In this document: positions 1-64,000 of the stretch, one piece after another | Position numbering within the stretch: the stretch's first letter is position 1 | Layout of the letters: the number at the start of each line of letters is the position of its first letter | Origin: an uncultured Pelagibacteraceae bacterium | Lineage (GTDB): Bacteria > Pseudomonadota > Alphaproteobacteria > Pelagibacterales > Pelagibacteraceae | Direction: 5' to 3' | Assembly: GCA_902593905.1 (NCBI GenBank) | Contig: CACJKF010000001.1 | Coordinates: 349,248-413,247 of the forward strand | DNA: 64,000 bases | Notes under the pieces: model-generated | The model's input: only the letters and a program-made list of their open reading frames with translations | What the model was told of the DNA's origin: nothing | Databases searched by the model: none | Position numbers and translations under genes: made by a program

Positions 1-262
1 AATTATTTAAGTAATATTCGAGATTATAAAAAATCACATATCCCAGTCGCCCACCTATTATTAATGAAATAATCAAATAGGTGATAAGATCATCAAATTC
101 CTTTAATTCAGCTCTTTCACTTTCAAAAGCAAGTTTTCTTAAAATAATTTTCTTGCCGTACCACCAGCCTATTAGAATGCCAAAAATATAAGCTAATGAA
201 TACCATCTTATCGCAATAAAACCCAAATCAATAAATACTGGGTCAAAATTATGGGTAAACAT
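1..262 (-). CDS. lgt: Prolipoprotein diacylglyceryl transferase, N-terminal part (gene runs off window start)
   Basis: Reverse-strand translation from ATG at 262: MFTHNFDPVFIDLGFIAIRWYSLAYIFGILIGWWYGKK...IGGRLGYVIFYN, typical Lgt N-terminus. Confidence 0.9.
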   Translation of the reverse strand, partial: MFTHNFDPVFIDLGFIAIRWYSLAYIFGILIGWWYGKKIILRKLAFESERAELKEFDDLITYLIISLIIGGRLGYVIFYNLEYYLNN

Positions 263-313
263 GACTTATTATATCACATTTGAAATTAACATGCCCATCA
301 AATAAGATGTCAT

Positions 314-559
314 ATGAGCAATTCAGAAAAAATTTTAAAAACTTTATCAAATTTAATAGAAAATGGTATTTTGACCTCTAAAGATATTAAAAAAGAAATA
401 TCTAATGATTTAAAATTTAAAAAAAATAAAATTATTAATAAACTTGAACTTGTATCAAGAGAAGAATTTGAAGTATTAAAAAAAATTGTTCAAAAACAAG
501 AAGCGCAATTGAAAAAATTACAAAAAAAAAGTAAATCTAAAAAGGCAACGAAATCTTAA
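314..559 (+). CDS. BMFP/UbiK (YqiC)-like accessory factor
   Basis: 81 aa with LVSREEFEVLKKIVQKQEAQLKKL coiled-coil motif typical of YqiC/UbiK. Confidence 0.75.
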   Translation: MSNSEKILKTLSNLIENGILTSKDIKKEISNDLKFKKNKIINKLELVSREEFEVLKKIVQKQEAQLKKLQKKSKSKKATKS

Positions 560-1853
560 CTTGTAATCCATTTAGTTTACTTTTTCCTAATTGAATATTT
601 CCCCCGTGAGAATTTATTATATCCTCTACGATAGCTAAACCAAGACCCACTCCCGATTGATTGAGGCTTCTACTTTTATCTAGTCTAAAGAACGGTTTAA
701 ACACATTCTTATGTTGTTCCTCAGGTATTCCTGGCCCATCATCATCAAATACTATTAATACTCTATTTGAACTTTTATGGATATTAACAAAAACTTTTTT
801 TCCATATTTTAATCCATTTTGAATAATATTTTCAAATGATCTTTTTAGAGCCATGGGCCTTCCATTTAAAATAATCTTTTCAGAGTAGGAAATTTTTAAA
901 TTATCATCATTGAAAATGTTTTGAATTTCATTAAATAATTCAGTAACTTCAATTTGTCCTGTTTCTTCTTGCGATTGTGTTTTAGCAAATTGTAAATAAT
1001 CATTAAGCATTTTTTCCATTTCATCAATGTCTTTTGACATTTTTTTAGATAGATCTTTTTGATTTAACATTGCAAGCTGCAGTTTTAATCGTGTTAAAGG
1101 AGTTCTTAAATCGTGACTTATTCCTGAAAGCATTTCAGATCTTTGATTAAGATGTCTATTAATTCTTTTTGCCATTCGATCAAATTCATAAGCTGCCTTT
1201 CTAATTTCTTGTGCGCCAGAAGGTCTAAAATCATTAACATAATCTCCTTTTCCAAATTTTTCAGCTGCTTTAGCTAATCTTACTAGTGGTCTGGTTTGAT
1301 TTTTTAAAAAAATCAAAGCTATAACTATCAAAACAATAGATGGAAGAGTTGTCCATAAAACAAATAGTCTAACTGAGGAAGCAGATACCAATTCTTTTGG
1401 GACTAGAAATTCAATTATGTCCTTCTCAGATTTGATTTTAATTTCTACGGCATTTTTAAAGCTTGATGTACTAAACCAATAATTATTATTACCAAAAGAA
1501 GATTTGAGTTCTCGTCTTAATGATCTATCCATTGGACTAAATCTTCTTTCACCTGAAATACTAGGAAATTTATTTTGATTAATCCCAATTTCAAAATTAA
1601 AATTATTTTTGTAACTATCAGTGAAAAAATCTAAATTTTTATTATCGTTCTGGTAAACTTCCACGATTGTTTTTAATTGGGCAACTAAAGCTCTAGTAGT
1701 ATTTTTATTAGCCTTTATCCAAATGCTATCATAGAAAACAATTGTTATGATCAATTGAAGAATTATTGTTGGAGCGGCAACTATAATTAAAGCTCTATAA
1801 AATAATCTCTTAGGTAAAATAATTTTAAATAACTTATTCAATCCAGAGAACAT
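537..1853 (-). CDS. Sensor histidine kinase (EnvZ-like, HAMP + HisKA + HATPase)
   Basis: SGISHDLRTPLTRLKL H-box, DDDGPGIPEE and GVGLGLAIVEDIINSHGG ATPase boxes. Confidence 0.93.
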   Translation of the reverse strand: MFSGLNKLFKIILPKRLFYRALIIVAAPTIILQLIITIVFYDSIWIKANKNTTRALVAQLKTIVEVYQNDNKNLDFFTDSYKNNFNFEIGINQNKFPSISGERRFSPMDRSLRRELKSSFGNNNYWFSTSSFKNAVEIKIKSEKDIIEFLVPKELVSASSVRLFVLWTTLPSIVLIVIALIFLKNQTRPLVRLAKAAEKFGKGDYVNDFRPSGAQEIRKAAYEFDRMAKRINRHLNQRSEMLSGISHDLRTPLTRLKLQLAMLNQKDLSKKMSKDIDEMEKMLNDYLQFAKTQSQEETGQIEVTELFNEIQNIFNDDNLKISYSEKIILNGRPMALKRSFENIIQNGLKYGKKVFVNIHKSSNRVLIVFDDDGPGIPEEQHKNVFKPFFRLDKSRSLNQSGVGLGLAIVEDIINSHGGNIQLGKSKLNGLQVKISLPF

Positions 1854-2511
1854 ATCCTGAGCCTCTTATAGTTTGCAAATATTTTGGATTTTTCGGATTT
1901 ATTTCCAGTTTCTGCCTTAGTCTTGTAATCATTACATCGATGGATCTTTCTTGAATTATTCCAGAAATATCTCCGATTTCCTCTCTAGAAAAAGTTTTAC
2001 CAGGATTAGATAACATCTCTACTAAAACTTTTTTTTCAGAATTATTAATTTTTTTATTTTTATTATTCAAAACTATTGTCATTTTGTTGAGATCTATCTC
2101 AGCGTTTCCGACTACATACTTTAAATTTAAATCAACTTTATTCCTGTTTTTAATTATATTTTTTATTCTTAAAAGAAGTTCCTTGGGCTCAAAGGGTTTG
2201 CCTATGTAATCGTCGGCACCCAACTCTAATCCCTTAATTCTATTTTCAACTTCTCCTTTTGCTGTCAGCAAAATTATCGGAACTTTAATGTTCTTTTTAA
2301 TGTCTCTTGTTAAATCGTACCCGTTTTGTCCTGGCATCATTACATCTAATATTAGAATATCAAATTTAAAATAATCCAATTTATTTTTTGCTTGTATTGC
2401 ATTTTCCGCAGTTGAAACAATATAATTGTTTTCTGACAAGTAGTCTTTAAGTAGATCTCTGATTCTGTCATCATCATCTACAACCAATATGTGTAATTTA
2501 TTATTTTCCAT
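1834..2511 (-). CDS. OmpR-family response regulator (PetR-like)
   Basis: Receiver DDDDRIR...LDVMMPGQNG...K, C-terminal winged helix; overlaps the histidine kinase. Confidence 0.92.
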   Translation of the reverse strand: MENNKLHILVVDDDDRIRDLLKDYLSENNYIVSTAENAIQAKNKLDYFKFDILILDVMMPGQNGYDLTRDIKKNIKVPIILLTAKGEVENRIKGLELGADDYIGKPFEPKELLLRIKNIIKNRNKVDLNLKYVVGNAEIDLNKMTIVLNNKNKKINNSEKKVLVEMLSNPGKTFSREEIGDISGIIQERSIDVMITRLRQKLEINPKNPKYLQTIRGSGYVLWIE

Positions 2512-2941
2512 TGATTATCTTTTTTAAAACATTTTTAAATTTTATGACAGAGTCGGAGTTTGAATTTTTAAGTGCATTGAAAATTCTTTTTTTCTGTTTG
2601 TTGTATACTGACTCAAAAAAAATTTTACCTTCTTTATCTAAAAATAAGTTTTTTTTTCTAGTATCATTTTCGTCCTGTACTTGTTTTATCATTTTTGATT
2701 TTATGAGATCTCGTAACACTCTATTAAGACTTTGTTTGGTAACTTTTAACTTAAATATCAATTCACCGAGATTTATTCCGGGATTACTTTCAATAAGGTG
2801 TAACGCACGTAAATGAGCTGGTCCAAAAAACTTTCTTGATAATATCTCCTGGGGGTCTGCAAAAGTTTCTCTGTAAGCGTAATACAGCAGCTGAATGAAC
2901 TCTTTTATTTGATCATCTTTTAAATAAAGTAAATCTTTCAT
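2501..2941 (-). CDS. MarR-family transcriptional regulator (PetP-like)
   Basis: 146 aa wHTH (LGELIFKLKVTKQSLNRVLRDLIKSKMIKQVQDENDTRKKNLFLD); overlaps the response regulator. Confidence 0.88.
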   Translation of the reverse strand: MKDLLYLKDDQIKEFIQLLYYAYRETFADPQEILSRKFFGPAHLRALHLIESNPGINLGELIFKLKVTKQSLNRVLRDLIKSKMIKQVQDENDTRKKNLFLDKEGKIFFESVYNKQKKRIFNALKNSNSDSVIKFKNVLKKIINGK

Positions 2942-3020
2942 ACTATTGGTAAGTTATATTGACTTATCCTTTTAAGGAATATACTTTTTTATAATTAAAA
3001 AATCTATATATTTACTCTCT

Positions 3021-3908
3021 ATGGAAAGCATACCTTACGATAAAAGAAATGGTAAAATATGGTTCAACGGTAAGGCTGTTGAATGGAAAGATGCGAATAT
3101 TCATATTTTAAATCACGGTCTTCATTATGCTAGTTGCGTCTTTGAAGGTGAAAGAGTTTATGATGGTGAAATATTTAAGCTTGAAGAGCACACAGAAAGA
3201 CTTTTCTACTCTGCTAAGAGAATGGGAATTATTGTTCCTTATAATAAATCAGAAATAAATGATGCTTGTAAGAATATTGTAAATATACAAAAAGTTCAAA
3301 ATGGATATGTAAGACCTTTAATTTGGAGGGGTAGTGAGATGATGGCAATTTCCGCTCAAAAAAATAAAATACATGTTGCGATAGCCACATGGGAATGGGG
3401 ATCTTACTTCGACCCAAAATTAAAATTAAACGGCATTAAATTAAATATATCTAGTTGGAGAAGACCAGCACCCAACACAATTCCATGGGATACCAAAGCA
3501 GCTGGATTATATATGATATGTACTCTATCTAAACATGAAGCAGAGGCAAAAGGTTTTACAGATTCTTTAATGCTCGATCATGAAGGCAACGTTGCAGAGG
3601 CAACTGGAGCCAATGTTTTTTTTAAGAATAAGCATGGAGAATTACATACTCCTATACCAGACTCATTTTTAGATGGGATTACAAGGCGTGAAGTAATAAA
3701 AATTGCCATATCGAAAGGAATAAAAGTAATTGAAAGAAAAATTAAACCAGAGGAAATGAAAGAATTTGTGGGATGTTTTTTAACAGGCACCGCAGCAGAA
3801 GTAACACCTGTTTCTCAAATTAATGAATATAAGTTTAAAGTATGTAATATAATTTCTGGTTTAAATGATGCTTACCAAAAATTAGTTAGAAAAGATACCG
3901 CCGCTTAA
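3021..3908 (+). CDS. ilvE: Branched-chain amino acid aminotransferase
   Basis: GLHYASCVFEGERVY, EATGANVFF, LTGTAAEVTPV class IV aminotransferase motifs. Confidence 0.93.
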   Translation: MESIPYDKRNGKIWFNGKAVEWKDANIHILNHGLHYASCVFEGERVYDGEIFKLEEHTERLFYSAKRMGIIVPYNKSEINDACKNIVNIQKVQNGYVRPLIWRGSEMMAISAQKNKIHVAIATWEWGSYFDPKLKLNGIKLNISSWRRPAPNTIPWDTKAAGLYMICTLSKHEAEAKGFTDSLMLDHEGNVAEATGANVFFKNKHGELHTPIPDSFLDGITRREVIKIAISKGIKVIERKIKPEEMKEFVGCFLTGTAAEVTPVSQINEYKFKVCNIISGLNDAYQKLVRKDTAA

Positions 3909-4489
3909 TCTTTTCTATCCTCATTTATAGCATGGTCAATTCCTTTTCTAAGATAATCATAACCTGTGTATAAAGTTAAAAAAGCTGACAACCAAAGTAA
4001 AATAATTCCTACTGTTTGTGCATTATAATCTTGAAAATTTATAATCTTATTTCCAATATCTCCAGTAAGCAAAATTGCTATTGAAGTCATTTGAATAAAA
4101 GTTTTCATTTTTGCTAAGCTAGTTACTTGCATTGTAATTTTTCCTTTTGCTAAAAATTCTCTTAGACCAGATACTAGAATTTCTCTGGTTAAAATAATTA
4201 CTGCAGCTATAACTTCATAATTTTTTATTGTACCATTCATCACAAGTAATATTAGCGCTGCAGCAACAAGTATTTTGTCTGCGATAGGGTCTAAAAGTTC
4301 ACCCAACTTAGATTCCTCTTTGAAAAACCTTGCTAATAAACCATCTAAATAATCTGTGAAACTTGCTAGAACGAATAAAAAGAATGGTATTAAATCTCCA
4401 AAAAAGCCAGGAATAAAAAAAGTTACAACAAAAATTGGAACAATTATAATTCGACCGATAGTAAGTATATTTGGTATTTTTAATTTCAT
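3905..4489 (-). CDS. pgsA: CDP-diacylglycerol--glycerol-3-phosphate 3-phosphatidyltransferase
   Basis: IPNILTIGRIIIVPIF; CDP-alcohol phosphatidyltransferase motif (TDYLDGLLAR...GELLDPIADK). Confidence 0.93.
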   Translation of the reverse strand: MKLKIPNILTIGRIIIVPIFVVTFFIPGFFGDLIPFFLFVLASFTDYLDGLLARFFKEESKLGELLDPIADKILVAAALILLVMNGTIKNYEVIAAVIILTREILVSGLREFLAKGKITMQVTSLAKMKTFIQMTSIAILLTGDIGNKIINFQDYNAQTVGIILLWLSAFLTLYTGYDYLRKGIDHAINEDRKD

Positions 4490-6328
4490 TTATTCGTGAA
4501 AGTAATCATATATTTTCTTTGCTATATTGTCTTCTATACCTTCCACTGATTTTAAATCATCAAAGCTAGCAGACTCAACAGCGCGTGCGGACCCAAAATG
4601 ATTTAATAAAGCTCTTTTCCTTTGTTTTCCAATTCCTTGGATTTGATCTAACAAAGATTTGCTAAGGTTTTTCTTTCTTTTAGCTCTGTGAGTACTTATT
4701 GCAAATCTATGAGCCTCATCTCTAAGTCTTTGTATGAAAAATAATAATGGATCATTTTTTTCTAAAATATATTCTTTACTTTCATAATAGATTTTTTCCT
4801 CTCCAGCATTTCTTTTTTTACCCTTTGCTACTGCTAAAATTGGCAAGTCATGTAATCCCAATTCATTTAGAACTTCTCTAGACACAGAGTATTGTCCTTT
4901 TCCTCCGTCTATCATTATTAAATCTGGCAATGACAATGAACCAGATTTTTCCTTAATTGCTTTTGAAAATCTTCTAAATAAAACTTCTTTCATCATCCCA
5001 TAATCATCATTTTTTACTTTTTCATCTTTAATATTAAATTTTCTATATCTTTTCTTAACAAAACCTTCATTACTGAAACAAATTAATGATCCAACTGAGT
5101 CAGTTCCTTGAATATGGCTATTATCATAAACCTCTATCAATTCAATATTGTCATTAATATTGAATTTAGATGCTAACTCCTCAATAAGATTATTGTTAGT
5201 ATCAGATTGAATGAGTTTTTGTTTTAAAGATTGTTTTGCATTTTTCTCTGCAAGATTAGAAATACTTGTCTCATTTTTACTTTTTGCTAGCTTAATAATG
5301 ATATCTTTTTTTTCCTTCTCAGAGAATGTTTTTTCAATTAGTTTTTTGTCTTTGACTTCACAGTTAGTTAATATAAGTCTTGGAATGGTCTTGTTCTCAT
5401 AAAATTGAGATATAAAAGAACATAGTATATCTTCTATACTGTCATCTGGATCGTGTTTTGGATAAAAAGCCTGATTGCCCCAGTTTTGTTTTGACCTGAA
5501 AAAAAACACTTGGACACATGTTTTTCCTGTTTCTTTGTAAATACTGATAACATCAGCTTCTGTTAAATTTGTCTGATTTATTTTTTGAGAGGTTTGTATT
5601 TGAGTTAATGCTTTTATTCTATCTCTAGCTATTGCTGCTTTTTCATAATCCAATTCTTTACTTGCTTTTTCCATTTCTTTGGATAAATTTTTTTGAATTC
5701 TTCTAGATTTACCCGAAATAAAATCAATAGCGTCTGCAACTGAAGATTCGTATTCTTTTTCATTTATGTGCCCAACACATGGAGCAGAGCATCTTTTAAT
5801 TTGGTATAAGATACACGGTCTCTCTCTATTTTTGAAAACAGTGTCATCACAGACTCTCAAAAGAAAAATTTTTTGTAAAATTTTTATTGTCCAATTAGCA
5901 GAACCAATTGATGCAAATGGACCAAAATAATATCCTGTTTTTGATTTTTTTCCTCTTAACTTTGTAAGTTGTGGCCACTTATCTTTATTACCAATGTAAA
6001 TATAAGGAAAAGATTTATCATCTCGCAGAAGTATATTGTAACGAGGTTTATGTTTTTTTATTAAATTTGCTTCTAATAGTAGAGCCTCACTTTCATTACT
6101 TGTAGTAGTAGTTTCAAGATTATGCGTAAGTGAAAGCATTCTTTCAGTTCTAATAGGAAGATTAGACTCAGTGACATAACTTTTGAGTCTATTTGGGATA
6201 TTTTTAGCTTTACCAACATACAAAATTTCACCAGTGGAACTAATCATTTTGTAAACACCGGGGTTTTTTGGGATCAGCGGTATTTTTTCTTTAATTACTT
6301 TTTTTCCTAACTCTAAACTATTAATCAT
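4490..6328 (-). CDS. uvrC: Excinuclease ABC subunit C
   Basis: GIY-YIG N-terminus (PGVYKM...ILYVGKAKN), UvrB-binding motif, C-terminal HhH. Confidence 0.97.
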
Positions 6329-6720
6329 ACTTTTAATTTTGATACCTCGATGCCAACAGATTTGGTTTTCTTTAAGATATCAAGCTTTTCTATCTTAAGA
6401 TTAATCTTTTTAACAAGTTTATTTCTAAATATCATATTAAAAATATTTTCTGCTAAGTCTTCAAGTAACTCGTGATGTTTTAGATAAGCAATTTTCTCAA
6501 TTTTACTAACAATTTCCTCATAATTAAGTATGGAATTTAAATCTTTATTATTTGGAGTTACATATGGATTTATTAAAATTTCAATATTAAATTTTACTCT
6601 TTGTCTCTTTTTTTTCTCAAAATCGTGTATCCCTATAGAAATATTTAAGATTAAATCTTTTATAATTACTTTTCTTTTATATTTAAACTTTTCTTTTTTC
6701 TTAAACTTAATTATTTTCAT
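6325..6720 (-). CDS. Dihydroneopterin aldolase (FolB)-like
   Basis: [31 protein letters not shown] typical of FolB family; 4-nt overlap with uvrC. Confidence 0.75.
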
Positions 6721-7472
6721 TCTTTTGTATTAATAATATCTGGTGTTTGCCATGCCAGTCTCTGGCCACTATCAATATTAATTATCTCTCCTGTTATATT
6801 TTTATTTTCAATAAGAAACTTTACTCCACTACATATATTTTCTAAATCTACTTTTTTTTTTAAGAGAGTGGATTTCCATTGATTTTTGAAATGCCTTTCA
6901 GATTGTCTTTTGTTTTTTAATGTTGGTCCGGGTGAAATACCGTTCACTCTTATGTTAGGCGCTAATTTCATGGCTGATGTTTTTGTAAAAGTAGCCAATG
7001 AAGACTTACTTAAAGTGTATGAGAAAAAAAAAGGGGTTAATTTTTCAATTCTTTGATCAATAATATTTATGATACATCCCTCTTTGTTTTTAACTAATCT
7101 TTTAAAATTTTGTGTTAAGATTGCTGGTGCTTTTAAGTTGATATTCATATGTTTTATAAAGGATTTTTCAGAAAAATTCTCAACATTATCATTTTCAAAA
7201 ATAGATGCATTATTAATTAAACAATCTAATCCTTTCATAGTTTTATAGGCTTTTTTAATTAAAATTTGGGTTTGCTTTAAATTATTTAAATCAGCTTTAA
7301 ATAAGTATACTTCAGCCCCAAGTTCCTCTAGTTCTTTTTTTAATTTTAAAGCGCTACTTTTAGATTTGTTAAAGTGGATACCTATTTTTGTTTCAAAGCT
7401 AACTAAACTTTTGGCGATTGCAGATCCTATTCTAGTGGCTCCACCAGTGATGATTATTTTTTTGGCTTCCAT
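6717..7472 (-). CDS. SDR-family oxidoreductase (pteridine-reductase/FolM-like)
   Basis: Rossmann [17 protein letters not shown] catalytic motif, C-terminal [14 protein letters not shown]. Confidence 0.8.
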
Positions 7473-9625
7473 TTTTTTATCGCTTTTCTTGGTTTTGTGC
7501 CAGGCATACCCATAGTCGATCTTCCTTTCGGATAAACTTTACTTTTTAAATTATATTGAGATATTTTAGGATTTAAAGTTATTTCAAGTTCACTAGCCTC
7601 TAGTTTTCTCATTTCATCTCTTAGTTTAGCAGCTTCTTCAAATTCTAAATTAGATGCAGCTTCCTTCATTTTTCTATTTAAAGCTTTAAGATGTTTTTTT
7701 AAGTTTCCACCTACGTTCGAGCCTTCACTAATTTTAACGTAATCTTTTTCATAAACAGACTCTAAAATATCACTTATCTCTTTTTTTACTGACTCAGCAG
7801 TTATTCCATTTTTCTCATTAAATTCTAATTGCTTATTTCTCCTTCTGTCAGTTTCCTTAATTGCCTTTTCAATGCTCTTCGTGACTTTATCAGCATATAA
7901 AATTACTTTACCATCAACATTTCGCGCTGCTCTTCCTATCGTTTGAATTAAAGAAGTTTCAGATCTTAAAAATCCCTCTTTATCAGCGTCTAAAATTGCT
8001 ACCAAAGCACATTCAGGAATATCTAATCCCTCTCTCAACAAATTAATTCCTACAAGAATATCAAACACCCCCATTCTCAAATCTCTTATGATCTCAATTC
8101 TTTCCAGAGTATCAATGTCAGAGTGCATATATCTTACTTTAAGACCATTTTCGTGGAGGTACTCAGTAAGATCTTCAGCCATTTTTTTTGTTAGTGTTGT
8201 AGCAAGAACTCTATATCCTTTTTTTACAATCTCTTTTGCCTCGTGCATAAGATCATCAACTTGAGTTTTGGCTGGTCTTATTTCAACCGGTGGGTCTATT
8301 AAACCTGTTGGCCTAATGATTTGGTCAATATATTTATTGTTTGTTTGTTTTAACTCCCAAGGTCCTGGGGTAGCAGAGACAAATACAGTTTGTGTCCTCA
8401 TTAAATCCCATTCTTCAAATTTCAAAGGTCTATTATCCATACATGAAGGGAGTCTAAACCCGTATTCGGCTAACGTACTTTTTCTTGTACGGTCACCTTT
8501 ATACATTCCGTTTAATTGAGGGACTGTTACGTGACTTTCGTCTACAAATATAATTGTATTATCTGGAAAATACTCAAACAAAGTAGGAGGAGGTTCACCA
8601 GCTTTTCTTCCTGACAAAAATCTTGAATAATTTTCTATCCCTGCACAAGTTCCGGTAGCTTCAATCATTTCTAGATCAAACTTAGTTCGTTCTCTTAATC
8701 TTTGTTCCTCTAAAAGTTTATTATTTTCTCTATGTTTTTTTAAAGTCTCAGCTAACTCAGATTTTATTTGTCTGATTGCTTGCTCGATAGTAGGCTTAGG
8801 GGTTATATAATGACTATTAGCGTAAATTTTTATTATTGAGTAATCATTTGTCTTGTCTCCAGTAAGCGGGTCAAATTCCTCAATTTTTTCCAATTTATTT
8901 AAATTAAAACTAATTCTCCAAGCTCTGTCTTCTAAGTGTGATGGAAAGATCTCTAAATTTTCTCCTCTTACCCTAAAAGTTCCTCTAAAAAAATTTTGAT
9001 CATTTCTTTTGTATTGTAAGTTTATAAACGCTCTAATTAAATCGTCTCGCTCGTACTCATAATTTTTCTTAAGAGTAATAGTCATTTTCGAGTACGCCTC
9101 CACAGAACCTAAACCATAAATACATGATACACTCGCAACAATAATTACATCGTCTCTTTCCAACAAAGATCTTGTCGCCGAGTGTCTCATACGATCAATT
9201 TGTTCATTTATTGAGGCTTCTTTTTCTATGTAAGTATCAGATCTAGGAACGTATGCTTCTGGAGTATAGTAATCGTAATATGATACAAAATATTCTACAG
9301 CATTATCAGGAAAAAAACTTTTAAACTCTCCGTACAATTGGGCAGCCAAAGTTTTGTTTGGTGCTAGAATTAAAGCTGGTCTATTAGCCTTTTCGATAAC
9401 TTTTGCCATTGTAAACGTTTTACCTGATCCCGTGACCCCTAAAAGCACTTGTTCTTGTTTGTTATCTTTTAAGTTTTTTAATATTTGCTTTATGGCCTCT
9501 GGTTGGTCGCCGCTAGGTTGAAAATCACTTTTGATTTTAAAGTTAATACCTCCCTCTAACTTCTTAATTTTTTTTGAGTTATTAACTTCTAGATCAGCTA
9601 ATTTTTCTTGATAAGTATTTTGCAT
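7454..9625 (-). CDS. uvrB: Excinuclease ABC subunit B
   Basis: [17 protein letters not shown] Walker A, beta-hairpin region [40 protein letters not shown]-terminal UVR domain. Confidence 0.98.
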
Positions 9626-9663
9626 TTTGTGTTAATAATAAATTAATTATATTATAAATTTCA

Positions 9664-10851
9664 ATGAGCATAGTTTCCAATAGTTTAAAACGTATAAAAC
9701 CGTCGCCTACAATAGCAGTTACCTCAAAAGCAAGGGAAATGAGAGCTGCCGGAAAGGATGTTATAGGTTTAGGGGCCGGAGAGCCTGATTTTGATACCCC
9801 AGACAATATTAAAGAAGCAGCAATAGAAGCGATTAGAAAAGGGGATACAAAATATACTGCAGTGGATGGAACCCCAGCTCTAAAAAAAGCTATCCAAGCA
9901 AAATTTTCTAGGGAAAATAATTTATCATACGAGCTTGATCAAATTTCAGTTGGAACTGGTGGAAAGCAGGTTTTATATAATGCTTTTATGGCAACCATAA
10001 ACAAAGGTGATGAGGTAATTATTCCAGCCCCTTATTGGGTTTCTTACCCCGACATTGTTTTGTTAGCTGGGGGAAAACCCAAAATTATAAAGTGCGATGA
10101 AAAAAATAATTTTAAATTAACACCAGAAAAATTAAAAAAAGTAGTTTCAAAGAAAACAAAGTGGATAATTATAAACTCGCCATCTAATCCTACAGGCTCT
10201 GGTTATACAAAAGATGAGATAATAGCTTTATCGAAAATTTTAATAAAATATAAAAATTTATATATTTTAAGCGATGATATTTATGAACATATTACTTATG
10301 ATGGTTTTAAATTTTTTACAATTGCGCAAATTGAAAAATTAAAAAACAGAACTTTAACCATGAATGGAGTTAGCAAATCTTATTCAATGACTGGTTGGAG
10401 AATAGGTTATGCTGCAGGTCCAAAAGAAATAATTAAAGCGATGGCTAAAATTCAATCCCAATCAACTAGTAATCCTACATCTATAAGTCAAGCAGCTGCA
10501 GTCGAGGCTTTAAACGGGACACAAGACTTTATTTCAGAAAGATCAAATTCTTTTAAAGAAAGAAGAAATTTTGTTGTTGATAGTTTAAATAATATAAAAG
10601 GTATAAGCTGTTTAAGTCCTGAAGGAGCTTTTTATGTTTTTCCAAACTGTAAAAAATTACTAAACAAGAAAACAAAACTAAAAACCGATAAAGATTTTGT
10701 AGAAAAACTGTTAGAAAAAGCTGAGGTAGCTGTGGTTCAAGGTTCTGCCTTTGGTTTAGACGGCTACTTTAGGATATCTTACGCTACTTCAATGGAAAAT
10801 TTGAAAAAGGCAATGAAAAGAATTAAAAGTTTTTGTGATAGTCTTAATTAG
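9664..10851 (+). CDS. Aspartate/aromatic aminotransferase class I
   Basis: GAGEPDFDTPDNI, NSPSNPTGSGY, SKSYSMTGWRIGYA PLP motifs. Confidence 0.93.
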   Translation: MSIVSNSLKRIKPSPTIAVTSKAREMRAAGKDVIGLGAGEPDFDTPDNIKEAAIEAIRKGDTKYTAVDGTPALKKAIQAKFSRENNLSYELDQISVGTGGKQVLYNAFMATINKGDEVIIPAPYWVSYPDIVLLAGGKPKIIKCDEKNNFKLTPEKLKKVVSKKTKWIIINSPSNPTGSGYTKDEIIALSKILIKYKNLYILSDDIYEHITYDGFKFFTIAQIEKLKNRTLTMNGVSKSYSMTGWRIGYAAGPKEIIKAMAKIQSQSTSNPTSISQAAAVEALNGTQDFISERSNSFKERRNFVVDSLNNIKGISCLSPEGAFYVFPNCKKLLNKKTKLKTDKDFVEKLLEKAEVAVVQGSAFGLDGYFRISYATSMENLKKAMKRIKSFCDSLN

Positions 10852-11794
10852 ACTCGGATAGATATTTTTCAGCTTCAAGTGCTGACATACAACCCATTCC
10901 AGCGGCGGTAACAGCTTGTCTAAAAATTTTATCCTTTACATCTCCTGCAGCAAAAACTCCCGGAATATTCGTTTCAGTAGAGTCAGGTTTTGTTATTAAA
11001 TACCCTTCTTTGTCCATTTTAAGTTGATCTTTAAATAAAGATGTAGCTGGATCATGACCTATAGCAATAAATAAACCGTCAACTTTTAGATCTTTTACTT
11101 TATTATCTTTTACATTTTTAATTTTTAATGCATTAACAGTTTTCGGCTCTTTAGTGCCAATAACATCCTCAACTACTGTATCCCATATAATTTCTATTTT
11201 CTTATTAGATTTTAATTTTGCTTGAAGCATTTTTTCTGCCCTAAGTTCGTTTCTCCTATGTATTAAATAAACCTTTGAAGCAAATTTAGTAAGAAACATT
11301 GCTTCTTCAACAGCAGCATTTCCTCCTCCAACAACAGCTACTTCTTTTTCTTTAAAAAAAAATCCGTCACAAGTAGCGCATGCCGAAACCCCAAATCCTC
11401 TAAACTCTTGCTCAGATTTTAGATTTAGCCATCTTGCTTGTGCTCCTGTTGAAATTATAAAACTATCTGCAGTGTAAACCTGACCACTATCACCTGTTGC
11501 TGTAAAAGGTTTTTTTGTTAAGTCTACTTTGCTAATATGATCTTGTATCATCTCTGTTCCCACGGCTTCTGCTTGGCCTTTCATTTCGTCCATAAGCCAT
11601 GGTCCTTGAATCACTTTTGAGTATCCAGGGTAATTTTCAACATCTGTAGTTGTAGTTAGTTGTCCTCCAGGTTGAGAACCATGAACAAGTATTGGTTTAA
11701 GCATAGCTCTAGCCGCATAAATAGCCGCTGTATAGCCAGCAGGACCGGATCCAAGAATTAACACTTTTGTATGTTTTGTTGATTTATTATTCAT
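10844..11794 (-). CDS. trxB: Thioredoxin reductase (start chosen at MNNKSTKHTKVLILGSGPAG rather than the longer ORF)
   Basis: GSGPAGYTAAIYAARA, CATCDGFF redox motif, GHDPATSLF, FAAGDV. Confidence 0.95.
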   Translation of the reverse strand: MNNKSTKHTKVLILGSGPAGYTAAIYAARAMLKPILVHGSQPGGQLTTTTDVENYPGYSKVIQGPWLMDEMKGQAEAVGTEMIQDHISKVDLTKKPFTATGDSGQVYTADSFIISTGAQARWLNLKSEQEFRGFGVSACATCDGFFFKEKEVAVVGGGNAAVEEAMFLTKFASKVYLIHRRNELRAEKMLQAKLKSNKKIEIIWDTVVEDVIGTKEPKTVNALKIKNVKDNKVKDLKVDGLFIAIGHDPATSLFKDQLKMDKEGYLITKPDSTETNIPGVFAAGDVKDKIFRQAVTAAGMGCMSALEAEKYLSESN

Positions 11795-11817
11795 TCTGTC
11801 AAGGTATATAGTAACTA

Positions 11818-12771
11818 ATGTTAGAATTAAAAGCACTTCTTTTAACGCAAGGTATGCACGGCATGGTTAGTCAAGTAGAGGGATTAGCTAAAGCTTTGGG
11901 TCTAAGTTATAAACACCAGAAAATTGAATTAAAATCTTTTTGGAATTTTATTCCGCCAAAAATCAGCCCAATATCAGAGAAATTGGTAAAAAATAAGTTC
12001 GTATGTGATTGTAAAGTTATTATATCTTGTGGAAGAAAAAGCGTGATACCGTCAATAGCTTTAAAAAAAAGATTGGGCAATCAAATTTTCAATATTCATA
12101 TTCAAGATCCTAAAGTTTCTTTTGAACACTTTGATCTTATAATAAGTCCAGAGCACGACAATTTAAAAGGAGAAAATATTATAAATACAACAGGAGCTAT
12201 TCATTATCTAAATAAAAAAGAAATTAACGATAACTCAAAATATCTTGGAATTGAGAAAGATAAGAGAAGAGAACTAGTTGCATTTATAATCGGAGGTCCG
12301 AATAAATATTATAAATATTCAGAAAAACAAATTCATGAACTTTTTAACAAAGTTAAGACTTTATTTACTCCAGATAAATTTAAAATTATTGTAGTTCCAT
12401 CTTATAGAACTCCTGAAAATATTTTAAAAATAGCATTTAACACCTTTAGTATTAATCATCATGTAGTAAAAAGTATTGATAAAAAAGCTTATCTTTCTGC
12501 ATTAGCGACTTCAAATTATATAATTGTAACATGCGACTCCACGTCAATGATTTCAGAAGCTGCAATGACTGGAAAACCTGTTTATATTGCTATGATGAAG
12601 TCTTTTAAGCCAACTGGAAGATTTAAAAAATTTTATTCACAATTGAAAGATTTAGGTATAACAAGAGAGTTGGAAGATAGAGTTGAAAGTTGGAGTTACA
12701 ATAGTTTAAACGAAGTAAATAGAATTGCTCCAATAGTAAAAGCAAAAATGAAAAAAAATGGAATTATTTAA
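11818..12771 (+). CDS. Mitochondrial fission ELM1-like protein (GT-B fold)
   Basis: GMVSQVEGLAKALG, DLIISPEHDN...INTTGAIHYLN, VAFIIGGPNKYY, TCDSTSMISEAAMTGKPVYI pattern of the ELM1 family. Confidence 0.75.
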   Translation: MLELKALLLTQGMHGMVSQVEGLAKALGLSYKHQKIELKSFWNFIPPKISPISEKLVKNKFVCDCKVIISCGRKSVIPSIALKKRLGNQIFNIHIQDPKVSFEHFDLIISPEHDNLKGENIINTTGAIHYLNKKEINDNSKYLGIEKDKRRELVAFIIGGPNKYYKYSEKQIHELFNKVKTLFTPDKFKIIVVPSYRTPENILKIAFNTFSINHHVVKSIDKKAYLSALATSNYIIVTCDSTSMISEAAMTGKPVYIAMMKSFKPTGRFKKFYSQLKDLGITRELEDRVESWSYNSLNEVNRIAPIVKAKMKKNGII

Positions 12772-13423
12772 ATCTTTAGAGAGTAGAACAAAATTATATA
12801 CTGACCCTTTCAAACATTTTGAAATCAATAAACCGTTAACACAAAATGCAATTGACGAAATATGTAATGCAGAAATAGCTGATCCTAGAAAACAAAATTT
12901 AAATTATGACGGCACTAGAGCTCTTGATGGAGGAGAAGGGGGCTTCAGACCTGGAATTAAAGATGGTGGCAAAGCAAAAAAACTCAGATGTTATGTTACT
13001 AAAGAAAACTCCACACAATTTCCAAATTTAACAAAATTTATTGAAGAATTAAGATCACCTGAAGTTTATAAAAAAATTGGATCATTAATTGGAAAGGATT
13101 TAAGTAATTCTTTTGTAAGACTAGAGGTAATTTGTGATCGAGAAGGATTTTGGCTTAAACCTCATTGTGATATTGAAGAAAAATTAATGTCTTCAATAGT
13201 TTTTGTAAATTTACACAATGAATCGGAAAATCTAGGAACTGATTTTTATGATGCAAAATTAAATAAAGTTAAAACAGTCCCTTATAAACATAATTATGGA
13301 TATTTCTTTACAAGTGGACCAAACACTTGGCATGGAATGGAAAAAAAAGAGATTAGAAAAGAAAGAAGATGCATCCAAATAAACTACGTTACTTTCAAGA
13401 CTGACTGGAAAGTAAACAGCTAG
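12758..13423 (+). CDS. 2OG-Fe(II) oxygenase-like protein
   Basis: HCD metal dyad, distal WHGM His and RRCIQINYV Arg; overlaps the ELM1-like gene. Confidence 0.65.
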
Positions 13424-16400
13424 ATATCTTGCAAAGAAGTTACATTAATATCTTTCAATTTCAGAGATTTTATACCTTCCAAACAAACTTTAGCCGTGGA
13501 CATATTAGTGCAGTAAGGAACCTTGTTAGCTAAAGTAGCTCTTCTTAACGCCACAGCATCACTCAACTGCGCTTCACTGTTTCCTCCTCCAGTGTTTATA
13601 ACCAAAGCTATTTTTTTAGCATTTAAAACATCTACAATATGTGGGGAACCCTGATTAACTTTGTTTATTTTTTTACATTTAATTCCATGCTGTTTTATAT
13701 AATCAGCGGTACCTCTAGTTCCACAAAGTTTAAAATCTAACTTAACTAATTGTTTTGCTAATTGTACACCTTCTTTTTTATGACTATTTTTCAAAGAGAT
13801 AAAAGCTAAACCTTTTTTAGGAAGGGAGTTTGAGGCCGCAATTTGACTTTTAGCAAAAGCCATACCAAAATTTTTATCAAAACCCATAACTTCACCTGTT
13901 GATTTCATTTCTGGCCCAAGTAAAAGATCGCTGTTCGGAAATTTGTTGAATGGAAAGACAGCCTCTTTTACTGCAAACATATCTTTTGTTTTACTTTTTA
14001 AATTGAACTTTGATAATTTTTCTCCTGCCATTACTCTTGAGGCTATCTTAGCAAGAGGTAAATTTTTCGCCTTTGAGACAAATGGTACAGTCCTACTAGC
14101 TCTTGGATTGACCTCTATTACATAAATCTCATCTTTTTTAATTGCATATTGAACATTCATGAAACCTTTTACTTTAAGAGCTAACGCCAATTTTCTTGTT
14201 TGATTTTCAATTTCTTTAATTAAATAAGGTTTAATTGATACAGGAGGCAGACTACATGCCGAGTCACCAGAATGTATTCCAGCTTCTTCAATGTGCTGCA
14301 TTATGCCGGCTACAAAAACATTTTTACCATCTGATATTGCATCAACATCAACTTCCATTGCATTATCAATAAACTTATCAATTAAGATTGGATTTTTTTC
14401 GGCAACTTTAAATGCTTCTTTTACAAAGTTTTTAAGTTGACTTTTTTCATGAACAATCTCCATTGCTCTTCCACCTAATACGTAAGATGGTCTTACCATC
14501 AAAGGCAAACCAATCTTATCTGCAATTTCAATCGCTTGAGAAAAAGTCCTAGCTATACCACTCTCAGCCTGATTTAAATTAAGTTTATTTAAAAGATTTC
14601 TAAATCTATTTCTATCTTCTGCAAGATCGATTGAAGAATATTGAGTTCCTAAAATTGGAAGCTTGTTTTCGTGTAAAAATTTTGCAAGTTTAATTGGAGT
14701 TTGCCCTCCAAATTGAGTAATAACACCTTTTACATTACCTTTTGATTTTTCTCTTTTAATTATATTGTAAACATATTCATCTACTAAAGGTTCAAAATAT
14801 AATCTATCACTTGTATCATAATCTGTTGAAACGGTTTCTGGGTTACAATTCACCATTATAGTTTCATATTTAGCTTCCTTTAGAGCAAAACTAGCTTGGC
14901 AACAACAATAATCAAACTCTATACCCTGACCAATCCTATTAGGGCCCCCACCCAGAATTATAATTTTATCTCTGTTAGAGGGATCAGCCTCACATTCTGA
15001 ATTAGAGGAGAAATTTCTTTGATAAGTAGAATACATGTATGGCGTGAAAGATTTAAATTCTGCAGCACAAGTATCGACTTTTTTATAAACTGGTATAACC
15101 TTTAAAGCAGTTCTTTTCTTTCTAATTAAAGACTCTGAAGTACTCGTTAGTTCAGATAATTTTTTGTCAGAGAACCCTATCGACTTTATATAGTTAAACT
15201 CATTGAAAGTTTTAGGAAGACCTTTTTTCTTTATTCTAATTTCACTCTCTATGATTTCTTTTATTTGATTTAAAAACCAAGGATCAATTTTCGAAAGCCT
15301 ATTTATATCTTTTAAATTTATTTTTTTTCTTATAGCCTCTCCAACAAGTAAAATCTTATTTGGAATATTTTCTTTAAGTTTTTTTCTAATTTGTTTCGTA
15401 TTTAAATTAAATATTTGGTCTAATCCTGAGAAACCTGTTTCTAGAGATACCAAAGCTTTTTGAAGAGACTCTTTAAAATTTCTACCAATAGCCATTGCCT
15501 CTCCCACAGATTTCATTGATGTACCTAAAACTGCAGCTGAAGAGGGAAATTTTTCAAAAGTAAATCTTGGGATTTTAGTGACTACGTAGTCTATTGTGGG
15601 TTCAAAAGATGCGGGTGTAACTTTCGTAATTTCATTTTTTAATTCATCTAATGTGTAACCAACAGCTAACTTTGCTGCAACTTTTGCTATTGGAAAACCT
15701 GTGGCTTTTGAAGCTAGCGCTGATGATCTTGAAACCCTAGGGTTCATCTCAATGATTACCATTCTTCCATTTTTCGGATTTATTGCAAATTGAACATTTG
15801 AACCCCCGGTTTCTACGCCAATTTTTCTTAAGCAAGCTATAGAGGCGTTCCTCATTACCTGATACTCTTTGTCGGTTAAAGTAAGTGCTGGAGCGATAGT
15901 CACCGAGTCCCCAGTGTGAATTCCCATCGGATCTAAATTTTCTATTGAACAAATTATAATGCAATTGTCATTTTTATCTCTGACAACTTCCATCTCAAAT
16001 TCTTTCCAACCCTCTAAACACTCTTCAACTAAGACTTGATTGACAGGTGACTCGTGAAGTCCATTTTTTATTATCTTATAAAAATCTTTTTTATTTTTTG
16101 CGATACCACCTCCCAAACCCCCAAGAGTAAAAGCTGGTCTTATAATAGCTGGTAATCCGATCTGCTTTAATACTTTTGAAGATATATTAAAATTATTTAC
16201 AATTTTTGATTTGGGAAGATCTAAACCAATCTCTATCATATTTTTTCTAAACTTTTTTCTATCTTCAGCATTGGATATAGCTTTAGAGTTTGCACCTATG
16301 AGTTCAATTTTGTATTTTTTTAAAATTCCCTTTTTTTCTGCCTCCATTGCTAAATTTAAAGCAGTTTGACCACCCATAGTTGGCAAAATCGCATCAGGTT

Positions 16401-16644
16401 TTTCTTTGATAAGAATTTTTTCAAGAACTTCTATTGTTATAGGTTCAATATAAGTTTTATCAGCAACATTTGGATCTGTCATAATCGTTGCAGGGTTTGA
16501 ATTAATGAGAATTACTTTGAACCCTTCATCTTTTAAAGCTTTACAAGCCTGAGTGCCTGAATAATCAAACTCGCAAGCTTGCCCAATAATTATTGGCCCT
16601 GCACCTACAACTAAAATTTTTTTAATATCTTTTCTTTTTGGCAT
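13420..16644 (-). CDS. carB: Carbamoyl-phosphate synthase large subunit
   Basis: 1074 aa, duplicated ATP-grasp, [30 protein letters not shown]. Confidence 0.98.
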
Positions 16645-17824
16645 TTTTTTTCATACTCTTCACAAATTTATCAAATAAATAAACGCTATCCTGAGGACCA
16701 GGGTTGGACTCCGGATGATATTGAACTGAGAAAACAGGTTTATTTTTCAACTCGATACCCTCAATGCTGTTGTCAAATAAAGACTGGTGAGTAACTCTTA
16801 TATTTTTAGGCATACCTTTTTTTACTACTTCAAATCCGTGATTCTGACTTGTGATTTCAACATTACCCTCAATTAAATTTTTAACAGGATGGTTAGCTCC
16901 TCTATGCCCTAATTTCATTTTTTCTGTCTTAGCACCAAGTGCCAAAGCTAAGATTTGATGGCCCAAACAGATTCCAAATAATGGTAACTTTTTTTTGATT
17001 AATTTTTGAATTATCGGTATTGCATATTTCCCTGTCGCTGCGGGATCTCCGGGTCCATTTGATAAAAATATTCCATTAGGTTTGAGTTTTAGAATATCTT
17101 CTGCACCTGTTTTGCATGGCACGATTGTAACTTTACAATTAAAATCTGAAAAATATCTTAAAATATTTTTCTTTATTCCATAATCTATAGCTACCACATG
17201 TAATGTTTTCTTTTTATTTTTTAAAAATCCATTTTCCTTTTTCCACGTTTTATAATCTCTCCATAAATAATTTTTTTTAGTAGTCACCGTTTTTGCTAAA
17301 TCTAAATTTTTAAGGCCACTCCATTTATTAGTGATTTTAATTAATTTTCTTATATTTAATTTATTTTTGTTGTAAAAAGATATCGTCCCCTTAGGAGCAC
17401 CTTTATCTCGAATTATATTTGTTAAATTTCTAGTATCAATTCCAGTGATACCTACAATTTTATTTTTTTTTAACCATTGATCTAAATGTTTTAAAGATCT
17501 GTAATTTGATGGATGTGTTATCTCCGTATTTATTATTACACCTTTAGTCCAAATTTTGTCAGACTCGTGATCTTCTTTATTAGTTCCAACATTTCCAACG
17601 TGCGGAAAGGTAAAATTTATAATCTGATCAGCATATGAAGGGTCGGATATAATTTCTTGGTAACCAGTAATAGAAGTATTAAAACATACCTCACCAGTTG
17701 CAGTGCCTTTGTAACCTAAACCAACGCCTTTAAAAAACTTGCCGTTTTGAAGAACTAGAATAGCTGTGGAATCGATCTTTTTAAGATTTTTAATAGAGTT
17801 TATATTTTGACCAATCTTCTTCAA
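16622..17824 (-). CDS. carA: Carbamoyl-phosphate synthase small subunit (start uncertain; in-frame TTG at 17824 proposed)
   Basis: [40 protein letters not shown]; GATase GICLGHQ; ORF-track extension to 18016 overlaps yqeY and is non-homologous in character. Confidence 0.9.
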
Positions 17825-17951
17825 ATACAACTCATAAGTTAAAGTAAAAAACTTATAAACATGATTTTGCGCAACATATGAAATAGATTTAAAATCGTCA
17901 AGAAAGTTCTTTTTATTTTGTATAAGAATTGTGATTAAAATAAATTCCCAT

Positions 17952-18407
17952 ATGTCTCTAAAAAAACAAATTGAAGATAAGCTAAATAGCGCTTTAAAAG
18001 CTAAAGATAAAAACACTTACCCCACTCTTAGACTCATTGTCTCAGCTATTAAAGATGCAGAAATAGCGGGACGGTCAAAAGGAAATAAAGAGTTAAAAGA
18101 TAGCGATATAGTTTCATTACTAAAAAAAATGATAAAACAAAGAAACGAGTCATGCCAAGTTTATAAAAAAGCTGGTCGAAATGAACTTTTAGAAAATGAA
18201 ACAAAAGAAATTGAAGTAATAAACAATTTTTTACCAAAACAGTTGAGTGAGGAAGAAACTAAAAAAATTTGTGAGGAAACAATAAAATCTTTAGGAGCTT
18301 CTTCAATGAAAGATATGGGAAAAATTATGGGTACATTAAAATCTAAACATTCAGATAGCTTAGATTTTTCAAAAGTGAGTATAATTTTAAAAGGACTTTT
18401 AAAATAA
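17952..18407 (+). CDS. GatB/YqeY domain protein (start at MSLKKQI)
   Basis: LKKQIEDKLNSALKAKDKNTYPTLRLIVSAIKDAEI; position next to dnaG-rpoD. Confidence 0.9.
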   Translation: MSLKKQIEDKLNSALKAKDKNTYPTLRLIVSAIKDAEIAGRSKGNKELKDSDIVSLLKKMIKQRNESCQVYKKAGRNELLENETKEIEVINNFLPKQLSEEETKKICEETIKSLGASSMKDMGKIMGTLKSKHSDSLDFSKVSIILKGLLK

Positions 18408-18409
18408 AA

Positions 18410-20197
18410 ATGAAATATCCAAAAGAATATCTTAATGAAATAAAATTGAGACTAAAAGTTTCTCAAGTTGTGGGAAAAACTGTTCAATTAAAAAAAAGAG
18501 GAAAAGAATTTGTTGGTTTATCACCATTCAAAAATGAAAAAACTCCATCATTCACTGTAAACGATGAAAAAGAATTTTACCATTGCTTTAGCACTGGTGA
18601 ACACGGGAACATATTTGATTTTTTAATGAAGACAAAATCAATAGGTTTTGGAGAAGCTGTTAAAACTTTAGCCTCAGAAGCTGGTATGCAACCTTATAGA
18701 TTTTCAAATTTTGATCAGAAAAAAGATTTAAGATTTCAAACCTATAAAAAAATTTTAAACGATTATTCAAATTATTTCAGTCAGAAACTATTTGATGAAA
18801 CTAACAAAGAGGCATTAGATTATCTTTATAATAGAGGGCTTAATAGAAACATTATAGAGGAATTTAATTTAGGATATGTACCATGGAAAAATAGTTTTTA
18901 TGAAGATTTATTAAAAAAATATTCAGAGGAAGAAATAAATACGACAGGTCTTTACTTTAAGAATGATAAAACTGGAAAATTTGTAGATAGGTTTAATTCA
19001 AGAATCATTTTTCCTGTAAACAACATTACTGGCGATACAATCGCTTTCGGTGGACGAATTATTAGAGATAGTAAACTTGCTAAGTATATAAACTCTCCAG
19101 AAACAGAATTTTACAAAAAAGGAAATGTGATTTTTAATTTAGATAAAGCGAAAGACAAAAGATCTGAAACTGATGATGTATTAATTGTTGAAGGATATAT
19201 GGATGTTGTAAGCGTTTACGCTTCTGGATTAAAAAATGTTATTGCTAACTCAGGTACTGCTCTTACAGAAAGACAAATTAATTTGATTTGGAAATTTTTT
19301 TCAAACCCAATCATTTGTTTAGATGGTGATGAAAGTGGTCAAAAAGCTGCTGAAAGAATTGCTGAAAGATTATTTCCGTTAATAAACGAGAATAACAAAA
19401 TTTATTTTTCTATAATGCCTGATGGTCAAGACCCAGATGATTATATCAAAAATAATGGAAAAGAAGGTTTGATAAAATTACTTAAACAAAAAGAAATAAT
19501 TCAATCTTTTATTTGGAATTATCAATTGAATAAAATCGATAGAAATAATCCATATGAAGTTTCAAAGTTCGAAAAAGAAATAAAAAAATTATCCTACTCT
19601 ATTCAGGATGAAACTTTGAAAAAGTACGTGATTGAAGATTTTCTAGAAAAAATTAAGAAATTAACTCCTATTCAAAATTCAAAACTTAATTATAAATATT
19701 ATAATTTTAAAAAAAAAAAAGATTATAAAATTTTAGAGGAAACCAAAATTTTACATCACAAACGTAAAAATTTCTCTAAAATAGAAATTATCGAATTTTC
19801 TATTTTGTTCGTAATTTTGAACTACTTTGATATAGCTTTAAAAAAAATTGAAGAATTATCAAAAATAAATTTTATTAATGACAAAAATGAGAATTTAAAA
19901 AATGAAATAATTAGTAATCTAATCGAGGAAAATAATATAGAGTCTTTAGGTTCTGAAATTTACTCAAAAAACGATAAAGTTATAAGTGAGATTAATGAGA
20001 ATTCTAACATCCAACTAATTACTAAAAATAAAAGTGAAAAAGAAATTTCGGACTTACTTGACGAATTAATTCAGGATTACAAAGATCAAAGAAATCTTAA
20101 AAAAATAGAATCTCTAGAACAAAAATTAATCAACAACTTAGATGAAAACTCATATTCAGAACTTATCAAGCTTAAAAGCCAAATAAATAGGGAATAA
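18410..20197 (+). CDS. dnaG: DNA primase
   Basis: GLSPFKNEKTPSFTVND, Toprim VEGYMDVV...LDGDESGQKAA. Confidence 0.96.
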   Translation: MKYPKEYLNEIKLRLKVSQVVGKTVQLKKRGKEFVGLSPFKNEKTPSFTVNDEKEFYHCFSTGEHGNIFDFLMKTKSIGFGEAVKTLASEAGMQPYRFSNFDQKKDLRFQTYKKILNDYSNYFSQKLFDETNKEALDYLYNRGLNRNIIEEFNLGYVPWKNSFYEDLLKKYSEEEINTTGLYFKNDKTGKFVDRFNSRIIFPVNNITGDTIAFGGRIIRDSKLAKYINSPETEFYKKGNVIFNLDKAKDKRSETDDVLIVEGYMDVVSVYASGLKNVIANSGTALTERQINLIWKFFSNPIICLDGDESGQKAAERIAERLFPLINENNKIYFSIMPDGQDPDDYIKNNGKEGLIKLLKQKEIIQSFIWNYQLNKIDRNNPYEVSKFEKEIKKLSYSIQDETLKKYVIEDFLEKIKKLTPIQNSKLNYKYYNFKKKKDYKILEETKILHHKRKNFSKIEIIEFSILFVILNYFDIALKKIEELSKINFINDKNENLKNEIISNLIEENNIESLGSEIYSKNDKVISEINENSNIQLITKNKSEKEISDLLDELIQDYKDQRNLKKIESLEQKLINNLDENSYSELIKLKSQINRE

Positions 20198-20249
20198 AAA
20201 AGTATAGATTTTTTTGACTTAGTCATTATATATAACTCTCATTTCTTTT

Positions 20250-22118
20250 ATGGCTGAAAAACTTATTACAAAATCTTTTGAAAGACTTTTAGATAAAGGT
20301 AAACATAGAGGTTTTATTACTTACGAAGAGTTAGGAAAGTCTTTAGGCAAGCGTAACAGCACTAATGATAATATTGAGAAAGCTCTTATAATTTTAGTTG
20401 ATGAAAAGATAACTTTTGTTGAAAAAAAATCACAATATCAATCAAATAAAAAGAAAGAACCATCTACCACTAGCGAGGAAAAGACCTCAGAAAAAAGTGA
20501 TGATCCAATTAGAATGTATCTCAGAGAGATGGGTGGTGTTGAGCTTTTATCTAGAGAAGGTGAAATTGCAATAGCTAAAAGAATAGAGGCAGGGAAAGAT
20601 GTGATGATTAATGCATTAACACAAAGCCCTTTAGTTGGAAAAAAAATTTTTGAATGGAAAGAGCAAATTGAAAATCAACAATTATTAGTTAGAGATATAA
20701 TTGATATAGACTCAACATATGAAGATTTTGAAGCACTTGATGACGATGATGAATTGAAAATAAATAAAAAAGCTAAAGAAAAAAAAGAGAAAAAACTTAC
20801 CGAAGAAAAAGATGAAAAAACTGGAGAAGAACCCCAAGTTGATGATGATGAGTTTAATGTTTCTTTGGCTAAAATGGAGGAGGAAATTAAACCAAAGATA
20901 ATTAATATTTTGGATTCTTTAAACAAAAATTATTCCAAACTTCAAAAATATCAAAAAGAAAAATTAGAGTGTGTTTTAAATTCTAAAGAGCTTTCTATTT
21001 CGAAAAATAAAAATTTTAAAAAAATTCAAGAAATACTAGTTGACAACTTTAAAAACCTTCAACTAGCCCCTCATGTTGTTGAAGAATTGGTTCAAGCACA
21101 TTATAAAGAGAATAAAAAAATTGTATCTTTAGAGGGTGTGTTATTGAGATTGGCGCTTGATAATAAAATTTCAAGAGAGGAATTTATAAAATATTATATT
21201 GGAAATGAAATCAATCCAAAATTTGAATCTTTTCTAAAAGAAAACCCAACGTGGAAAGCATTCTTTAAAAAATATAAAAAAGATTTTTCAGAGATTAGAG
21301 ATAGATTAATTGAATTTAGTAAAAAGATTGGTTTATCAGTTGGTGAATTTAAAAAACTTGTAAGCAGAATTCAAAAAGGTGAACGGGAGTCAAGAATAGC
21401 AAAAAAAGAAATGGTTGAAGCCAATTTAAGATTAGTTATCTCGATTGCAAAAAAATATACTAACAGAGGTTTGCAGTTTTTAGATTTAATACAAGAGGGA
21501 AATATTGGCCTGATGAAAGCTGTAGATAAATTTGAATACAGAAGAGGTTATAAATTCTCAACCTATGCCACTTGGTGGATTAGACAGGCGATTACAAGAT
21601 CAATAGCTGATCAAGCTAGAACTATTAGAATACCGGTACATATGATAGAGACAATTAATAAAATTGTGAGGACACAAAGACAAATAATGAGTGAGTTTGG
21701 AAGAGAGCCAACTCCTGAAGAGTTAGCAAAAAAACTTGCAATGCCGCTTGAAAAAGTGAGGAAAGTTTTAAAAATTGCAAAAGAACCAGTATCTTTAGAG
21801 ACACCGGTCGGCGATGAAGAAGATAGTAGTTTAGGAGATTTTATAGAAGATAAAAATGCTTTACAGCCTTTAGATACTGCTATTCAATCAAACTTAAGTG
21901 AGTCAACAACAAAGATTTTGGCATCTTTAACTCCTAGAGAAGAAAGAGTATTAAGAATGCGTTTTGGTATTGGGATGAATACAGATCACACCTTAGAGGA
22001 AGTCGGTTTACAGTTCTCAGTTACTAGAGAAAGAATTCGACAAATTGAAGCTAAAGCACTCAGAAAACTTAAGCATCCAAGTAGATCAAAACAGTTAAAA
22101 AGTTTCCTGGAAAAATAA
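20250..22118 (+). CDS. rpoD: RNA polymerase sigma-70 factor
   Basis: [80 protein letters not shown], region 4 HTH. Confidence 0.98.
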
Positions 22119-22146
22119 TTAATTGTGATATAAGTGTTAGTGTATT

Positions 22147-22223
22147 GGGCCTGTAGCTCAGTTGGTTAGAGCAGTACACTCATAATGTATTGGTCCCAGG
22201 TTCGAGTCCTGGCGGGCCCACCA
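22147..22223 (+). tRNA. tRNA with CAT anticodon; body resembles tRNA-Ile2 (k2CAU) more than elongator Met
   Basis: 77-nt cloverleaf: GGGCCTG/CGGGCCC acceptor, GCTC..GAGC D-arm, GTACA CTCATAA TGTAT anticodon arm, CCAGG TTCGAGT CCTGG, encoded CCA. Confidence 0.93.
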
Positions 22224-22224
22224 A

Positions 22225-22824
22225 TTAATTGTTTACAAATTCTTCGAGCTTTTGAATTAGTACAATTATATCATTATTATTTGAACTCAATATTGATGCA
22301 AATTCCTCTTTTTGAGTTCTAGCTAGGCTTAAACCTTCAACTATAAGATCTCTAATTAAGGGTTTGTCTGGATTCTTTGTATATATTCTCCAATCAATTT
22401 TGATTTCAGGACTTCCATCACTTGGACTTACTTTTGAATTCACGATCGTATAACTAGCACTTTTTTTTTCTGAGCTTGTAACTTCAAATTTGCTAGACGA
22501 GTAATCTGCAAGTCTTGAAGTTAGGCTTTTTAAAAAATATTTTTCAAACGTCGACTGATATTTAATTAGTTTATCTTTCTCTGCAGATTTTCGTAATTCT
22601 CCAAGTGTATAAAGACTTAATGCCTTAATATCTACATTTTCTAATGCAACTTTTTCAACAAAAATTTTTTTTTCTTCTTTAGTTAAGTTTTTGTCAGAAA
22701 GTTTATTAATCGCTTCTCCAACTAATTCTTTAACAAATTCTTCTGGATTAGAGCTATATCCATATAAAAATGAAGCATTCAAAATTATTATTGATGAAAC
22801 TAGGAAAACAATTAATTTTTTCAT
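22225..22824 (-). CDS. MlaC/Ttg2D-like phospholipid-binding periplasmic protein
   Basis: 199 aa with signal peptide; YQSTFEKYFLKSLTSRLADYSSSKFEV...IDWRIYTKNPDKPLIRDLIVEGLSLARTQKEEFASIL. Confidence 0.85.
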   Translation of the reverse strand: MKKLIVFLVSSIIILNASFLYGYSSNPEEFVKELVGEAINKLSDKNLTKEEKKIFVEKVALENVDIKALSLYTLGELRKSAEKDKLIKYQSTFEKYFLKSLTSRLADYSSSKFEVTSSEKKSASYTIVNSKVSPSDGSPEIKIDWRIYTKNPDKPLIRDLIVEGLSLARTQKEEFASILSSNNNDIIVLIQKLEEFVNN

Positions 22825-22836
22825 TCTAAAATTATT

Positions 22837-23574
22837 TTAATTATCTAAATTTCCCCAGTCGTCCTGGCTATTTTTTGAATTATTAATTTTATTCTCTCTG
22901 TCTTGAAGGTAAATACTTTTGAATGAAGAGTACAAATCAATAGAGTTTTTTTCTAAACTATCAAAATTATTTATATTATTTGATCTAAAATCGACTGCTC
23001 CAGTACCTTTTACTGAATAGTAATCTAAACTATTTCCCGACAAACCGAACAATTCTTGCTCTCTAATAGTTATGTGTGCAAAAGGGTCAACAAATGTATC
23101 TGCAATTAAGCCAATAGTATCCCTTGCGGTTGAAGGACCAAGGATTGGTAAAACAAAATAACAACCTGGTCCAAAGCCGTATGCTCCTAATGTTTGACCT
23201 ACATCCTCTTTAACAGGTTTTAAGCCAATTCTTTCAGCAGGATTTAAAAAACCTAAAATTCCTAAAGTTGTATTTACAAGAAAACTACCAGTAGCGTGAC
23301 CCGCATCTTTAAAATTACCTTGTAATATAGAATTTGGTATCGAAAGAAGGGTTGAAATATTTGAAGTAAAATTACCAGTACCTTGTTGGATCGGCGTTGG
23401 TAATTTATTATAACCTTTTGCTAATGGTTCTAGGATTATGTCATCAAAGGCCATATTAAATTTAAAAATACCCCTACTTACCCCTTCAAAGCACTCTTCA
23501 GCAGCTTTAACTTTTGGAACGTTAAAACCTAAAAAGATTAAACAAATTAGAATTATAAAGTTTTTTTTAAACAT
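22837..23574 (-). CDS. MlaA/VacJ-like outer-membrane phospholipid protein
   Basis: FEGVSRGIFKFNMAFDDIILEPLAKGYNKLPTPIQQGTGNFTSNI...GFGPGCYFVLPILGPSTARD. Confidence 0.9.
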   Translation of the reverse strand: MFKKNFIILICLIFLGFNVPKVKAAEECFEGVSRGIFKFNMAFDDIILEPLAKGYNKLPTPIQQGTGNFTSNISTLLSIPNSILQGNFKDAGHATGSFLVNTTLGILGFLNPAERIGLKPVKEDVGQTLGAYGFGPGCYFVLPILGPSTARDTIGLIADTFVDPFAHITIREQELFGLSGNSLDYYSVKGTGAVDFRSNNINNFDSLEKNSIDLYSSFKSIYLQDRENKINNSKNSQDDWGNLDN

Positions 23575-23678
23575 TATTTTATTACTATGCTATATATATA
23601 TATTTATTATATAATCTATAAATAAATGTACTCAAAATAAGTATTTTTGGTGTTTTTAACCAAATTTATCTTAATAAT

Positions 23679-24398
23679 ATGAAAAAGACTTTTGATTTTT
23701 CTCCTAATTTTTCAAAAAAAAATAGATCTAAAAATTCGATCAAATTTGTAGTTATTCATTATACAGGAATGCAATCAGAGATTGAATCTATTAAACGTCT
23801 TAAAAAGAAAAGTTCAAAAGTAAGCTGTCATTATTTAATAAATAAAAAAGGAAAAGTAATTCAAATGGTTAAAGAAAATAATATTGCTTGGCATGCCGGG
23901 AAATCTAAATGGAAAAATTTTAAAAATTTAAATAAGAACTCAATTGGAATAGAGTTGACAAATAAAGGTCATAAGCATGGATATGAAAACTTCTCAAAAT
24001 TACAAATTCAATCTTTAGTCTCTCTATGCAAAGAACTTAAAAGAAAATACAAAATTCCTACGCATAATTTTTTAGGTCATTCAGAAATTGCACCTTTAAG
24101 AAAACTGGATCCCGGAGAGAAGTTTCCATGGCAGAAATTAAGTAAGTTTAAAATAGGAGTTTGGTTTAATGATGAAGATTCTATAGCAAAAAAAACCAAA
24201 AAAAGTGAATTTAAAAATTTATTTTTCAAAAACATTTATAAAATTGGCTACAGATACTTTCAAATTTCTAAAAGACGAAATCAAGACAGAAAAATAATTA
24301 AAGTTTTTCAACAAAGATATTTGCCAAAAAAAGCAAATGGTAAAATAGACAAAAAAACCTATGAAATTAGCGCTTATTTAGCTAATAAATTTGCTTGA
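23679..24398 (+). CDS. N-acetylmuramoyl-L-alanine amidase (AmpD-like, amidase_2 plus C-terminal peptidoglycan-binding-like region)
   Basis: KFVVIHYTGMQSE, SCHYLINKKGKVIQMVKENNIAWHAG, LGHSEIAPLRKLDPGEKFPW. Confidence 0.9.
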   Translation: MKKTFDFSPNFSKKNRSKNSIKFVVIHYTGMQSEIESIKRLKKKSSKVSCHYLINKKGKVIQMVKENNIAWHAGKSKWKNFKNLNKNSIGIELTNKGHKHGYENFSKLQIQSLVSLCKELKRKYKIPTHNFLGHSEIAPLRKLDPGEKFPWQKLSKFKIGVWFNDEDSIAKKTKKSEFKNLFFKNIYKIGYRYFQISKRRNQDRKIIKVFQQRYLPKKANGKIDKKTYEISAYLANKFA

Positions 24399-24428
24399 AA
24401 AAATATTAATTATTAAATAAAAGCAAAA

Positions 24429-24786
24429 GGCCAGATAATCGGATAGTCGCTATTTTGAATAAAATAGAGGAAAGTCCGGGCTCCATAAGGACACAGTGCC
24501 AGTTAATGACTGGCGAGGGTGACCTCAGGGACAGTGCCACAGAAAATAAACCGCCTGATCGAGGCAAGGGTGAAACGGCGAGGTAAGAGCTCACCGGTTT
24601 TTTGGTAACAAAAAACGCACGGCAAACCCCACTGGGAGCAAGGTTAAATAGAGGAGACATTGCATTAAATTGCTAAAAACAGTCTTTAGTTAGTCTTCTG
24701 GGTTAACCGCTTGAGCTTAAGTGTGAACTTGAGCCCAGATAAATGACATCTTCAATGACAGAACCCGGCTTATAGATTGTCTGGCA
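24429..24786 (+). ncRNA. rnpB: RNase P RNA (bacterial class A)
   Basis: GAGGAAAGTCCGGGCTCC and ACAGAACCCGGCTTAT P4 elements; terminal helix gccaga/tctggc. Confidence 0.95.
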
Positions 24787-24836
24787 AAATTCTTAGATTT
24801 CGTTCTACTTTTGTACTAAATCAAAAATACAATCTA

Positions 24837-24864
24837 TTGACTATTTTATAAAAACCCATACTAT
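24837..24864 (+). promoter_or_regulatory. Putative sigma-70 promoter of the mraZ/dcw operon
   Basis: TTGACT (24837-24842), 16-nt spacer, TACTAT (24859-24864). Confidence 0.6.
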
Positions 24865-24878
24865 CCCAAATAATCCCA
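24854..24878 (+). promoter_or_regulatory. Putative MraZ operator: three NCCCA boxes with 5-nt spacers
   Basis: ACCCA-tacta-TCCCA-aataa-TCCCA, exact 10-bp period, reverse complement of the TGGGN MraZ repeat; overlaps the -10. Confidence 0.8.
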
Positions 24879-24929
24879 TTATGGAGGGTGATTTGAAAAT
24901 TGTAAGAAAAAAAAGGTTTTTAGGTAAAT

Positions 24930-25391
24930 ATGTTTTTATCGAGTTACGAAAACAAAATAGACAAGAAAGGTCGGGTCTCAGTGCCAGCAACGTTTAGATC
25001 ACATTTAAATTCAATGGGGTATAATGGTTTTATAAGCTACCCATCTTTTAATCACCCTGCTTTAGAGGCTTGTTCTCAAGATAGAATTGAAAAACTGTCA
25101 AACACAATAGATTCACTCAACCCTTTTGAAGAAAAAAGAGATTTTTTTGCAACTTCAGTTTTATCTGAAAGTGAAAATTTGCAATTTGATACTGAAGGAA
25201 GGATTTCTTTGTCTGAAAAACTTTTACAGCATGCAAAAATTAAAAATAGTGTTTTGTTTGTCGGATTAGGAAAAACATTTCAAATATGGGAACCCAGCAA
25301 TTTTCAAAAATTTAAAAGCTTTGCTAGAAAAAAAGCTTTTCAAAATAGATCTAATTTAAAATGGGAAAATAAACAGAAAGGGGAGTTGTGA
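24930..25391 (+). CDS. mraZ: Transcriptional regulator MraZ
   Basis: MFLSSYENKIDKKGRVSVPATFRSHL and second SpoVT-AbrB-like repeat. Confidence 0.96.
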   Translation: MFLSSYENKIDKKGRVSVPATFRSHLNSMGYNGFISYPSFNHPALEACSQDRIEKLSNTIDSLNPFEEKRDFFATSVLSESENLQFDTEGRISLSEKLLQHAKIKNSVLFVGLGKTFQIWEPSNFQKFKSFARKKAFQNRSNLKWENKQKGEL

Positions 25392-26896
25392 TGAGTATAA
25401 ATGTTGGTGGCGGTGAGCTAAGAGAGTTAAAACCAAGAATATTAGTTATTGGTGTTGGGGGCGCTGGAGGAAATGCAATTAACGCAATGATAGAAGCTGG
25501 AATGCAAGGTGTAGAGTTTGTAGCCGTAAATACTGACGCTCAAGATTTAAAAATGAGTAAAGCCGATGCAAAAATACAAATTGGAATGAATTTAACAAAA
25601 GGTTTAGGAGCTGGAGCAAAACAAGATATAGGTCAAGCCGCAGCTGATGAATCTATTAATGAAATTATAAACTATATTCAAGGAAGCAATATGGTGTTTA
25701 TTGCCTCTGGAATGGGAGGAGGAACTGGTACAGGAGCCTCTCACGTAATTGCAAAAGCAGCTAGGGAAATGAATATACTTACGGTTGGAGTAACAACTTT
25801 ACCTTTTTCTTATGAGGGACCAAAAAGAATGAGAAGAGCAACAACGGGTCTAGAGGAATTAAAAAGACATTTGGATACTACAATTGTAGTCCCTAATCAA
25901 AATCTTTTTAAAATTGCAAATGAGTCGACAGGATTTGAAGAGTCTTTCAGTTTATCTAACGATGTTTTAAAACATGGTGTCCAAAGCATCACAGATCTAA
26001 TGGTAAGACCAGGCATGATAAATTTAGATTTTGCAGATGTGGAGACAGTAATGAGCTCAAGCGGAAAAGCAATGATGGGCACTGGAGAGGCAGAGGGAGA
26101 GAATAGGGCAATGGCTGCAACTGAATTAGCATTAAATAATCCACTTATAGATGAATATACTTTGCAAGGAGCAAAAGGACTACTTGTAAACATAACGGGT
26201 GGAAGTGATATAAAGTTATTCGAAGTTGATGCTGCAGTTAATAAAATTAGAGCTGAAGTTGATCCCGAAGCGGAATTAATTTTTGGAGCTATTAAAGATG
26301 AAAATATGAATGGCAAAATAAGAGTTTCTATAGTTGCCACATCTTTAAGAGGTTCGACAGTCAATCCGGATCCTAGACCTATTTTAAATGTTGTTAATGG
26401 AACTCAGAGCAGAGTAAGCAATTTTTCTGACAATTTATTTTCTAAGAGCAACATAGATCAAAATATTGTTAGTTCAATAGACGGTGCAAACGCCCTCAAA
26501 CTAGATGAAAGTCTTGAAATTAAAAATAGTGAGGATCAAAATGCGCTCATTGACAGCTTTGAAAGCAGCGAAGAAAACAAAATTATGGAGGAAAAATTAG
26601 CTCACACATCCCAGACTGATCAAATTCCTTCGGGTGTTTCTATAGAAAGTGCGTCTTATATTGAAAATAATTCAGAACTTAAAATTGAAAATGAGTCATT
26701 GAAAGATAAGTTAACTCAGCCTGAGACTAGTGAAAAAGAGTATACACCAAAATTATTTGCAGAGGATCAAATTCAAGACGATAATAACCAAAGCGATTTT
26801 GAAGAAGATTTAGAGTCCGATCAACTTTTTGATCAAGACGTAAATGAGGACGAAGATTTTGAAATACCAGCATTTTTAAGAAGACAAAAATTTTAA
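25391..26896 (+). CDS. ftsZ: Cell division protein FtsZ
   Basis: VIGVGGAGGNAINAMI, GGGTGTGASHV tubulin signature, NLDFADVETVM T7 loop, C-terminal EIPAFLRRQ. Confidence 0.98.
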   Translation: MSINVGGGELRELKPRILVIGVGGAGGNAINAMIEAGMQGVEFVAVNTDAQDLKMSKADAKIQIGMNLTKGLGAGAKQDIGQAAADESINEIINYIQGSNMVFIASGMGGGTGTGASHVIAKAAREMNILTVGVTTLPFSYEGPKRMRRATTGLEELKRHLDTTIVVPNQNLFKIANESTGFEESFSLSNDVLKHGVQSITDLMVRPGMINLDFADVETVMSSSGKAMMGTGEAEGENRAMAATELALNNPLIDEYTLQGAKGLLVNITGGSDIKLFEVDAAVNKIRAEVDPEAELIFGAIKDENMNGKIRVSIVATSLRGSTVNPDPRPILNVVNGTQSRVSNFSDNLFSKSNIDQNIVSSIDGANALKLDESLEIKNSEDQNALIDSFESSEENKIMEEKLAHTSQTDQIPSGVSIESASYIENNSELKIENESLKDKLTQPETSEKEYTPKLFAEDQIQDDNNQSDFEEDLESDQLFDQDVNEDEDFEIPAFLRRQKF

Positions 26897-26914
26897 TGAT
26901 TAAGATTAATAATA

Positions 26915-27931
26915 ATGAATACTCAAAAATCATCACTGGAGACATCCCATTTTCCAGTGATGGTGAGTGAGATAATACAAGTTTTATCGCCAACCAATGG
27001 CGGACTATTCGTTGACTGTACTTTTGGTGTAGGGGGATATTCTAAAGCGATCTTAAATTTTCCTAATACAAAAGTGATAGCCTTAGATAGAGATGAGTCA
27101 GCTTTCTTTTTTGCCAAAAAATTAAAAAAAAAATTTCAAAATAGATTTACATTCAATCAATTAAAATTCAGTCAAATAAGTACAGTATTAAATAATAATG
27201 AAAATGTTGATGGAATTATTTTTGATCTTGGGCTCTCCTCCATTCAGCTAAAAGATTTAACAAGAGGTTTTTCTTTTAATTCTAAGGAAAAATTGGATAT
27301 GAAAATGGGTTTGACCGAAACGTCAGCCCAAGATGCTGTAAATAATCTTAGTGAAAATCAACTAAAACATATTATTAAAATTTTAGGTGAAGAAAAAGAA
27401 GCTTCAAAAATAGCAAAAAATATTGTTAAAGCCAGATCAAAAAAAAAAATTACAAGAGTAGATGAATTGACTAAAATTATCGAAAAAACAAAAAAAAAAA
27501 GTTATTCAAAAAAAATTAATCCAAGCACAAAGACGTTTCAGGCTTTAAGAATATTTGTGAATAAAGAAATCTCCGAACTCTTAAATGGCATCGTTAATGC
27601 TTCTAAATTATTGAAACCTGGTGGCAAAATCCTAGTCGTAAGCTTCCATTCTATTGAAGATAAAATTGTTAAATATTTTTTCACCAATTTTTCAAAAAAT
27701 AAAGCTAATCCCTCAAGATATTTGCCGGAAGAAAATAATGATAAAATTGCTTTATTTGAGAAATACAAAAATAAAGTGATTAGACCCTCAAAAGTTGAAA
27801 TTATAAAAAATAATCCATCTCGTTCTGCAAAATTAAGAATTGCAACAAGAAGCAAAAATAATTTTACAAGTCCTGATATTTTATTTCACAGATTTAAGAA
27901 ATATTTAGAAATAGAGGATTACAATGTTTAA
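26915..27931 (+). CDS. rsmH: 16S rRNA (cytosine1402-N4)-methyltransferase
   Basis: HFPVMVSEIIQVLSPTNGGLFVDCTFGVGGYSKAIL, FDLGLSSIQL, VVSFHSIEDKIVK. Confidence 0.97.
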   Translation: MNTQKSSLETSHFPVMVSEIIQVLSPTNGGLFVDCTFGVGGYSKAILNFPNTKVIALDRDESAFFFAKKLKKKFQNRFTFNQLKFSQISTVLNNNENVDGIIFDLGLSSIQLKDLTRGFSFNSKEKLDMKMGLTETSAQDAVNNLSENQLKHIIKILGEEKEASKIAKNIVKARSKKKITRVDELTKIIEKTKKKSYSKKINPSTKTFQALRIFVNKEISELLNGIVNASKLLKPGGKILVVSFHSIEDKIVKYFFTNFSKNKANPSRYLPEENNDKIALFEKYKNKVIRPSKVEIIKNNPSRSAKLRIATRSKNNFTSPDILFHRFKKYLEIEDYNV

Positions 27932-28262
27932 GGTAAGAATTTTAATATCAATAACAATTTTTTCAATACTATTAATTTGTACAGCAATTATTAAAAATCA
28001 GACTAGACAAATAGAAAAAAAAATTGATTTTCTTAGTAAATCAATTTTACAAAATGAGAAAGAATTAAACGAGTCTCAATTAGATTTTTCTTATTTAACT
28101 TCTCCATATATTCTTGAAAAGAAAATTAAACATTTGGACAATACTCAATATGTTACTATGGATTACTCGAAAATTTTTTTAAACGTCTCTAATTATATAG
28201 ATCTTCAAAATAAACTTGTAATACAGGAAAATCCAAATGAGAAAAAAAAACAAAAAAAATAA
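27924..28262 (+). CDS. ftsL: FtsL-like cell division protein
   Basis: 112 aa single-TM protein between rsmH and ftsI; LDFSYLTSPYILEKKIKHL. Confidence 0.7.
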   Translation: MFKVRILISITIFSILLICTAIIKNQTRQIEKKIDFLSKSILQNEKELNESQLDFSYLTSPYILEKKIKHLDNTQYVTMDYSKIFLNVSNYIDLQNKLVIQENPNEKKKQKK

Positions 28263-29964
28263 GTCTCTTAAAACAAATCAAACTAGTTTTTATTTTGAAG
28301 ATTATTTAGAAACAAATAAAAAAAATAAATCTTTTAAAAAAAAATTTTTGTTAATGGATAGAATTTATTTATTATTTTTTTTATTTTTTTCTTTAATCTT
28401 TATATTTAGTATTAGAATTATTAATATTTCATTAAATAAAATAGAAATACAAAACCAAGAACATATACAAAGTAACTTTTCTTTGCTGAGAAGGGACATT
28501 GTTGATAGAAACGGGACTTTAATATCTCGAAATATAAAATCTTTTCATGCTGCAGTTAACCCATCTCTTATTAAAAATAAAAATAATTTCTTAATTAAAT
28601 TAAGGTTAAATTTTCCAGAATTACCAACAAAAAAAATTATACAAAATCTTGATGAAGGAAAATATTTTTATTTAAAAAAACGCATTAGTCAAAAAGAAAA
28701 AGAAAAACTTTGGAGTTTGGGAGAAAAGGGAATAATTTTTGAACCATTTCAATCACGAATTTATATACATTCAAATTTATTTAGCCATGTCATAGGTCAG
28801 GTTGATTATGATAATTACGGAATTTCAGGAATAGAAAAATATCTAGACAAAGAATTAAAAAATAAAAATTTAGCAAATAAACCTTTAAAATTAACATTAG
28901 ATACAAATATTCAATATTTAATCAATAAAGAGCTAAAAAATTCTTTAAAAACTTTTGATGCTACTGGAGGTGGCGCATTACTCATGAACGTTGAAAATGG
29001 TGAAATTCTATCTTTAGTTTCTCTTCCTGACTTTGATATAAATGAAAGGGCTATTATTAAAGATAAAAAGTATATTAATAAAATTACCAAAGGTGTTTAC
29101 GAGCTTGGATCAATTTTCAAAACTTTCACTTTAGCTCTTGCTTTAGATAATGATTTAGTAACTAGCCAAACAATAATTAAAAATATTCCACGATCTATAC
29201 AATGTTCAAAATATAAAATATCCGATATAAAAGAATTTCCAAAAAACTTAACAGTTGAAGACATATTAATTAGATCATCAAATATTGGCACATTGTTAAT
29301 TGCAAGAAAAATTGGGCAAGAGAAATTTCAAAAGTTCTTTGATAAAACAAAATTACTTGAAAGTCCAAATTTACAAATAGAAGAGGTTGGAAATCCACTA
29401 AGTTTTAAATGGAACAAATGTAAATTAGAAACTATCTCATTTGGACATGGTATTACAACTACCCCTTTGCAAGTAGTAACTGTTTACGCCGCATTAGTAA
29501 ATGGAGGCAATATAATTAGTCCTAGTCTAATTAAAAGTGAGCCTCAGCAAAATTACGAAAAGCTAATCTCACAAAAAACAAGTGAAAATTTAAATTACAT
29601 TCTAAGAAAAGTGGTAACAGATAAAGATGGGACTGCGAGCCTCGCAGACGTTCACGGATACTATGTTGGTGGAAAAACTGGAACATCTCAGAATTATCAA
29701 AATAAAAGTGAAAATTTAAATACTTTTATTTCTGTTTTTCCATCACAAAAACCGAAATATGCTTTATTAGTGATGCTTGAAAATCCTAAAGTCGCAAAAG
29801 ATTTAATTTATAATTACAGAGGAGCAAAAATTAAAGGTACTAGAAATGAAGCTGGATGGAACTCAGTATATGTAGCGGGCAAAATAATAAAAAAAATCGG
29901 ACCAATTTTAGCCATAAAGAGCGGAGATTTTAATCAACAATATGTTTCTAGAAAAGATAATTAA
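28237..29964 (+). CDS. ftsI: Peptidoglycan transpeptidase FtsI/PBP3
   Basis: RRDIVDRNG, GSIFKTFT (SxxK), RSSNIGT (SxN), GGKTGTS (KTG). Confidence 0.95.
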   Translation: MRKKNKKNKSLKTNQTSFYFEDYLETNKKNKSFKKKFLLMDRIYLLFFLFFSLIFIFSIRIINISLNKIEIQNQEHIQSNFSLLRRDIVDRNGTLISRNIKSFHAAVNPSLIKNKNNFLIKLRLNFPELPTKKIIQNLDEGKYFYLKKRISQKEKEKLWSLGEKGIIFEPFQSRIYIHSNLFSHVIGQVDYDNYGISGIEKYLDKELKNKNLANKPLKLTLDTNIQYLINKELKNSLKTFDATGGGALLMNVENGEILSLVSLPDFDINERAIIKDKKYINKITKGVYELGSIFKTFTLALALDNDLVTSQTIIKNIPRSIQCSKYKISDIKEFPKNLTVEDILIRSSNIGTLLIARKIGQEKFQKFFDKTKLLESPNLQIEEVGNPLSFKWNKCKLETISFGHGITTTPLQVVTVYAALVNGGNIISPSLIKSEPQQNYEKLISQKTSENLNYILRKVVTDKDGTASLADVHGYYVGGKTGTSQNYQNKSENLNTFISVFPSQKPKYALLVMLENPKVAKDLIYNYRGAKIKGTRNEAGWNSVYVAGKIIKKIGPILAIKSGDFNQQYVSRKDN

Positions 29965-32695
29965 AAATCCTCAGAAAGAAAAAAAAAAAATTCGTGTAAA
30001 AGGATTAGAAATAAATAGTAAAAAAATAAAAAAAGGATACATTTTTTTTGCTATCAAAGGCCAAAAATTCAATGGTGAAAAATTTATAAATGAAGCAATA
30101 AAGAATGGCGCTATAGCAATAGTATGTGCAAAAAACTGCAAGTATAAGAATAAGAAAATTCCAATAATTAAAACAAACAAAATAAGACAATTATTAAGCG
30201 AAACCTCATCAAATTTTTATAAATCGAAACCTAAAAATATAATTGCTGTTACCGGGACTAATGGGAAAACCTCTGTAGCAGATTTGTTTTATCAAATCTT
30301 AAGTTTAAATAAAGTTCCCGTAGCAACCATTGGTACTTTAGGAGTAAAATATAAATCTAAAAAAATTAAGTTAAATTTAACATCCCCAGATACTATTAAG
30401 CTTCATCAAATACTAAATAAGATAAAAAAAAACAAAATAGAAAATGTTATTATAGAAGCATCTAGCCATGGTTTACATCAAAATAGGATTGATCATTTAA
30501 ATTTAAAAGCTGGTATTTTTACTAATTTTAGTCAAGATCATCTTGATTATCATAAAACAATGCAATCTTATTTGAACTCTAAGATGATCCTATTTAAAAA
30601 GATTATTAAAAAGGGCAAAACAATTATATCTGATAGTTCAATTAAAGAGTTTTCACTATTAAAAAAAATTTCAAAAGAAAGAAATTTGCATTTAATTGAC
30701 ATTTCTGGAATTAAAAAAAAATTAATTAAAAATAAAAAACTAAAACTACATGAATTCCAATTTAAAAATTTATCAATGGCTATTGTAGCGGCTCAATTAT
30801 GTAATTTAAAAGAAAGTAAAATTTACAACTCTCTTCATAAATTAAAAAATATTAATGGAAGACTAGAGTTAGTTAAAACTTTTAAAAATAATGTTAAGGT
30901 ATTTATAGATTTTGCACATACACCTGATGCTTTGAAAAAATCATTGGAAGCATTGAAAAACTTTTATGGAAAAAATATTTCTTTAGTGTTTGGTTGTGGA
31001 GGTGATAGAGATTTTAAAAAAAGACCATTAATGGCAAGAATAGCAAGTTCAAATTGTAAAAAGGTTTACGTGACAGATGACAACCCAAGAAATGAAAGTC
31101 CCGAGAAAATTAGAAGAATTATCTCTAAAAATATTAAAAATCAAAATTGTTTTAATATTGGCAATAGAAAAAAAGCAATTTTAGCCTGCATTAAAAATGC
31201 AGAACCAAATGAAATTATTCTTGTAGCTGGCAAAGGTCATGAAGAAGAACAAATTTATAAGAATAAAATAATAAATATTTCTGATAAAAAAATAGTTGAT
31301 AATATTTATCTTGATACAAAAAATAAATCACATAAAAAACTAACTTTTCATGAAAATCAAAAAATTATCTATGAAATTAAAAAAGGACTTAAAGTAGGTA
31401 ATTTTCATGGAGTAGCGATAGATTCAAGGAAAATAAAAAAAGGCAACCTATTTTTAAGAATTAAAGGGTCAAACTATGATGGAATAAAATTTGCCGCTAA
31501 AGCGCTTGATAAAGGTGCAAAATATATTGTCTCCTCAATCATTTTAAAAAAATTTAAAAAAAAATTTATACAGGTAAACAATGAAATAAGCTTTCTTAAT
31601 AATTTTGCAATTAAAAAAAGAAAAAATACAACAGCGAAAATTTTAGCCATTACAGGAAGTGCTGGAAAAACCTCTTTGAAAAATTTAATAAGAGAATTAT
31701 TACAAAATTTTGGTGAAACGTCTTATTCTCCAAGATCTTACAACAACCATTTTGGTGTTCCCTTAAGTCTTTCTAATTTAAATTCGAAACATAAATTTGG
31801 TGTATTTGAAATAGGAATGAGTAAAGCAGGCGAAATCAATAAATTATCAAAACTTGTAAGGCCACATATTGGAATAATTACAAATATTGGAGAGGCTCAC
31901 ATTGAAAATTTTAAAAATTTAAATGGTATTGCTAAAGCCAAAGGAGAGATAATAAATAATATTGAAGAAGGAGGTTCTGTAATATTAAATAGAGATGATA
32001 AATTTTTTAACTACCTAGAAAAAAAAGCCAAATCAAGAAATTTAAGAGTAATTTCATTTGGTATGAACAAAAAGTCTAACATCTATCTAATCAAAAATTT
32101 TAAAAATAAAAAATTAGTTATTAAAGCAAATAATCAATTTATTCATTTAAAGATTAAAAATATAAATATTTATAACGTATTAGCATCATTGGCTGTTTTA
32201 ATAGAATTAAATCTAGATTTTGGAAAAGTAATTAATTTGTATAATAGTTACGAACCAACTGAAGGAAGAGGTAAAATCTATAATATCAAAAGATATAAAA
32301 AAAATTTTAAATTAATAGATGAAAGCTACAACGCTAATCCACTATCTGTTAAAAATGCAATTTATAATTTCAATTTGATAAAAAAACAAAATTTCAAAAA
32401 ATATTTACTTTTAGGGGACATGCTCGAACTTGGAAAAAAATCTGATTATTTACACAAAAATTTATCAAAAGTTATTAACAGCTCTGATATAGATAAAGTG
32501 TTTATTAAAGGCGATAAAACCTTAGTTACTTTTAAAAACATAATAAAAGAAAAGCGTGGAAATATTTTTCAACAAGAAGAAGATATAGATTTTACTTTAA
32601 AAAATATTATAGCTAATAATGACTATTTAATGATTAAAGGATCTAATGCTACTGGTTTAAATACTTTGAGCAGAAAGATTATAAAAGGTTACTAA
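29942..32695 (+). CDS. Fused UDP-MurNAc-tripeptide synthetase / UDP-MurNAc-pentapeptide synthetase (MurE-MurF fusion)
   Basis: 917 aa; MurE half with GTNGKTSVAD and DDNPRNE (mDAP-type motif); MurF half with GSAGKTSLKN and DESYNANPLSV; single uninterrupted ORF. Confidence 0.95.
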   Translation: MFLEKIIKNPQKEKKKIRVKGLEINSKKIKKGYIFFAIKGQKFNGEKFINEAIKNGAIAIVCAKNCKYKNKKIPIIKTNKIRQLLSETSSNFYKSKPKNIIAVTGTNGKTSVADLFYQILSLNKVPVATIGTLGVKYKSKKIKLNLTSPDTIKLHQILNKIKKNKIENVIIEASSHGLHQNRIDHLNLKAGIFTNFSQDHLDYHKTMQSYLNSKMILFKKIIKKGKTIISDSSIKEFSLLKKISKERNLHLIDISGIKKKLIKNKKLKLHEFQFKNLSMAIVAAQLCNLKESKIYNSLHKLKNINGRLELVKTFKNNVKVFIDFAHTPDALKKSLEALKNFYGKNISLVFGCGGDRDFKKRPLMARIASSNCKKVYVTDDNPRNESPEKIRRIISKNIKNQNCFNIGNRKKAILACIKNAEPNEIILVAGKGHEEEQIYKNKIINISDKKIVDNIYLDTKNKSHKKLTFHENQKIIYEIKKGLKVGNFHGVAIDSRKIKKGNLFLRIKGSNYDGIKFAAKALDKGAKYIVSSIILKKFKKKFIQVNNEISFLNNFAIKKRKNTTAKILAITGSAGKTSLKNLIRELLQNFGETSYSPRSYNNHFGVPLSLSNLNSKHKFGVFEIGMSKAGEINKLSKLVRPHIGIITNIGEAHIENFKNLNGIAKAKGEIINNIEEGGSVILNRDDKFFNYLEKKAKSRNLRVISFGMNKKSNIYLIKNFKNKKLVIKANNQFIHLKIKNINIYNVLASLAVLIELNLDFGKVINLYNSYEPTEGRGKIYNIKRYKKNFKLIDESYNANPLSVKNAIYNFNLIKKQNFKKYLLLGDMLELGKKSDYLHKNLSKVINSSDIDKVFIKGDKTLVTFKNIIKEKRGNIFQQEEDIDFTLKNIIANNDYLMIKGSNATGLNTLSRKIIKGY

Positions 32696-33781
32696 ATGTT
32701 ATTTCATTTTTTCACATCACTAATTGATCAATATTCTTTTTTTAATGTTTTCAAATACCTTACTTTTAGAACAGGCTTATCAGTAATGACTTCCTTGATA
32801 ATTGTGTTTCTAATTGGTGGTCCATTAATTAAATTATTTTCTGAGAAAATGATAACTGGCCCGATAAGACAAGATGGCCCAATTGATCATATAGTTAAAA
32901 AATCTGGCACGCCAACAATGGGTGGAGTAATAATAATAATTGGAATAATTTCTAGTACGTTGCTTTGGTCTGACCTTAGAAATATTTATATTTGGACATT
33001 AATATTTGTATCATTAAGTCTCGGGGCGTTAGGTTTTTTGGATGATATGCTAAAAATCAAATTAAAAAATTCTAGTGGACTTAAATCAAAATATAAATTT
33101 TCAGGCCAATTAATTATTGGTGCTCTGACATTATTAATTTTAATTAAATATTCCGACCATACTTATATTTATAATCTCTATTTTCCTTTCTTTAAAAATT
33201 TAATTATATACCTCGGATTATTTTTCATACCTTTTGGTTTATTTGTGATTATTGGAGCATCAAACGCAGTTAATTTAACGGATGGATTAGACGGATTAGC
33301 AACAGTTCCAGTAATGTTAGTAGCGTTATCATTTACATTAATTTCATATGTTGTAGGAAATACAATTTTTTCCGAATATCTCCAAATTCAATACATTCCT
33401 GACGTGGGTGAACTCTCAATTTTTTGTGGCTCTATTGTTGGAGCTTGTCTAGGTTTTTTATGGTACAACGCCCCTCCAGCAAAAATTTTTATGGGTGATA
33501 CGGGTTCGCTTTCATTAGGAGGATCATTAGCAACAGTAGCGATAATAGTAAAACATGAAATAGTTTTAGCAATAATAGGAGGTTTATTTGTTTTAGAAAC
33601 AGTTTCAGTGATTATCCAAGTTATATCTTTTAAGTTAACTGGAAAAAGAATTTTTAAAATGGCTCCTATTCATCACCACTTTGAAAAAAAAGGATGGGCC
33701 GAGTCTACAATAGTAATTCGTTTTTGGATCATAGCTATAATTTTAGCTTTAATAGGATTAGCGACTCTCAAATTAAGGTAG
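32696..33781 (+). CDS. mraY: Phospho-N-acetylmuramoyl-pentapeptide-transferase
   Basis: GPIRQDGPIDHIVKKSGTPTMGG, NAVNLTDGLDGLA, APIHHHFEKKGW. Confidence 0.98.
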   Translation: MLFHFFTSLIDQYSFFNVFKYLTFRTGLSVMTSLIIVFLIGGPLIKLFSEKMITGPIRQDGPIDHIVKKSGTPTMGGVIIIIGIISSTLLWSDLRNIYIWTLIFVSLSLGALGFLDDMLKIKLKNSSGLKSKYKFSGQLIIGALTLLILIKYSDHTYIYNLYFPFFKNLIIYLGLFFIPFGLFVIIGASNAVNLTDGLDGLATVPVMLVALSFTLISYVVGNTIFSEYLQIQYIPDVGELSIFCGSIVGACLGFLWYNAPPAKIFMGDTGSLSLGGSLATVAIIVKHEIVLAIIGGLFVLETVSVIIQVISFKLTGKRIFKMAPIHHHFEKKGWAESTIVIRFWIIAIILALIGLATLKLR

Positions 33782-33784
33782 TTG

Positions 33785-35068
33785 ATGACCCATAATAACA
33801 TAAAAGATCTATCTTTTCTTGTTTACGGTTTAGGATTAACAGGAAAGTCTGTAGTAAATTTTTTTGAAAAAAAAAAAATTAAAAACTACAAAGTTTGGGA
33901 TGATAAAAATAAAAATTTGTACAAAAACAAAAGACCCCATAATTTAAATAAGGCATTAAAAGAAGCAAACTTTATTGTCTTGAGTCCTGGAATTAGTTTA
34001 AAAAAATTAAAAAAAAATAACCAACTTATTAAATATAAGAGCAAGATTATAACTGATATTGATTTAGTCTTTTTATCAAAAAATTTTTTTAAAAGCATCA
34101 TTGTTACAGGTACTAACGGAAAATCTACCACATGCAAAGTTTTAGATCACGTATTGAAAAAGAACAAATTTAAAACAATACTAGGTGGAAATATTGGGAC
34201 TCCACTTCTTAATTTAAACATAAGAAAAAATAATTTTTTAATTATAGAGGCCTCATCATTCCAACTTGCCTATTCTAAATTTATATGTCCTGATTATGCA
34301 ATATTATTAAATATTTCAAATGATCATTTAGATTGGCATGGAAATATGAAAAATTATATTAATTCGAAATTTAGACTTTTTAGCTTTCAAAAAAAACACC
34401 ATTATGCTCTACTTAATGATAATCTTAAATTAAATTTTAAAAAAAGAAATTTTTTGGGAAAGTTAATAATCCCGAAATTAAGTGATTATAAAAAAATAAA
34501 GTCTAAAATTAATAATTCTTATCTTAAATTAAAAATAAATGATGAAAATATGTCATATGTTTTTAAACTTTCAAAATTACTTAAAATAAGTGAGAAGCTT
34601 TTTCTAAAATCACTAAATTCTTTTTCTGGCCTACCTCATAGATATGAAATTTTTTTAAAAAAAAAGAACTGTATTTTTATAAATGACTCAAAAGCTACAA
34701 CATTTCAGGCAACTAAATATGCTTTAAAAAACACGAAAAACATTTTTTGGATAGTTGGGGGTTTGCCAAAAAAAAAAGACAAATTTGATTTTAAAAATCT
34801 TAAAAAAAATATTATTAAAACTTACATAATTGGAAAAAATACCCGTTTTTTTAGACATCAAATTCAAAATAAATTAAAATTCATAATTACAAAAAATTTA
34901 AAAAATTCAATAATACAAATTATTAGAGATATAAAATTTTTCAATAAACAATATAATACAATTTTATTAAGCCCTGCCTCAGCTTCATTTGATCAATTCT
35001 TAAATTTTGAAAAACGAGGAAATGAATTTAAGAAACTAAGTAATTTTTATGCAAAAAAATATATTTAA
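33785..35068 (+). CDS. murD: UDP-N-acetylmuramoylalanine--D-glutamate ligase
   Basis: VTGTNGKSTTCKVL, IEASSFQLAYS, SNDHLDWHG, NDSKATTFQATKYAL. Confidence 0.95.
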   Translation: MTHNNIKDLSFLVYGLGLTGKSVVNFFEKKKIKNYKVWDDKNKNLYKNKRPHNLNKALKEANFIVLSPGISLKKLKKNNQLIKYKSKIITDIDLVFLSKNFFKSIIVTGTNGKSTTCKVLDHVLKKNKFKTILGGNIGTPLLNLNIRKNNFLIIEASSFQLAYSKFICPDYAILLNISNDHLDWHGNMKNYINSKFRLFSFQKKHHYALLNDNLKLNFKKRNFLGKLIIPKLSDYKKIKSKINNSYLKLKINDENMSYVFKLSKLLKISEKLFLKSLNSFSGLPHRYEIFLKKKNCIFINDSKATTFQATKYALKNTKNIFWIVGGLPKKKDKFDFKNLKKNIIKTYIIGKNTRFFRHQIQNKLKFIITKNLKNSIIQIIRDIKFFNKQYNTILLSPASASFDQFLNFEKRGNEFKKLSNFYAKKYI

Positions 35069-36176
35069 ATTTAGCTATATTAATTATTGGCGCAATATAG
35101 ACAAAAAAATTTTTTTTTGCTTTATAACACTCTTTTTTCTTGGATTGTTTTTTTCATTTTCTTCTACATCGTCTCTGGCAGGAGAACGCTTAAATAAAGA
35201 CTTTTATTTTTTTTTTTCTAAGCATCTCATTTTTACTTTGCTTGCTTTAATAATCATGCTTTCTATATCGATGATAGAAACGTCTATTCTCAAAAGGTTT
35301 ATTGTTCCTTTGTTTATAATTTCTTTTATTTTACTTGCTTTGGTGCCCCTAGTTGGTGTTGAAGTAAAGGGAGCTAAAAGGTGGCTAGATTTTTACTTTT
35401 TTAGATTACAACCAATTGAAGTTTTAAAACCTTTTTTTATTTTGGCCACAGTAAAAATTTTAACTTTAGAAAAATTTAAAAATACCCAAGTTAAATATCT
35501 TTTTAGCTTTTTATTATTGTCATCGGTTATAATTTTGTTAATCGATCAACCAGATCTAGGTCAAACTATTTTGCTTGTAGGAAGTTGGATTGCAACAGTT
35601 TTCATTTCTGGTGTAAGTTTTTTATATGTAATTGGTTTTTTTTCAGTTTTTTTAATTTTGATAAGTTCTTTGTTATATTTAATGCCTGAAAAATTTGGAT
35701 ATATTATTAATCGTCTTGTTTCGTTTATTGATCCTAGTAATGGAGATAAATTTCAATCAACTTCAGCTATGGATGCAATAAAACTTGGCGGTTTAACTGG
35801 ACAAGGTATGGGTGAGGGTATTTTAAAAGAAAGCGTACCAGAGGCACACACCGATTATATTATTGCGATAATTTCAGAAGAATACGGTTCAGTTATTTCA
35901 ATTATTATCATATCTATTTTTTTGTATATTTCTTTTAGAATTATAAAAAATTGTCTTAATCAAGAAGATCATTTGATAAAAATATCCTTATGCGGTCTAG
36001 CTACATTACTTATTTTTCAGACATTTATTCACGTCGGTGTAAATACTAACTTAATACCAACAACCGGAATGACATTACCATTTTTAAGTTATGGGGGGTC
36101 ATCTTTAATTGGCAGCGCTATCCTTGCAGGAGTTATATTAAATTATACAAAAAATAGTACTTATCTGTATGAATAA
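35049..36176 (+). CDS. ftsW: SEDS glycosyltransferase FtsW
   Basis: GAKRWLDFYFFRLQPIEVLKPFFI, QPDLGQTILL, PEAHTDYIIAIISEEYG, TGMTLPFLSYGGSSL. Confidence 0.96.
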   Translation: MQKNIFKFSYINYWRNIDKKIFFCFITLFFLGLFFSFSSTSSLAGERLNKDFYFFFSKHLIFTLLALIIMLSISMIETSILKRFIVPLFIISFILLALVPLVGVEVKGAKRWLDFYFFRLQPIEVLKPFFILATVKILTLEKFKNTQVKYLFSFLLLSSVIILLIDQPDLGQTILLVGSWIATVFISGVSFLYVIGFFSVFLILISSLLYLMPEKFGYIINRLVSFIDPSNGDKFQSTSAMDAIKLGGLTGQGMGEGILKESVPEAHTDYIIAIISEEYGSVISIIIISIFLYISFRIIKNCLNQEDHLIKISLCGLATLLIFQTFIHVGVNTNLIPTTGMTLPFLSYGGSSLIGSAILAGVILNYTKNSTYLYE

Positions 36177-37266
36177 AAAAATTAAAGCACTCGTAGCAGT
36201 TGGCGGAACTGGTGGCCATGTTTTTCCAGGTTACAATTTGGCAAACCATTTGAGTAATTCAAACTATAACGTGAAACTTGTGACTGATAGAAGAGGCTTG
36301 AAATTTATTAAAGATTTAAGAGATTTAAAGGTTTTTGTGCTTCCATCATCACCATTTATTAAAAAAAATATATTATCTATATTTTATTCAACTCTATTAA
36401 TAATATATTCTGTATTTAGGTCTATCATTTTTTTAATTCAACAAAAACCAAATATTGTATTTGGTATGGGTGGCTATGCGTCTTTTCCAATCTGCGTAGC
36501 TGCTTATATATTGAAAATTAAATTTATTTGTTACGAAAACAACCTTGTAATAGGTAGGGCTAATAAAATTTTGTTACCTTTTGCTGAGAAAGTTCTTGTA
36601 TCTTATAATGAAGTAGAGGGAATTCAAAAAAAGTATCTAAAAAAAGTAATTGAAATAGGCAATATAATTAAAGAAGAAATTATAAACTTATCTGATAATT
36701 TCAGAAAACCAGAAAGTATTAAAAAGTTAAATTTACTAATTCTTGGCGGTAGTCAAGCGGCAAAAGTATTTGCCGAGTCTCTTCCAAACATTTTCAGAAA
36801 ATGCACAAACTATGGTATTTCTTTAAAGATTTATCAACATTGTTTACCTGATCAAAACGAAATGCTAAAATTATTTTATGAGAAACATAAAATAGATTAT
36901 GAAATTTTTAATTTTAGCTATAATCTAATAGAGTATTTTTCTCAGACAAATCTAGCAATTACTAGATCTGGCTCATCAATGTTGGCAGAACTCACCAACG
37001 CTAATATACCATTTATTTCTGTACCATTGCCTTCTTCAGCAGATAACCATCAATTAAAAAATGCAATTTTTTATGAAAGAAAAAAATGTTCTTTTTTAAT
37101 AGAGGAAAAGGATTTGAATGATAAATTGTTTTACCTTATTAAAGAAATTTACGAAAATAACTCAAAATTAGATGAAATAATAAAACAACAGAGACAATTT
37201 TCTGACAAAAAAGTCTACGAAAATATTAACAAGGTTTTAAAAGATCTCAATGATGAAAAAAATTAA
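36169..37266 (+). CDS. murG: UDP-GlcNAc transferase MurG
   Basis: AVGGTGGHVFPGYNLA, GMGGYASFP, LGGSQAAKVF, TRSGSSMLAEL. Confidence 0.96.
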   Translation: MNKKIKALVAVGGTGGHVFPGYNLANHLSNSNYNVKLVTDRRGLKFIKDLRDLKVFVLPSSPFIKKNILSIFYSTLLIIYSVFRSIIFLIQQKPNIVFGMGGYASFPICVAAYILKIKFICYENNLVIGRANKILLPFAEKVLVSYNEVEGIQKKYLKKVIEIGNIIKEEIINLSDNFRKPESIKKLNLLILGGSQAAKVFAESLPNIFRKCTNYGISLKIYQHCLPDQNEMLKLFYEKHKIDYEIFNFSYNLIEYFSQTNLAITRSGSSMLAELTNANIPFISVPLPSSADNHQLKNAIFYERKKCSFLIEEKDLNDKLFYLIKEIYENNSKLDEIIKQQRQFSDKKVYENINKVLKDLNDEKN

Positions 37267-38650
37267 CTTAGGACAAAAAGAAATCATCCACTTTGTAGGC
37301 ATAGGTGGAATAGGTATGAGTGGATTGGCCCAGATTATGAAAAATATGGGGTTTAGAATTCAGGGCAGCGATCAATTTAGAAATAAAAATACTGCAAGTT
37401 GTAAAAAAATTGGAATTAAAATTTTTATCGGTCATTCAAAAAAAAATGTTAAGAGTTCAACTATTTTAGTTAGATCATCAGCAATAAAAAATACCAATTG
37501 TGAGATTGAATATGCAAGAAATAAAAAAATTCCAATATACTCTAGAGCAGAAGTTTTGGCTGATGTAGTATCCTTAAAAAAAAATATTATTATTACTGGT
37601 TCTCATGGAAAAACAACAACTACATCATTAATATCAAGAATTCTTTCTGACCAAAAGTTAGACCCGACAATTATAAATGGAGGTGTAATTAATTCATTAC
37701 AAAGTAATGCAAAATTAGGTGGCGGAGAATGGGCCATTCTTGAAGCCGATGAATCAGATGGAAGTTTTTTAAAGTTACCTATTAATTATTCTGTTGTTAC
37801 CAATATAGATTATGAACACATTGATTACTATAAAAGTTTTAAAAACTTAGAATTATCTTTTAAAAAATTTATAGAAAAAACACCCCCCACGGGGAAATCA
37901 ATAATTTGTATAGACAACAATAATTTAAAAAAGATATTAGGTAAAATTAAGAATAAAAATATTATTACTTATGGTGAAAGTAAAAATTCGGATTATAAAA
38001 TTTCAAATATTCGCTATAAAGTGAATTTTAGTGTTTTTGATCTAAGCTTTAAAGATATCAAAAAAAAAACGAAAAAAATAAAGAATATTCAACTTAAGTT
38101 ACTTGGAAAACACAATGTTTTGAATGCAACTGCTGCTGTGACCGTATGTTTAAATCTAGGCGTTGATCAAAACATAATCAAAAAGTCATTAAAAAAATTT
38201 TCTGGTGTGCAAAGAAGAATGACAAGGATATTTTCAAAAAATCAAAATGATTTTTATGATGATTACGCCCATCATCCAACAGAAATTACGTCAATTCTAG
38301 AGGGAGTTAAGAATGTTTACAAAGATAGGAAAATTGTTTCAGTATTTGAACCACACAGATATTCGAGAGTTTTATCATTAAAAAATGAATTTGCGAAATC
38401 ATTTACAAAATCTGATTTAGTTTTACTTTGCCCATTGTATGCAGCGGGTGAGAAAAAAAATTTAAGATATAACCAAAATAAATTCGCACAAATGATTTCT
38501 AAATTGTCTAAAACCCAGGTAGTAATTATACGAAATCAAAATGAGTTTTTTAATTATTTTAAAAAAAATTTAATTATTAATGAGATAATAATAGGCATGG
38601 GCGCTGGATCAATCTCTAAATGGATGAGAGAAATAAAATCTGTTTTATGA
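37250..38650 (+). CDS. murC: UDP-N-acetylmuramate--L-alanine ligase
   Basis: HFVGIGGIGMSGLAQIM, ITGSHGKTTTTSLIS, DDYAHHPTEI. Confidence 0.97.
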   Translation: MMKKINLGQKEIIHFVGIGGIGMSGLAQIMKNMGFRIQGSDQFRNKNTASCKKIGIKIFIGHSKKNVKSSTILVRSSAIKNTNCEIEYARNKKIPIYSRAEVLADVVSLKKNIIITGSHGKTTTTSLISRILSDQKLDPTIINGGVINSLQSNAKLGGGEWAILEADESDGSFLKLPINYSVVTNIDYEHIDYYKSFKNLELSFKKFIEKTPPTGKSIICIDNNNLKKILGKIKNKNIITYGESKNSDYKISNIRYKVNFSVFDLSFKDIKKKTKKIKNIQLKLLGKHNVLNATAAVTVCLNLGVDQNIIKKSLKKFSGVQRRMTRIFSKNQNDFYDDYAHHPTEITSILEGVKNVYKDRKIVSVFEPHRYSRVLSLKNEFAKSFTKSDLVLLCPLYAAGEKKNLRYNQNKFAQMISKLSKTQVVIIRNQNEFFNYFKKNLIINEIIIGMGAGSISKWMREIKSVL

Positions 38651-39552
38651 CTTTAAATCAAAATTTATTAAAAAGATTTAGTAACAGCATGTATAATAAT
38701 ATTAATCTATCAAATTATAGTTGGTTTAATTTAGGAGGACCGGCTGAATATCTATTTAAACCTAAAAATAAAGATCAGTTAATCGATTTTCTTAAGTTAA
38801 ATAAAAAAAACAAACTTAAAATTACAATTATTGGCGCTGGATCTAACACACTTATAAGAGATAAAGGTATTAAAGGTGTAGTTATTAAACTTGGGTCAGG
38901 TTTTTCACAAATTGAACTTGAAGAAGAAGATACCATAAAAGCGGGCGCAGGTGCTTTAGATCGAAAAATAGCTAACTTTGCGAAAGAAAACGCATTAGGC
39001 AACCTTGAGTTTTTATCTTGTATACCTGGGTCTATTGGAGGCGCTGTAATAATGAATAGTGGGTGCTACGGTAATGATATCTCAAAAATTTTAGAATCAA
39101 TAAAAGTAATTGATATAAATAAATGTGAAGAAAAAGAAATAAAAAATAATGAAATCAAATTTTTTTATAGAGGAACAAATTTACCAAAGGAATTTATTAT
39201 TACTTCAGTGAAATTAAAAGGAAAGCAAAATACTAAAGAAATTATAGAAAAAAAACAAAAAAAACTTATTGAAAAAAAAAAATTTTCTCAACCTAGTCAA
39301 ATCAAAACATGTGGAAGCACTTTTAAAAATTTGAGTGAAGAAAAAAAAGCTTGGCAGGTTATTAAAGAAACAGGTTGTGATAATTTCAAAGTTGGTGATG
39401 CCGAAATATCGAAAAAACATTCTAATTTTTTTGTTAATAAAGGAAACGCTAAATCTGCAGATATTGAGAAACTTATTAATAAAGTAAAAAAAAGAGTTAA
39501 TGAAAAAATTGGGGTAAATCTAGAATTGGAGATAAAAATTATAGGTGAATAA
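38647..39552 (+). CDS. murB: UDP-N-acetylenolpyruvoylglucosamine reductase (start proposed at ATGA overlap with murC)
   Basis: SWFNLGGPAEYLFKP, CIPGSIGGAVIMNSGCYG, PSQIKTCGSTFKNL. Confidence 0.95.
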   Translation: MTLNQNLLKRFSNSMYNNINLSNYSWFNLGGPAEYLFKPKNKDQLIDFLKLNKKNKLKITIIGAGSNTLIRDKGIKGVVIKLGSGFSQIELEEEDTIKAGAGALDRKIANFAKENALGNLEFLSCIPGSIGGAVIMNSGCYGNDISKILESIKVIDINKCEEKEIKNNEIKFFYRGTNLPKEFIITSVKLKGKQNTKEIIEKKQKKLIEKKKFSQPSQIKTCGSTFKNLSEEKKAWQVIKETGCDNFKVGDAEISKKHSNFFVNKGNAKSADIEKLINKVKKRVNEKIGVNLELEIKIIGE

Positions 39553-40480
39553 AAATAGATTTAAAAAAGTTTTAGTAGTTTTAGGAGGTACTTCAGGCGA
39601 AAGAGAAGTGAGTCTTGCTAGCGGTCGAGCATGTATTAAAGCTTTGAAAAAAAAAAAATATATCGTATCTAAATTTGATCCTAAATTTAAAAACTTTAAT
39701 TTAATTGATAAAAAAAAAGTAGATGTGATTTTTAATGCATTACATGGAAAAAATGGAGAAGATGGAATTGCCCAGAGTTATTTTGAGTATTTAAAAATTC
39801 CTTATACTCATTCTGGCGTTATTAGTTCATTTAATGCTATGAATAAAATAATTTCTAAAAAAATTTTTGTTGACAATAATATATTAACTCCAAAATATTT
39901 TACTTTACATAAAAATGAGTCAAAAAAAGATTTACAGTCTCATCTTTTAAAAAAAAAAATTAATTTTCCAATTGTTGTAAAGCCAATTAATGAAGGTTCA
40001 AGTTTAGGAGTAAAAATATCAAAAAATTTAAAAGATTTAAATAATTCAATTAAAACTCTTTTCAAAAAATATGATCAATTAATGTTTGAAAAATATATTG
40101 GGGGTCAAGAAATTCAAGTAGCGGTAATAAATAAAACGGCATTAGGTGCTATTGAACTAATCCCTAAAAGATTTTTTTATGATTATAAAGCTAAATATAC
40201 GAAATCAGCTAAAACCAAACACATAATGCCAGCGAGATTACAAAAATCTAATTATAAAAAGGTTCTGAAAATTGCAAAAAAAGCCCATATGGTTTTAGGC
40301 TGTAAAGGTGTAAGTAGAGCAGATTTCAAATTTTATAATAATAAATTTTATCTCCTAGAAATTAATACTCAACCAGGAATGACCAATCTATCTCTAGTTC
40401 CCGAAATAGCTAGTTATAAAGGAATAAATTTTAGTAATTTAGTTGAAATGATGCTTCAAGATGCAAGTATAAATAGATGA
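39545..40480 (+). CDS. ddl: D-alanine--D-alanine ligase (GTG start)
   Basis: LGGTSGEREVSLASG, NALHGKNGEDG, VKPINEGSSLGV, LEINTQPGMT. Confidence 0.95.
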   Translation: MNKNRFKKVLVVLGGTSGEREVSLASGRACIKALKKKKYIVSKFDPKFKNFNLIDKKKVDVIFNALHGKNGEDGIAQSYFEYLKIPYTHSGVISSFNAMNKIISKKIFVDNNILTPKYFTLHKNESKKDLQSHLLKKKINFPIVVKPINEGSSLGVKISKNLKDLNNSIKTLFKKYDQLMFEKYIGGQEIQVAVINKTALGAIELIPKRFFYDYKAKYTKSAKTKHIMPARLQKSNYKKVLKIAKKAHMVLGCKGVSRADFKFYNNKFYLLEINTQPGMTNLSLVPEIASYKGINFSNLVEMMLQDASINR

Positions 40481-41133
40481 AGAGATTTTTACTCGGATTA
40501 TTAATTTTTATTTTTTTCTCCACATATAATTTTAATGATGAATTGGTTTTTAATAAAAATACACTGATTAAAACAATTTTAATTGAGAATAACTTTATAT
40601 TAGAAGAAGAAAAATTAAAAAAAGATTTAGCGTTTTTAAATAATACAAGTCTCTTCTTTTTAAAAATAGACAGAGTCAAAGAAGTCTTAAATAATTTTGA
40701 TTTAATTGAAAGCTTTGAAATAAAAAAAATTTACCCCTATAAAATTAAAATAAAAATATTTGAGAAAAAACCTATATTTATATTACAAGATAAAAAAAAC
40801 AAATTTTATTATACTAATAAAGATAAGATCATAAGATTTACAGAGATAGATCAATTCAAAGATCTTCCTATAATTTTAGGTGATAAAAAAAACTTTGATA
40901 TTTTTCATAAAAATTTAAAAAATATAAACTTTCCAATTGAAAGTATTAAGAATTTTTATTTATTTGAGTCAGGAAGATGGGATTTAATTACAAAATCAAG
41001 TAAAATAATTAAATTGCCGGTAGACAATTATCAAAAAAGTTTAAAAAATTTTTTAGAACTTAAAACAAAAAAAAGTTTTGAAAAATTTAAAGTTTTTGAT
41101 TATAGAATTAACGAGCAACTTATTCTGAAATGA
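40477..41133 (+). CDS. ftsQ: FtsQ-like (POTRA) cell division protein
   Basis: 218 aa, N-terminal TM, POTRA-like IESFEIKKIYPYKIKIKIFEKKPIFIL; position between ddl and ftsA. Confidence 0.8.
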   Translation: MKRFLLGLLIFIFFSTYNFNDELVFNKNTLIKTILIENNFILEEEKLKKDLAFLNNTSLFFLKIDRVKEVLNNFDLIESFEIKKIYPYKIKIKIFEKKPIFILQDKKNKFYYTNKDKIIRFTEIDQFKDLPIILGDKKNFDIFHKNLKNINFPIESIKNFYLFESGRWDLITKSSKIIKLPVDNYQKSLKNFLELKTKKSFEKFKVFDYRINEQLILK

Positions 41134-41136
41134 GAT

Positions 41137-42330
41137 ATGCAAATTAAAAGTCCTTTTTTACTACTTGAGATTAATAAATTTGAATTTGTTTTTGCTGTCG
41201 CTGAAAAGCGAACGGAAAACGTTGACTTTAATATTATTTTTAAGCTTAATGTCCCTATAGAAAATATTGAGAAAAACAATATTGTTAATGTTGAAAATTC
41301 TTTTGAAAATTTAAGAAATAATATTTATTCAATTGAAAAAAAATTTAATACAACTTTTAAAGAAATTATAATCTTAATCGATGATTTTGATATTACATAT
41401 AATAATTTGACAGGTTTTTTAAAATTGAATGGCTCACAACTGGATAAAAAAAAAATTACTTATATTCTAAATTCGTTAAAATCTAGTATTGATGAACATG
41501 AAAATAAATTTATTCTTCACATATTTAATTCAAAATTTAGTCTTGATAAAAAAAAACTTGAAAATTTGCCTTTAGGATTATTTGGAGATTTTTATACTCA
41601 TGAACTCTCCTTCTCTTTAATAAATAAAAATGATTATAAGAATTTAGAAAATATAATAAAAAAATGTAATCTAAGAATTAGAAAAGTAGTTTTAAAAAAT
41701 TTTATTAAAGGCGTGGATTTAATCAGTTTAAAAAACGCGGAAACTTTTTTTAAAATAGAAATAATGATGAATAATACAAAATTAATTTTTTTCGAAAATT
41801 CTGCATTAAAGTTTTCTCAAAATTTTAACTTTGGAACAGATATTATCATGAACGATATAACTAAAGTATTATCTTTAAAAAAAGATTATATTCGTAAATT
41901 TTTAAGTGAAAATGTTTTAATTAAACAGTATAACGATCAAGAATATTTAGAAAAAAAATATTTTGGTGATGAAAACTTTAGAAAAATAAAAAAAAAAATA
42001 ATTTACGATATTGTCTCAGCGAGAATACAAGAAATAGCGGAAATAATACTTTTTAAAAATATTAATATTTTTTCGTTAATCCAAAAAAAAACCCCAATTT
42101 TTATCTCTGTTGAAGATGAGTTAAGTCTATCGAGTTTTAAAGAAATTTACGAAACTTCATTTTCTAAAAACAATACTTTCGCTCTAGAATTCATGAAAAA
42201 ACAGGATACTAAAGATGTTTTTCATAAAGCGATGAATACCGTCCATTTTGGTTGGAAAAAAGAGGCCGTACCTATCGTTCAGACAAAAAAATCCATAATT
42301 GCAAGGTTTTTTGATCTAATTTTTAGTTAA
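41137..42330 (+). CDS. Divergent FtsA-like protein with degenerate nucleotide-binding motifs
   Basis: Located between ftsQ and lpxC; residual FtsA-like blocks HELSFSLINKNDYKNLENIIKKCNL, FGTDIIMNDITKVLSLKKDYIRKFL, DIVSARIQEIAEII, C-terminal KSIIARFFDLIFS amphipathic-like tail. Confidence 0.75.
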   Translation: MQIKSPFLLLEINKFEFVFAVAEKRTENVDFNIIFKLNVPIENIEKNNIVNVENSFENLRNNIYSIEKKFNTTFKEIIILIDDFDITYNNLTGFLKLNGSQLDKKKITYILNSLKSSIDEHENKFILHIFNSKFSLDKKKLENLPLGLFGDFYTHELSFSLINKNDYKNLENIIKKCNLRIRKVVLKNFIKGVDLISLKNAETFFKIEIMMNNTKLIFFENSALKFSQNFNFGTDIIMNDITKVLSLKKDYIRKFLSENVLIKQYNDQEYLEKKYFGDENFRKIKKKIIYDIVSARIQEIAEIILFKNINIFSLIQKKTPIFISVEDELSLSSFKEIYETSFSKNNTFALEFMKKQDTKDVFHKAMNTVHFGWKKEAVPIVQTKKSIIARFFDLIFS

Positions 42331-42396
42331 TAATTGTTTTTTTTAGAAACATTAGTTGTTTTAATCACAAGTACGTAATTAGATATAAATCCCCAA

Positions 42397-43323
42397 ATGT
42401 TAAAAATTTATCAGAATACACTGTCTCAGCCCGTAGTTTTTGAGGGACACGGACTACACTCCGGAAAAAAAAGCAAAATTACAATCTTTCCAGGGCAAGA
42501 AGATACAGGAATTGTATTTAAAAGAATTGATCTTAAAGATAATAATTTAGTAACTGCAAATTATAAGTCAGTTTGCTCAGCAAAATTATGTACAACTCTT
42601 AAAAATGAATATGGCGTTGAAGTATCAACAGTAGAACACTTGCTTGCTGCACTTTATATTTCAGATATTGATAATGCATTAATCGAAATCAATTCTGCAG
42701 AAGTTCCAATCATGGACGGGTCTGCAAAAGAATTTTTAGAAATTTTAAAAAAAACTGACTTAAGAATACTTAATAAAAAAAGAAAATATTTAAAGATACT
42801 TAAAAAATTGAATTTTGAAGATGGTGAAAAAAAGATTTCAATTGAGCCTACAAATTCGTCATTTGAGATAAATTTTCAATTAAATTACAAAAATAAAATA
42901 ATCGGAAAACAAAAAAATCATGTTAATTTTGATAAAGACAGTTTAGTGGATATCAGCAGCTCTAGAACTTTCTGTTTATATCAAGATATTCAAAAAATTA
43001 AAGAACTGGGTTTAGCTAAGGGTGGTTCGTTAGATAACGCTTTGGTGGTAGATAAAGATAAAATTTTAAATAAAGATGGATTAAGAAATTCTAAAGAATT
43101 TGTAAATCATAAAATTTTAGACTTAGCAGGAGACTTTGTGCTGTCTGGTTATAGAGTATTAGGTAAGATAGATTGCTATCATGGAGGCCATAAATTAACA
43201 AATCAGTTTTTAAGAGAGTTGTTTAAATCTCCTGAGATTTATACTGAATTTGAATTTGATGATATTTCAGTCACGAAAAAAGTAAGAGAAAATAAACCTT
43301 TGAAACTTGCAGCAATTGCTTGA
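42397..43323 (+). CDS. lpxC: UDP-3-O-acyl-N-acetylglucosamine deacetylase
   Basis: VFEGHGLHSGKKSKITIFPG, TVEHLLAALYI, MDGSAKEFLE, HKILDLAGDF. Confidence 0.97.
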   Translation: MLKIYQNTLSQPVVFEGHGLHSGKKSKITIFPGQEDTGIVFKRIDLKDNNLVTANYKSVCSAKLCTTLKNEYGVEVSTVEHLLAALYISDIDNALIEINSAEVPIMDGSAKEFLEILKKTDLRILNKKRKYLKILKKLNFEDGEKKISIEPTNSSFEINFQLNYKNKIIGKQKNHVNFDKDSLVDISSSRTFCLYQDIQKIKELGLAKGGSLDNALVVDKDKILNKDGLRNSKEFVNHKILDLAGDFVLSGYRVLGKIDCYHGGHKLTNQFLRELFKSPEIYTEFEFDDISVTKKVRENKPLKLAAIA

Positions 43324-43376
43324 AGTCTAAAAATTAGCATACAAATTTTAACTCAATCTGATATTACTTAATTCTT

Positions 43377-44195
43377 ATGTTAAGAATATTTTTTTTATTT
43401 ATTTTTTCTTTATCATTAATTGCTTGTGGTAAAAATCAATCATTATACGAACCTACTATTAAAATAGATCCATACCAATCTTACAAAGAAGGTTATCAAG
43501 CTTTTGAAAAAAATGATTACTTTTTCGCTAATAAAAAATTCTCTGAAGCAGAACTTAACTTTGATAAAACAGAACTTGCTGCAAAGGCTGCTATAATGTC
43601 GAGCTACTCTCTCTATGGAATTAATTTTTATGATGAGGCGGAGTCTAATCTAGAAAGATTTATCAAAACTTACCCTGCAGATAAAAATATAATGTATGCA
43701 CACTACCTCTTAGCTATTATATATTATGAACAAATTTCAGATGAAAAAAAAGATCTTAAACCTCTGTTGAAAGCTGAAGACAAAATAAATTTCTTTCTCC
43801 GAAAATATCCTGATAGTGAATATGCGATAGATCTTAAGTTTAAAAAAGATTTGACTCAAAACCAATTAGCAGCAAAAGAACTATATATAGCGAAGTACTA
43901 TATTTCAGTGCAAAAATGGATTCCAGCAATTAATCGACTTAAGATAATTGTCACAAAATTTGATCGAACTGTTTTTGTAGAGGAAGCTTTACACAGACTT
44001 GTTGAAATAAACTATCATATCGGTTTAATCGAAGAGGCAAAAAAATATGCCAGTATTTTAGGTTATAATTATAATTCAAGTGAGTGGTTTAAACAGTCTT
44101 ATAAAATATTGAATAAAGATTATAAATTTGTCGAAAATAAAAAAACAGTTCAAAAAGATTCGTTTATTAAAAAAATAATAAAAAAAATTAAATAA
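43377..44195 (+). CDS. bamD: Outer membrane assembly lipoprotein BamD
   Basis: Lipobox LIAC, TPR-like YKEGYQAFEKNDYFFANKKFSEAE, YPADKNIMYAHYLLAIIYYEQI. Confidence 0.92.
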   Translation: MLRIFFLFIFSLSLIACGKNQSLYEPTIKIDPYQSYKEGYQAFEKNDYFFANKKFSEAELNFDKTELAAKAAIMSSYSLYGINFYDEAESNLERFIKTYPADKNIMYAHYLLAIIYYEQISDEKKDLKPLLKAEDKINFFLRKYPDSEYAIDLKFKKDLTQNQLAAKELYIAKYYISVQKWIPAINRLKIIVTKFDRTVFVEEALHRLVEINYHIGLIEEAKKYASILGYNYNSSEWFKQSYKILNKDYKFVENKKTVQKDSFIKKIIKKIK

Positions 44196-47929
<3,734 letters not shown>

Positions 47930-47942
<13 letters not shown>

Positions 47943-49975
47943 TTGAGCATTTTATTTTTTTTGAATCTATCCCAGCCTGGGCTTCTATATTCATCATCAA
48001 ATTCAATTGAGTTATCTTGATTAAACTCGAAATCTTCTGTTTCAGATAAACTTGTTTCGTTTTTTTCTATACTTCCATCTGGTATTTCATTTATAAATCT
48101 TGATGGCAGAGCATCGATCCAATCACCATGATAAGCTCTTTTCATTGCAAAGGAAATAAAAGCTTCTTTTTTTGCTCTTGTGATCCCCACATATGCCAAT
48201 CTTCTCTCTTCCTCTAAAGCAAAATCACCCTTTTCCTCTAAAGATTTTTGGTGTGGAAAAAGACCCTCTTCCCAGCCAGGAAGAAATACCACATCAAACT
48301 CTAATCCTTTAGCAGCATGCATGGTCATAAGATTAACTTTTGCTCCTTCCCACTCTTGATCTATCGAAGTTGCTAAAGCAACATGCTCTAAAAAACTTTG
48401 TAGATTTTCATAATCTTGCATAGCTCTTAATAATTCTTTTAAATTTTCTAACCTATTCTCGTTTTCTAAATCTTTTTTATTTTTTAAAACTGAAGAATAT
48501 CCTGACTCATCAAGTACTAGCTTTAATAAATCATAATGTTTCATATTTAATGAGTCTTTTCTCCATTTGTTGATCATTGTTATCAATTGATTGAGAGATG
48601 TTTTTATTTTTGGTTTAAAATTTCCTTTTTCAATAATTTTTATAATTGAGTCTTCTAAACATAATTTATTTTCTTTACCAAAAGTGTAAAGTTGATTGAG
48701 AGTGCTCTCTCCAACTCCTCTTTTAGGAGAACCAATAACTCTTTCTAAAGCTAAATCGTCAAATTTTTGATTGATTATTCTCAAATAAGAAACTGCATCT
48801 TTGATTTCTGCTCTTTCATAAAATTTTATACCTCCAAGAACTCTATAACCTATTCCTAACTGAAGAAATCTCTCTTCAAATTCTCTTGTTTGATAAATAG
48901 CTCTTACTAATATTGAAACATCGTTCAATGAGTATTTTTTTTTAATTTTTTGCTCAATTATATCACTAACACCTTGAGCTTCTTCTTTGCCGGTTCTATA
49001 GCAATTAAGTTTAACTAAATCACCTTGGCTAGCTGATGACCATAGTTTTTTACCAACTCTATTAGAATTATTTGAAATTAAGTAAGAGGCCGTGTCTAGT
49101 ATATTTTTTGTAGATCTATAATTTTGTTCTAGTTTGAATACTTTACAATTATTGTAAATTTTATCGAATGTGAGAAAGTTTTTGATTTCTGCACCTCTCC
49201 AGCTATAAATTGATTGATCATCGTCTCCTACACAACAAATATTTTGTTTTTCGTTTACTAATAAATTTAACCACTTATTCTGTATATAATTTGTGTCCTG
49301 AAATTCATCTACTAAGATATACTTAAAATTATTGTGATATATTTCTCTTATATCTTTATTATCTTCAAAAAGTTTAACACTAAATAAAATTAGATCCCCA
49401 AAATCAAAAGCATTTAAATCTTTTATTTTATTTTGATATATTTCATAAACTTTCAAAATTGATTTTATTATTAGATCCGATTTTTTTAACTTAACATCTA
49501 TTGGTAAAAAACCCTTATTTTTCCATTGATCAATATGATACATGATTAACTGTGGTGAAAATTTTTTAGCATCTAAATCTTCGGCTTTAACAATGTTTCT
49601 TATAAGTTTTTTCTGATCATCAGTGTCCAAAATTGTGAAATTGCTTTTGTAACCAAGCGCCTCAGCGTGTCTTCTTAAAATTTTTACACTTATAGAATGA
49701 AAAGTTCCAAGCCAAGGAATAGCACTTGCGCTACCTTTAATATATTGCATAACTCTATTCTGCATTTCTTTTGCAGCCTTATTTGTAAAAGTCACACATA
49801 ATATTTGATTAGGAAAAGCTTTTCTTTGATCAATAATATGTATTAGTCTAGTTGTTAAAACTCTTGTTTTACCGGAGCCAGCCCCTGCAACAATTAAGTT
49901 TGGTCCTTCCGTGCTTAGCACAGCATCTTTTTGCTCATTGTTTAGGTTTTTAATTAATTTATCTATGTTATTCAT
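47930..49975 (-). CDS. UvrD/PcrA-type DNA helicase
   Basis: NLIVAGAGSGKTRVLTTRL, DEFQDTNYIQ, GDDDQSIYSWRGAE, TMHAAKGLEFDVVFLPGWEEGLFPH. Confidence 0.96.
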
Positions 49976-50019
49976 AAGTAAGAATTTTCATTTATATACT
50001 AGATGTAAAAATAAAAAAA

Positions 50020-51420
50020 ATGATAAATAAAATTTACAAAATAATTAACAACAGATTTTCTAGATTTTTCAAATTTGTTTTTTTTATAAGATACCTTTTT
50101 GCAATTTTTTTTGTCGCAATTATCTTATTCTTATTTATACCTCAATTATTCGATTATAAAAAAAAGGAGGAAATAATAAAAGTTTATTTGCTAAAAAATT
50201 ATGGTTTAAAAATTAATAAAATAGGCAACATAAGGTTTAATTCATTTCCAATCCCTTATTTAGAAATAGATAATTTAACTTCAAATTTTTTTTCTAACTC
50301 AGAAAATTTAAAAACTCATAAACTGACAATTTATCCCAAATTGTTAAGTATTTACAACTACGATAATTTTAAAGCAACTAAAGTAATATTAGAAAAAAAC
50401 GATATAACTTTAGATTTTGATAATATACAATTTTTATTTAAGCAAATTTTTAGTCTAAAAAATAAATTATTTTTAAAAAATTTAAATTTAAAAGTTAAAG
50501 ACAAAAAAATTGATTTAATCAATCTATCAAATATAAATCTATCAAATTACGGTTATAAAAAAAATATAGTTGAAGGCAATATTTTTAACAAAAAATTTAT
50601 AGTTAATATAAATGAGAACTTAAATAATATTTCATTCAAGTTGTTAAATACAGGAATATCTACTACTTTTAAAATTTTGGAAAACAATAAAGACGAAGGT
50701 CTAATTGGAAGCCTAAAAGGAAAAATCTTGAAATCTAATTTCAAGTTAAATTTCATTTATAACGATAGCTTACTTAAAATAGATAATTTTTATTTAAGAG
50801 ATAAAAATTTATATCTTGATAATAAAGGCGTTATAGAATTAAGCCCTTATTTTTTTGCTAAGCTTGACACAGAAATTAAAAATTTGAATTCAGATATATT
50901 AAGAAACTTAGATATCATTACTTTTTTAAAATATAATTTTTTAATAAAGAGAATAAACAGTGAAAATAATATAACTTTTAAAAGTAAAAAATTTAGTAGA
51001 GATTTAATTGAGGATTTAAAAATGAAAATAAATCTCACTTATGGTAGATTGGATATTTTAAAAAATTTCAATATTTCTAAAAGTAAGTTTAGTTGCAAAG
51101 GAAGTGTAAATTTACTAACAGAATTTCCGATCCTATATTTTGATTGTTCAATCAATTCTCCTAATAAAAAAGAACTACTAAAAGAAATAAAAATTAATTA
51201 TAAATCTAAAAGTGAAAAACTTGATCTAAGTGTTCAAGGAAATATAAATATTCTTAATAACAAGGTTAATTTTAAAAACTTAGAAATGAATAATTATAAA
51301 GCTTCCGTTAATGATCTTAAATATTTTAAGAATAATTTTGAAAAAATTATTTTCGATAAAAGTTTTTTTAAAATGTTTGATATATCTAAAGTAAGAAAAT
51401 TTATAATAGAAATATCTTAA
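50020..51420 (+). CDS. AsmA-like membrane-anchored protein
   Basis: N-terminal TM then GLKINKIGNIRFNSFPIPYLEIDNLTS typical of AsmA N-terminus. Confidence 0.6.
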   Translation: MINKIYKIINNRFSRFFKFVFFIRYLFAIFFVAIILFLFIPQLFDYKKKEEIIKVYLLKNYGLKINKIGNIRFNSFPIPYLEIDNLTSNFFSNSENLKTHKLTIYPKLLSIYNYDNFKATKVILEKNDITLDFDNIQFLFKQIFSLKNKLFLKNLNLKVKDKKIDLINLSNINLSNYGYKKNIVEGNIFNKKFIVNINENLNNISFKLLNTGISTTFKILENNKDEGLIGSLKGKILKSNFKLNFIYNDSLLKIDNFYLRDKNLYLDNKGVIELSPYFFAKLDTEIKNLNSDILRNLDIITFLKYNFLIKRINSENNITFKSKKFSRDLIEDLKMKINLTYGRLDILKNFNISKSKFSCKGSVNLLTEFPILYFDCSINSPNKKELLKEIKINYKSKSEKLDLSVQGNINILNNKVNFKNLEMNNYKASVNDLKYFKNNFEKIIFDKSFFKMFDISKVRKFIIEIS

Positions 51421-51421
51421 T

Positions 51422-52834
51422 TTATTTTGGTTTAGTCATTTTAAGCGGATTCATAATTTTATCATACTCTTTTTCTCTTAAAAGCCCTGCCTTGACAACC
51501 TCATGTTTTAACGTGGTTCCGTTTTTGTAAGCCGTTTTTGCTATAGTAGCTGCTTTGTCATAACCGATACTTGGAGCTAGTGCCGTAACTAGCATTAAAG
51601 AGTTATCTAATAATTTTTTAATTCTTTTTTTGTCTGCTTTAATTCCCTTTACACAATATAGTGCAAATGTTTTTGCAGAGTCGCTCATAATTTCTATTGA
51701 TTGTAATATATTATGAATAATTAAGGGTTTAAAAACATTTAATTCAAAATGCCCATGAGATCCTGCCATTGTAATCCCATTATGATTTCCAATTACTTTA
51801 ACACAAACCATTGTAACTGCCTCTGATTGTGTTGGATTTACTTTACCAGGCATTATTGAAGATCCAGGTTCATTAGATGGTAAAATTAGTTCTCCATATC
51901 CTGCTCTTGGGCCAGAGCCTAAAAACCTTATATCATTTGCTATTTTCATTAAGCAGACCGCAGTAGTATTAAGAGATCCAGAAAAGTTTACAATTTCATC
52001 ATGTGCTGCCAATGATGCAAATTTATTAGATGATGTTCTAAAAGGAATTTTAGTAATTTTGCTTATTTCTTTTACAATCTTTTTATCAAAATTTTTTCTA
52101 GTATTTAAACCGGTTCCTACTGCAGTTCCTCCCTGAGCTAAGCTATAGATTTCTTTTAAAGCCAACTCAACTCTAGTAATACATTTTTTCAATTGAGTGT
52201 GATAACCTGAAAATTCTTGACCAAGAGTCAAAGGAGTTGCGTCTTGTAGGTGAGTTCTTCCTACCTTAACGATTTTTTTAAATTCTCTAGATTTTTTTGC
52301 TAGTTGTTTCTCTAAAAGTTTTAGTGATGGTAAAAGTTTTTCCCTTGATTTTAAAGCAATAGCTATATGCATAGCTGTTGGAAAAACATCGTTAGTAGAC
52401 TGAGATTTGTTTACGTGATCATTTGGGTGAACTGGTTTTTTTGTACCCATTGTTCCACCCATCATTTGTATGGCCCTATTAGCAATTACTTCATTAACAT
52501 TCATATTTGTTTGAGTACCAGAACCTGTTTGCCAAACCTTTAAAGGAAAGTGTTTATCGAGTTTACCATTAATAACTTCATCAGAGGCTTTAATAATATA
52601 TTTACTTATTTTTTTGTCTAAATCCTTATTTCTTACATTTACTATAGCAGCTGCTTTTTTAACTATTGCGATTGAGTGGATAACTAATGGTCTAACTAAA
52701 AAGTCGCCAATATTGAAATATTTGTTTGATCTTTCTGTGGATGCACCCCAGTACTTATCACCAGGTACTTTTATTTTTCCAATACTGTCGAATTCTATTC
52801 TGTATTTCATTAATGAATCATTGGTATAATACAC
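51422..52834 (-). CDS. fumC: Class II fumarate hydratase
   Basis: [50 protein letters not shown]. Confidence 0.96.
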
Positions 52835-52870
52835 TTTAATTAATAAATTTTAAAATATAAAGGATGTGAA

Positions 52871-53242
52871 ATGACTAATTTTGAAAGAGTTAAAAAATTT
52901 ATGGAAACTTTTGGTCAAGAAATTAAAGAAAAAGCAGAGTTTCCAAGCCAAAAAACTGTGTCACTGAGATATGATTTAATAAAAGAGGAACTTGAAGAAT
53001 TAAGAGTGGCCTTAGAAAAAAAAGATATTAAAGAAGTTGCAGATGCTTTAACTGATATATTATACGTAACTTATGGAGCTGGACACTCCTTTGGAATTAA
53101 TCTGGACAAGTGTTTTAATGAAGTTCAAAATTCTAATATGAGTAAACTAGGATTAGATGGAAAACCTATTTATAATAACAAGGGAAAAGTTATGAAAGGT
53201 CCTAAATATTTTAAACCAGATTTAAATAAATTTGTTGCATGA
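52871..53242 (+). CDS. MazG-like nucleotide pyrophosphohydrolase
   Basis: SLRYDLIKEELEEL...KDIKEVADALTDILYVTYG (EExxE/ExxD motifs). Confidence 0.8.
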   Translation: MTNFERVKKFMETFGQEIKEKAEFPSQKTVSLRYDLIKEELEELRVALEKKDIKEVADALTDILYVTYGAGHSFGINLDKCFNEVQNSNMSKLGLDGKPIYNNKGKVMKGPKYFKPDLNKFVA

Positions 53243-53322
53243 TAAGAAAAAATTTTCACTGGATGCTCTTAGGTATTGCAGCTGGATTGCTATTATATAT
53301 GTTGGACAAATATATTTTTTAA
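53239..53322 (+). CDS. 27-aa putative single-TM small protein, ATGA-coupled to MazG-like gene
   Basis: MIRKNFHWMLLGIAAGLLLYMLDKYIF*; start overlaps upstream stop; stop 1 nt from the convergent methyltransferase stop. Confidence 0.6.
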   Translation: MIRKNFHWMLLGIAAGLLLYMLDKYIF

Positions 53323-53323
53323 T

Positions 53324-53992
53324 TTAAGCTTTTTTTTCAAATAAAAACGTCGCCATATTTACTTTTTTGTGAATGCCAACATAACCGTCACCTACTTGAT
53401 GATCATAGCGCTTAAATTTAACTTTAAAATTTTTGAAATTTTTTTTTAAAAAAGAATTAAATTCTTTTTTATTAACAGTAATATACTTAATTTTTGATTT
53501 ACCATCCCATTTTTTACCAAATTTTATTTTTTGAAACTGTTTACTCGAATTGATCGTCATATAATCAGTTAATCTCAAATCAAACAGTAAAAATTTTTTT
53601 GTTCTTTTTTTCATATATATTATGTATTTTTCCCAGTTATCAACATGATGCAATGTGCCAAAGCTAAAAACTAAATCAAATTTTTTGTTAATTGGGAAGC
53701 GATTGTTTTTAATTAAATAAAATTTTTTTTTTGGAAATCTTTTTTTTGCTATCTTTATCAAAGCTAACTGATTATCTAAACCAACATATTTAAAATCCTT
53801 TTTTTTTATCTTTTTAATTATTTTTACAAAGTTTCCTAAAGCACAACCTACATCAAGAAAGCTTAAGGATTTCTTTGCAGCGCTAATAAAAAATTTCTTT
53901 TCAGACTTATATAAATGCTCGATCTTAAATCGATTATTTTTATAATAATTCAACGAAGTTTTAGAAGAATAAAATTTATTCATTTCATTCAT
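53324..53992 (-). CDS. SAM-dependent methyltransferase (class I)
   Basis: LSFLDVGCALGNFVKIIK motif I, FDLVFSFGTLHHVDNWEKYI. Confidence 0.85.
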   Translation of the reverse strand: MNEMNKFYSSKTSLNYYKNNRFKIEHLYKSEKKFFISAAKKSLSFLDVGCALGNFVKIIKKIKKKDFKYVGLDNQLALIKIAKKRFPKKKFYLIKNNRFPINKKFDLVFSFGTLHHVDNWEKYIIYMKKRTKKFLLFDLRLTDYMTINSSKQFQKIKFGKKWDGKSKIKYITVNKKEFNSFLKKNFKNFKVKFKRYDHQVGDGYVGIHKKVNMATFLFEKKA

Positions 53993-54002
53993 TGCTGTTA
54001 AA

Positions 54003-54034
54003 GGGGCGTTCTGTTGCTAGGTGCCCCTAACCCC
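54003..54034 (-). repeat. Copy 2 of 32-nt structured motif GGGGTTAGGGGCACCTAGCAACAGAACGCCCC
   Basis: 28/32 identical to the copy at 54139-54170; 10 nt upstream of the methyltransferase start. Confidence 0.9.
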
Positions 54035-54045
54035 AGAAATTTAAT

Positions 54046-54102
54046 TCAATTAATAATTGCGTAAAGTACAACAACAACAATTAAAATTTCCCATCCGCTC
54101 AT
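54046..54102 (-). CDS. 18-aa putative hydrophobic peptide MSGWEILIVVVVLYAIIN
   Basis: ATG preceded by AAAGGAGTCGAA Shine-Dalgarno; hydrophobic core ILIVVVVLYAII; between two copies of a 32-nt repeat. Confidence 0.6.
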   Translation of the reverse strand: MSGWEILIVVVVLYAIIN

Positions 54103-54138
54103 TTCGACTCCTTTCGTTTACAGACAATTATATAGTAA

Positions 54139-54170
54139 GGGGCGTTCTGTTGCCAGGTGCCCCAGACCCC
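54139..54170 (-). repeat. Copy 1 of 32-nt structured motif GGGGTCTGGGGCACCTGGCAACAGAACGCCCC, apparently the 3' end of the tmRNA coding piece
   Basis: Outer GGGG/CCCC pairing, internal hairpin; immediately after the tmRNA tag and hairpin. Confidence 0.85.
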
Positions 54171-54304
54171 GTAACTTAATTAACTAGGTTAATTAAGCTG
54201 CAAGTGCAAATTTTTGATTTGCATTTATAAATTAGCCCGTTACGTCGGAACCATCTCGAACGAAAGAACAGCCTTTAGACACCCGTCGATCCTAATTCAC
54301 CCCC
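54139..54304 (-). ncRNA. ssrA: Two-piece (circularly permuted) tmRNA: coding piece
   Basis: GGGGGTGAATTAGGATCGACGGGTGTC 5' end; tag GCA AAT CAA AAA TTT GCA CTT GCA GCT TAA (ANQKFALAA*, 54193-54222) followed by a perfect 10-bp hairpin (54175-54197). Confidence 0.88.
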
Positions 54305-54316
54305 GTAAGTTGTAAA

Positions 54317-54398
54317 TGGTGGAGGTGGTGGGTACTGCCCCCACGTCCGTGATGTTTATTACGAAATTCGTTTATCGTCATAGTTGGAAAACCAACGC
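54317..54398 (-). ncRNA. ssrA: Two-piece (circularly permuted) tmRNA: acceptor piece with encoded CCA
   Basis: GGACGTGGGGGCAGTACCCACCACCTCCACCA; CACCTCC pairs with GGGGGTG of the coding piece; 12-nt intervening segment 54305-54316; 5' end approximate. Confidence 0.88.
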
Positions 54399-54402
54399 TA
54401 TT

Positions 54403-54430
54403 AATATAAAACTCTTTTTAAGAGATTCAA
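54403..54430 (-). promoter_or_regulatory. Putative tmRNA promoter
   Basis: Minus strand TTGAAT (54430-54425), 16-nt spacer, TATATT (54408-54403); spacer contains palindrome CTCTTAAAAAGAG. Confidence 0.55.
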
Positions 54431-54443
54431 TAAATAATTCAAA

Positions 54444-55391
54444 ATGAAACTTACCAAAGAACAAAAGCAAGAAATTGCAGACCAACAGGCTCAAAAAAGT
54501 CAAACAAAAAGAGTTACCTCTCCAGAATTAGAAAAAATTTTATACGAGGCTTTACCAGTTCTAGATCATGGATTCGTTAGAGTTGTTGATTATATGGGTG
54601 ATGATAGTTCTATAGTTCAATCTGCAAGAGTTTCTTATGGAAAAGGGACTAAAAAAGTTTCAACTGATGAAGGATTAATTAAATATTTAATGAGACATTG
54701 GCACTCTACACCTTTTGAAATGTGTGAGATTAAATACCACGTGAAATTACCAATATTTATTGCACGCCAATGGATCAGACATAGAACTGCAAATGTAAAT
54801 GAATACTCTGCTAGATATTCTATTTTAGATAAAGAATTTTATATACCAAACAAAGATCAATTATCAGCCCAATCAGTTTCTAACCGACAAGGAAGAGGAG
54901 ATTTGATTACAGGTGCCCAAGCTGATGAGGTTTTAAAAATATTAAAAGATGATGCTACGAGAACATATGATAATTATGAAAAAATGCTTAATGAAAGATA
55001 CGATGGAACAATAATAGATGAAAATAAAACTGGATTAGCCAGAGAACTTGCTAGGATGAATTTAACTTTGAATTCTTACACTCAATGGTATTGGAAAACA
55101 GACTTATTGAATTTATTAAATTTTTTATTTTTGAGAGCTGATAGTCATGCGCAGTATGAGATCAGAGTTTATGCCGATACAATGCTGGACACTGTAAAAA
55201 AATGGGTTCCAATAACACACTCAGCTTTTTTAGATTATAGGGTGGGGGCAGTTCACGTTTCTGCAAAAGGCAAAAAAGTAATACAACTTATGGCCAAAGG
55301 TGAAAAAGTCAACCACGAAAGTTCTGGCCTTTCAAAAAGAGAGTGGAATGAGTTAATGTCATCTTTTGGTTTTAGTGAAAAGATAATTTAA
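54444..55391 (+). CDS. thyX: Flavin-dependent thymidylate synthase
   Basis: [19 protein letters not shown] ThyX signature. Confidence 0.96.
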
Positions 55392-56172
55392 TTTTTTTTG
55401 CTATATCTAAAAATAATTTAGAAACTTCATGATCTGGTTGTGAATGTGTTAAAGGTTCACCCTTATCAGCTGAACTCCTTAAATCTTGGTGTATTGGTAA
55501 ATATCCTAAGAACTCTTTATCAAATTCCTCAGCAGTTTTTTTTACCCCACTTTCACCAAAAATTTTATACTTTTTACCGTCATCACCTTTAAAATAGCTC
55601 ATATTATCTATTAATCCCAAAATTTTTACTCCTGTTTTATTAAACATTTGAATTCCTCTTTTAACATCCAGTAATGCAAGATCTTGGGGAGTTGAAACTA
55701 TAATTGCTCCATCCACCTTTACTTCTTGGGCAAATGTCAATTGCGTATCGCCTGTGCCTGGAGGCATGTCAATAATGATTATGTCTCTATTGCTCCATAA
55801 AACTTTTTGTGTCATAGTTTTTATAGCACTAATAACCATTGGTCCTCTCCATATCATTGGCGTTTGCTCATCAACCAATAACCCCATAGACATACATTGA
55901 GCGTCATATTTTGTTACTGGAGTTAATGCTTTTCCATCTTCACTTTTAGGTTTTTCATTAATATTAATATTCAATAATTTTGGCAAAGATGGACCGTAAA
56001 CATCAGCATCCAATATTCCAATTTTTAATCCAAGATTTTGAAGAGCAAATGCGAGATTTACAGCCAATGTTGACTTACCTACTCCGCCTTTAGCACTTGA
56101 TACTAATAGCGTAAATCTAGTTCCATTAATTGGAGTCTTAACAAATTGTTTTGGAGGGGGTTTTTGGCTCAT
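55372..56172 (-). CDS. Mrp/NBP35-type P-loop Fe-S carrier ATPase
   Basis: [18 protein letters not shown] deviant Walker [13 protein letters not shown]. Confidence 0.94.
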
Positions 56173-56248
56173 AATTCTATAAGTTAATGGTCATAATAAC
56201 GCTCTTACTTAACTTGTTTTTGGGATAAAAGTCACTATATAAAGTGTC

Positions 56249-57364
56249 ATGAGTTTTAAAGATAAAATTTTAAACAATCAATCCCCATGGGGAACACCAC
56301 CTGGAGGTGATGATGGCCGAGGATCACCTAGTGGAAATGGATCTGGCTCAAGACAAGAACCGCCTAGTCTCGATGATATAATTAAGAACTTTCAAAAAAC
56401 TATAAACAAACTTTCTGGGGGAAAATCTGGAGGTTCTAGGCCAATAATTATTGGGTTAATAATTATAGCTTTGCTTTATGTCGCTAGTGGTCTTTACAGA
56501 GTGCTTCCCGACGAACAAGGTGTTGTTTTAAGATTTGGTAAATATATAAACACAACTCAACCTGGATTACATTATCACTTTCCAACACCATTTGAGAGAG
56601 TGTTAACTCCAAAAGTCACAAAAGTTAATCGAGTTGATGTTGGGTTTAGACCCGCAAGTGACACTGGCAGATCCTCTGGTGTAGGAAATGTTCCTGAAGA
56701 AAGTTTAATGTTAACCGGAGATGAAAATATTGTTGACATAAACTATTCAGTGTTTTGGGTTATAAAAGATGCACAGAAATTCTTATTTAATATTCAAAGT
56801 CCAGTAGAGACCGTAAAAGCAGCATCAGAGACAGCAATGAGAGAGGTAATCGCAAAAAACAGAATTCAAAATATTTTAACTGAAGGGAGATCGAAGATTG
56901 AGATTGAAGTTCAAGAGATAGCTCAGTTAATATTAGATGAATATGGTTCGGGAATTCAATTAACTCAAGTTCAAACACAACAAGCCGATCCTCCTGAGCA
57001 AGTTATCGATGCATTTAGAGACGTGCAAGCTGCTAGAGCGGATAGAGAAAGATCAAAGAATGAAGCCGAAGCTTATGCCAATGATGTAATACCAAGAGCA
57101 CGAGGGGAAGCAGAGCAAGTTTTGCAACAAGCTGAAGCCTACAAAAAAGAAGTTGTAGCAAAAGCTGAGGGTGAAGCCAGCAGATTTTTAGCAATTTATA
57201 ATGAGTATAAAGATGCGAAACAAGTTACACAAGAAAGAATGTACTTAGAAACAATGGAAAAAGTTTTAGCCGATATTGATAAAGTGATCATAGATAAAGA
57301 ATCAGGGTCAGGTGTAGTTCCTTATTTACCATTACCGGAACTAAAAAAAGGGAGCAACAATTAA
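56249..57364 (+). CDS. hflK: FtsH protease activity modulator HflK
   Basis: Gly-rich N-terminus, SPFH domain, adjacent hflC. Confidence 0.95.
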   Translation: MSFKDKILNNQSPWGTPPGGDDGRGSPSGNGSGSRQEPPSLDDIIKNFQKTINKLSGGKSGGSRPIIIGLIIIALLYVASGLYRVLPDEQGVVLRFGKYINTTQPGLHYHFPTPFERVLTPKVTKVNRVDVGFRPASDTGRSSGVGNVPEESLMLTGDENIVDINYSVFWVIKDAQKFLFNIQSPVETVKAASETAMREVIAKNRIQNILTEGRSKIEIEVQEIAQLILDEYGSGIQLTQVQTQQADPPEQVIDAFRDVQAARADRERSKNEAEAYANDVIPRARGEAEQVLQQAEAYKKEVVAKAEGEASRFLAIYNEYKDAKQVTQERMYLETMEKVLADIDKVIIDKESGSGVVPYLPLPELKKGSNN

Positions 57365-58239
57365 TGAGAGGCGTTAAATTTATTGTCCCAGCAATAGTAC
57401 TGATTGGAGTAGTAATTTTCCAATCTCTTTTTATTGTGCAAGAAATTAGTCAAGCAATAGTCCTTCAATTTGGTGATCCGAAAAAAATCGTTACAAAAGC
57501 TGGTTTAAACTTTAAATTACCTTTTATTCAAAACGTAGTCTACTTAGACAAAAGAATTTTAAACTTAGACAACGACCCAGAGGAAGTAATTGCAGCTGAC
57601 CAAAAAAGATTAATTGTTGATGCGTTTGCAAGATTTAAGATTGTAGATCCATTAAAGTTTTATATCTCGGTTGGTAATGAGAGAGTTGCGAGATCAAGAT
57701 TATCTACAATTATCAATTCCAGAATAAGAGGTGTATTGGGAACTCAAGAATTAGCAACTTTATTGTCAACTGATAGAGCGAGACAAATGCAAATTATACA
57801 ATCACAAGTTAACGATGAGGCAAAGAATTTTGGAATTAATATTGTAGATGTAAGAATTAAGAGAGCTGACTTACCACCTGCAAATAGTGAGGCGATTTAC
57901 AAACGTATGCAGACAGAAAGAGAGAGAGAAGCAAAAGAATTTAGAGCGCAGGGTGCAGAGATAGCTCAAAAAATTAGATCAACCGCAGATAAAGACGTAA
58001 CAGTTATTCTAGCTCAAGCTAATAAAAAATCTGAAATTATGAAAGGTGAAGGTGATGGCCTAAGAAACAAAATTTTTGCTGACGCTTTCGGAAAAGATCC
58101 ACAATTTTTTGCATTCTACAGAGCTATGCAAGCATATGAAAAAGCTTTGATAGGTGGAGAAACGTCATTAGTTTTATCTCCAGACAGTGAGTTCTTTAAA
58201 TTTTTTGGTAAGTCAATTAAGCCAAATATTAAAAGATAA
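57364..58239 (+). CDS. hflC: Protease modulator HflC
   Basis: SPFH/band 7 protein FIVQEISQAIVLQFGDPKKIV; overlaps hflK by 1 nt. Confidence 0.95.
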   Translation: MRGVKFIVPAIVLIGVVIFQSLFIVQEISQAIVLQFGDPKKIVTKAGLNFKLPFIQNVVYLDKRILNLDNDPEEVIAADQKRLIVDAFARFKIVDPLKFYISVGNERVARSRLSTIINSRIRGVLGTQELATLLSTDRARQMQIIQSQVNDEAKNFGINIVDVRIKRADLPPANSEAIYKRMQTEREREAKEFRAQGAEIAQKIRSTADKDVTVILAQANKKSEIMKGEGDGLRNKIFADAFGKDPQFFAFYRAMQAYEKALIGGETSLVLSPDSEFFKFFGKSIKPNIKR

Positions 58240-58254
58240 ATATAACTATATATT

Positions 58255-58440
58255 GTGAGCGAATTTATTATTGCTATTGGCTTAGTTTTTTTTGTGGAAG
58301 GTCTGTTTTTAGCCATTTTCCCGTCAAGAATTAAAAGCATACTAGAACTGATCAAAAATACGCCTGAAAATAAACTTAGACTATTGGGAATAGTCTTTTT
58401 GATTATCGGTTTTTTAATAATTTGGTATATAAAAAGTTAG
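58255..58440 (+). CDS. DUF2065 (YjeT-like) small membrane protein
   Basis: 61 aa two-TM; AIGLVFFVEGLFLAIFPSRIK...LRLLGIVFLIIGFLIIW; between hflC and Do protease. Confidence 0.82.
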   Translation: MSEFIIAIGLVFFVEGLFLAIFPSRIKSILELIKNTPENKLRLLGIVFLIIGFLIIWYIKS

Positions 58441-59844
58441 ATGAAATTTGTAAATAAATTATTATTTTTACTTATTATTTTTAAGTTCTCAATTGTTGAT
58501 GCAAAACCTGTCCCAGAGTCTTTTGCAGATTTAGCAGAGAAATTGATGCCTTCTGTAGTGAATATTTCTACTACTCAAACTGTTAGGACAACCACAAACC
58601 AATTCCCCTTTCAATTTCCTCCGGGATCACCTTTTGGTGAGATGTTCAAAGATTTCGAAAGACCAACTGAGAGAAAAGCTTCATCTTTAGGTTCTGGTTT
58701 CATAATTAAATCAAATGGTACAGTGGTAACTAATAACCATGTGATCGCTGGTGCTGATGATATTTTAGTACGGGTTGGAGATAAAGAATATAAAGCTAAA
58801 GTAATAGGCGCTGATCCTTATATGGATATAGCTGTTTTAAAAATGGAAACAAAAGATCAATTTAAACCAGTAAGCTTTGGAGACTCTGACGTAGCCCGAG
58901 TAGGAGATTGGGCAGTTGCAATTGGAAATCCTTTTGGTTTAGGGGGGACAGTAACTGCAGGAATTATTTCAGCAAGAAACAGAGACATAAACCTAACAAG
59001 ATATGACGATTTCATTCAAACTGATGCTTCTATTAATCAAGGAAACTCTGGTGGACCATTGTTTAATTTAAAAGGCGAAGTTATTGGAATTAATACTGCA
59101 ATTATAGCTCCAGGTCAGTCCGGTTCTATCGGTATTGGATTTGCTATTCCAGCTAATGCTGCTTCAAACGTCATTGATCAATTAATTCAATTCGGTGAAA
59201 CGAAAAGAGGTTGGTTAGGCGTAAGAATTCAAGAAGTAACGAAAGAAATAGCAGAAGTTGAAAAATTAAAAAAACCACAAGGAGCTTTAGTGGCAAGTGT
59301 TGGAGAAAATAGCCCAGCAGATAAAGCAGGAATAAAAGCAGGAGATATAATTTTAAACTTCGACGGAAAAAAAATTGATACAATGAGAACATTACCTAAA
59401 GTTGTTGCATCTACACAAGTAGGGAAGAGTGTAGAGCTTAAGATTTGGAGAAATAAAAAATTAATCTCAAAAAGACTAACTCTTGGCAGATTAGAGTCCT
59501 CTGAAGAATTTAAAGAAAAAAAAACAAAGACAGTAAAAAAAGTTGAAGATATTGAAAAATTAAAAATAGCAGTTAGAGATTTAACTGCTGAGGATATTTC
59601 TTCCAGGAAATTAAGTAAAAAAACTGAAGGTGTTGTTATAACAGAAATTTCTAATCGAAGCCCATTAAATAATCTTTTAAGTGTAAATGATATAATAATT
59701 GAAGTTCAAAAAACTCCTATTAAATCTTCTTCAGATTTAAAAAGATTAGTTAATAATATTTTTAAAAAAGGTGAGAAGACTTTACTTTTAACAGTCATTA
59801 ATAAAAACAATCAAAGACGTTATCTAGGCGTAAAAATAAATTAA
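58441..59844 (+). CDS. Do-type (DegP/HtrA) periplasmic serine protease with two PDZ domains
   Basis: TNNHVIAGAD (His), DIAVLK (Asp), QGNSGGPLFN (Ser), PDZ repeats. Confidence 0.95.
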   Translation: MKFVNKLLFLLIIFKFSIVDAKPVPESFADLAEKLMPSVVNISTTQTVRTTTNQFPFQFPPGSPFGEMFKDFERPTERKASSLGSGFIIKSNGTVVTNNHVIAGADDILVRVGDKEYKAKVIGADPYMDIAVLKMETKDQFKPVSFGDSDVARVGDWAVAIGNPFGLGGTVTAGIISARNRDINLTRYDDFIQTDASINQGNSGGPLFNLKGEVIGINTAIIAPGQSGSIGIGFAIPANAASNVIDQLIQFGETKRGWLGVRIQEVTKEIAEVEKLKKPQGALVASVGENSPADKAGIKAGDIILNFDGKKIDTMRTLPKVVASTQVGKSVELKIWRNKKLISKRLTLGRLESSEEFKEKKTKTVKKVEDIEKLKIAVRDLTAEDISSRKLSKKTEGVVITEISNRSPLNNLLSVNDIIIEVQKTPIKSSSDLKRLVNNIFKKGEKTLLLTVINKNNQRRYLGVKIN

Positions 59845-59846
59845 TT

Positions 59847-60764
59847 TTGTCTAAAAAATTAGTACTCTTAGCAGGTCCTACAGCTTCAGGTAAATCTAAT
59901 TTAGCAATTAAATTAGCAAAAAAACTTAATGGTGAAATTATAAATGCAGATAGCATGCAAATTTTTAAAGAATTTACTGTTTTGTCATCTCGACCTACTT
60001 TAAATCAAACCAGAAAAGTAAAACATCATCTTTACGGAATAATTACGGTAAAAAAACATTTTTCCGCAGGCGATTGGCTTAAGCAAGTTAAAATTATAAT
60101 AAACACTTGCGTGAAAAAGAAAAAAATTCCAATAATTGTGGGTGGAACTGGTCTTTATTTTAATATAATCACAAAAGGTATAAGTAAAATTCCTGATATT
60201 GACCCTAAAACAAGAAATAAAGTTAGAAACTTATATAAAAATCTTGGATTTAAAAAATTTTACAATCAACTAATAAAGCTCGACCCCAAAGTTAAAGGTA
60301 GAATACTTCCTACTGACTCTCAAAGGGTTCAAAGGGCGTATGAAGTAAAACTTAAAACAAAGAAATCTCTTTACGATTGGTTTGAAAAGACAAAATCTGA
60401 TTTTTTAGAATTTGATATAAGAAAGATTTTTATTGATATTCCAAGAAACATATTACTCAATAAAATTTCAATGAGAACAGAACAAATGTTTAAGAAAAAA
60501 TGTATTAATGAAGTAAAAAAATTCAATAATCTTAAAGTCAATAAAAGTTTTTCAGCAAATAAATTGATAGGTGTTCAAGAAATAAACGAATATTTAAAGG
60601 GTTTAACAACTATTGAGCAATGTAAAGATTTAATAAATATTAAGACTCGACAGTATGCAAAAAGACAAAATACTTGGGCTAGGGGCCATATGAAGAATTG
60701 GAACAAGCTTTATTCAAAAAATTTCTCAAATCTTTTAAAAAAATCATTAAAAGTTGTAACCTAA
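59847..60764 (+). CDS. miaA: tRNA dimethylallyltransferase (TTG start)
   Basis: LLAGPTASGKSNLAIKLA, INADSMQIFKEFTVLSSRP, GGTGLYF. Confidence 0.95.
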   Translation: MSKKLVLLAGPTASGKSNLAIKLAKKLNGEIINADSMQIFKEFTVLSSRPTLNQTRKVKHHLYGIITVKKHFSAGDWLKQVKIIINTCVKKKKIPIIVGGTGLYFNIITKGISKIPDIDPKTRNKVRNLYKNLGFKKFYNQLIKLDPKVKGRILPTDSQRVQRAYEVKLKTKKSLYDWFEKTKSDFLEFDIRKIFIDIPRNILLNKISMRTEQMFKKKCINEVKKFNNLKVNKSFSANKLIGVQEINEYLKGLTTIEQCKDLINIKTRQYAKRQNTWARGHMKNWNKLYSKNFSNLLKKSLKVVT

Positions 60765-60767
60765 AAC

Positions 60768-60795
60768 TTGACGCAATCCATTTCTAGGCTAGATT
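60768..60795 (+). promoter_or_regulatory. Possible ilvBNC promoter
   Basis: TTGACG (60768-60773), 16-nt spacer, TAGATT (60790-60795), ending 6 nt before the ilvB start. Confidence 0.4.
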
Positions 60796-60801
60796 GTATG
60801 A

Positions 60802-62567
60802 ATGCCGAAATTATTGAGCGGAGCAGAAATTGTTTTTAAAGCACTAGAGGACCAAAAAGTAGAATACATTTTTGGCTATCCCGGAGGTGCAGTTTTACCA
60901 ATTTATGATGAATTAAAAAATCATAAAACTATTAAACATATTTTAGCAAGACATGAGCAAGGTGCAGGACATTCAGCTGAAGGATATGCAAGATCAAGTG
61001 GTAAGCCAGGAGTCTTATTAGTTACATCTGGTCCCGGCGCAACTAATGCTGTAACTGCTTTGACAGATGCTTATATGGACTCAGTTCCTCTTGTATGTAT
61101 CTCAGGACAAGTACCGACGCATTTAATCGGAACAGATGCATTTCAAGAATGCGATACAACTGGAATTACGCGACCATGTACAAAACATAATTGGTTAGTA
61201 AAAGATGTAAATGATTTGTCAAGAGTTTTACACTTAGCTTTCGAGGTCGCGACCACTGGAAGACCTGGTCCGGTCTTAGTAGATATTCCAAAAGATATAC
61301 AATTTAAAAAAGGTAAATATAAATTTTTTAAGAACACACTTAAAAAAAAACTTAACGGCAAAGTGTCGAAAAAAATTTCTAACCAAGAATTAGATAAATT
61401 TGTCGACTTAATGAAAAAATCCTCAAAGCCTATTTTTTATACAGGCGGAGGAGTTATAAACTCAGGACCTGAAGCTAGTAAACATTTGAGAGAATTAGTT
61501 TCTCTAACTGGTTTTCCGATCACTTCAACTTTGCAAGGACTTGGGGCATATCCTGGCGATGATCCACAATTTTTAGGAATGCTTGGTATGCACGGAACTT
61601 ATGAAGCAAATAACGCAATGCATGACTGTGACTTAATGATAAATATTGGCGCAAGATTTGATGATAGAATTACAGGAAAAGTTGATGAATTTTCACCTGG
61701 TTCAAAAAAAATTCATGTCGATATTGATCCTTCTTCAATTGGAAAAAATATAAAAGTTGATCTTGCTATAGTAAGCGACGTTACAGAGCTTTTGAAGTCT
61801 TTAAATAAAAGGTTCAAAGAGAAAAATAAAAACTTTGCAAGTTCTAACAAACAGAAAACATCAAAATGGTGGGAACAAATTGGAAAATGGAGAGAAAAAA
61901 AGTCTTTAAATTTTATTAACAGTAATAAGGTTATAAAACCTCAACATGCAGTACAAAGACTGTATGAGCTCACAAAAAATCAAGACACTTTTATAACGAC
62001 AGAAGTCGGTCAGCACCAAATGTGGGCAGCACAGCATTATAAATTTAATAAACCTAATAGATGGATGACATCTGGCGGACTTGGAACAATGGGGTACGGA
62101 CTTCCAGCAGCAATAGGTGTTCAAATTGCTAATCCTGGAAAACTTGTTGTTGATATAGCAGGAGAGGCATCTGTATTAATGACAATGCAAGAAATGTCTA
62201 CTGCTGTTCAATACAGGCTACCAATAAAAATATTTATTTTAAATAATGAATACATGGGAATGGTAAGACAGTGGCAAGAACTTTTACATGAAAAAAATTA
62301 TTCCGAAAGTTATACCGCTGCTCTCCCAGATTTCGTTAAATTAGCAGAGTCTTATGGTTGTGTAGGTATAAGAGCAAAAACACCTGAAGAATTGGACGAA
62401 AAAATTAAAGAGATGATCAATGTTGATAAACCAGTAATATTTGATTGTGTTGTAGACAAAGCAGAAAATTGTTTTCCAATGATACCTTCGGGTAAGCCTC
62501 ATAACCAAATGATTTTAGGCCCCGAGGAAGAAGAAGAAATATCTGATGAAGGGAAAATTTTAGTTTA

Positions 62568-62568
<1 letters not shown>
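60802..62568 (+). CDS. ilvB: Acetolactate synthase large subunit
   Basis: FGYPGGAVLPIYDEL, ARHEQGAGHSAEGYAR, ThDP motif region IAGEASVLMTMQE. Confidence 0.96.

Positions 62569-64000
<1,432 letters not shown>

Follow-up and report, generated by a model that had tools for sequence, protein, structure and literature searches.

A probable site-specific cassette island at the tmRNA gene of Pelagibacteraceae, and the 18-codon micro-ORF in one of its smallest cassettes

Described islands at RNA genes and the SAR11 locus

Additive islands anchored at tRNA or ssrA genes and carrying repeats of the gene end are already known, as described in the passages available from three reports (PMC3146451, PMC10872708, PMC7771536). 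According to these passages, the ssrA islands of Dehalococcoides have an integration module that encodes a serine recombinase of the CcrB type (DsiB), they insert within the T-loop region of the tmRNA, and their repeat measures 20 bp; some units without an integrase are thought to be mobilized by others (PMC3146451). The corresponding passages report an additive island of 'Ca. Methylopumilus', fGI-2, in which the final 20 bp of tRNA-Lys are repeated (PMC10872708), tRNA cassettes in additive flexible genomic islands of 'Ca. Actinomarinales' (PMC7771536), and tycheposons of 4-200 kb at tRNA genes in Prochlorococcus (cited via PMC10872708). Previous work on the variable regions of SAR11 detected no signature of integrons (PMC2217521), and in P. 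ubique HTCC1062 the tmRNA lies directly between thyX and COG4696 (PMC2704228).

We analyzed a 64,000-nt stretch of an uncultured Pelagibacteraceae genome (the window), in which a feature next to the tmRNA is, with good probability, a 136-bp cassette belonging to a site-specific, additive island whose anchor is the 3' terminus of the coding piece of the tmRNA. In comparison with the Dehalococcoides ssrA islands, the SAR11 site is the coding-piece end of a permuted two-piece tmRNA, its cassettes range down to about 0.1 kb, and it has a candidate tyrosine integrase. As far as the available passages describe them, the Methylopumilus and Actinomarinales islands are similar in placing small cassettes with gene-end repeats at an RNA gene of streamlined aquatic bacteria, but their target is a tRNA rather than the tmRNA, and those passages do not report a helper integrase, conserved end families or micro-ORF cassettes. 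Tycheposons, in the passages that mention them, are also cargo elements of ocean bacteria at RNA genes with tyrosine recombinases, whereas the SAR11 units are mostly under 2 kb (median 848 bp) and reside at the tmRNA. No description of a SAR11 tmRNA cassette site was found among titles, abstracts and passages of the open-access literature, in which the system appears to be undescribed. The features of the locus are as follows.

51422..52834, minus strand: fumC (class II fumarase), conserved beyond COG4696
52871..53242, plus strand: COG4696 homologue, the fixed right neighbor that bounds the island
53324..53992, minus strand: 222-aa methyltransferase-like gene, belonging to the island and located between COG4696 and the last core
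54034-54003, minus strand: motif copy 2, GGGGTTAGGGGCACCTAGCAACAGAACGCCCC (the GGGGTTAGGGGCACCTAGC.. variant), distal core of the cassette
54023-54002, minus strand: minimal core of copy 2
54102-54046, minus strand: micro-ORF MSGWEILIVVVVLYAIIN, 18 codons plus stop, ATG to TGA, cassette cargo
54114-54108, minus strand: Shine-Dalgarno AAAGGAG, 5 nt ahead of the ATG
54132-54127, minus strand: TATAAT box, by direct reading of the sequence
54159-54138, minus strand: minimal 22-nt core CACCTGGCAACAGAACGCCCCT within the copy-1 region
54170-54139, minus strand: motif copy 1, GGGGTCTGGGGCACCTGGCAACAGAACGCCCC, 3' end of the tmRNA coding piece and attL-like attachment core
54139..54434, minus strand: permuted two-piece tmRNA (ssrA), tag ANQKFALAA, from Rfam RF01849 and ARAGORN
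54444..55391, plus strand: thyX, from the ORF listing and from tblastn synteny in relatives whose contig extends that far

Read along the minus strand, the order is therefore thyX (on the opposite strand), tmRNA, copy 1, 104 nt, copy 2, the methyltransferase-like gene, COG4696 and fumC. The original prediction was of an 18-codon ORF bracketed by two copies of a 32-nt structured motif downstream of the tmRNA. The two minus-strand copies are indeed identical at 29 of 32 positions, differing at positions 6, 7 and 17, the predicted gap of about 105 nt measures 104 nt, and the TATAAT, the Shine-Dalgarno and the ORF are all where they had been placed. The ORF is bracketed as described, with copy 2 downstream of the tmRNA and copy 1 formed by the terminal part of the tmRNA itself. 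Rfam alpha_tmRNA (RF01849) matches 54434-54134 with an E value of 7e-63, ARAGORN calls a permuted tmRNA with the tag ANQKFALAA, and the coding piece ends at about 54139. Since the alphaproteobacterial model spans copy 1, the 32-nt "structured motif" is tmRNA sequence.

The predicted hairpin fared poorly. Its proposed C6-G17/T6-A17 covariation is contradicted by the tmRNA copies, which nearly always have G17 whether position 6 is C (57 copies) or T (103 copies), and distal core copies include C6 combined with A17; thus, the apparent covariation between two copies provides no evidence for a hairpin. Neither copy folds better than its own shuffles (z of -0.96 and -0.78), and the GGGGC/GCCCC segments (positions 8-12 with 28-32), which are conserved at the tmRNA copies, hardly vary and therefore say little about pairing. 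As for signals, the TATAAT has a weak -35-like partner (CTGGCA, 10/12 matches in all), promoter-like sites in the region number four versus 1.7 in shuffles, and a terminator search of the region found none.

The core repeat and the cassettes it bounds

The core pattern was matched in 138 of 169 genomes of the genus and never with a reversed control, indicating that the motif is not a chance occurrence. At least two copies are present in about 81 of the 169, a figure counted by hand from the table of core-pattern matches, and as had been anticipated for related genomes, the core recurs downstream of the tmRNA in members of the same genus. In 40 of the first 40 loci, every copy lies downstream of the tmRNA and on its strand, with none on the other strand, and 1.05 Mb of sequence contained no reverse-strand match at up to 4 mismatches. 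Among 65 loci, we obtained 149 core-to-core intervals with a median of 848 bp, always in the orientation of the tmRNA strand. The first copy is the intact tmRNA end (mean of 0.08 mismatches across the 65 loci), and mean mismatches then rise to 0.72 at copy 2, 1.05 at copy 3 and 2.0 at copy 5, a decay with distance that fits the entry of new units at the tmRNA. A looser form of the core occurs in closely spaced groups in two other genera of the family (g13 and g16), in both of which the loci fetched include arrays behind the tmRNA, while it occurs in none of the searched genomes of the order's other family. Artifacts of assembly or of single-cell amplification do not explain the arrays, since one is also present in G230, a 1.2-Mb genome in a single contig.

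The flanks of the site are constant. thyX is the fixed left neighbor of the tmRNA, and thyX-tmRNA on one side and COG4696-fumC on the other are retained in relatives by tblastn synteny wherever the contig extends far enough. Between these flanks, the distance from the first core to COG4696 ranges from 104 bp to 12.3 kb (60 loci). The locus with the 104-bp interval (L060) is an empty site: what follows its core lines up, beginning with the very first base, with the sequence beyond the last core of two other loci (91% identity to L054 and 88% to L070). Rapid turnover is evident from a further pair, L046 and L073, which are 98.9% identical over 1.2 kb upstream and yet have different arrays. As in islands anchored at t(m)RNA genes, integration is found at the 3' end of the RNA gene with the gene restored, and a direct repeat of the gene end is found at the far boundary along with tandem growth. 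No excised or circular form of a cassette was seen. In the window, the 222-aa methyltransferase-like gene has no recognizable core at its far end and was found in no other locus examined.

The arrays consist of tandem cassettes of about 0.1-8 kb between the tmRNA and COG4696, separated by copies of the tmRNA-end core, and the 136-bp cassette of the window is among the smallest. Cassettes with unrelated cargo fall into families with common left and right ends, and strong matches to one such left end across the 169 genomes are confined to tmRNA arrays. Two styles can be distinguished: short cassettes (n=48, median 424 bp) have an ORF co-oriented with the tmRNA that starts ~48 nt past one core and ends ~15 nt ahead of the next, while long cassettes (n=108, median 1273 bp) have antisense genes and ends of ~100 nt. 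Cargo includes Fe/Mn superoxide dismutase, DUF805, DUF2784, methyltransferases, trypsin-like peptidases, restriction systems, defense-like families and many secreted proteins, although most of it has no family assignment. Integron arrays are comparable in having cassettes of one to three genes at a fixed anchor, some of them short, co-oriented and promoterless in appearance. However, the SAR11 array has no adjacent integron integrase (no PF00589 match near arrays), its separator is a short 22-nt core identical to the tmRNA end, and its cassette genes do not share one orientation, with 108 of 156 cassettes mainly antisense to the tmRNA.

These orientations also bear upon the suggestion that the feature is an independent tmRNA-linked regulatory unit, whose repeats are the processed 3' ends of the tmRNA and of a micro-protein mRNA. 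The full GGGGNNNGGGG pre-core is indeed commoner in co-oriented cassettes (14/48 versus 8/108 antisense, Fisher p 0.0008, an optimistic value because the cassettes are related to one another), as such a unit might suggest, but the same repeats bound many unrelated genes, most of which are antisense, the covariation fails and no terminator was found, all of which makes this reading very unlikely. The repeats are common to a whole series of unrelated cassettes, which does not support a role as the micro-protein's own structured 3' ends, and as a shared core they read as an attachment site.

Several further observations concern cassette ends and cores at other sites. Within both ends of one common cassette family, variable 7-8 nt words (GATCACA, GGACTCA, GGGCACA) occur in spaced pairs that are usually identical within the pair (e.g., in cassettes of L048, L056 and L062). 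In g13, the core is also found directly behind rnhA (encoding a 140-141 aa RNase HI), in a variable interval near thrC (L275, L277, L279, L282, L286 and L287) that contains a peroxiredoxin, an adenosine deaminase and a methylase pair, and rnhA may be a second attachment site in this genus. One genome (G237) has a core copy ~500 nt behind pnp (L274:1763-4400), beyond which lie antisense genes for secreted proteins resembling those of the tmRNA cassettes. The rnhA and pnp cores in g13 are apparently secondary sites.

The micro-ORF and its peptide family

The micro-ORF of the window recurs as cassette cargo. Its Shine-Dalgarno region, AAAGGAGTCGAAATG, is repeated in cassettes of four other loci (L034, L114, L124 and L132), with close variants elsewhere, and the cassette peptides MSGWEILIVVVVLYAIIN, MSGWEILIVVAIIYAIAN, MSGLEILIVVAVLIAITN and others all retain the Shine-Dalgarno, the start and the frame. 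The distance of 20-24 nt from the micro-ORF to the next core is kept among cassette versions, and the copy-2 core variant (GGGGTTAGGGGCACCTAGC..) is likewise found 20-24 nt past other micro-ORFs. The eight cassette copies compared give a pN/pS of 0.25, and neither of the two remaining frames of the region is open. The expectation that relatives would keep the start codon, Shine-Dalgarno and hydrophobic frame, with a synonymous bias, was accordingly borne out, as was the idea of a micro-protein cassette linked to the tmRNA. From these sequence comparisons, we consider the micro-ORF to be real and to specify a conserved hydrophobic peptide of 18 aa, which is probably a single membrane helix.

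A second locus, on the chromosome and convergent with the gene of a TRAP-type permease, encodes a near-identical peptide, MSGWEILIVVAILYAIVN; about 35 of the 169 genomes have it. In the corresponding loci (L260-L269; L261 and L263 were read closely), this gene has a conserved place near position 1400-1530. Other micro-cassettes encode unrelated hydrophobic peptides of 15-19 aa just ahead of the core. This repeated occurrence of differing peptides at the same place could point to a type I toxin-like hydrophobic peptide that stabilizes the array, and known small hydrophobic toxins are of similar size. Conversely, the near-identical peptide has a stable chromosomal place beside the TRAP permease and no antisense RNA is known, and we regard the toxin role as improbable. 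A small membrane-protein accessory is the likelier role, though our confidence in it is low.

Candidate recombinases and the movement of cassettes

Searches of typical arrays with PF00589 and PF00239 detected no recombinase. Typical genomes encode one Xer-like PF00589 protein (309-327 aa) located away from the array; a single divergent Xer-like recombinase is usual in Pelagibacteraceae, while the order's other family has two strong ones. This resident protein could itself move the cassettes, as for Xer-using elements elsewhere, particularly as it is usually the sole PF00589 protein of a genome, including the array-bearing one-contig G230. However, it is present in genomes both with and without arrays, a dedicated integrase is encoded at the site, and the core, which is G+C-rich and lies within the tmRNA, is not dif-like, known dif sites being A+T-rich at their center. 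We therefore find this route quite improbable. Other sources were considered and rejected. A serine recombinase had been suspected in array-bearing genomes, but PF00239 was matched in 0/33 of the sampled family genomes, although two helper elements have one. Long PF00589 integrases of the genus (G034, G051, G044 and G043) lie beside tRNA-Leu or tRNA-Val, where there is no core. Two of these loci (L106 and L107, from G034 and G051) have integrase genes with a 464-codon open frame adjoining tRNA-Leu(TAG), L107 additionally has large-terminase-like and other phage-like genes, and both look like prophages.

Screening of the largest cassettes identified a helper element in L126. Together with L302, it is one of two elements of about 8-9 kb at the tmRNA (in G048 and G345, respectively) that encode a divergent tyrosine integrase. 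In L126, this is a 409-aa protein between the tmRNA and a core-like repeat that has the tyrosine recombinase residues but falls below Pfam's reach; R235, K269, R345 and Y377 are invariant among four integrase homologues. The L302 homologue is encoded at the distal end of a 9.4-kb element that immediately follows the tmRNA. It matches PHROG integrase family 1 (3.7e-13) and has weak matches to PF00589 and to a SAM-like domain of phage integrases. Both elements also have a PF00239 recombinase between the tmRNA and the core-like repeat, and the short PF00239 recombinase of the helper matches CcrB weakly, far below the cut-off. Integrase remnants are found at the tmRNA in L303 and L147, and an ACAGAAC(C)GCCCC core half lies closely behind the integrase genes or remnants in L302, L303, L126 and L147. 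In their left half (GGGACGGACAACAGAACGCCCC), the helper cores depart from the tmRNA core, so that the crossover can be placed only approximately. Integrase matches, some of them marginal, were obtained in only 10 of 397 family genomes, and three homologues (L304-L306) have no tmRNA nearby within the stretch fetched.

The right end of L302 resembles the right ends of integrase-less cassettes, with 87% identity over 125 bp in L124 and 70-80% in others. This homology ties the mini-cassettes to the integrase and favors action in trans, although the ends of the window cassette show no likeness to helper ends. Two of the g13 rnhA loci (L277 and L279) also match helper right ends, the reason for regarding rnhA as a possible second attachment site. 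From sequence, the best explanation is that the helper integrase would mobilize recombinase-less cassettes in trans: recombination by a tyrosine recombinase between the tmRNA end and the core carried by an incoming unit would restore the tmRNA and push older cassettes outward, and most cassettes, having no recombinase, would be moved by the 409-aa-type integrase of the occasional 8-9 kb elements. Alternatively, cassettes might move mainly by homologous recombination between arrays through DNA uptake and RecA, with no integrase acting today. In favor of this route, the arrays of most array-bearing genomes contain no candidate recombinase, and an earlier study suggested homologous exchange for HVR2 of SAR11 (PMC2217521). 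Nevertheless, the tract in common measures only about 13-24 bp, core and orientation are preserved at every insertion, conserved ends enclose unrelated cargo, and integrase-bearing elements are present at the same site, making homologous recombination an unlikely main route.

Besides the integrase, L302 has a weak Rep_1 match and a T4 gp45-like sliding clamp (L302:8637-9377; PF09116 at 3.4e-7, phrog_223 at 1.5e-41), the last of which is unusual for a small integrative element. Phage satellites pair an integrase with phage-hijacking or packaging functions and depend on a helper phage, and L302 may be a candidate for such an element. Among 2.9 million viral contigs, 12 matched the core pattern, eight of which have the tmRNA 5'-half motif upstream of the core. 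These matches look like tmRNA coding-piece ends rather than attachment sites of integrating phages, so we rejected them as phage attP. Cassette left and right ends had no matches among the viral contigs, and the helper integrase was found neither there nor in annotated phages. The viral contigs with an alpha-type tmRNA ending in the host core are L075, L077, L078, L080, L082, L083, L084 and L085; those read closely have T4-like neighborhoods with ribonucleotide reductase (NrdA/NrdB) and SAM decarboxylase genes. A broader, speculative proposal is that gene capture at the tmRNA end operates throughout the Pelagibacteraceae for cassettes down to a single 18-codon gene, with the integrase supplied in trans by a clamp-bearing, phage-satellite-like element and T4-like phages with a core-bearing tmRNA as possible carriers of cassettes from cell to cell; we consider this unlikely in its entirety.

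SAR11 bacteria are among the most abundant cell types of the ocean and are held up as a streamlined lineage. A tmRNA-end attachment core explains the puzzling repeat beside the tmRNA, and the conserved 18-aa micro-proteins form a family of the kind that annotation is expected to miss. Present in roughly half of the genomes sampled from one genus, and in one or more further genera of the family, the cassette site would provide a concrete, testable route of SAR11 gene gain and loss, with the swappable cassette array as a little-explored means of gene turnover in these streamlined cells.
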